A stretch of 30,951 bases of DNA from a virus, in the IMG/VR virus record IMGVR_UViG_3300034190_002900, positions 1 to 30,951 of that record. One strand, 5' to 3'. This document shows positions 1-30,951 of the stretch, piece after piece. The notes under the pieces were generated by a model. It was not told the origin of the DNA. It did no database searches and saw only the letters and a program-made list of their open reading frames with translations. Both the position numbers and the translations under genes were made by a program. Position 1 is the first letter of the stretch; every line of letters begins with the position of its first letter.

Positions 1-867
1 CGAGTCTGGACGGATAACCAAGGTACCGCCGACTTCCAGTAGGACTCCTTCGAGTGACTTCCAGATCTCAAGAGCTTCCCAAATGTTATAGGAATCGGAT
101 ACACAAGCAGCAATCTTACCTGCTCCCAAGTTGTTACGGATGAACGCTTCATACATTTCCTTTTCACTTTCACGACCCCAGCTTGTAACAGTTGAGTGCT
201 CAGTTGCTGGTATACTAAATCCTGCCATGGGTTCTCCGTAGTTATCTGCGACATATTCAATAGCCTCCAGTGTATCTGTACCCATGAAATTAATAAGATG
301 ACCTGCGCCACCCTTAGCAGCCGCTTCACCGCAAGTAGCCCCACGTGCACCAAAGTCATGTAATTTGAAATCAATAGTACTTAAGTCAGCACCAGTTTTC
401 AGCATGTATTCTTTAATACGAGTCTTACAGTATCGTGATGTACTAGCAACAGTAGAAGGATACCATACACAACGTAAGAACAGTGTCTCGAAGAATGATG
501 TTAACCAAGGGAACTCAGGATCGGTGTTGCAAATACATGCTACAGGGGTCTTAGGTTCGACTACAGTGCCTTCTGGTACACCCATAATTACTAGAGGCCA
601 GTGTTTACCTTGGTACTTAGCAACTAATGCTTTCCAGCCACTCTCGTTGAAAGGAACACCATGACGCTCAGCAACATCCTGAAGTAAACTAATAGACAGT
701 AAATCAGGAGAGCCTCCTAGCTGGTCAATGAAATCATTGATACCTATGATTACCACGGGGTGTAATCCTTTACGGGGTTCGATGTAACTATAGACATGTT
801 CGGTTCCTTCAGGATATTGATTGAAGTGGGAAACCTTGTAACTGTCTGCTTTCATTAATAAATTCAT
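1..867 (-). CDS. nadV: Nicotinamide phosphoribosyltransferase (NAMPT/NadV), 3' end cut by window
   Basis: Translating the minus strand from the ATG at 867 gives 289 residues with no stop before the window edge. The protein carries hallmarks of the NAMPT family: MKADSYKVSHFNQYP near the N-terminus, KLHDFGARG, HLINFMGTDT, the signature IPATEHSTVTSWG, and a closing IRPDS. NAMPT joins nicotinamide and PRPP to give NMN in the cytoplasm. About 200 further residues of the usual length lie outside the window. The ATG overlaps the stop of the upstream gene (TAATG), and AAGGAGAAC lies just before it, so translational coupling is likely. It is the last visible gene of an operon that also encodes an NMN adenylyltransferase. 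Together the two enzymes make the two-step nicotinamide-to-NAD+ route known in phages such as KVP40. Identity is certain; the biological role is inference. Confidence 0.96.
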   Translation of the reverse strand, partial: MNLLMKADSYKVSHFNQYPEGTEHVYSYIEPRKGLHPVVIIGINDFIDQLGGSPDLLSISLLQDVAERHGVPFNESGWKALVAKYQGKHWPLVIMGVPEGTVVEPKTPVACICNTDPEFPWLTSFFETLFLRCVWYPSTVASTSRYCKTRIKEYMLKTGADLSTIDFKLHDFGARGATCGEAAAKGGAGHLINFMGTDTLEAIEYVADNYGEPMAGFSIPATEHSTVTSWGRESEKEMYEAFIRNNLGAGKIAACVSDSYNIWEALEIWKSLEGVLLEVGGTLVIRPDS

Positions 868-1232
868 TATTTGTTCTCCTTTAGTTCCTTAAGCATCTCT
901 TCTGCTTTTCTAATCAATGCTTCGGTATCTTGTGAATACTCCAGACTTACGTACGATGTTTGTGTTTGTATAGTATACGTGACTAATTCCTTGACTTCCG
1001 CGATTCCGTTGATGTTATAATACCAATCAGTGAAGTAAGAGCCTGTACGGCTACCTTCAATACTAAAAAATCTTCCATCAATCTTAACTACTATGTTACC
1101 ATTCTGATACTTACCATCATCATCCCAATCAACATCGACTACTACTTCATGATCAAGGCCTAAGGAATCCACAGCACACTCAGGTGAATCCTCATTACCT
1201 ACTAAAGTGTTTAACTTTTCTAATAAATTCAT
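867..1232 (-). CDS. Hypothetical protein inside the NAD operon (121 aa)
   Basis: I do not recognise the family. The chosen ATG at 1232 overlaps the stop of the RNA-ligase gene as TAATG and has AGGAG seven bases upstream; a longer start at 1250 would overlap the ligase by 19 bases without need. The 121-residue protein is acidic (a run of VDVDWDDDG near residue 34). A middle part rich in aromatic and beta-prone residues (FFSIEGSRTGSYFTDWYYN) is followed by a charged C-terminal helix (EALIRKAEEMLKELKENK). It has no signal peptide or membrane segment. Its stop overlaps the NAMPT start, so it is co-translated with NAD-salvage enzymes. A small partner or regulator is possible but unproven. Confidence 0.85.
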   Translation of the reverse strand: MNLLEKLNTLVGNEDSPECAVDSLGLDHEVVVDVDWDDDGKYQNGNIVVKIDGRFFSIEGSRTGSYFTDWYYNINGIAEVKELVTYTIQTQTSYVSLEYSQDTEALIRKAEEMLKELKENK

Positions 1233-1798
1233 TACTTTACTCCTGTCCATTTACCTTTACTATATTCGAATGTGTGTTTCTCCATAGCGTCTAACTTAGG
1301 AAAATACACAACGATACCTTCAGCTTTCCAGCCCTCAGTATCCGAGCGAGTCTTGAGTTCATTCATCACTTCATCAACCCTAGCTCTCGTGTATTCACCA
1401 TGATGTAATACTTCGACAACGCTGATACCTTCAGGAGGTGGGTTATGCTCGCCCCAGCGTCTTGTGTTGAACAGGAAGAACTGTTTATTTGGCAGGTTGT
1501 GAGGGTTCTTCTGAATCCCTAGTCCAGCCCATTCACCGTAGTGACGTCCTTCACCTAACGCAAGGAACTTATCCTCATTTAAACTAACGTAAGTAGCGAA
1601 ACCATAGTTATCGTTTTCTTTACCTACGTTAATCAGACGTTTACGGCTCTGTACACCTACGATAGCGCCTTCCTTAATGATAACGCACGCATTCGTACCG
1701 TCCATCTTAAGACTCATCACACAGTCACCTAAGACTGCTCGTGGAATCTTAGGCCAAGCTTCGAACTCAACCTGTGTATCAATTGGTTTAGGATCCAT
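1232..1798 (-). CDS. ATP-dependent RNA ligase, Rnl2-like minimal nucleotidyltransferase
   Basis: The 188-aa protein contains the ordered motifs of covalent nucleotidyltransferase ligases. Motif I is KMDGTNA with the adenylylated lysine at residue 31. An SRKR stretch lies at about 51, motif III is HYGEWAG at 86-92, FFLFNTRRW at about 107 fits motif IIIa, and motif IV is AEGIVVY at 159-165. A lysine-containing tail may supply motif V. It is little more than the catalytic domain, much shorter than T4 Rnl2 (334 aa), so substrate specificity cannot be read from it. The family seals 3'-OH/5'-phosphate RNA breaks. No polynucleotide kinase partner is visible. It sits between the NMNAT-Nudix gene and an unknown gene, with TAATG junctions on both sides. 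With the phage tRNAs in this window, tRNA repair is plausible but inferred. Confidence 0.88.
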   Translation of the reverse strand: MDPKPIDTQVEFEAWPKIPRAVLGDCVMSLKMDGTNACVIIKEGAIVGVQSRKRLINVGKENDNYGFATYVSLNEDKFLALGEGRHYGEWAGLGIQKNPHNLPNKQFFLFNTRRWGEHNPPPEGISVVEVLHHGEYTRARVDEVMNELKTRSDTEGWKAEGIVVYFPKLDAMEKHTFEYSKGKWTGVK

Positions 1799-2784
1799 TA
1801 CTTTACTCCTGCTAATAAACGACGTAAGATTGTCGTATGATTATAAAATAGAGAGAACTCATCGTTCATGATTTCTTCCAGAGAAACCCATTGAACTTCC
1901 TGTGCGTCATCTCCTGCTTTAATATCTAGTACTTCGTCCTTGTGTACTGCGTAGAGGTAATTAATACCTAGGGTTCTTGTTGATAGCCCCTTCATATTCT
2001 CTTCAATACACTGGTTCAATTCCGTAGCCCGTTCAAGAGATAATAAATCTACATTAGTTTCCTCAGCTAACTCACGTAAAGCACCTGCTCGTGTTGTTTC
2101 ATCGTGATTAAGGAAACCTCCGGGAAGTGCCCATTGACCATGTCCTCGAACACCACCACGCTTCACAAGTAATACTTTGTTATCTTGTATAACAGCAGCA
2201 TGTACTACAGGTTCTATTGGATTAGAGAACTTATGATTAGATAACGCTTCTGCTTTAGATTGCTTACACAGGAAGTATTCATTTAACATACGTTTCCATT
2301 CATCTGTGCCTATATAATTCTCCATTAGAACACGTGTAACCTCAGGAACTAAGACCCAAGGTTTACCTAGGTAAATAGCGGTTCTCAAATCAGTAGCAGA
2401 GATTCCCTCGGAACTCTTCGATACAACACTATACAGGAAGTTAGTTCTGTAGAATGTTTCATCTTTCTCACTTGTGTATAAGGTAACATTAGTTGGATCA
2501 TCTTCCATAGTCATAACACGAGCAGTAACATCCTCGATCCACTGGGAATCACTGGGATAGTCCTTGATACCTTTAACACATAGATTACCTAAGTCTTCCT
2601 CGAAGTGATCTTCTATTAATTTAATACGTGTTTCTACTGGGAAAGGGTTTTTGTAATCTGGAAGTTTACCCGCCGACCCTACTAAAACAAGTACTTTATC
2701 ATTTTCTTCTAATGCTTTCTCTAGAAGACTTGTGTGTCCGTAATGCAACGGTTGGAATCTTCCTATTACTAAACCTAATTTCAT
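1798..2784 (-). CDS. nadM: Bifunctional NMN adenylyltransferase / Nudix hydrolase (NadM-Nudix)
   Basis: The protein has 328 aa and two domains. Residues 1 to about 180 form a nucleotidylyltransferase domain with GRFQPLHYGH (HxGH at 14-17) near the start and ISATDLR at about 128-134, the pair expected of NMN adenylyltransferases. Residues from about 190 carry a Nudix domain: PGGFLNHDE followed by RELAEET matches the G-x5-E-x7-RE-U-xEE Nudix box, although the usual Gly near its end is Asn. The first domain makes NAD+ from NMN and ATP. The second probably hydrolyses ADP-ribose-like substrates, as in Synechocystis and KVP40 relatives. The start has AAGGAGAAACAA upstream. Its stop overlaps the RNA-ligase start. 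With NAMPT further along the operon the phage encodes nicotinamide-to-NAD+ synthesis. Confidence 0.95.
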   Translation of the reverse strand: MKLGLVIGRFQPLHYGHTSLLEKALEENDKVLVLVGSAGKLPDYKNPFPVETRIKLIEDHFEEDLGNLCVKGIKDYPSDSQWIEDVTARVMTMEDDPTNVTLYTSEKDETFYRTNFLYSVVSKSSEGISATDLRTAIYLGKPWVLVPEVTRVLMENYIGTDEWKRMLNEYFLCKQSKAEALSNHKFSNPIEPVVHAAVIQDNKVLLVKRGGVRGHGQWALPGGFLNHDETTRAGALRELAEETNVDLLSLERATELNQCIEENMKGLSTRTLGINYLYAVHKDEVLDIKAGDDAQEVQWVSLEEIMNDEFSLFYNHTTILRRLLAGVK

Positions 2785-2794
2785 TTGTTTCTCC

Positions 2795-3184
2795 TTAAAA
2801 TGATGTAAATAATGGATGTCCTAGACCTGTTCTCTTGGGTCGCTGTGCTTGGATTGCTTTAGGTAACACAATACCGTGTGAATCTAGGGATACATCATGA
2901 TACTTATCAATCTCTTCTCGGGTAAGATATTGTTTATTCAATAAGATTACTTCAGAAGGTAGTACTTTACCTCCTCTCTTAGTTCCTCTAGAGGCTAAGG
3001 TGCTCTTATCATATTCCCTGTCACCTTGTCCGTTCACTTGATGTAGACGAATCATGCTTTTCGTACGTCCCACAATAATACCATGAGTAAATACTGTGTG
3101 TCGATAAGTACCTCCCGGTCTCGCACCTAAAACTAAGTCGCCTATGTTTAACTCTTGATCATAATGATCCTGTAATTTATCCAT
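2795..3184 (-). CDS. Hypothetical protein, possible small beta-barrel (129 aa)
   Basis: Unrecognised. The start at 3184 has a clear CAGGAGGATAACTA leader. The first 70 residues read like a small beta-barrel: LNIGDLVLGARPGG, HGIIVGRTKSMIRLHQV and KVLPSEVILL alternate in the way of KOW/SH3-like folds. A C-terminal part rich in basic residues (QRPKRTGLG) follows. It is the first gene downstream of the terminator at 3203-3239 and lies 10 bases before the NMNAT gene, so it belongs to the NAD operon transcript. A nucleic-acid or protein binding role would fit the fold impression, but this is a guess. Confidence 0.8.
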   Translation of the reverse strand: MDKLQDHYDQELNIGDLVLGARPGGTYRHTVFTHGIIVGRTKSMIRLHQVNGQGDREYDKSTLASRGTKRGGKVLPSEVILLNKQYLTREEIDKYHDVSLDSHGIVLPKAIQAQRPKRTGLGHPLFTSF

Positions 3185-3202
3185 TAGTTATCCTCCTGTT
3201 AT

Positions 3203-3239
3203 AAAAAGACCTCCGCTAGTTACCTAGGGAGGTCTTTTG
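3203..3239 (-). terminator. Rho-independent terminator after the SSB-like gene
   Basis: On the minus strand, CAAAAGACCTCC and GGAGGTCTTTTT form a GC-rich stem of about ten base pairs around a 13-base loop, followed directly by a T-run. It lies 15 bases past the stop of the 3254-3682 gene. It should end or attenuate the leftward transcript before the NAD operon, so the downstream genes probably depend on read-through or on a promoter I cannot place. Confidence 0.85.
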
Positions 3240-3253
3240 TTTACTAGTGTTTA

Positions 3254-3682
3254 CTAGTAGTCTTCACCATCAGCGCCGCCAAATTCATTAGCGTCTGTAA
3301 ATTCCATGTTATTAGGAGCGTTTAACTCCAACACTTGAACAGCTACTAGATCCTGTCCGGTGCCTGACTTACCGCCCGGCGCTGTCCAATCACGAAACTT
3401 ATACTGTACGTTGATTGTTGAACCCCGACCAATCTCAGAACCTTCTAAATCTAGATCCTTGTTAGCCACAGCACCCACTACACGCGGTTTAAACTTAGTC
3501 TTAAACGTTGCTTGAAATTGAGAAGCTCCGTTGTATTCCTTAGTCTTAACAGTTAAACCTGCTTCCTCAGCGTCTGCTGCTTGTTCTTCAGTAAGTTTAG
3601 CTACGATTTGGTACTTATCACTGAAATCGTCCACTGATAATACGTTTGAAAATAATACTTCTACTTTTGATAATACGGCCAT
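3254..3682 (-). CDS. Single-stranded DNA-binding protein-like (142 aa)
   Basis: The 142-aa protein begins MAVLSKVEVLFSNVLS and has an alternating beta-rich body (FQATFKTKFKPRVVGAV, STINVQYKFRDW). It ends in an acidic tail with glycine and a terminal aromatic residue (EFGGADGEDY). This layout, an OB-like core plus an acidic C-terminus ending in an aromatic residue, is that of phage single-stranded DNA-binding proteins such as T7 gp2.5. No exact motif proves it, so the call rests on architecture. It has a strong leader (AGAGGTAAATCAA) and its own downstream terminator, fitting an abundantly made protein. Role expected: coating ssDNA during replication and recombination. Confidence 0.6.
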   Translation of the reverse strand: MAVLSKVEVLFSNVLSVDDFSDKYQIVAKLTEEQAADAEEAGLTVKTKEYNGASQFQATFKTKFKPRVVGAVANKDLDLEGSEIGRGSTINVQYKFRDWTAPGGKSGTGQDLVAVQVLELNAPNNMEFTDANEFGGADGEDY

Positions 3683-3765
3683 TTGATTTACCTCTTTGTT
3701 TCTGCATATGTTATCCTCGCGTTGATTAAAGTTAATATGGTTGCAGATTTACAACCGTTGGTTTC

Positions 3766-3987
3766 CTATTTAAAGATAGGCTCTTGTTTTGTAAGCAGAG
3801 AAAGTATCTCTAGTTTATCCTTGGACACTAACTCTTTAAAGTATGGAGAATCAATAGTATCGAATTCGTCTATAACAATAAGTTGTAAGTGTCTAAGTTC
3901 TTCCTTGGTTAACTCCAAGTTTACTCTGGTATCCTTTTGATTGACCCAGAGTAGATTTAATGCTTGGTTTGAGGTGAAATGCTCCAT
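3766..3987 (-). CDS. Hypothetical protein (73 aa)
   Basis: Unrecognised. The ATG at 3987 has TAAAGGAGACTAACTA upstream and overlaps the stop of the preceding HNH fragment (TAATG), supporting real translation. The 73 residues are mainly helical and charged, with no membrane segment or cysteine motif. Between its stop and the next gene (3683-3765) is a weak hairpin, GGTTG/CAACC at about 3739-3756, without a convincing T-run. Confidence 0.7.
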   Translation of the reverse strand: MEHFTSNQALNLLWVNQKDTRVNLELTKEELRHLQLIVIDEFDTIDSPYFKELVSKDKLEILSLLTKQEPIFK

Positions 3988-4193
3988 TAGTTAGTCTCCT
4001 TTAATTTAGATTTAGTCCATTCTAACAGAGTTTTCATTTGTTGTAAAGTCATATCGCTCTTATGTTTATTAGCTAGATAACTTATTACATTTACATTCCC
4101 TTTAACATAACCTAACTCAGGTACAAGCTTATCTACGCTTGGTGAATTAGAGGTAGGTCTTCCTTTAGATATTAATAGAGGTATTCCATACAC
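3987..4193 (-). CDS. HNH endonuclease, C-terminal part (frame-shifted from 4223-4405)
   Basis: The reading frame carries the back half of a phage HNH protein: PSVDKLVPELGYVKGNVNVISYLANKHKSD. This aligns closely with the intact HNH gene at 9298-9837, which has PTLDKYNPSLGYVKGNVTVIS. The first ATG at 4193 has no Shine-Dalgarno sequence. The frame stays open upstream of it, reading GVPFDIDLDDVNIPETCPVYG, the normal middle of the family. It is therefore not a separate gene but the continuation of the N-terminal piece, joined through a -1 shift at an A8 run. Either a homopolymer mutation or sequencing error broke the gene, or the shift is programmed. Confidence 0.75.
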   Translation of the reverse strand: MYGIPLLISKGRPTSNSPSVDKLVPELGYVKGNVNVISYLANKHKSDMTLQQMKTLLEWTKSKLKETN

Positions 4194-4222
4194 AGGACAA
4201 GTCTCGGGGATGTTTACATCAT

Positions 4223-4405
4223 CTAAATCAATATCAAAAGGAACTCCTTTTTTTTCTTTGCTCTATGTTTAGCAGACCAGATCAGCCATCGTCGAGGGTC
4301 CTTAGCCTTAACTCTTGCTGCATATTCTGCCTTCTTAAGTTTACCTTCAGGGGTTGCTTCCCTAAGTAACTTACGTTCTTTCTTTTCTTGTTTAGAAATA
4401 GCCAT
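4223..4405 (-). CDS. HNH endonuclease, N-terminal part, ends at a frameshift
   Basis: Sixty residues, strongly basic (MAISKQEKKERKLLREATPE), ending in WSAKHRAKKKKEF and then out-of-frame residues before TAG. The intact family continues KKKGVPFDI, which is present in the -1 frame directly after the A-run at 4248-4255. The full protein would have about 140 residues without an N-terminal zinc finger. A free-standing HNH protein of this type nicks or cuts DNA and usually spreads its own gene. The ATG at 4405 has only a modest leader (AAGAGAATCTAGG). A candidate promoter (4436-4464) lies just upstream, so the gene may be transcribed independently. Confidence 0.75.
   Translation of the reverse strand: MAISKQEKKERKLLREATPEGKLKKAEYAARVKAKDPRRWLIWSAKHRAKKKKEFLLILI
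4247..4253 (-). other. Slippery heptamer A AAA AAG at the HNH frame break
   Basis: The zero-frame codons are AAG AAA AAA AAG GAG. The last seven bases of the A-run plus G form A AAA AAG, the heptamer used for -1 frameshifting in Escherichia coli dnaX. A -1 slip there places the ribosome exactly in the frame that restores the HNH protein. No obvious upstream stimulatory Shine-Dalgarno or downstream stem is visible, so an indel remains possible. Confidence 0.5.
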
Positions 4406-4435
4406 CCTAGATTCTCTTGATTACTTATGTATTAG

Positions 4436-4464
4436 AGTTTATCATGGGTATTTCTGCTAGTCAA
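4436..4464 (-). promoter_or_regulatory. Candidate sigma-70 promoter for the split HNH gene
   Basis: On the minus strand TTGACT (5/6 to consensus) is separated by 17 bases from TAAACT (4/6). The predicted start lies a few bases upstream of the HNH leader. The -35 overlaps the end of the 30-codon gene at 4457-4549. Confidence 0.45.
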
Positions 4465-4549
4465 GTATTTCTTCCTCCTCCTCATCTAAAGGTGATTGGG
4501 AACCATAGTCCCTAGGATCACTTCCGAAACCATCAGGGTAGTTACTCAT
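4457..4549 (-). CDS. Very small acidic protein (30 aa)
   Basis: A 30-codon frame starting at ATG 4549, which overlaps the TGA stop of the preceding gene as ATGA and has an AGGAACTAGGG stretch upstream. The product begins MSNYPDGFGSDP and ends in an acidic tail (LDEEEEEILD). The coupled start and non-random composition support translation, but nothing identifies a function. A DNA-mimic or protein-binding role would only be speculation. Confidence 0.45.
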   Translation of the reverse strand: MSNYPDGFGSDPRDYGSQSPLDEEEEEILD

Positions 4550-4818
4550 ACTATAATCCCTAGTTCCTGTCGTATCCACTCAGGAATCCGTTTCTTATCT
4601 TGATTGACTGCTTTGACAATCGTAGCTGCTGTCTTGTTGTTCTTCCTAATACCCCATTGGCTATACCTAGTATTATCCTCAAAACTAACTATCTCAGCTG
4701 TCTTACCAGTGTCTCCTAAGGCCATTACAACACCTTCCCTGAGACGTTTGGAGCGTCCGTTTACACAGGTATATACAATGTCTTTAACCTTCAAGTCGTT
4801 ATCTTGTATATCTTTCAT
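4546..4818 (-). CDS. Hypothetical protein, possible small beta-barrel (90 aa)
   Basis: Unrecognised. It starts at 4818, overlapping the upstream Gp88-like gene by ATGA with CAGGAGGTCTT just before it. Residues 1-60 alternate in a beta pattern (DIVYTCVNGRSKRLREGVVMALGDTG, shown here only as the segment after residue 13 to about 37), reminiscent of KOW/SH3-like small barrels. A helical basic end follows (DKKRIPEWIRQELG). It is translationally coupled on both sides. Confidence 0.75.
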   Translation of the reverse strand: MKDIQDNDLKVKDIVYTCVNGRSKRLREGVVMALGDTGKTAEIVSFEDNTRYSQWGIRKNNKTAATIVKAVNQDKKRIPEWIRQELGIIV

Positions 4819-5528
4819 AAGACCTCCTGATGAATCACAAAACCACTATCATCTTTCTTAGCATCACCCTTGGCTAACAAACCAACTATTACTCCTTTGA
4901 CATCAAGGAACCTAAGATCAGTTTTATCACCGTCGATTACCTTGAACCCGAGGAAACTAGTGGGTAACGTCATATCAGCGTTAAACACCACGGCTACGTT
5001 TCTGTCCCTGAGTAACACACGTTTAACTTCCCTGTCTGTGGTATCCTCAGCTCTACTATAAGTAATATCATAGTTACTTAGAGGATTGCGTTCCTCAGGT
5101 GTCCACTTCGAGTAATCATAGAATTGAACCTCGGGATACAGGGAAGTATCTACATAACGTTCCCAAAGGATATCACTAGTCCCATTGAGCCTTATTGCAG
5201 GTTTCTTCCCGAGTAACCTTGAGTTCATAGAGTGACGTAGTATCTCCTTGTGTAATTGCTCAAGAAATCCTTCACGATCCTCCACGAACCAATCGGCCTT
5301 CGCAATACGAGCTGCTTGAACATTGGTAAATTTACCACGTCCAGCAGTATACAAACAGGCTTCGGTACAGCCTTTGCTTGCTCTGGGACATAAGGTAACT
5401 CCCTTGGTATTCTGCTTGGCTGGTGCCATATACATAATTGCTGTTAGGTATTCACTGGCTTTATCGCTTTTCACGGTCTTAACATTTGTCCCCACCGACA
5501 GTAACCTCTTTGGTCTTACTTTGTTCAT
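4815..5528 (-). CDS. Gp88-family phage protein (237 aa)
   Basis: The protein resembles the Gene product 88 family first named from mycobacteriophages. The tell-tale segment is LCPRASKGCTEACLYTAGRG at residues of about 46-65, with three cysteines spaced C-x6-C-x3-C. It is followed by RLNGTSDILWERY and VQFYDYSKWTPEER, which are also typical of the family. The cysteine cluster could bind a metal or an iron-sulfur centre, but the spacing is not the classic radical-SAM CxxxCxxC. The biochemical role is unknown in the family. It has a strong leader (ACCAAGGAGGACAAAG) and lies in the middle of the leftward operon. Confidence 0.75.
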   Translation of the reverse strand: MNKVRPKRLLSVGTNVKTVKSDKASEYLTAIMYMAPAKQNTKGVTLCPRASKGCTEACLYTAGRGKFTNVQAARIAKADWFVEDREGFLEQLHKEILRHSMNSRLLGKKPAIRLNGTSDILWERYVDTSLYPEVQFYDYSKWTPEERNPLSNYDITYSRAEDTTDREVKRVLLRDRNVAVVFNADMTLPTSFLGFKVIDGDKTDLRFLDVKGVIVGLLAKGDAKKDDSGFVIHQEVL

Positions 5529-5543
5529 CTTTGTCCTCCTTGG

Positions 5544-5810
5544 TTATTCAAATGAAGGGTTACTCATTCTTAAACCATAACGTTTGATTATTGTAGCTCC
5601 TACGTCTTTAATTATTGCTTCATCAGTAAACTCCGTAGACCAGCTATTACCTAGTCTAACTTGTTTATTTACGTGTATTGTTGAGTATACCGTTACATAT
5701 TTACTCTCATTCTCTGTATTGATATCGAAAGATAGATAAGAAGGTAATGGTATAGGGTTCCAACGATAACCGCGAGCTTCATATTGCTTACTTAATAGAT
5801 AGTTGTACAT
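5544..5810 (-). CDS. Hypothetical protein (88 aa)
   Basis: Unrecognised. Strong leader AAGGAGAACAC before the ATG at 5810. The sequence is tyrosine-rich with a likely beta-sheet core (YVTVYSTIHVNKQVRLG). No membrane segment or known motif. It lies 15 bases before the Gp88-like gene. Confidence 0.7.
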   Translation of the reverse strand: MYNYLLSKQYEARGYRWNPIPLPSYLSFDINTENESKYVTVYSTIHVNKQVRLGNSWSTEFTDEAIIKDVGATIIKRYGLRMSNPSFE

Positions 5811-5845
5811 GTGTTCTCCTTGTTAACTTAGGTCTATTCTCTTCA

Positions 5846-6205
5846 TCACCAGTCATTGATACATCCTCCGTTACCTGTGGCTAATAAAATTTCCTTAAGA
5901 TTATCTAAGGCTTCCTTACTATATTTCTCAGAGTCCTCAAGGGCCTCTATCATGAGACTAAAGTAAATCGTCTGATATCTATCACAGTAAAGGTCGTCAT
6001 AATAAGTTATTTCAGCCCCATCCATATAAGGAAGGTCTTGATAGAAGCTGTCGATATCTAGAGAATCTTCTATTTTAAGATAGAGACCCCATCTGGTTTC
6101 TAAAGGTACCTCTCTATTTTGAAGTATCTTAAGTAACTCATCTTGCTTCTGTAGCTGAGTGCTCTTTGCTATGTTATATTGATCTAATATTAATTGGGTA
6201 TCCAT
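5846..6205 (-). CDS. Hypothetical protein (119 aa)
   Basis: Unrecognised. Starts at 6205 with AAAGGATAACTA upstream. The product is acidic, apparently all-helical, with a tyrosine/aspartate-rich middle (ITYYDDLYCDRYQTIYFSL). The ending GNGGCINDW leaves a cysteine close to the C-terminus. It is the first gene after the rIIB gene, separated from it by the hairpin at 6235-6261. Confidence 0.75.
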   Translation of the reverse strand: MDTQLILDQYNIAKSTQLQKQDELLKILQNREVPLETRWGLYLKIEDSLDIDSFYQDLPYMDGAEITYYDDLYCDRYQTIYFSLMIEALEDSEKYSKEALDNLKEILLATGNGGCINDW

Positions 6206-6234
6206 TAGTTATCCTTTTGTTAAAGTAATTCATA

Positions 6235-6261
6235 AAGTGTCCTAGGAAACCCAAGACACTT
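6235..6261 (-). other. Intercistronic hairpin after rIIB
   Basis: AAGTGTC and GACACTT pair perfectly, and further pairs through TTGG/CCTAGG extend the stem. A T-run is nearly absent, so it is a poor terminator. The arms resemble the repeated hairpins at 12015-12066 and 15816-15858 (shared GTGTCCTAGG-type sequence). All three lie just after a stop codon and before the next leader. Confidence 0.6.
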
Positions 6262-6271
6262 GAGTATTACT

Positions 6272-7312
6272 CTACACGCCTGCTGATAAATCTTGAATGA
6301 TATCCCACTCGTTACTATCCTTAATAGTTACATAACGTTCAATCTCACCGTCATATCCACGTCGAGCGAATATTAAGTTATCATTCTTCTCATCGTAAGA
6401 CTGGAAGTAGAAATCACCTCGATACAGTTTAGATGTAGATGTACGTTCTAGTGTGTAAGGAACATCACGATTAACTGGGAATTCCTCGTGGTTACCCTTG
6501 AACGTTAGGTATCCTAGATTACTCTGCCAGATATTAGAGTCATCATAGTTATCTGCTTGAGGTACGTATGTTTTCTTGCCTACGACTACCTGAGCATTCA
6601 CTAGACTACTATCACCACGTGCTACTTCTTCAAGGATTTCATAACTACAAGCACGTCCTTTCATGTTTTTGTAATCTGATGGAATCGCTACGACATCCTT
6701 AGGGTTAATCTTAAGAATAACCATACGACCTCCAGAACCAAAGCCCTTAGCATACTCGTGAGCAGCAAAGTGCAACCCGTAGCTACAGGTGCGGTCTTTG
6801 TCCTCATCTACAAGGTTACGTTGCATGGAAACCGTAGTGCCTACTGAGTTATCCATCTTACCTGTGTGATGATCAGTGAAGTCTTGTCTAACGCTTTTAT
6901 ACGCTAAGAAATGACCGTCATCAGTAATAGGTAACTGAGAGACTTCCATGAAACCATAGAGTTCCTCAACTGCACGGCTACTAGGGTTCTGAAGTAAATT
7001 CTCAAGGAATAATTCTAATGGACGACAATCATGTCCCATCTTGATCATTTCTAAGATACGTCTACCTAAGATACCTCGGACTACGTTACCTTGGTAATAC
7101 AATTCATTACCTAGTAACTCAAGTTTACTACCTGTTACAGCAATAGATACTGCCTCCTTCAAGCTGATTAACTTACTAGCTGCGCTAAATTTACCTACTC
7201 CTACTGCTTTTTCAATGGCAGTATACTGAGGGTGACTAGCATTAGCTGTTAACCATTTACCTTCGTGAAAGAAACCCACTGATACATTTGGTATAATTAA
7301 TGTTGCTGACAT
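6272..7312 (-). CDS. rIIB: RIIB-like protein (346 aa)
   Basis: The 346-aa product begins MSATLIIPNVSVGFF and contains the family's middle block: GFMEVSQLPITDDGHFLAYKS, here read at about residues 120-140, followed by HTGKMDNSVG and SYGLHFAAHEYAKGF. These are typical of phage RIIB relatives and of a domain related to T4 rIIB. The ATG at 7312 is chosen because AAAGGAGAACATAAT precedes it; an upstream ATG at 7342 would overlap rIIA without a leader. In T4, RIIA and RIIB act together at the membrane or replication complex and overcome Rex exclusion; the molecular activity is unknown. The gene directly follows rIIA, the classic order. Confidence 0.85.
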   Translation of the reverse strand: MSATLIIPNVSVGFFHEGKWLTANASHPQYTAIEKAVGVGKFSAASKLISLKEAVSIAVTGSKLELLGNELYYQGNVVRGILGRRILEMIKMGHDCRPLELFLENLLQNPSSRAVEELYGFMEVSQLPITDDGHFLAYKSVRQDFTDHHTGKMDNSVGTTVSMQRNLVDEDKDRTCSYGLHFAAHEYAKGFGSGGRMVILKINPKDVVAIPSDYKNMKGRACSYEILEEVARGDSSLVNAQVVVGKKTYVPQADNYDDSNIWQSNLGYLTFKGNHEEFPVNRDVPYTLERTSTSKLYRGDFYFQSYDEKNDNLIFARRGYDGEIERYVTIKDSNEWDIIQDLSAGV

Positions 7313-7325
7313 ATTATGTTCTCCT

Positions 7326-9335
7326 TTAGGTCTTTTGACCATTGTGTTTTAAAAAGTTGTGTAATTGTTCGAAGTTAGACTTATGATTCCATCCGGAACC
7401 TAGGGCACTCACAAGCCCTGCGTATTTCTCCTTATAAGAATCTAATAGTTTCTGTGCTCTCGTAGAAATAAACGCAGAGGACTTAGGAATATTGCTTAAT
7501 AATGTTACTGCGTCATTATAGTTACACACAGAGACCCTACGGGTAACTCGTCTTTCATAGTAACCTATAAGTAAGTATAAGATAGCATCTACTTCTTTCC
7601 ACTCTTGGGTTTTCAGATTGTTCATATCTCGTAGTGAGAACTTATCTTTAATATCAATGGCCTTCTGGTGAGCTATCACACGAGGAGTAAGTAAGGTATT
7701 TAAATGTTTCTGTAGATCTTCCTCGCTCTTAAGATTCACATCCTTCCTTGTGTTCTTACGTACTAAGTAAACAGGCGCATCTATCTCATCTACAAACTGT
7801 CCTAGTTCCTGAAGTTTTCCTTTGAAGATACCTTCGACGTCCCAACCATACATGGGAAGCATATAACCTTTCGTAGGTATATCAGCAACAGAAATTACCA
7901 TGTTTCGTGTGGTACCTGCTGACTTCGTAATCTTAAAGATCTGATCAGGTTTAGCACGGGCGCTTGCTGATGTTTTCACTGGGAATCCTATGATAGACGA
8001 AAGTAACTTAGGTTCCTTCCCAAAGAAATCCTTGGTCCTTTTGATTTCCGCATCTAGTAAAGACTGTCGTGTTTTCTTAGTACCCTTAAGAGGCTCAATG
8101 ATATAGCAATCACTTGTTATTTTGCTATACTCATTGTTGATATGAGTACTCGCGCCTACTCCTAGATCATTAATGTATAACGTAAGTCCGTTAACAACAT
8201 GTACCATTGATATAACAGTAGAACGGTAAACATTCGTGTATCTATTTTGTATATGTTTAACAGTTAAACCATGTTCCGTTCCGCTTAAGTGGCTTCGAGA
8301 AAGGTGATGCCGTGTATATTCAACACCCTTGAACTTGATAGCCCCTTTATTCACCATATGGCCATTAGAATTATAAACCTTTTTGCGTAACTCTAGATAA
8401 TCAGTAATTTTAGATACTTCATCATCGAACTTCTGTTGGTAATCTTTCTTAATTCTTGCCAGTACTGCGTTAAGGTACGTTTTAGTTTTCGCTGTGTATT
8501 CTAAAGTCTCCCTTGATGGCGGGATATCAACAGAACCAATAGGTACTTTAATAGTCAATGATTCATGGAATACTCCTGAAGGTGCTAGTACTTCACTTTC
8601 ATTCAAATCATAAGCCACGTTACCCATGACAACATAATGAGTACGGCTCCACGAGTAAACCCCTCGTTGTTTACTATAGAAGTAATCCTTAGTTTCCCAC
8701 CCATCAGGAAGTTCATCCCACTCAGCAACTCCTTCACCGCCAGTAATAATAGGTTTCGTAGGAAAGTACTTAAGTTGCTTCGTTAATTGTCGAGTGAACT
8801 CATCAACTTCATCTTCCTCAAATACAAATGATACTTTAACTCCTGAAGGTTCATCACTTGCTTCCTTGTTAAGCATGGTTACCTGAGGATTGCCTGCATT
8901 CTTAAAACATAACCAAGTAGATTTCTCTCCATCTCTCCAGTTTTCCACGGTGAAACTATCGACCATAGAGAAACTCACCTTGCTTCCGAGTCCAAACATA
9001 CCTGTTAAATCATTGGTAGCGTCTTTAGTTGATTCACCTATGGTTGTATATATTAATTCAAACTTATCATGTGGAATACCTATACCATAATCACGAATCA
9101 TGAAGGTTTTATCTAACCACGTAGGTAGATGTATTTCAAAGGGAACCTCAGGGTTCCCTTTCTCAACATGAGCATCGAAGGCGTTACAGGCCAGTTCTCG
9201 TATAACAGCTCCCGGTTTGTTGGTGTACATCTTATTGATAAGTATATCTATTATCTTAGCGTTAGCCTTGAGTTGAAAGCTGTTACTTACAATCCCATTA
9301 AGAACGGCCGAAGGTTCGTTTGAGTTTACTATCAT
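7326..9335 (-). CDS. rIIA: RIIA-like protein with GHKL ATPase domain (669 aa)
   Basis: The N-terminal 200 residues show a GHKL (Hsp90/gyrase/MutL) ATP-binding fold. The N-box is RELACNAFDAH, the Asp-Gly loop is IRDYGIGIP, and the lid has GMFGLGSKVSF. This is the known architecture of phage RIIA proteins. The remaining 450 residues have no motif I can name. The start at 9335 (MIVNSNEPS) has AAAGGATAACACTA upstream and is preferred to an ATG at 9365, which lies deep inside the preceding HNH gene. Even so, the last 38 bases of the HNH gene overlap the first codons of rIIA. The protein acts with RIIB, encoded next. Its likely job is countering host exclusion or reorganising the infected cell, from T4 precedent. 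Confidence 0.88.
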   Translation of the reverse strand: MIVNSNEPSAVLNGIVSNSFQLKANAKIIDILINKMYTNKPGAVIRELACNAFDAHVEKGNPEVPFEIHLPTWLDKTFMIRDYGIGIPHDKFELIYTTIGESTKDATNDLTGMFGLGSKVSFSMVDSFTVENWRDGEKSTWLCFKNAGNPQVTMLNKEASDEPSGVKVSFVFEEDEVDEFTRQLTKQLKYFPTKPIITGGEGVAEWDELPDGWETKDYFYSKQRGVYSWSRTHYVVMGNVAYDLNESEVLAPSGVFHESLTIKVPIGSVDIPPSRETLEYTAKTKTYLNAVLARIKKDYQQKFDDEVSKITDYLELRKKVYNSNGHMVNKGAIKFKGVEYTRHHLSRSHLSGTEHGLTVKHIQNRYTNVYRSTVISMVHVVNGLTLYINDLGVGASTHINNEYSKITSDCYIIEPLKGTKKTRQSLLDAEIKRTKDFFGKEPKLLSSIIGFPVKTSASARAKPDQIFKITKSAGTTRNMVISVADIPTKGYMLPMYGWDVEGIFKGKLQELGQFVDEIDAPVYLVRKNTRKDVNLKSEEDLQKHLNTLLTPRVIAHQKAIDIKDKFSLRDMNNLKTQEWKEVDAILYLLIGYYERRVTRRVSVCNYNDAVTLLSNIPKSSAFISTRAQKLLDSYKEKYAGLVSALGSGWNHKSNFEQLHNFLKHNGQKT

Positions 9336-9837
9336 TAGTGTTATCCTTTTGTTTGTCTTGCTCAACCATCCAAAGATATAACTTATAAACTTCTTCGGTT
9401 GTTGCGTCGAGTTTCATGGTATTTGCTCTATGACTTATCACAGTTACATTACCTTTAACATAGCCCAACGAAGGATTATACTTATCCAAAGTTGGACTGC
9501 TTGGGCATACGTGATAGCTGCCTCGCTTTAACAAAGTCCCTAATATAGGACAGTGGGTAGGCATGGGAATGTCCTCGGGTGTTATATCGAAGGGTATATT
9601 ATTACGTGATGCTCTACGTTTAGCGTCGTATAACATGAACCTTACAGGTTCTTTTACATTAGAATTATTCCTAGAAGCAGCTCTCTTTCTCTTCTGTTCT
9701 TTTGATAAACCCTCACGTCTCCGTTTGTTAACACATGTTTTACAATCACTCCTGAGTTGCTCAGGGTAACCTTTCTGATATGTCTTATCAAAGTCGCTTA
9801 AAGGTTTCTCTTGTTTACATTTAGTGCATGTTTTCAT
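9298..9837 (-). CDS. HNH homing endonuclease with N-terminal zinc finger (179 aa)
   Basis: Residues 4-37 hold two CxxC pairs (CTKC and CKTC) of a small zinc finger. The core follows with IPFDITPEDIPMPTHCPILG and SPTLDKYNPSLGYVKGNV, the pattern of free-standing phage HNH nucleases. These proteins make site-specific nicks or breaks to spread their own gene. The gene carries its own near-consensus promoter at 9866-9895, and its 3' end intrudes 38 bases into rIIA, both signs of a mobile insertion into the rII locus. The N-terminal leader is only moderate (AGGAGTTCCTGA). Confidence 0.88.
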   Translation of the reverse strand: MKTCTKCKQEKPLSDFDKTYQKGYPEQLRSDCKTCVNKRRREGLSKEQKRKRAASRNNSNVKEPVRFMLYDAKRRASRNNIPFDITPEDIPMPTHCPILGTLLKRGSYHVCPSSPTLDKYNPSLGYVKGNVTVISHRANTMKLDATTEEVYKLYLWMVEQDKQKDNTNDSKLKRTFGRS

Positions 9838-9865
9838 TCAGGAACTCCTAGTTAAATCATACGAT

Positions 9866-9895
9866 AGTATAACCTAACTAAGGGTCTTTCGTCAA
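9866..9895 (-). promoter_or_regulatory. Candidate sigma-70 promoter for the HNH gene
   Basis: TTGACG (5/6) and TATACT (5/6) on the minus strand are separated by 18 bases. The predicted start lies about 20-25 bases upstream of the HNH ATG. It is one of the best promoter matches inside the left arm. Confidence 0.6.
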
Positions 9896-9908
9896 CCGCC
9901 AAACGTTC

Positions 9909-10160
9909 CTATAAGTCCTCCACGTTAACTGTTTGAGTGTCCGTTGCTACCGTGGCTAACGTTAAGATTTCCACGGATACTATCATTAGTCCGTTACTTA
10001 GGAAATTCTTCACGCTTTGTTTAATGTTCTTACGTAGAGCTGTTTCTGTTTTATAGCCGATATTACGTCCTGTACTCCGTTCAACATAAATAACCCGTTC
10101 TACATCTTGGTACATCCAAGTTATCTTACCTACCTTTCCTAGTTCTGTTATTATGTTCAT
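9909..10160 (-). CDS. Hypothetical protein (83 aa)
   Basis: Unrecognised. The ATG at 10160 follows AGGAGATAACAC and lies four bases after the preceding gene. The sequence looks like a mixed alpha/beta small domain (ITWMYQDVERVIYVERSTG) with a hydrophobic C-terminal strand (MIVSVEILTLATVAT). No signal peptide. Confidence 0.7.
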   Translation of the reverse strand: MNIITELGKVGKITWMYQDVERVIYVERSTGRNIGYKTETALRKNIKQSVKNFLSNGLMIVSVEILTLATVATDTQTVNVEDL

Positions 10161-10163
10161 GTG

Positions 10164-10583
10164 TTATCTCCTGTATTCTTCTAGCTTGGTATACTCTTCG
10201 GATTCCCTAAGCTTATTTATATTATTTAATGTATGTGCGTCAGGTGTTGTTACGTGCTTATGTATTACCTTATGTGTTCTACGTAAATAACGAGCAACCC
10301 ACGTAACTATTAGGAAAGTAAGAACACTGAGGGAGAGTTCCCACGGAATAGCATGATACAGTAAGTGTAGTATGTTTATTACCACACACACAGATATTAT
10401 TACTATGCCTGCTCCAGCGGACGTGAGCATAAATGTCCACAGAGGGGTCTCCGGTTTACCATCGTTTACGTAACTCCACCAGTGTTCTACTAGACATAGA
10501 CCTAAAGTTAACGTACCTGTGATTGTACAACCTACTAAAACACTAAAGCCTATGTTATCTACACTTATTAAGAATTCCCACAT
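10164..10583 (-). CDS. Membrane protein with about three transmembrane helices (139 aa)
   Basis: Three hydrophobic segments are visible: residues about 10-33 (GFSVLVGCTITGTLTLGLCL), 48-75 (FMLTSAGAGIVIISVCVVIN) and 80-100 (LSLSVLTFLIVTWVARYL). A charged cytoplasmic-type tail with KLRESEEYTKLEEYRR follows. Size and topology would allow an inner-membrane protein. There is no lysis cassette nearby, so I do not call it a holin. The start overlaps the end of the preceding HNH gene by 16 bases and has AAGGATGAGTAAATT upstream. Confidence 0.75.
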   Translation of the reverse strand: MWEFLISVDNIGFSVLVGCTITGTLTLGLCLVEHWWSYVNDGKPETPLWTFMLTSAGAGIVIISVCVVINILHLLYHAIPWELSLSVLTFLIVTWVARYLRRTHKVIHKHVTTPDAHTLNNINKLRESEEYTKLEEYRR

Positions 10584-11092
10584 AATTTACTCATCCTTAC
10601 TTTAAGTATTTGTGCCATGTGATTATACCAGTCAACAGTACTCCAATCACTTTTCATTTGATTACATTTCGAGCAACAAGGCTCAACGTTATCTTCTTGA
10701 TAAGGTAAACTTGAGTCAACTCTATCTAAACCAATGGTATCAATAGGAGCATCACAGTGTGTACAAGGTTTCTGCCAGTGTTTCATGAACTGATCTCGTG
10801 TTAATTTCCACTGGAACCCTCGGCTCTCCGCGCTTGCTTTGTACTTCTTGTAACGTACCTCAGGTTTACTTCTGTACTTCTTATCGCTTTCCCTGCGATT
10901 ACTAGCGTGTTCTTTATTATACTCTCGTTGACATTCCTTACATCGGTTACGTTTGCCATCAGGCTTACTTTTATCATTAGTGAAATGACTTCTAAGTTTA
11001 ACCTTCCCACAGCCGTGTTTACCTGTGCATAACTTATGGGTTTCCTTGGTTCCTGTGGAATCTTTAGGTAACTCTTTATACTTTAGAGACAT
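10568..11092 (-). CDS. HNH endonuclease with zinc-binding N-terminus (174 aa)
   Basis: The start at 11092 (MSLKYKELPKD) has the leader GGAGGAGAACTA and overlaps the stop of the macro-domain gene as TAATG. Residues of about 20-58 contain cysteine pairs (CTGKHGCGK and RCKEC) of a zinc ribbon. The C-terminal HNH core has CTHCDAPI, GLDRVDSS, DNVEPCCSKCNQMKSD. This resembles phage endonucleases annotated as HNH or endonuclease-VII-like. Unlike the gene at 9298-9837 it has no promoter of its own and is fully embedded in the operon by overlaps at both ends. Confidence 0.85.
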   Translation of the reverse strand: MSLKYKELPKDSTGTKETHKLCTGKHGCGKVKLRSHFTNDKSKPDGKRNRCKECQREYNKEHASNRRESDKKYRSKPEVRYKKYKASAESRGFQWKLTRDQFMKHWQKPCTHCDAPIDTIGLDRVDSSLPYQEDNVEPCCSKCNQMKSDWSTVDWYNHMAQILKVRMSKLCGNS

Positions 11093-11607
11093 TAGTTCTC
11101 CTCCCATACCAATACTGTCCATTTAACATCAGGAGCATACTTAAGTAAAGCGTTCTCCACTAGTAACCAATCGCCTCCTCCAATACCACATCCGATTCTA
11201 GGGATACCTATAGATAAACCCTTGAACTCCTCATTCACACTCATAAGTATATTAATGAAAGCATCTAAGTAGAAGTTAGCTCCACCGGTGAACTGAGTAT
11301 ACGCATTGATCACGGTGAAAGGTGAATCGACATATCTGAATGAGTATTCTTCCGAAGCAGACTTTAGATCATTCCATGCAATCTTATGTCTTTCTTCAGT
11401 AATCTTATGCTTACTATAAGTACCTAACACAGACCACTGGAACTCTTCGTGGTTCCCAAGCTTCTCTATGTAAGCTTTAGGAAATCGATCCCAGATAAGG
11501 GCTGCGATACCACTATCGTATCCATGACCGCAGTTACATCCGTGCATAATGGCATCAAAGGATTCAGCTTCTTTAATAAGGTCTCCTGTTCTAATCGTTA
11601 GCATCAT
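11092..11607 (-). CDS. Macro-domain protein, ADP-ribose-binding / Appr-1''-p phosphatase-like (171 aa)
   Basis: The protein opens with IRTGDLIKEAESFDAIMHGCN, in which GDL and the HGCN stretch correspond to the first ADP-ribose-contacting loop. GYDSGIAALIWDRFPKAY follows. The C-terminal half has LSIGIPRIGCGIGGGDW, the glycine-rich phosphate loop of macro domains. Family members bind ADP-ribose and many hydrolyse ADP-ribose-1''-phosphate (a product of tRNA splicing-type 2'-phosphate removal) or remove ADP-ribose from macromolecules. Two adjacent ATG codons mark the start, after ATGGAGAAAT. It overlaps the upstream gene by 17 bases. With the NAD genes and an RNA ligase in the same genome, an NAD/ADP-ribose or RNA-end-repair role is attractive but inferred. 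Confidence 0.85.
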   Translation of the reverse strand: MMLTIRTGDLIKEAESFDAIMHGCNCGHGYDSGIAALIWDRFPKAYIEKLGNHEEFQWSVLGTYSKHKITEERHKIAWNDLKSASEEYSFRYVDSPFTVINAYTQFTGGANFYLDAFINILMSVNEEFKGLSIGIPRIGCGIGGGDWLLVENALLKYAPDVKWTVLVWEEN

Positions 11608-11995
11608 ATTTCTCCATGAGTTCCTGTGATAATTTATCTACTAACAGATTGAGATCAAAAGGTAAACTAAAGTAGTAAGGCGTTTCACTATAATGATTCA
11701 TCCCCACACGGGCTTTTGGATACTTACCACTAATCTCCGCTTGAGTCTCACTAGTAAACTGACCAATTCCATACTCATCCATTGCTTCCTGTGTCTGTTT
11801 AATGACTTCATCTGAATAACATAATAAAGATAGAGCTTTTTCAACATCCCTAGATACCTGTCGTTTCACTTGCTCCTTCACGGCCGTGTTAAATAATTCC
11901 TCAAGCGACTTAGGTTTCTCCACTTCAATCGTTACGGTTGCTTTGGTTTCCTCGGGTTTATCTGTTCTAAATATATCTGTTATAATCTTAAACAT
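11591..11995 (-). CDS. Hypothetical protein (134 aa)
   Basis: Unrecognised. ATG at 11995 (MFKIITDIFRTDKPEE) is chosen because the cassette AGGAGAACACTA sits directly before it; an upstream ATG at 12052 would run through the hairpin region. The product has a basic/helical middle (AVKEQVKRQVSRDVEKAL) and a mixed C-terminus. Its last 17 bases overlap the macro-domain gene, so the two are coupled. Confidence 0.75.
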   Translation of the reverse strand: MFKIITDIFRTDKPEETKATVTIEVEKPKSLEELFNTAVKEQVKRQVSRDVEKALSLLCYSDEVIKQTQEAMDEYGIGQFTSETQAEISGKYPKARVGMNHYSETPYYFSLPFDLNLLVDKLSQELMEKYDAND

Positions 11996-12014
11996 TAGTG
12001 TTCTCCTGTTGATG

Positions 12015-12066
12015 ATTCGACATAGTGTCCTGAGTATACCGGAGTATACCAAGGCACTATAGCAAA
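12015..12066 (-). repeat. Intercistronic hairpin repeat, copy A
   Basis: The arms ATTCGACATAGTGTCCT (12015-12031) and AAGGCACTATAGCAAA (12051-12066) are identical to those at 15816-15858, while the middle differs. The two arms pair through ATAGTG/CACTAT and further pairs. The middle contains a second symmetric pair of GTATACC-type elements. There is no T-run, so it is not a normal terminator. Confidence 0.75.
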
Positions 12067-12429
12067 TTACTTAAGCATTGCTTCCAGTTCTTCTACTGAT
12101 TTACCAGAAAGTTCTTCATTCTTCTTCTGGATAATCAATTGCTTGATCTGTGAGTTGGTTTCCTGTTGTACCTTAGCGTCAGCCTTAGCTAATGCTTCTT
12201 CATTACGATCAGCAATAACTGTGAGCAGGATATCGAGACGTAACTTATCCTTAGTTTCCTGAGTACTTCTTACAGCAAACAGATCATCTGGTGCTTTTAG
12301 TTGAGCGTTGTAATGGTTAGCCATCGCTTTCAATTGAGTCAATGGATAATCAAATAGATCCTCTACTGATAGTGATGAGTGCTTTTGTGATACGAAACGT
12401 AGTTTCATTTGTAGTGCTTGTTTAAACAT
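12067..12429 (-). CDS. Hypothetical coiled-coil protein (120 aa)
   Basis: Unrecognised. The ATG at 12429 has AAAGGAGAACAATA upstream. The product is almost entirely helical. The last 60 residues (from about ADRNEEALAKADAKVQQ) are rich in A, E, K, Q and likely form a coiled coil, ending KSVEELEAMLK. It directly follows the large 657-aa gene and may work with it. Confidence 0.75.
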   Translation of the reverse strand: MFKQALQMKLRFVSQKHSSLSVEDLFDYPLTQLKAMANHYNAQLKAPDDLFAVRSTQETKDKLRLDILLTVIADRNEEALAKADAKVQQETNSQIKQLIIQKKNEELSGKSVEELEAMLK

Positions 12430-12456
12430 TATTGTTCTCCTTTATTAAAATTTTCA

Positions 12457-14430
12457 TTAGAATACCACCTTATATTGACGACCATCACACTTGATGATCA
12501 CTTGGTTACGCAAGGTCTCACTGAAACCTAGACCTGACATTTGAATATCACTTGCTGCTGCTTTCATACGAGAACCTAAGTGCTCGAAGACCTTACGATG
12601 GTCGTGTAGTTCAGTAGACAGGAACTCGTTATAGAATCCTCGTACTGGCTCAGGGTTAACGCAGTTCTCCAAGATAAAGAATGTATGTTTATTACCTGCT
12701 GTGTTGTTATCCCAGTGATTCGGTGAGAACATCATAGCGTTTACTTTATGGAATTGTTGTGATTCTAAGTTCCATTTGTTTACTGAGGATTTACTGTGAG
12801 GTAGAGATTCCTTAAGTGTTAGTGAGTTACCTTTCTTATTAACTATACCAACGACTACATCAGGAACACAAGTACCGTCGTGATTAAACTCAAAGATCTG
12901 TCCGTTAAATTCAATCTCAGCAGTAAACCCACTACCTGCTCGTTTAATATAGTTATTCACGTAGAATTTATAATCACCATCAGCCATACGTTCGATATTA
13001 GTATAAATAATATTCTCTACTGCTATCCCTCGTGGTCTTTGGATATCAACGTCTAGTGTGCCTGAGTTACTACCACCGTGCATACGTCGGAAATATATGT
13101 GTCCATTAGGTTCACGACAATGAGCATCTAAGTCGCTCTGGTTCGAGCGTTCTGGAGTATTCCATTGTATACTGAAACGAAGGACGCCGTCAACGTTACC
13201 TCCAGCTTTCTTAACGTTCTCCTTCATACCACTATCTGTAACATCACCATCATAAGCCCAGCTAAAGTTATTATTCCACTTAAGCATGCCTTTGGCCTCC
13301 TTGTTAACAGGAGATACTAACGTCATGAAATTCTGTTGGTAATCATTAGTTAACAATAGTTCCATAGACTCAGTCTTAGGTACGATTGTAGCGATGAAGT
13401 CCTCGATACTAATTTCCTGTGGTTTCCCTTTGCTCTCGGTTGGAGCAGTAGGCATCAGGCTGTCGAATGCACCCATAGCTTTCTTAGCAGAACGGTCAGC
13501 ATAGATTACGTTATTGATCGTTAGATCCTCAAGTACTGCGTGTCGACGTTGTAATGACTCTGAGTAACCTAATGAAGTAACGGTTTCAGATGCACGGTCT
13601 ATCATGCTCTGAGTAATCAAGGCTGAGCTTCGCTTATAGTTAGAAGGGGCTACCTTAGTTTCGAAGGACTTCACCGCTTGCTCCAGATCTTTCCCTTCAC
13701 TTAAGTCACAGAGTAATGTACCTATGACTGAGTTACGGAAGGAAGATGCTTCACCTAAGCTTAAGGATGTTGTCCATAAGAATTCTTCTGAATGGCTTGC
13801 ACTGCCGTATTCCTCTTTCAACTTTGATAACTGCTGAACGCGAGACTTATGTTCTGCTCCGCGATAGAGTACCTTGGTATCAATTAGTTCCGATACAGTG
13901 CTTATAGCCTCCGAGGTTATCTCGGTTATTGAACGTTTCAATACGTTATAATTGTTCATAGCTTTACCCTTAAGTGTCGCTATGTCATGCTTTGGTTTAA
14001 CTACTGACGTAGGCAACGTCTGGTGAAAGTGATTCCACACGATGTTACCGTCTTCATTTAATTCCAAAGACTGGTCAGTACCTACTGCTTTCTCATAATG
14101 CAGGAAGATACCATTAATGACCTTACTTTTTACGTAAGCGCTAAGAGCATCTGCTACTACTTGATAGTAACCTCCAACCTCTACGTCCCAGATAGACACT
14201 AGTTCACCATTAATGAAGGACACCACGTTACCTGCGGCTCTGATGAATTGTTTACAACAGTTACAGTCGTGTTCTGTACGTTCACGAAAGACTGGGTTAG
14301 TTCCCTCAGGGAAACTGGCTAAGTATAGATCCCATAATTCATACTTATCCACGTCGGTCGTAAGTAATACGCCTTGTGACATCGTAGTGAATTGTGAAGA
14401 CACTGCTTGTTTAATATTAGTGAATTGCAT
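12457..14430 (-). CDS. Large phage protein with a YfaP/DUF2135-like region (657 aa)
   Basis: The 657-aa product has no enzyme motif I can name. Residues 50-65 carry a cysteine cluster (EHDCNCCKQF) that may bind metal. From about 420 to 520, LRFSIQWNT, SDLDAHCREPNGHIYF, LDVDIQRPRG, YKFYVNNYIKRAGSGF and IEFNGQIFEF follow the pattern of the YfaP/DUF2135 beta-sandwich (Asp-Leu-Asp and Pro-x-Gly hallmarks). The C-terminus contains MMFSPNHWD, common in large uncharacterised phage proteins of this type. The leader is AAAGGATAACATA. The size and central place in the operon suggest an important infection-stage protein, function unknown. Confidence 0.8.
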   Translation of the reverse strand: MQFTNIKQAVSSQFTTMSQGVLLTTDVDKYELWDLYLASFPEGTNPVFRERTEHDCNCCKQFIRAAGNVVSFINGELVSIWDVEVGGYYQVVADALSAYVKSKVINGIFLHYEKAVGTDQSLELNEDGNIVWNHFHQTLPTSVVKPKHDIATLKGKAMNNYNVLKRSITEITSEAISTVSELIDTKVLYRGAEHKSRVQQLSKLKEEYGSASHSEEFLWTTSLSLGEASSFRNSVIGTLLCDLSEGKDLEQAVKSFETKVAPSNYKRSSALITQSMIDRASETVTSLGYSESLQRRHAVLEDLTINNVIYADRSAKKAMGAFDSLMPTAPTESKGKPQEISIEDFIATIVPKTESMELLLTNDYQQNFMTLVSPVNKEAKGMLKWNNNFSWAYDGDVTDSGMKENVKKAGGNVDGVLRFSIQWNTPERSNQSDLDAHCREPNGHIYFRRMHGGSNSGTLDVDIQRPRGIAVENIIYTNIERMADGDYKFYVNNYIKRAGSGFTAEIEFNGQIFEFNHDGTCVPDVVVGIVNKKGNSLTLKESLPHSKSSVNKWNLESQQFHKVNAMMFSPNHWDNNTAGNKHTFFILENCVNPEPVRGFYNEFLSTELHDHRKVFEHLGSRMKAAASDIQMSGLGFSETLRNQVIIKCDGRQYKVVF

Positions 14431-14455
14431 TATGTTATCCTTTTGTTAATTAATG

Positions 14456-14698
14456 TGGTGCGTAGCCTAGGTATCGAACCTAAGGACTCCTGAACAATAT
14501 TCTCTTGACTAGGGCGCGGTTAAACAAAGAACCTAGCCTCACCTGAATATTCATTAACCTTTGGGGCATGTCAGCATTAACCTGCCGTTGTACCTTACTA
14601 ATTTAATGATGTGCTGCATACGATTACCTTAGACCGCTAAATCTTGGTAATCCACGTCACACGACGCTCAATAGAGTATCCCCCCAAACGGTCTACAC
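14456..14698 (-). ncRNA. Structured non-coding stretch ending in a tRNA-like T-arm, acceptor strand and CCA
   Basis: No gene occupies 14431-14692. On the minus strand the last 28 bases before 14456 read as a T-arm (TTAGG, loop TTCGATA, CCTAG), then GCTACGC, A and CCA, exactly as in a tRNA 3' half. No normal anticodon arm precedes it. Two possible 5' acceptor partners are imperfect: GTGAGGC at 14536-14542, and GTGTAGA at 14692-14698 (6/7 pairs). Upstream, TAGACCG/CGGTCTA and GATTACC/GGTAATC are interleaved in a pseudoknot order, with a CGTC-GTGT-GACG hairpin between them. It could be a decayed tRNA, or a stable RNA with a tRNA-like end. Confidence 0.5.
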
Positions 14699-14950
14699 TT
14701 TGATAAACTTATTGTTCTTACATCTTTTCTTAGTTACCTTAATGGGACAGTTCTTACTCCCTGTTCTTACTATGAAGTACCCTTTCTGCCAATAATGATA
14801 AGGAGGAGAAGACCAGAGATACGCATGGTTATGTGACCAAGCCCTTCTCAGCCCTTGGTCTATCATTGCTATAATTCCATACTCTGAGTGTTTTCTCAGT
14901 AGAGCATACCTACGTTTACTTGGACGGCGAAGATGCCTTTTCTTCTTCAT
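14693..14950 (-). CDS. Hypothetical basic protein (85 aa)
   Basis: Unrecognised. Leader AAGGAGAATAGTT before ATG 14950. The first 25 residues are very basic (MKKKRHLRRPSKRRYALLRK), the middle is rich in aromatic residues (HNHAYLWSSPPYHYWQKGYF), and the end is again basic (KVTKKRCKNNKF). Nucleic-acid binding is likely from charge alone. Its stop overlaps the 5' boundary of the non-coding stretch. Confidence 0.65.
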   Translation of the reverse strand: MKKKRHLRRPSKRRYALLRKHSEYGIIAMIDQGLRRAWSHNHAYLWSSPPYHYWQKGYFIVRTGSKNCPIKVTKKRCKNNKFIKV

Positions 14951-14977
14951 AACTATTCTCCTTGTGTATGCATTATG

Positions 14978-15133
14978 TTATCCTTGTGTTAACTTTCTGA
15001 TTTTGATGAAGACTTCTTTAGGGTCGCGTTGAAACTTGGCGGCTAATGTTAATATAAGTTTGCTGCTTCTGTCGCTGGTTGGGTTAATCATTATCACTTT
15101 AGCAAAGGTCTTTAGTTCTTCTTGTGTATGCAT
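14978..15133 (-). CDS. Hypothetical small protein (51 aa)
   Basis: Unrecognised. The start at 15133 (MHTQEELKTFAKV) is chosen over 15172 because TAGGAGAACACTA precedes it and the longer version lies inside the upstream gene. The short helical protein ends KEVFIKIRKLTQG. Its start region appears to be duplicated downstream: at 14967, ATGCATACACAAGGAGAATAG repeats nearly the same bases but stops after six codons. Confidence 0.65.
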   Translation of the reverse strand: MHTQEELKTFAKVIMINPTSDRSSKLILTLAAKFQRDPKEVFIKIRKLTQG

Positions 15134-15143
15134 TAGTGTTCTC

Positions 15144-15650
15144 CTACCATTTGAATTTCCTAGAATCAGCATAAACTTGAATATGTCTTCTCTGTTTACC
15201 TACGTTAATAGTTGTGTCGTGAACGAATTCCTTAGGAATCACCCGTATAAAACATCGCCACACATGATCCTCGGACTTCTGTCCTCTATGTAAATCACGT
15301 TGAGTAAACGAATGCCATTGCTGTGCTGGCTTAGTGTATTCACCTGAAGCGTCTTTGTATAATGTAAGCGGTGGTGCTGATAACCACATGTACATTTTCT
15401 TATCACTAACAGCCCCCTTGATACGTTCACCTTCGGAATCCCTAGGTAAGAAATCAAAGTGCCAATTAGGGATACAAGGGTATTGCTCTGGCATGAGCAT
15501 GTGAACCTTAACATCTATTAAATAGTTATCCCATGAATCCTCTGGTTCTAACTCCATTAACACAGGAATTACCTCAGGCATGAGTTCTTTAGTTTGTTCT
15601 AAGGTGCACAACATAACACCATTGTGACTTTGGCTCCAGTCGTGTTTCAT
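15144..15650 (-). CDS. Conserved phage-type protein, possible 2OG-Fe(II) oxygenase-like fold (168 aa)
   Basis: The cassette AAAGGAGAACACTA precedes ATG 15650. The product contains IPNWHFDFLPRDSEG and, about 60 residues later, DLHRGQKSEDHVWRCFIRVIP. An HxD pair, a later His and an Arg shortly after it are the facial triad and cosubstrate arginine layout of Fe(II)/2-oxoglutarate oxygenases or of cupin-type barrels. The beta-rich flanks (MYMWLSAPPLTLY) fit that fold. This is pattern-level evidence only. A non-enzymatic cupin is equally possible, and the substrate is unknown. Confidence 0.6.
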   Translation of the reverse strand: MKHDWSQSHNGVMLCTLEQTKELMPEVIPVLMELEPEDSWDNYLIDVKVHMLMPEQYPCIPNWHFDFLPRDSEGERIKGAVSDKKMYMWLSAPPLTLYKDASGEYTKPAQQWHSFTQRDLHRGQKSEDHVWRCFIRVIPKEFVHDTTINVGKQRRHIQVYADSRKFKW

Positions 15651-15672
15651 TAGTGTTCTCCTTTGTTGAATA

Positions 15673-15815
15673 GGTTCCCGAGGGAGGAATCTAACCTCCT
15701 TATCTCATAGGTTGGTAAGCAGTACAGGACTTGAACCTGTGACCTCCGCAGTATAATCGTGACGCTCTAACCGACTGAGCTAACCGCTTGAGTGAGTGCT
15801 TTAAGCTACTCGGGC
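15673..15815 (-). pseudogene. Degenerate tRNA split by the tRNA-Ile gene
   Basis: On the minus strand GCCCGAG (15815-15809) is followed by TAGCTTAAAGC, like a tRNA 5' end with a shrunken D-arm. After the complete tRNA-Ile comes ATAAGGAGGTTAGATTCC, containing a T-arm with a perfect 5-bp stem and loop TTAGATT. It is followed at the exact place by CTCGGGA, which pairs 6/7 with the 5' strand, then ACC. CTCA/TGAG pair around the inserted tRNA where an anticodon stem would be. The loop lacks the usual TTC, so if real it is decayed. Confidence 0.45.
15713..15789 (-). tRNA. tRNA-Ile (anticodon TAT)
   Basis: A complete 77-base cloverleaf including encoded CCA. The acceptor AAGCGGT/ACTGCTT is fully paired with one wobble. 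The D-arm GCTC/GAGC has a GG-containing loop. The anticodon loop is ATTATAC, anticodon TAT. The anticodon stem TCACG/TGCGG has one A-C mismatch and two wobbles, so the anticodon call is less firm than the gene. The T-arm ACAGG-TTCAAGT-CCTGT and discriminator A complete it. It would read AUA, a codon rare in many gammaproteobacteria but natural in an AT-rich phage. Confidence 0.88.
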
Positions 15816-15858
15816 ATTCGACATAGTGTCCTAGGTAACCCTAAGGCACTATAGCAAA
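15816..15858 (-). repeat. Intercistronic hairpin repeat, copy B
   Basis: The arms ATTCGACATAGTGTCCT and AAGGCACTATAGCAAA are identical to copy A at 12015-12066. Here they form a 13-bp stem with one mismatch and one wobble around a four-base loop. It lies directly between the stop of the 15861-16271 gene and the first base of the degenerate tRNA, so it may mark an RNA processing site. Confidence 0.75.
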
Positions 15859-15860
15859 CT

Positions 15861-16271
15861 TTAACCTGCTACTATTTTATCAGCCTCTTCTTTGGTACTT
15901 CCGTGGATAACAAGCCACTGAGACCAGTAGTCACGGTCACGGGATAGACCAAATTCTTCTACTAGTAGTTCATAATCAGCGGCGTGGTCGTGGAAATTTT
16001 GAAGTTTTCCAAAGAAAACTAAGTTATCCTTAATGATCTCAGGTACTTTATCAGGGAAGTTTCTAACAAGAGCCGTTACATTACCTTCAAAGTCCATTAG
16101 GTCATCATCCTCCTTATCAAGAAGCCATCCCACAGCACAGTGGTGGTCTCTCTTTTCTGTCCCATAAACACAGCAACCATCCTCTGCTATACAACGTTTA
16201 CCTTGGTTAACAAGGGCTTCCATCACGTAATCAGCTATCTCTTGTAAACTCATATCACTTATGTTCTTCAT
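15861..16271 (-). CDS. Hypothetical protein (136 aa)
   Basis: Unrecognised family, although this general layout occurs in other phages. It is rich in His and Cys (CIAEDGCCVYGTEKRDHHCAVGW and FHDHAADYELL are the notable parts, in the first third and around residue 95), so a metal site is possible. The remainder is helical and acidic. The ATG at 16271 lies three bases after the upstream stop with AAGATGGAGTATTA upstream. Confidence 0.75.
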   Translation of the reverse strand: MKNISDMSLQEIADYVMEALVNQGKRCIAEDGCCVYGTEKRDHHCAVGWLLDKEDDDLMDFEGNVTALVRNFPDKVPEIIKDNLVFFGKLQNFHDHAADYELLVEEFGLSRDRDYWSQWLVIHGSTKEEADKIVAG

Positions 16272-16273
16272 TA

Positions 16274-16750
16274 TTAATACTCCATCTTAGGACAATACTT
16301 TTCTTTAAATGAGAGGTACCAAGTCTTAAGGAAACCATGAGGAGGTCGTTCAAGTTCTCCTGATTCATACTTTAACTCAAGTTCTTGGAGTTCTATGGAC
16401 TTCTTAATTTTACGTCCCTTACTCCAAGTTTCATAAGTGGTTATAAGAAACCCTAAAGCAATTATGAATAGGAAAACTAGATGAATAGTGATCCACATCT
16501 GGTAACCGCTCCCTTGGTTAAAAAAGGTAATACTAGGTGTTAAGAAAGCGGCAAGTCCTGAGACATACCAACCTAAGACACCTCCGGTTATCATTACTGT
16601 TGCTGGGATAACTATCAAGAGTTTCCAAAGAAACCATCTAGTATACTCGCAGAAGTTATCTGTTTTCTTATTTTCATGGATGAAGCCATCTATAGATAAC
16701 TCAGGAAAGTGAGTTATCTGGTGATGCCATTTTGATTCTGATTTATACAT
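16274..16750 (-). CDS. Membrane protein with two transmembrane helices (158 aa)
   Basis: A hydrophilic N-terminal part (about 40 residues) precedes two hydrophobic segments: WKLLIVIPATVMITGGVLGW at about 42-61, and MWITIHLVFLFIIALGFLI at about 85-103. A charged, lysine/glutamate-rich C-terminal tail ends KEKYCPKMEY. Leader CTGGAGAACAGAA. No family recognised; the inner membrane is the likely site. It is unlike a classical holin because it is long and has soluble tails on both sides. Confidence 0.8.
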   Translation of the reverse strand: MYKSESKWHHQITHFPELSIDGFIHENKKTDNFCEYTRWFLWKLLIVIPATVMITGGVLGWYVSGLAAFLTPSITFFNQGSGYQMWITIHLVFLFIIALGFLITTYETWSKGRKIKKSIELQELELKYESGELERPPHGFLKTWYLSFKEKYCPKMEY

Positions 16751-16788
16751 TTCTGTTCTCCAGTTGTTTTACTTTAATTGCCATGAGA

Positions 16789-17283
16789 TCACCCGTGAAC
16801 CATAGTATCTTTACGACTAAAGGCTACTGCTCGTTCAGGAGAAAAATGTCCTTGGTTGAACTGTTTCCTCCAGTACTTAAGATGTCCTTTATCTAAACTA
16901 TATTTAGCCAATAAAGCAGCTACTTTACCTGTACGTGTTCCTGAGAAACTATTAGCTGTGCGTATGATCATCAGCTTAAATGCTACATCGAACTGGCGAC
17001 GACCACTGGTAAGTGTTTTGATTCGTGGTTTAGATGCTTTAGTTGTCTTAGGTTTAGTTACTTTAGGTTCAACGTAAGGTTCAACAAAAGACACACCGAG
17101 GTATATCCAATTATCACCAAAGTCATCACGCATACCTTCAGGTAAGTAAAACTCAGGATTATCCGTACCATCATCATGCTTACCTGTTAAAATTACACCA
17201 ATGGCGTTATAGTCGGGTATAGCACCTGTGTCTTCCTTAGTAATTATATACTTATTACCTACTTTGAATTCAGACTTATTCAT
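16789..17283 (-). CDS. Hypothetical protein with C-terminal HTH-like segment (164 aa)
   Basis: The N-terminal 70 residues resemble a small beta-barrel (VGNKYIITKEDTGAIPDYNA, IGVILTG). A Lys/Thr/Pro linker follows at about 72-95, then a basic helical domain: RQFDVAFKLMIIRTANSFSG, KVAALLAKYSLDKGHLKYWRKQF. The last part resembles the helix-turn-helix of IS3-type transposase OrfA proteins (a helix, turn, then W-R-K-Q recognition-like end), so DNA binding is plausible. There is no transposase partner or inverted repeats. Leader AGGAGAACACTA, identical to several other genes here. Confidence 0.7.
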   Translation of the reverse strand: MNKSEFKVGNKYIITKEDTGAIPDYNAIGVILTGKHDDGTDNPEFYLPEGMRDDFGDNWIYLGVSFVEPYVEPKVTKPKTTKASKPRIKTLTSGRRQFDVAFKLMIIRTANSFSGTRTGKVAALLAKYSLDKGHLKYWRKQFNQGHFSPERAVAFSRKDTMVHG

Positions 17284-17462
17284 TAGTGTTCTCCTGTCGA
17301 GGGTAACGCCATATCTAGCAGCATCACCTAACTACTTTAGTTTACTTGAGATTTACCTATTGACAAGCAGATAAATCCATGATATTGTATTAACCTATGT
17401 TTACTTAGGAAGAAATGATTCACCTACTAGTATTAACAAGTAAGTATATTCATTAGTTAAAC
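17284..17462. other. AT-rich non-coding gap with a plus-strand promoter match
   Basis: No gene is visible. The stretch holds repeats of CCTAAGTA/TTTACTTAGG-like words, which recur at 21083-21115 next to the late promoter, and a good plus-strand promoter at 17360-17388 that would transcribe antisense to the left-arm genes. Confidence 0.5.
17360..17388 (+). promoter_or_regulatory. Candidate antisense sigma-70 promoter
   Basis: Perfect TTGACA, 17-base spacer, then TATTGT (4/6). It points right, against all genes of the left arm. Confidence 0.35.
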
Positions 17463-17642
17463 CTAAGTATACTTAAGTTCCCTTTCCTCTGTTCTACTTC
17501 TTCTATTACTTAAAGGAGAAACCTTATAAACTTTAGAGAAACCAAAGTTCTTAGGATTACTCCAGATATCCTTAGCACATCTTGCTGTTATATTAAGTGT
17601 TTCGTTGTAACCTTCTTCTGTTTTACCTTGTACTGTAAACAT
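17463..17642 (-). CDS. Hypothetical small protein (59 aa)
   Basis: The ATG at 17642 overlaps the stop of the hexapeptide-repeat gene as TAATG, with AAGGAAGAC just upstream. The 59-residue product starts MFTVQGKTEEGYNETLN and ends with a basic stretch SNRRSRTEERELKYT. It has a likely beta-hairpin at the start and a basic tail. No family recognised. The coupled start supports it as real despite its size. Confidence 0.65.
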   Translation of the reverse strand: MFTVQGKTEEGYNETLNITARCAKDIWSNPKNFGFSKVYKVSPLSNRRSRTEERELKYT

Positions 17643-18409
17643 TAGTCTTCCTTATTGATTCTATAGATGTGATGAAACAAAGGGAGCAGGTAAGCTCTAT
17701 GTTCTTTCCATTCTGATAAAGTAGTTGTTGTTTCCCATTGTTCTAATGTTTTCCGTTGACAGCCTATCTGTATGAAACTATCGTAGATCGTTACGGTATA
17801 AGGAATGTGTCCTTGTAAGGTTACACAGAAAGTAGCATTACCAGAGACCTTAGCATTACCATAGACCTTAGCATTACCATAGACCCAAGCATTACCATAG
17901 ACCCAAGCACTACCAAAGACCTTAGTATCACCAAAGACCTTAGCATTACCATAGACCCCAGCATCACCATAGACCCAAGCATCACCAGAGACCTCAGCAT
18001 TACCAGAGACCCAAGCATTAACATAGACCTTAGCATTACCAAAGACCTTAGTATCACCAAAGACCTTAGCATTACCAGAGACCTTAGCATTACCATAGAC
18101 CTTAGCATTACCATAGACCCAAGCATTACCAAAGACCTTAGCATTACCAGAGACCTCAGCATTACCAAAGACCTCAGCATCGCCAAAGACCTTAGCATCA
18201 CCATAGACCTTAGCATCACCATAGACCTTAGCATTACCAGAGACCCAAGCATTACCAGAGACCCAAGCATTACCTTTTAAATTATGTTCACCCTCGATAT
18301 ACCCACCGAGTTCGCCTTTCTTTATTTCACCAAAGCCTTTAGCACACTCAATTCGATGCAACGTTTTACCTTGGAATTCAATCGTATCGCTAGTTAATTT
18401 GTAATACAT
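17642..18409 (-). CDS. Hexapeptide-repeat (beta-helix-like) protein (255 aa)
   Basis: Residues 1-45 form a short N-terminal module (YKLTSDTIEFQGKTLHRIE, KGELGGYIEGEHNLKG) seen in other phage and plasmid repeat proteins. Residues 46-189 are 24 perfect-length six-residue units of the form G-[ND]-A-x-V-[YFS], then a partial unit, and a 60-residue C-terminal cap. Hexapeptide units of this kind coil into a left-handed beta-helix with one strand per repeat, which would give about eight turns. No catalytic residues typical of acyltransferases are evident. The function is unknown; an adaptor, a stable scaffold or a DNA-shaped mimic are possibilities. The leader AGGTGACCT is weak but present. Confidence 0.85.
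   Translation of the reverse strand: MYYKLTSDTIEFQGKTLHRIECAKGFGEIKKGELGGYIEGEHNLKGNAWVSGNAWVSGNAKVYGDAKVYGDAKVFGDAEVFGNAEVSGNAKVFGNAWVYGNAKVYGNAKVSGNAKVFGDTKVFGNAKVYVNAWVSGNAEVSGDAWVYGDAGVYGNAKVFGDTKVFGSAWVYGNAWVYGNAKVYGNAKVSGNATFCVTLQGHIPYTVTIYDSFIQIGCQRKTLEQWETTTTLSEWKEHRAYLLPLFHHIYRINKED
17828..18274 (-). repeat. 18-bp tandem coding repeat (about 24 units)
   Basis: Each repeat encodes one hexapeptide of the 17642-18409 protein. Units are near-identical (variants of GGTAATGCTAAGGTCTAT) and no longer unit is obvious. Copy number could change by slippage or recombination without breaking the frame. It is not a CRISPR: there are no spacers. Confidence 0.9.
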
Positions 18410-18546
18410 AGGTCACCTGTTACTCTCTTGACGTTAGTCATATTGATTCTAACTGTTTCATAAGATACTGATATACCTTTAGTTTGTTCTAAGTATTCAG
18501 TAGTATTTCGTTTGTTCTTCTTTAATGTTATGACTCTAGTTTTCAT
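18394..18546 (-). CDS. Hypothetical small basic protein (50 aa)
   Basis: A 50-codon frame whose ATG (18546) overlaps the TGA of the upstream gene as ATGA, with AAGGTGAATACCAA before it. The product begins MKTRVITLKKNKRNTTEYLE and contains VSYETVRINMTNVKRVTG. It is basic with likely beta strands. Its end overlaps the start of the repeat-protein gene by 16 bases in another frame, so translation may be coupled. Confidence 0.6.
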   Translation of the reverse strand: MKTRVITLKKNKRNTTEYLEQTKGISVSYETVRINMTNVKRVTGDLCITN

Positions 18547-18749
18547 TTGGTATTCACCTTTATGATTTCACATGTACCGTCTTTAGTACTAATATTAAAT
18601 CTTTCAACACCTGCTCTAGTGTACGCACGAACACAAGCGGATTCCTTTTGATACAAGGCGTAATCCTCTTGTATTTTATCGTTCAAGGTTGACAATGAGT
18701 AACCTACTATAAAGATACAGGCGAGTGTGCTAGTGTAGTAATTAAACAT
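18543..18749 (-). CDS. Small protein with N-terminal membrane/signal segment (68 aa)
   Basis: The start at 18749 has CTGGAGGTTACCA upstream and is preferred over 18791. MFNYYTSTLACIFIVGYSLS forms a hydrophobic N-terminal segment that could be a signal anchor. The rest is soluble with two cysteines (SACVRAY, DGTCEII), which could form a disulfide if exported. No family recognised. Confidence 0.65.
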   Translation of the reverse strand: MFNYYTSTLACIFIVGYSLSTLNDKIQEDYALYQKESACVRAYTRAGVERFNISTKDGTCEIIKVNTK

Positions 18750-19014
18750 TGGTAACCTCCAGAATACTCCCGTTGTACCTGAGTTTACCATTAAATAGTT
18801 CTATAATAGTATCAAAGAGAATCTGTTTAACTTTTGGCGGTATCTCGTTATACCAAATACAATGATACTCTTTAACTATGTCAAGAGCGTCAGAAGGTAT
18901 ATCAAAGTAAGCCGCAATAGGTCTAAGAAGGGATATATCAAAGAAGCTCCGGTTATCATTGAATTTCTTTAACTTAATAAGCATGATCCCATGTTTAAGT
19001 TCTTTAGTATTCAT
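18742..19014 (-). CDS. Hypothetical protein (90 aa)
   Basis: Unrecognised. ATG 19014 follows AGGTGAATAACT. A mainly helical 90-residue product with an aromatic middle (VKEYHCIWYNEIPPKVKQIL). Its stop overlaps the next start by eight bases. Confidence 0.7.
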   Translation of the reverse strand: MNTKELKHGIMLIKLKKFNDNRSFFDISLLRPIAAYFDIPSDALDIVKEYHCIWYNEIPPKVKQILFDTIIELFNGKLRYNGSILEVTNV

Positions 19015-19095
19015 AGTTATTCACCTGTTAATAATATCTATAGGTAACACTGGAAGAAACTACCTTGTAATAATCCAATGTTACATAAGATACTA

Positions 19096-19626
19096 CTATG
19101 CGTTAGCAGTTGGCAAGTCAATTGATTTTTGGTCGGCTTTCGACTGGTTAACTCCTAGGCGACCAATGATAGTTTTAAGTTCTAATTGACTTACATTCTT
19201 CAATTGAGCAGTCAAGTAACTTTCAATACGTTTCAAATGATTAGCTTTGATTTCAGCGGGCGTTAACGCTTCATCTTGAGCTTTCTTATCATCTAGTACG
19301 GCTTGCTTAGTAAGTACACTTGATTCTACTGCTGTAACAAAGTCTTCGAATGAACAGTTGTTAAATTCAACATTCAATTCCTTTAATAATTTAGTAGCTT
19401 TCGTTTTATCATAAGTCCATTTGTTCTCTTTCCATGAAGCACAAACGAACTGGCGATACAGTGGATTTAAACTAGTAGATATTGATTTATCAGCAGAAGC
19501 TAAGGGAGAAACATTACCATTAATCATAGTGTAGTATGCTAATGATACAGTATTGTTGATAGAATCGCTTACTAGGTTAGTTAAACGAGTCTTTAAGGTT
19601 TTCGTAGTGATTAGTTGAATAGTCAT
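19096..19626 (-). CDS. Hypothetical protein, first gene of the leftward arm (176 aa)
   Basis: Unrecognised. It starts at 19626 after AAAGGATAACAACTC and is the first gene transcribed leftward from the intergenic origin region, a typical place for an early takeover protein. The sequence is mostly helical (LKTRLTNLVSDSINNTVSLA, then a lysine-rich middle with WKENKWTYDKTKATK). It ends in a charged helix plus a short polar tail. The general shape resembles phage proteins of unknown function placed near origins; no motif is diagnostic. Confidence 0.75.
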   Translation of the reverse strand: MTIQLITTKTLKTRLTNLVSDSINNTVSLAYYTMINGNVSPLASADKSISTSLNPLYRQFVCASWKENKWTYDKTKATKLLKELNVEFNNCSFEDFVTAVESSVLTKQAVLDDKKAQDEALTPAEIKANHLKRIESYLTAQLKNVSQLELKTIIGRLGVNQSKADQKSIDLPTANA

Positions 19627-19642
19627 GAGTTGTTATCCTTTT

Positions 19643-19664
19643 GGTTTATCGTTGGTTTATCGTT
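19643..19664. repeat. 11-bp tandem repeat GGTTTATCGTT x2
   Basis: Two exact adjacent copies directly upstream of the leader of the first leftward gene. A regulator or processing site is possible; nothing more can be said. Confidence 0.8.
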
Positions 19665-19703
19665 AATTAGGTAAAACATTCGATATTCAAATGCTTTATC
19701 TAA

Positions 19704-19730
19704 TTACTTGCGTTTGATAGTCGCAAGTAA
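19704..19730. other. Perfect 9-bp hairpin in the leader of the leftward arm
   Basis: TTACTTGCG and CGCAAGTAA pair without mismatch around a nine-base loop. No T-run follows on either strand. It begins a cluster of hairpins running to about 19960. Confidence 0.75.
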
Positions 19731-20043
19731 CTATACATTTACAAGGCCTACTTCCAAGTACCTTATCACTATTTCGTATGGTTAACGCTCGATTCCCTCG
19801 AGTTCAATCAGCCTAGCTAGGGCGTTTTCAGGATTTCACTAGTAATCTAGTGTTTGGATAACTTGGGTTTATATCTGTATAACCTGTCAATCTATACTTT
19901 GTTATCCTGCCGTTATTCACGTTGTTAGTGTTACCTTGGTAACCAACGTTGACCCGTAGGTCTTGGCGCGTCGCTTAACGTCCGACTGACTCCAACATAT
20001 TTAATATCAAGATAAAGCATTCCTTGCGTTACCTGCTATCTAA

Positions 20044-20071
20044 AGTATCAAAAACAGTAATCCGTTGTCAA
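20044..20071 (-). promoter_or_regulatory. Candidate leftward early promoter
   Basis: Perfect TTGACA on the minus strand, 16-base spacer, GATACT (4/6). A second TTGACA lies at 20288-20293. The 13-base word TATCTAAAGTATC occurs exactly twice (20037-20049 and 20274-20286), next to both -35 elements. Confidence 0.45.
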
Positions 20072-20303
20072 TACTTAATTTATTCATTAGTTAAAATACT
20101 CTGCTTACTGGATACTCAGCCACTTACATAAACACCCTTTCGTTTAACTGCTAACAAAGATACACAAATAAGTAAGCGAAGTACAATTATTTAATAGACC
20201 AAGAAAGCATAAGCATATAATCATTAGTTATATAACAGATTCCCTTATTAAATATAGATAGTCTGATCTATAGTATCTAAAGTATCTTGTCAATACCCTA
20301 GTA

Positions 20304-20319
20304 ACTGTGGATAACCAGT
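20304..20319 (+). repeat. DnaA box within a 16-bp direct repeat, copy 1
   Basis: ACTGTGGATAACCAGT contains TGTGGATAA, the exact complement of the DnaA box TTATCCACA. Confidence 0.8.
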
Positions 20320-20436
20320 GCGCAAGTAATGTACAAGTAGTGTTCGTATACTTATGTTTACACTAGGTAAAGAGTTATCAAGGGTTAACCAAGGGTTAAA
20401 CGTAGGCTACTGCTAACTATAATACTAGTGAGGGGG

Positions 20437-20452
20437 ACTGTGGATAACCAGT
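20437..20452 (+). repeat. DnaA box within a 16-bp direct repeat, copy 2
   Basis: An exact second copy of ACTGTGGATAACCAGT, 133 bases from the first, again with a perfect DnaA box in the same orientation. Confidence 0.8.
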
Positions 20453-20462
20453 TGATAACTAG

Positions 20463-20486
20463 GTTAACTAGAGATCTCTAGTTAAC
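20463..20486. repeat. Perfect 24-bp palindrome
   Basis: The half-site GTTAACTAGAGA is followed immediately by its exact complement, with no spacer. The outer six bases GTTAAC are the iteron core. It suits a dimeric initiator or repressor, or cruciform extrusion. Confidence 0.9.
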
Positions 20487-20572
20487 AAGGGTAACATAAG
20501 GCTGTTAGCTTACCAGTGCTTAGAATGGTTCTGAGGGCTATTGGTTAATTTGACCAACTTAATGACACCGAT

Positions 20573-20604
20573 GTGGTCATATTGACTAAATAGTGGTTAT
20601 ATTG
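20573..20604. repeat. 12-bp direct repeat GTGGTYATATTG x2, 20 bp apart
   Basis: GTGGTCATATTG at 20573-20584 and GTGGTTATATTG at 20593-20604 differ at one base and are two helical turns apart. Confidence 0.75.
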
Positions 20605-20649
20605 TTAACTTGAGGTAACTCAGGGTTACTCAATCCCCGCGTTACCCTC

Positions 20650-20723
20650 GGTTAACCAGAGCACCACCCTCGGTTAACCAATCCCTTAACCCTTGGTTAA
20701 CCAATGATAACCGACGGTTAACC
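20650..20723. repeat. Four GGTTAACC iterons spaced 21-23 bp
   Basis: GGTTAACC occurs at 20650-20657, 20672-20679, 20695-20702 and 20716-20723, mostly followed by A and preceded by CTC, CTT or GAC. The spacing is close to two helical turns. A further copy lies at 20383-20390, and a pair of AGGTTAAC words at 20940-20960. This is the arrangement of an initiator-binding iteron array. Confidence 0.85.
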
Positions 20724-20730
20724 AGAGATC

Positions 20731-20770
20731 CCATGATTCCCCATGATTCCCCATGATTCCCCATGAGAAC
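20731..20770. repeat. 10-bp tandem repeat (CCATGATTCC), three exact copies plus one diverged
   Basis: Three exact head-to-tail units followed by CCATGAGAAC, immediately after the GGTTAACC array. Confidence 0.9.
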
Positions 20771-21229
20771 CAGCGATAACCAGCGACCAGTTGATAACTA
20801 GTGATAATATGTAAGGGAAACATAGGGTTATAGTGAGAGTCATGGGTGAACATGGGGTTACGAAGGGACATGCGGGGTGCCTAAGTTGTCGTTAGCCAGT
20901 CCCACGTAAACCTAAGAATCTCAAGACCCCATACATGGCAGGTTAACTCAGGTTAACATATGTCAACAATAACTAACCCTAAGTTAACCCTAAGTATAAT
21001 AAAATAATCTAACAGAAGCTGGCGGTTGCCTTACCTCATTTCGTTTACTAAGTTATTTCTTAGAAACTTCTTCCTTGTTAAAACTAGATAAGTAAACTTA
21101 AGTATACCTAAGTAGGAAGATTCTGCTACAAAGAAGTATAATCCTAAGGATACTTAAGAAACCTAAGGTACGGCCTTGGGGTTTAATCTGCTAACATGAA
21201 ATGTTTTCTGATGTTTCCCAAGAAACCTC

Positions 21230-21258
21230 TTGACAAAGAGCGCTCATTAGTGTATATA
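21230..21258 (+). promoter_or_regulatory. Sigma-70 promoter of the rightward (late) operon
   Basis: Perfect TTGACA, 17-base spacer, TATATA (4/6; TATACT two bases on is 5/6 with a 19-base spacer). The expected start lies about 25 bases before the leader AAAGGAATTACTA of the sigma-like gene. Host RNA polymerase should use it directly. Confidence 0.7.
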
Positions 21259-21290
21259 CTCCTTATACTAACCAATTAAAGGAATTACTA

Positions 21291-21851
21291 ATGACTCATC
21301 CATTAAACAAGAAGATCTCTACTATTTCTACTGCTGACATTTATAACGAAGCTTACTTAGCAGTTAAATTATTTATAGGAAAGAAAAGCCAACATACCAC
21401 ACTACCAGCCTTTGGTTCTCATGTATCACTAGAAGACCTAGCGATGGACACGTGTGAGAAGGTTGTACGAGCTAATCCTATATACCTAACGAAAACCTAT
21501 GTCCGTATAGCTGCTCGTTGTGTTTGCTTAGATAAACTCAAGAGCAGAAAGCTACGTCAGGTTCACGTGGATCCTTTCGAAGACGAAGTAGTTGTACTGG
21601 AAGACTGTGTTGAAGGCGATATCACGGATAAGATTGATATCCTAGAGCAACAATTGCTATCTGCTATGGATCCACTACAGAAGAGAATCTATGAAGAATT
21701 ACTTAAGAACAAGATGTACGTGGAAATCTCAGAAACCTTGAATATTTCCCTAAGAACACTAGAACGTCAGATTCAGGAACTCAAGTGGTTATGTGAGTAT
21801 CTCCTAGTAGGTACTGATCCTGACACAAATAAGCATTCATTACTATTTTAA
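21291..21851 (+). CDS. Sigma-70 family / ECF-like sigma factor (186 aa)
   Basis: Residues of about 44-95 look like sigma region 2: SLEDLAMDTCEKVV, then TYVRIAARCVCLDKLKSRKL, which is the acidic helix plus the aromatic/basic -10-binding helix. An acidic linker follows at about 98-120. Residues of about 123-172 resemble region 4: LLSAMDPLQKRIYEELL, then MYVEISETLNISLRTLERQI, a helix-turn-helix that would read the -35 element. The length suits a two-domain ECF-type factor. It is the first gene after the late promoter and directly precedes the terminase genes, so it may redirect RNA polymerase to late promoters. The identification is by pattern, not by search. Start: AAAGGAATTACTA before ATG. Confidence 0.65.
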   Translation: MTHPLNKKISTISTADIYNEAYLAVKLFIGKKSQHTTLPAFGSHVSLEDLAMDTCEKVVRANPIYLTKTYVRIAARCVCLDKLKSRKLRQVHVDPFEDEVVVLEDCVEGDITDKIDILEQQLLSAMDPLQKRIYEELLKNKMYVEISETLNISLRTLERQIQELKWLCEYLLVGTDPDTNKHSLLF

Positions 21852-21860
21852 GGAGGTCCA

Positions 21861-22226
21861 ATGACCGAACTAACGGAAACAGAGGAACTATTCTTAATTA
21901 ACTTAGAAACAGCCTCTACGATTAAAGCAGCTTCAGAGGCCACTGGTATCTCCGCACACATGGGATATAAACTAGCTAGTAAACTAAAGGATGAAATCCT
22001 AAATAGAGCTCGTGATAACTTAGCTGTTGCTAGTTTAAAGGCCGCAGGAACTACCGTGGATCTCTTAGATGCGGATGCAGGTACCGAGAAAGGGGAACTT
22101 AGGTTAGCTGCTTCCAAGGAAATCATGGATAGAGTAGGGATTACTAAGCATACTTCTGTTGAAGTCTCTATTGAGAATGAGAATGGTATCTTTATACTTC
22201 CTGCGAAGGCCTCTACGGAGACTTAA
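21861..22226 (+). CDS. terS: Terminase small subunit (TerS)-like protein (121 aa)
   Basis: Residues of about 12-45 form a helix-turn-helix (TASTIKAASEATGISAHMGY followed by KLASKLKDEIL), the DNA-recognition domain of small terminases. A central helix (KGELRLAASKEIMDRVGI) likely mediates oligomerisation, and the C-terminus is a short beta segment (ENGIFILPAK). The leader TAAGGAGGTCCA overlaps the stop of the sigma-like gene. The position just before terL is the usual one. It would recognise the packaging site and present DNA to TerL. Confidence 0.8.
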   Translation: MTELTETEELFLINLETASTIKAASEATGISAHMGYKLASKLKDEILNRARDNLAVASLKAAGTTVDLLDADAGTEKGELRLAASKEIMDRVGITKHTSVEVSIENENGIFILPAKASTET

Positions 22227-22265
22227 GACACTTAGATACCCTATGGTACTATAAATAACTAATAT

Positions 22266-22288
22266 GTCCTTAGAATAGCTCTGAGGAC
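22266..22288 (+). other. Hairpin just upstream of the terL leader
   Basis: GTCCTTAGA and TCTGAGGAC pair over nine bases (one wobble) around ATAGC. No T-run follows; the terL Shine-Dalgarno begins seven bases later. A similar hairpin (CTTAGA/TCTGAG) lies in the origin at 20519-20535. Confidence 0.6.
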
Positions 22289-22303
22289 CTCACAGGAGGA
22301 TCC

Positions 22304-24325
22304 ATGAACTTAAAGGACACCCTTGAAACCTACGGAAAAGATTGCATAGGTTACCCAACAGAGGATACCTACGCTAAATTACTTGAGATATCCCCTGATA
22401 TAGAGGAACTATGGCAGGAATTAGTATATAAACCAGTAAGGTCCATTAAACAGCCATTGTTTCACACGGCAACTGAGAACACTCACTACTGGTTAGCTGA
22501 TCCCGTGTTATACATACCATACATACAGGTTATGTTTGCTGCTCGTTACAGTAAGAAGTTAAGTATCAAGGAATCTAGAGAGAAACTAGAGTACCTAGGT
22601 TATAACGTAACCAGTGAAGGACAGATGTCCAACATATGGAACAGAGCACAGACTAGGCTTAAACTTAAGGACAAGGAACGTACAGCTACTAAGGATAGAC
22701 AGGCACGTAACGCGGTAGCCAAGGCGAAAGGTAAGACTAAACTACAGCCTCAAACAGAAGCAAGAACCAAACAACTAGCTGCTGCTCGTAAGATTTCTCA
22801 GGAGAAGAAGTTAATAGCTAAACTGAAGAAAGAAGAGCAGTTAGCAAAGAGACGTTTGGCCAAGACGGCAGCTAAAACAGGAAGAACAGCTAAGGATATT
22901 AAACAGACTAAAGCAGAACGCGAGGCTTCTCTAGGTCAAGTTAAAGAAGAGATTAAAGCTTCAGGTAAGAAAGTTCTCTATGAACCTACAGCTAAGCAGG
23001 CGGAGTTCCACGAAGCTGATGAAGACATAGTTCTCTATGGAGGAGCTGCGGGTGGTGGTAAATCATATGCTATGCTTGTGGATGTCTTAAGATACTGTCA
23101 GCACGATGGTTACCGAGGACTTCTTATACGTAGAACTAGTCCTATGCTTAAGGAGTTAATCTCAGTATCGCGTAGTTTATATCCTAAGGCATTCCCGGGA
23201 GCTAAATTCAATAAGTCTGAGAACGTATGGTACTTTCCTTCAGGAGCAACTATCCAATTTGGGTACTTGGACCGAGAGGAAGACTTAGATAACTATCAAG
23301 GTTTACCTTACTCATACATAGGATTCGATGAGATTCAGCACCAAAGATCAGATGCAGGTTTCATTTACTTGTTATCACGGTTACGGAATGCTAATCCAGA
23401 GATCAAATGTTACATAAGAGCTTCTGCTAACCCCGGTGGTTCTCCTTGGGTAAAAGAGTTATTTATTGATTCTGCTGAACCTAATACAACATTCTACAAG
23501 AACGGTCTAAGTTACAGATTTATACCTGCGAAACTAGAGGATAATCCTTATTTAGATACACCTCAGGGTGATGAAGAGATGTCTCCGTATCGTAAGATGC
23601 TTATGGCATTACCTGAGGTCCAGCGTAAACAATTACTTGAAGGTGATTGGATGGTTGGTGAAGATTCTATGTTTGCATTTGCTGAAGCAGTCCATGTTAC
23701 TGATGAGTTACCTCCGATGCATTGGTCAGTAGTAAATGCATTAGATTACGGTTATAAAGATCCGGCAGCCTCCCTTTGGGGCGCAGTGTGTCCTAAGACT
23801 GGACAGATCATTATTTATAGTGAACTAGAGTGTCTAGAGCACGACCATACTTCATGGGCACGGGCGGTAAAAGAACATGAGGGGTACATACCTCAAGGTA
23901 TAGATAGGGTCATAGATGCTTCGGTATTTAAGATGACGGGTCATGTAGGACCGGGCGTTAGAGAACAATTAGCAGCTAATGGATTACAACCTAGACCTGC
24001 TGATAGGAACCGTGAGGCCGGGTGGAACCAAGTGTATCAGAGGTTACTTGTGAACCCTGAGACGGGTGTCCCTAATCTACTCGTTCATAGTTCTTGTGTT
24101 AAGTTGATAGAGCAATTAATGACAGCTAGAATTAATCCTAAGAAACCCGATGATATCGATGAGAAAAGGATTAAATCAAAAGGACGTACGCATCACTGGG
24201 ATCTTTTAGATACCTTGAGATACTTACTAATGTCTAGACCACAGACTTTAACAATACAAGAAAGATCCATGAGGCATAAAACGAATGCCCAAGGTTTCGC
24301 TAGGTATCGCGGCTATTTCGCTTGA
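22304..24325 (+). CDS. terL: Terminase large subunit (TerL) with long N-terminal extension (673 aa)
   Basis: The ATPase domain begins at about residue 225. It has Walker A GGAAGGGKS at 246-254, an arginine-containing LLIRRTSP, Walker B with YIGFDEIQ, and coupling motif SANPGG. The nuclease domain begins around NALDYGYKDPAASLWG, with an RNase H-like first acidic residue, and HHWDLLDTLRYLL near the end supplies another. This is the motor and nuclease that packages DNA into proheads. The first 225 residues are not part of a normal TerL: a folded piece of about 120 residues is followed by a very basic, alanine-rich helix region (KKEEQLAKRRLAKTAAKTG). Leader AGGAGGATCC. The gene overlaps a following HNH frame by four bases. 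Confidence 0.95.
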   Translation: MNLKDTLETYGKDCIGYPTEDTYAKLLEISPDIEELWQELVYKPVRSIKQPLFHTATENTHYWLADPVLYIPYIQVMFAARYSKKLSIKESREKLEYLGYNVTSEGQMSNIWNRAQTRLKLKDKERTATKDRQARNAVAKAKGKTKLQPQTEARTKQLAAARKISQEKKLIAKLKKEEQLAKRRLAKTAAKTGRTAKDIKQTKAEREASLGQVKEEIKASGKKVLYEPTAKQAEFHEADEDIVLYGGAAGGGKSYAMLVDVLRYCQHDGYRGLLIRRTSPMLKELISVSRSLYPKAFPGAKFNKSENVWYFPSGATIQFGYLDREEDLDNYQGLPYSYIGFDEIQHQRSDAGFIYLLSRLRNANPEIKCYIRASANPGGSPWVKELFIDSAEPNTTFYKNGLSYRFIPAKLEDNPYLDTPQGDEEMSPYRKMLMALPEVQRKQLLEGDWMVGEDSMFAFAEAVHVTDELPPMHWSVVNALDYGYKDPAASLWGAVCPKTGQIIIYSELECLEHDHTSWARAVKEHEGYIPQGIDRVIDASVFKMTGHVGPGVREQLAANGLQPRPADRNREAGWNQVYQRLLVNPETGVPNLLVHSSCVKLIEQLMTARINPKKPDDIDEKRIKSKGRTHHWDLLDTLRYLLMSRPQTLTIQERSMRHKTNAQGFARYRGYFA

Positions 24326-24600
24326 CGGTTATTTGCGAAGCAGTAACTGACCGTAGGCGTAGGCTTAAACAGAAAGCCATTGAATACAAAGGCGGTTGTT
24401 GTGAAGTCTGTGGTTATAAGAAATTCGCAGGTGCTTTAGAGTTCCACCATAAAGATCCTAATGAGAAAGATTTCAGTGTCTCTAATAAAGGCCACTGCCG
24501 TTCTTGGGAATCAATTAAAAGAGAACTAGATAAATGTGCATTGCTATGCGCTAATTGTCACCGAGAAATACATGGGAACGTAACTCAGTTGGTAGAGTGA
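24322..24600 (+). CDS. HNH endonuclease, TTG start, runs into tRNA-Asn (92 aa)
   Basis: The frame opens with TTG overlapping the terL stop (TTGA). The product has CCEVCGYKKFAGALEFHHKDP and LLCANCHREIHG, a compact HNH nuclease with paired CxxC zinc ligands and the HH and N-x-x-H active-site pattern. Its last nine codons and stop lie inside the first 27 bases of the tRNA-Asn gene. The start is uncertain: no good Shine-Dalgarno is visible, and coupling to terL termination is the best explanation. Likely a mobile homing nuclease next to tRNA and terminase genes. Confidence 0.65.
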   Translation: MTVICEAVTDRRRRLKQKAIEYKGGCCEVCGYKKFAGALEFHHKDPNEKDFSVSNKGHCRSWESIKRELDKCALLCANCHREIHGNVTQLVE

Positions 24601-24649
24601 GACGCTGTTAACGTTTAAGTCGGAGGTTCGAATCCTCCCGTTCCCGCCA
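24574..24649 (+). tRNA. tRNA-Asn (anticodon GTT)
   Basis: 76 bases with encoded CCA. Acceptor GGGAACG/CGTTCCC, D-arm ACTC/GAGT, anticodon loop CTGTTAA, T-arm GGAGG-TTCGAAT-CCTCC, discriminator G. All stems pair well. Confidence 0.95.
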
Positions 24650-24690
24650 CTATATGCCTTCCTGTTAACGTAGGATAGATAGCCAAATTC

Positions 24691-24763
24691 GCAGGTAAGT
24701 ACAAGGCGTACCGTCAGCCTTCCAAGCTGTACTGTGAGAGTTCGAGTCTCTCTATCTGCTCCA
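24691..24763 (+). tRNA. tRNA-Gly (anticodon TCC)
   Basis: 73 bases with encoded CCA. Acceptor GCAGGTA/TATCTGC (one wobble), anticodon loop CTTCCAA, T-arm GAGAG-TTCGAGT-CTCTC, discriminator T as in bacterial tRNA-Gly. The D-arm is short (GTAC-AAGGC-GTAC). Confidence 0.9.
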
Positions 24764-24764
24764 G

Positions 24765-24841
24765 GGGAACGTAGCTCAGTTGGTTAGAGCATGCGGCTTT
24801 TAACCGTCAGGTCTCAGGTTCGAATCCTGATGTTCCCACCA
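24765..24841 (+). tRNA. tRNA-Lys (anticodon TTT)
   Basis: 77 bases with encoded CCA. Acceptor GGGAACG/TGTTCCC, D-arm GCTC/GAGC, anticodon loop CTTTTAA, T-arm TCAGG-TTCGAAT-CCTGA. Only one base separates it from tRNA-Gly, so they are cut from one transcript. tRNA-Lys(UUU) is a known target of anticodon nucleases such as PrrC. Confidence 0.95.
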
Positions 24842-24846
24842 TTTCT

Positions 24847-24918
24847 TAGGGCCGTTCGGAAAACCAGACAGGTCTCCAAAACCTCGTTAGAAGGGTTCGA
24901 ATCCCTTGGTCCTAGCCA
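24847..24918 (+). tRNA. tRNA-Trp (anticodon CCA) with reduced D-arm
   Basis: 72 bases with encoded CCA. Acceptor TAGGGCC/GGTCCTA, anticodon loop CTCCAAA, T-arm AAGGG-TTCGAAT-CCCTT, discriminator G as expected for Trp. The D-arm has only 15 bases between acceptor and anticodon stems, with loop AAAA and no GG pair. Confidence 0.88.
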
Positions 24919-24971
24919 AACCTCAGACATGCAATGTGTCCTTACTTTTAATTTTATATAGGAGATTGCAA

Positions 24972-27050
24972 ATGGCCTCATTATTAGGCAACAAACCAAA
25001 GAAACAAGATGTACCCGAAGTACCTATGGATCCTGAACAATTACGAATGGATCAAGAACTAGAGGAAGCTGTACGCATGGGTCCTTTAGTTGCCCGTGTA
25101 CATTCTCACTTATCAGAAGCAGAGACCTCTAGGTTAACTGTGGAAAACCAATGGATTAAGAACTTACAAGCGTACCGAGGTATCGATAGTACTCAATTAG
25201 GGAAGAATGGTACTAAAGCTGAGTTTCGTGGTTCTGAAGAACACAAACCATACATACGAACAACTACGGTAAAAACAAGAGCAGCTTATGCTCAAATCAT
25301 GGAATCCTTAATGCAGAATTCAAGGTTCCCTTTAATGATCGAGAGTACTCCAGTATCTAGTGGTGCTCCTAACACAGCAACGAATGATCCGAACGCTCCT
25401 GAATCACAGGAAGACTTCGGTATTGGTTATGAAGGTGATGGTAAAGAACTAGCTGAAGGTGCTAATTCCAATAACATTAGTTGGAAGGAAAGTGATCCTT
25501 TATATTCTAACTTGAAGGAAGGGCATGATAAATCAGGAGGACAGTTCGCTCAGTTAAGTCCCGCGGCTCGTGGTGCTGAACAGATGACTAAAGTGATACA
25601 AGACCAGCTGGAAGAATCTAACGCACATACAGAACTACGTAAGTCAGTATTCGAGGCTTGTTTACTAGGAAGTGGTCTGATGAAAGGTGTGTTTACTGAA
25701 GAAAAGACTATACATAAATGGGTAGACGGTAAGTACAGTCCTGAGACAGTTAAGTTTCCTAAAGTACGTTCTACGTGTTTATGGGATTTATACATAGATC
25801 CTAACGCTATTGTGTTTGAAGATGCTGAATGGGTGATTGAACGTCACCGTAAGACAGCTAAGCAAATGAGAGATTTAGAAGGACAAAAGGGATTCCGAAC
25901 ACCTGCTGTCCAGAAGTGTATTGCTTCAGGAGCAAACTATACTAACAAGAGTTTTGAATTAATCGTTCGAGAAGAAGAAGCTATCATGAACAAAGGTAGA
26001 CTTTGGGAAGTATTAGAATACTGGGGTTACATAAGTAAAGAGGAAGCTATACAAGCAGGACTACCTGTTGACGGTAACGTTAGTCAAATACAAGTGAATC
26101 TATGGGTATGTGGTAATGAGATCCTAAGAATCTCCACGAACCCTTTCTTACCACAACGTATTCCTTACTTTATGTTTAACTATGAAGCTGATGCTTATAA
26201 CGTATATGGTACTGGTATCCCTGAGACGATGGAAGACTCTCAGAAGATGATGAATGGTTTTGCTCGTTTAGCGGTAGATAACTTAGCACTCGCAGGTAAC
26301 ATGGTATTTGATATAGATGAAACTATGTTAGTCGCTGGTCAAGATTATGATATCTATCCGGGTAAAGTATTCAGACGTCAAGGAGGACAAGCAGGGTCTG
26401 CTGTGACTGGTATTAAGTTCCCGTCGACAGCCAATGAAAACCTACAGATGATGGACACGTTCCGTCGTCAAGCAGATGAAGCTACGGGTATACCTAGTGT
26501 ATCCCATGGCCAGACTGGCGTTTCTGGTGTAGGTCGTACATCTAGTGGTCTTAACATGATCCTAGAGAACGCTAGTCTAAACATCAAAACAGTGATACGT
26601 AATCTGGATGATGATTTACTTCAACCAATGGGTCGTATGTTATTCTACTGGAACAATCAGTTTAACAAAGAGAATATTCCTACAGGTGATTATGATTGTA
26701 TAGCCACAGGTATTCGTTCGTATACTAAGAATGAGATCAAGGTACAGCGTTTACAGACGTTACTACAGTTATCTCAGAACCCTGCGTTAGCTCCTATGAT
26801 TAAACTACCTTACATTGTTAGGGAATTAATTAAAGGAATGGACATGGATCCTGAGGAAATCATTAACGACATGGATGAAGCTAAGATATACGCTGAGATC
26901 ATAGGTATGGCTGGTGGTGTTTCTGCTCAAAGTAAACAGGCTAATGCTATACAGAATCCAGAAGGACCTACAGGAACCTCAGGTAACACTGGCAACACTG
27001 AAGGTGCTGGTAATGTGGAGGGTTTAAATGGACAAGTCCCAAGCGTTTAA
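24972..27050 (+). CDS. Portal protein (692 aa)
   Basis: The start at 24972 (MASLLGNKPKK) follows TATAGGAGATTGCAA; an ATG at 24906 lies inside tRNA-Trp and is rejected. The long, largely helical protein with WDLYIDPNA, WVIERHRKT, FMFNYEADAYNVYGTGIPE and RTSSGLNMILENAS follows the pattern of large podovirus portals of the P22 type. The ring it forms is the DNA entry gate at one capsid vertex and binds TerL. The last 40 residues are low-complexity (Gly, Asn, Thr, Glu). Its 3' end overlaps the next small gene by 23 bases. It lies downstream of terL and the tRNAs, the normal order. Confidence 0.9.
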   Translation: MASLLGNKPKKQDVPEVPMDPEQLRMDQELEEAVRMGPLVARVHSHLSEAETSRLTVENQWIKNLQAYRGIDSTQLGKNGTKAEFRGSEEHKPYIRTTTVKTRAAYAQIMESLMQNSRFPLMIESTPVSSGAPNTATNDPNAPESQEDFGIGYEGDGKELAEGANSNNISWKESDPLYSNLKEGHDKSGGQFAQLSPAARGAEQMTKVIQDQLEESNAHTELRKSVFEACLLGSGLMKGVFTEEKTIHKWVDGKYSPETVKFPKVRSTCLWDLYIDPNAIVFEDAEWVIERHRKTAKQMRDLEGQKGFRTPAVQKCIASGANYTNKSFELIVREEEAIMNKGRLWEVLEYWGYISKEEAIQAGLPVDGNVSQIQVNLWVCGNEILRISTNPFLPQRIPYFMFNYEADAYNVYGTGIPETMEDSQKMMNGFARLAVDNLALAGNMVFDIDETMLVAGQDYDIYPGKVFRRQGGQAGSAVTGIKFPSTANENLQMMDTFRRQADEATGIPSVSHGQTGVSGVGRTSSGLNMILENASLNIKTVIRNLDDDLLQPMGRMLFYWNNQFNKENIPTGDYDCIATGIRSYTKNEIKVQRLQTLLQLSQNPALAPMIKLPYIVRELIKGMDMDPEEIINDMDEAKIYAEIIGMAGGVSAQSKQANAIQNPEGPTGTSGNTGNTEGAGNVEGLNGQVPSV

Positions 27051-27246
27051 CATGAAACCTTTGATTACTAATACTAGTCATTGGAAAATAATTGAGAACT
27101 ATTTGGCGGTTGAAATCGCTAGTTTAGTTACCCGACTACAAACATGTACTGAAGCTGATCTTAAAAAGATTCAAGGGGAGTTAGCTGCTCTCCGTAAAAT
27201 TGAAGCTTTGCCAGATCAACTTAAAACTGAACAACGCTCCCGATAG
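27028..27246 (+). CDS. Small protein between portal and scaffold (72 aa)
   Basis: Unrecognised. ATG 27028 follows GGAGGGTTTAA inside the portal gene's end. The 72-residue product is helical (WKIIENYLAVEIASLVTRLQ, then DLKKIQGELAALRKIEALPD) and probably forms a coiled coil. In related phages a small head-assembly or DNA-packaging helper often sits here, but no motif proves it. Confidence 0.65.
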   Translation: MDKSQAFNMKPLITNTSHWKIIENYLAVEIASLVTRLQTCTEADLKKIQGELAALRKIEALPDQLKTEQRSR

Positions 27247-27332
27247 GAACCGTTGTTCTTTAATTTAAACTAGAACTCAATTACCAAGGATCTTAAAGTA
27301 CCCAAAGTAATGACCTAGACAAGGAGAAACAA

Positions 27333-28145
27333 ATGACTCAAACAACCCAACGTAATAGCTTACTTGGTCAGGAAGCTTACCGTAACCCTCGTCACGAACA
27401 AGAGGCTGCGGCTTTACAAGCTCATGATGATGCAACCAATGATTCCCAAGGCCAAGCGGAATTAGGTGACGCAGCAAGTGAACAACCAGTCCATGACTGG
27501 GAAAAACGTTATAAAGACTTACAATCATTCAACTCTCGCAAAATCAACGAGCTAACGAATCAGATTAAGACTTTACAGACACAAGGCGTACCTAAGGTAC
27601 AAGCTCCTAGAACTCCAGAAGAAATGGCAGCATTCAAGGAAGCTAACCCTGAGATGTACGGCGTTATTCAACACATGGCTACTGAAATCGCGCAGTCTCA
27701 ATTGACTACGTATGATCAACAAATGGCTGATGTACAGAATGACCTTTTAGATACCAAGATGCAACGCGCGGAACTAGCGATTAAAGCAGCACATCCAGAC
27801 TTCGAACAGATTATCAATTCTGACAAGTTTGCAGTATGGGCTTCTACGCAGTCTAAAGACGTTCAAGATTGGATCTATAATAACCCTAATAATCCTGATC
27901 TAGCAATCAAAGCGCTAAGTCTTTATAAGTACGAGTCAGGTCACACACAAGCAGTAGATACTCCTGCCGCAGCGATGGATATACAATCCCCTGCAGGAAC
28001 AGGTACTGAGACTAATAGTCGTAACCATCCGGCGTATATCTGGAAAGAATCCGAGATACGTAAGATGTCCCCACAAGATTTCGCAAAGTGGGACGAATCG
28101 ATTAAATTAGCTCAGCATGAGGGACGTATCGCTGTAGGTCAATAA
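27333..28145 (+). CDS. Scaffolding protein (270 aa)
   Basis: Acidic, glutamine-rich and strongly helical, with a long coiled-coil middle (YKDLQSFNSRKINELTNQIK, then LDTKMQRAELAIKAAHPDF). The stretch PDFEQIINSDKFAVWASTQS is common in podovirus scaffolds. It sits directly upstream of the major capsid gene, as expected for an internal assembly scaffold that leaves the prohead before or during packaging. Leader ACAAGGAGAAACAA. The end (SPQDFAKWDESIKLAQHEGR) is a likely capsid-binding helix. Confidence 0.85.
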   Translation: MTQTTQRNSLLGQEAYRNPRHEQEAAALQAHDDATNDSQGQAELGDAASEQPVHDWEKRYKDLQSFNSRKINELTNQIKTLQTQGVPKVQAPRTPEEMAAFKEANPEMYGVIQHMATEIAQSQLTTYDQQMADVQNDLLDTKMQRAELAIKAAHPDFEQIINSDKFAVWASTQSKDVQDWIYNNPNNPDLAIKALSLYKYESGHTQAVDTPAAAMDIQSPAGTGTETNSRNHPAYIWKESEIRKMSPQDFAKWDESIKLAQHEGRIAVGQ

Positions 28146-28168
28146 TTTAATTTAAGAGGTAATAATAA

Positions 28169-29185
28169 ATGGCATATTTTAATGGTGCAGCTACAACTAA
28201 CTTTGGTGCTAACTCACCTTCTGGTAACTTTTCTCCAGAGATCTTTTCACAACGTGTGTTAATGTTCTTCCGAACAGCTTCTGTTGTTGAAGGTATTACA
28301 AACAACGACTATTACGGCGAGTTGGCTTCATTTGGTGATTCAGTTCGAATCATGCTTGAACCTACGTTAACCGTTAGTCCATACTTACGTGGTCAATCGA
28401 TCACAGAACAAGCTTTAGCAGATAACGATGTTACTATCGAAATCGATAAAGCCAACCACTTTGCTTTCAAAGTAGACGATATTGAAGATAAGTTATCTCA
28501 TGTAAACTGGGAATCTTTAGCAACTGGCTCAGCTACATACGCTCTTAAGAACTCTTATGATAAAGAAGTGTTAGAGTATATGTCTCAAGGTGCTCAGGTA
28601 TCTAACATTGTTAACCCACTTGCTACAGGTCACGACGATGCACAAGAAACTGCTAATGTTATTACGTTAGGTTTTGGTGCTGGTGAAACTGATCCTATGA
28701 ACCTATTGTCTTTACTAGCGTTAAAACTAGATGAAGCTGAAGTTCCTGAAGAAGGTCGTTATGTAGTTGTTAGTCCACGTTTCATGGAGTTAATTGCTCG
28801 TACAGACAGTAAGTTACTTTCAACTGATTACAACCAAGGTGAAGGTGGTCTTAAGAACGGTTTAGTTATGAACGGTAAGCTTCGCGGCTTTTCTGTTTAC
28901 AAAACTAATAACGCTCCTAAGTTCGTAACTGATACTACTGGTGCTGCTGCGGATGCTTCCGATGATTCAGGTATCATCGAGGGTGGTGATGACGCAGGTG
29001 CTGTTTCTGGTGATGTAATTATCGCTGGTCACATGTCAGCTGTTGCTACAGTTAGTTCAATCGATAAAGTTGAGAAGATCCGTGCAGAGTCTACATTTGC
29101 TGATTTAGTACGTGGTTTACATGTTTATGGTCGTGCGGTTATCCGCCCTGAGTCATTAACAGTAGCTTACGTAATCTACGCATAA
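28169..29185 (+). CDS. Major capsid protein (338 aa)
   Basis: The 338-aa product has the expected size and position after the scaffold, and features of HK97-fold capsid proteins of podoviruses. The N-arm contains FSPEIFSQRVLMFFRTASVV. GDSVRIMLEPTLTVSPY and DVTIEIDKANHFAFKVDD follow, then a late region RYVVVSPRFMELIARTDSKL. The beta-rich close (GLHVYGRAVIRPESLTVAYV) is typical. An acidic Gly/Ala/Asp-rich insertion near residues 255-290 may be a surface loop. Leader TAAGAGGTAATAATAA. A strong terminator follows, consistent with very high expression. Confidence 0.92.
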   Translation: MAYFNGAATTNFGANSPSGNFSPEIFSQRVLMFFRTASVVEGITNNDYYGELASFGDSVRIMLEPTLTVSPYLRGQSITEQALADNDVTIEIDKANHFAFKVDDIEDKLSHVNWESLATGSATYALKNSYDKEVLEYMSQGAQVSNIVNPLATGHDDAQETANVITLGFGAGETDPMNLLSLLALKLDEAEVPEEGRYVVVSPRFMELIARTDSKLLSTDYNQGEGGLKNGLVMNGKLRGFSVYKTNNAPKFVTDTTGAAADASDDSGIIEGGDDAGAVSGDVIIAGHMSAVATVSSIDKVEKIRAESTFADLVRGLHVYGRAVIRPESLTVAYVIYA

Positions 29186-29217
29186 TCCTATGATTCTTAG
29201 GACACGATAGAAACCCA

Positions 29218-29250
29218 AAGGGATCCGAGTTCGTCTTGGGTCCCTTTTTT
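29218..29250 (+). terminator. Rho-independent terminator after the major capsid gene
   Basis: AAGGGATCCGAG pairs with CTTGGGTCCCTT (two wobbles) around TTCGT, followed by a six-T run. A smaller hairpin, TCCTA/TAGGA, precedes it. Confidence 0.92.
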
Positions 29251-29269
29251 CATTTATGGAGGTAATAAC

Positions 29270-29998
29270 ATGGCCTACACATTTCTTCAGCTTACTAACC
29301 TAGCGTTACGTGAGGTGAATGAAGTCCCTATGACTTCACAACAATTCGAGACTGCTAGAGGCCTTCAACAGTTTGCTAAGGAATCAGCCAATCGTGCTTT
29401 CTTTGATGTATGTAATACAAGTTCTAAGTGGCCTTGGTTACAGACTGCAAGCGAAGGAGCTCCTCGTACAGAGATACGTAAGTTAACCGCGGGACAACAA
29501 TGGTATGACGTTAAAGAGATCGTAACATCAAACCGTCTAACAGTTGACTGGAATACCTTTCTGCTAACCGATAAAGATTTAGAAGTAAATGACTCAGCTG
29601 TCGAAGCTGATGTTGTTAGCGTGCTACCTATGATCACTTATGATACATGGATACGTGAGAAACGTGAGTATGATTTTAATAGTAAGAATCGAGGGACTCC
29701 TACGGCTGTCGTAAGACATTCCACAGAGCAGTTTGGCTTTAGTCCAGTGCCTGATAAAGACTATTGGGTTGAGTATAACGTTAGTGACACTGTTACTAGG
29801 TTTACAATAGGTACTCAAGAGATACCAATCCCTGAGGAATTCATTACTGTACTAGTAGCTCGTATTAAATATTATCTTTGGTTATTCAGAGAGAATCATG
29901 AGCAAGCTAACTTTTCACTAGGGGAATACCGAGAGGCTTTAACTGATATGAAAAGGACATTGCTTAGTAATAAACAAGAACGAATGAGGGCTGTATAA
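29270..29998 (+). CDS. Head-tail adaptor / tail tubular protein A-like (242 aa)
   Basis: The protein begins MAYTFLQLTNLALREVNEV, like podovirus adaptors related to T7 gp11 and P22 gp4. It contains FAKESANRAFFDVCNTSSKW and, near the end, IPEEFITVLVARIKYYLWLF, the helix pattern of the same family. It would form a dodecameric ring on the portal and seal packaged DNA. Leader TGGAGGTAATAAC. It follows the capsid terminator, so it needs read-through or a further promoter. The stop overlaps the next start (TAATG). Confidence 0.75.
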   Translation: MAYTFLQLTNLALREVNEVPMTSQQFETARGLQQFAKESANRAFFDVCNTSSKWPWLQTASEGAPRTEIRKLTAGQQWYDVKEIVTSNRLTVDWNTFLLTDKDLEVNDSAVEADVVSVLPMITYDTWIREKREYDFNSKNRGTPTAVVRHSTEQFGFSPVPDKDYWVEYNVSDTVTRFTIGTQEIPIPEEFITVLVARIKYYLWLFRENHEQANFSLGEYREALTDMKRTLLSNKQERMRAV

Positions 29999-30951
29999 TG
30001 GCAGGTAAAATACAAACAGTAGTAATCCCGTGTAGAGGAGGGTTAAACCTTTCCTCAAATGCGCAGGAATTGCTTAGTAAACCTAATGAAGCCATACGTT
30101 TAACTAACTTTGAATGTAGTAAACAAGGAGGTTACCGAAGACTCTCAGGTTATGAAGTTTTAAGTAATAGCGTTCCGGGAACTAATTTAATCAAAGGGAT
30201 TAGGAATTATAAAGGAATATTAACGTGTCGTGGTGATGACGTACAGCATTCATTAGATGAAGGAGTTACTTGGACTTCTATTAACAAAGACTCAGATAAT
30301 ATAGACGCTGTTACATTAGCAGGTGAAGCCTTACTTCCACGTACAGGTGACACACGTTATATGTTTGCTTCTCATTTAGTAGGAACTAAGCAGTATTTAT
30401 TCATGGTAGATGGTATTCATGCTCCCGCGGTCTTTAGTATTATAAACGAGGACACTACTCCTTTGTATCGTTTTAAAGAAATCACCGAAGGTACTGCTCT
30501 AGTAGGAGCTAAGTACTGTACTATGTATAAACAACAACTAGTACTCGCAGGAATGACGGATGATCTTAGTACTATTTACTATAGTTCACACGCTACTACT
30601 GATTTAATATCACCAGAAGACGATGATAAGGAAATACCTCAAACGAACTTCAATGGATCTACTTCAGGTTCTATAGGCGTGGGAGATATAATCACGGGAA
30701 TCAAAGTACATCGTGAGGCTCTTTATGTTTTCTGTGAATCAAGTATTCATAAGATCGAAGGAATAGAGACAGGAGCCCCTGTGGTCACTGCGATAACTAG
30801 AGATATAGGATGTCTCGATGGTTTTACTATTCAAGAAGTAGGAGGTGACTTAGTTTACCTAGCTCCTGATGGTCTCCGTACTATTGCTAAAACAGAGAGA
30901 CTTAATGATATTGAACTAGGTGTTATTAGCCGTAAGATTAGCCCTTTGCTA
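29998..30951 (+). CDS. Tail nozzle / packaged-DNA stabilisation-like protein, partial (318 aa visible)
   Basis: The gene starts at 29998 and is cut by the window edge. The visible part begins MAGKIQTVVIPCRGGLNLSS, then FECSKQGGYRRLSGYE. A series of beta-blade-like repeats follows (YKGILTCRGDDVQHSLDEGV, YLFMVDGIHAPAVFSI, ALYVFCESSIHKIEGIE, GGDLVYLAPDGLRTIAK). This is the beta-propeller-like pattern of podovirus nozzle proteins (T7 gp12 / P22 gp10 type). Its place directly after the adaptor supports that. The protein would form the tube below the adaptor through which DNA leaves. Confidence 0.7.
   Translation, partial: MAGKIQTVVIPCRGGLNLSSNAQELLSKPNEAIRLTNFECSKQGGYRRLSGYEVLSNSVPGTNLIKGIRNYKGILTCRGDDVQHSLDEGVTWTSINKDSDNIDAVTLAGEALLPRTGDTRYMFASHLVGTKQYLFMVDGIHAPAVFSIINEDTTPLYRFKEITEGTALVGAKYCTMYKQQLVLAGMTDDLSTIYYSSHATTDLISPEDDDKEIPQTNFNGSTSGSIGVGDIITGIKVHREALYVFCESSIHKIEGIETGAPVVTAITRDIGCLDGFTIQEVGGDLVYLAPDGLRTIAKTERLNDIELGVISRKISPLL

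Follow-up and report, generated by a model that had tools for sequence, protein, structure and literature searches.

The window analysed here is an entire IMG/VR fragment of 30,951 bases, cut at base 1 at the end that bears NAMPT, the last gene of a four-gene block (Table 1). In minus-strand order, NMNAT-Nudix is followed by an RNA ligase, a 121-aa ORF and NAMPT. TAATG overlaps, read directly in the sequence, join these genes at all three junctions of the block, as the original prediction had described. That prediction further took the coupling as a sign of joint function. The overlaps are not peculiar to the block, however, because another lies at position 3987, outside it, and because most genes of the window, the four included, are preceded by an AGGAG-like ribosome site of their own. 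With overlapping starts found elsewhere in the same genome, the coupling is weak evidence for that interpretation.

Table 1. Features at the NMNAT/NAMPT locus of the window
Feature	Position	Strand	Size or basis
NAMPT (NadV-type nicotinamide phosphoribosyltransferase)	1..867	-	first 289 aa, cut by contig end
Direct repeat D2, NAMPT gene start	856..872	-	pairs with 1221-1237
121-aa ORF, phrog_2294-like, lineage-specific insert	867..1232	-	PHROGs match
Direct repeat D2, 121-aa gene start	1221..1237	-	16/17 identical to 856-872
Direct repeat D1, ligase gene end / 121-aa gene start	1227..1245	-	pairs with 1793-1811
Minimal predicted RNA ligase, Rnl2-type nucleotidyltransferase domain only	1232..1798	-	188 aa; PF09414, phrog_548
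Direct repeat D1, ligase gene start (ribosome site and start)	1793..1811	-	18/19 identical to 1227-1245
NMNAT-Nudix	1798..2784	-	328 aa; ORF list and Pfam
129-aa ORF, conserved neighbour upstream of NMNAT within clade	2795..3184	-	37-58% identity
Gp2.5-like single-strand DNA binding protein (SSB), conserved upstream neighbour	3254..3682	-	phrog_112, 5e-9

Scans with the ligase, NMNAT and primase-helicase gathered six further members of a clade of seven phages: the window, L003/L004 (near identical), L029, L030 (= L186), L031, L185 and L187. Upstream of NMNAT on the same strand lie the 129-aa ORF, whose identity in Table 1 refers to the copies in L029, L030 and L185, the Gp2.5-like SSB, which holds the same position in L003, L029, L030, L185 and L187, and additional genes. 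In the relatives, NAMPT is followed by primase-helicase and DNA polymerase genes. The phage is related to the HMO-2011/CHOED-type podophages, and the block belongs to its early/replication region. PADLOC returned a single match within the four genes, NMNAT as a candidate-system Nudix (PDC-S07), and none for the ligase, the 121-aa ORF or NAMPT of the window.

Several other features of these genomes were noted. The minus strand of the window also encodes rIIA and rIIB homologues (6272-9365) with a 17-base overlap and a YdcK-like beta-solenoid protein (17642-18409) with tandem repeats such as GNAKVYGNAWVSG. Genes for tRNA-Ile(TAT), tRNA-Asn(GTT) and tRNA-Lys(TTT) lie at 15713-15789, 24574-24649 and 24765-24841. 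In L031, the primase-helicase (L031:3133-5790) is 885 aa long, against about 560 in relatives, and carries an intein-like insertion after GTGSGK, the ATP-binding loop.

Both enzymes that turn nicotinamide into NAD+ are encoded, as originally proposed, with Pfam, PHROGs and NCBIfam in agreement, for NAMPT over its first 289 residues only. The NMNAT-Nudix protein matches the Pfam families CTP_transf_like (9e-13) and NUDIX (5e-17), and the profile built from its alignment (A1) matches PDB entries 2QJO (1.6e-100) and 2QJT (2e-86) over nearly its whole length, with HxGH, ISAT and a near-complete Nudix box visible. It reaches 1e-45 against the NCBIfam family PRK05379; because this score falls under the curated cut-off, we regard the protein as a divergent phage version of a predicted bifunctional NMN adenylyltransferase/Nudix hydrolase. 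Its translation, read by eye, contains no SQPWPFPxS, which we take to be the signature of NudC-like NAD-RNA decapping Nudix enzymes. The alignment query collected 365 relatives, and a single-sequence scan with the window protein none. In every listed locus where both genes were found, NMNAT precedes NAMPT on the same strand, at distances ranging from an overlap to 4.6 kb.

The window NAMPT matches NAMPT_N (6e-16) and NAPRTase (9e-15) in Pfam and PRK09198 in NCBIfam (2e-93). Its alignment (A3) displays the EHST catalytic-His motif, and its profile matches human and Xanthomonas NAMPT. Over the shared 289 aa, it is 90% identical to the full-length protein of L029; L003, L030 and L031 likewise carry full-length NAMPT. 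The NAMPT homologue Namat of the NARP1 system (Adps plus Namat) is marked by the motif GSxxxxxxTRD (PMC12774641). This motif is absent from the full-length clade NAMPTs, its region being cut off in the window protein. Because full-length proteins such as that of L029 instead read GMGGGLLQKVDRD, aligned to the Xanthomonas NAMPT motif, the predicted route is that of NAMPT plus NMNAT rather than Namat. With a NAMPT-family enzyme and an NMN adenylyltransferase both encoded, the two genes fit NARP2-type NAD+ salvage in phages, NARP2 being a name that we take to denote the enzyme pair NAMPT plus NMNAT. We therefore treat the NAD module as real and ordinary in kind. Consistent with the original prediction that phages use such systems to refill NAD+ against NADase defences, this role is described for NARP1 and NARP2 (PMC11984713; also PMC9503650), and NARP2 is reported as counter-defence (PMC11984713, PMC12028318). 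According to PMC9503650, NadV accompanies NadM in all phages that have the latter and is rare in small phages, at about 2%; small-genome podophages now join those with a complete NAMPT/NMNAT pair.

The second gene of the block encodes a predicted Rnl2-type RNA ligase, scoring 39 bits (1e-9) against a curated cut-off of 27 for RNA_ligase. Its structure model (pLDDT 92.5) comprises the nucleotidyltransferase domain with no C-terminal domain and lies nearest to the Naegleria RNA ligase and T4 Rnl2 (Z 11.1-11.5); family members are mostly 170-200 aa long. The residues of KxxG and the later motifs that are invariant in the family, namely the catalytic K31, G34, E89, E160 and K174, are all present. 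Position 30, beside the catalytic lysine, is Glu in all 45 aligned relatives and Leu in the window (E30L), so this copy may or may not be active. Altogether it departs at four positions from columns conserved at 90% or more, and a few other members also show four. The sister ligases of the window, L003/L004 and L031 are 69-73% identical, about as diverged as the phage backbone; dN is near 0.2, and dS is near 1.6 or at saturation. On these grounds the ligase appears to be an old, constrained gene, yet a dispensable one. We also considered whether the minimal ligase stands in for a missing DNA ligase and set this aside: of the 35 non-clade records with the ligase, 33 lack a PF01068 match, but nothing follows from this, because the same profile missed the clade's own 248-aa DNA ligase.

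The 121-aa protein had been described as unknown. It has no Pfam match, in keeping with that description, but it is not a complete orphan, as residues 20-96 match phrog_2294 (5e-15), a small family found in T7-like vibriophages. In one of these, ICP3, its relative sits among replication genes. The PHROGs label of the family, 'ribonucleotide reductase', is implausible for a protein of about 115 aa with no match to a Pfam RNR domain. Among the 16 records searched, the 121-aa family occurs in the window only and is absent from the other 15, five of them from the same clade; a single-sequence scan found no relatives, and the structure model (pLDDT 41) is uninformative. Direct repeats flank both inserted genes, the D1 copies being spaced by 566, almost exactly the length of the ligase gene, and the D2 copies by 365, almost exactly that of the 121-aa gene. 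Because ribosome sites are alike, common stretches of up to 17 nt also recur at other gene starts of the genome, and the L031 and L003 junctions lack such repeats; for these reasons, the repeats do no more than suggest a cassette-like insertion.

What lies between NMNAT and NAMPT varies across the clade. The ligase occupies this junction in three of the seven phages (the window, L003/L004 and L031) and is missing from it in L029, L030, L185 and L187; the contigs of L030 (62.8 kb) and L187 (63.1 kb) contain no relative of it elsewhere either. NMNAT directly overlaps NAMPT in L029 and L187, leaving the junction empty, and the L030 junction is nearly so, with a gap of about 130 bases. L185 carries an unrelated 87-aa ORF, L031 the ligase only, and L003/L004 the ligase with a small ORF unlike the 121-aa ORF that accompanies it in the window; the small third gene differs in each clade phage that has one. 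By NAMPT identity, each carrier adjoins a non-carrier (window and L029, 90%; L031 and L030, 86%; L003 and L187, 76%), and ligase presence has therefore changed at least three times. The neighbourhood of ligase and NAD genes is thus not confined to the window phage, since two further lineages hold the ligase at the same junction, but the 121-aa ORF keeps this company in the window only. The absence of the ligase from four of seven sister phages argues against the proposal that both genes are locked in for one function, as does the replacement of the 121-aa ORF by unrelated ORFs or by nothing.

NMNAT/NAMPT junctions elsewhere hold other cargo, including Macro plus NADAR, PurA-like, 2OG-Fe(II) oxygenase, HNH-like and Cys-rich ORFs. 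The last of these, a zinc-ribbon-like ORF of 60-109 aa (CTGWGNG...CPCCG), is the most frequent insert, present at 14 loci, some of them duplicates (L037, L039, L041, L052-L055, L059, L061, L069, L075, L076, L088 and L095). The two members scanned match no PHROG, and their Pfam zinc-binding match is sub-threshold. This ORF, rather than the ligase, may be the better candidate for an accessory of the NAD operon. The Macro and NADAR domain genes between NMNAT and NAMPT at L064:11257-12262 are consistent with ADP-ribose handling beside NAD salvage. The window has a Macro-like protein of its own at 11092-11607 on the minus strand (phrog_335, 3e-31; partial DarG match in PADLOC, 1e-6; no Pfam match), possibly a second ADP-ribose gene of this phage.

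A wider sample of 47 longer records with more distant NMNATs, not fully independent of one another, likewise speaks against a shared function. Some RNA ligase (PF09414, PF09511 or RtcB over cut-off) is present in 31 of them, and in none does it lie between NMNAT and NAMPT. Relative to random placement along the contig, an RNA ligase falls within 5 kb of NMNAT in 9 records (5.7 expected, p 0.095) and within 2 kb in 2 (2.9 expected), so RNA ligases in these phages are not nearer to NMNAT than chance would place them. From the side of the ligase family, NAMPT was found in one of 35 records outside the clade, some of which may be fragments; the exception is a 120 kb record resembling Rhizobium phage V1VFA-S. 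Among the 24 nearest ligase loci, a set that includes near duplicates, 14 have a gene for primase-helicase, DNA polymerase or exonuclease no more than 2 kb away. The isolated phages CHOED and MQM1, whose coat protein and primase-helicase are related to those of the clade, have the gene for a longer RNA ligase immediately upstream of that for primase-helicase, and their genomes lack NAMPT. Given these counts and gene orders, the ligase family belongs more with replication genes than with NAD genes. Neighbouring RNA ligase and NAD genes do occur in the large phages V1VFA-S, where an RtcB-type RNA ligase is followed by one small ORF, NadM and NAMPT (L025:14802-18999), and DSS3P8. A literature search found no paper combining NAMPT, NMNAT, phage, RNA ligase and NAD.

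Together, these findings make it probable that the block is a NAD salvage operon of the NARP2 kind whose NMNAT/NAMPT junction acts as a cargo slot, occupied in this phage by an RNA ligase typical of replication regions and by an ORF specific to the lineage. NAMPT would convert nicotinamide and PRPP to NMN, and the adenylyltransferase half of NMNAT-Nudix would form NAD+ from NMN and ATP, while the probable substrate hydrolysed by the Nudix half is ADP-ribose or NAD+. The likely gain is that NAD+ is kept up under depletion by host NADase defences. From the gene order, families, predicted fold and presence or absence among relatives, we infer that the ligase is independent of this pathway: genes would come and go at the junction, and the stand-alone ligase most likely closes nicks or breaks in RNA by itself, with ATP, being co-expressed with the NAD genes because of its location there. 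Since sister phages do without them, the ligase and the 121-aa ORF appear to occupy the slot as optional passengers and not to form part of the NAD pathway. Some observations pull the other way. The ligase is found at one junction in three diverged lineages and is apparently constrained, and is therefore not random passing cargo; the gene neighbours in V1VFA-S and DSS3P8 and the 5 kb count lean toward proximity; and RyDEP, an insert in a NARP1 operon that feeds the pathway (PMC13232231), is a precedent against a pure cargo view.

These same observations bear on a joint counter-defence operon, in which NAD+ is replenished by NAMPT and NMNAT and the ligase repairs RNA such as tRNA after cleavage by RNases of the same defence response, the genes acting in parallel rather than in one pathway and being selected for expression together. 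The constrained ligase at the shared junction fits such an operon, as do RtcB or other RNA ligases near NadM-NAMPT in some unrelated phages, the RNA ligases of the 31 NMNAT phages and the three tRNAs of the window; both RNA repair and NAD+ supply feature as counter-defence in PMC9503650, and RyDEP illustrates that inserts in phage NAD operons can matter. However, four sister phages manage without the ligase, its family usually occurs without NAMPT, proximity elsewhere is no better than chance, and no end-healing kinase, phosphatase, 2H or KptA was found among the scanned window proteins. We consider this operon unlikely, if worth keeping in mind. That the slot is itself devoted to counter-defence cargo, the minimal ligase and the NAD+ pair forming a two-pronged defence breaker through RNA repair and NAD+ restoration, strikes us as quite unlikely.

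Decay of the ligase would be compatible with the cargo-slot reading: the unique E30L would have crippled the window copy, now kept as a passenger. Leu30 and the total of four departures from conserved columns point in this direction, but the frame is open over its full length, the other invariant motif residues are kept, pN/pS against the sister ligases is low and a few family members depart as often, leaving decay very unlikely. The original prediction's idea of NAD-linked RNA ends could mean that NAD-capped RNA is made, removed or joined by the ligase and the Nudix domain together with the NAD pathway, or that the ligase takes AMP from NAD+ instead of ATP; we find this highly improbable. Nothing beyond gene adjacency speaks for it, and the profile and fold of the ligase match ATP-dependent Rnl2-type RNA ligases. 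NAD-dependent DNA ligases carry an extra NMN-binding domain, for which a protein of 188 aa is too short. The Nudix half, in turn, matches NMNAT/ADP-ribose pyrophosphatase enzymes such as 2QJO and 2QJT and has no NudC signature by eye, and members of the ligase family live without NAD genes.

The link between ligase and NAD, originally drawn from adjacency and overlap, is therefore weak, and stop/start overlaps in phages should be read with caution, as weak evidence of shared function. Sister phages with filled and empty junctions form a natural set in which a pathway benefit of NAD-operon inserts becomes directly testable.

Compared with known systems, the clade departs from NARP1 in that relatives of the window lack the Namat motif and carry NMNAT instead. 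Like RyDEP in a phage NARP1 operon, the window ligase is an extra gene inside a phage NAD operon; RyDEP feeds its pathway, whereas the ligase has no evident biochemical tie of such kind. With T4 RNA ligase 2 and the Naegleria RNA ligase, both of PF09414, it shares the nucleotidyltransferase fold and the active-site lysine, differing from both in the Leu for Glu before that lysine and from T4 Rnl2 in its small size and in lacking the C-terminal domain. The two-domain layout of NMNAT-Nudix is that of the bifunctional NMNAT/Nudix enzymes 2QJO and 2QJT. Finally, although the window differs from NARP2 in its two extra junction genes, its truncated NAMPT and an activity that is predicted, it has both NARP2 enzymes on one strand in the usual order, NMNAT and then NAMPT.
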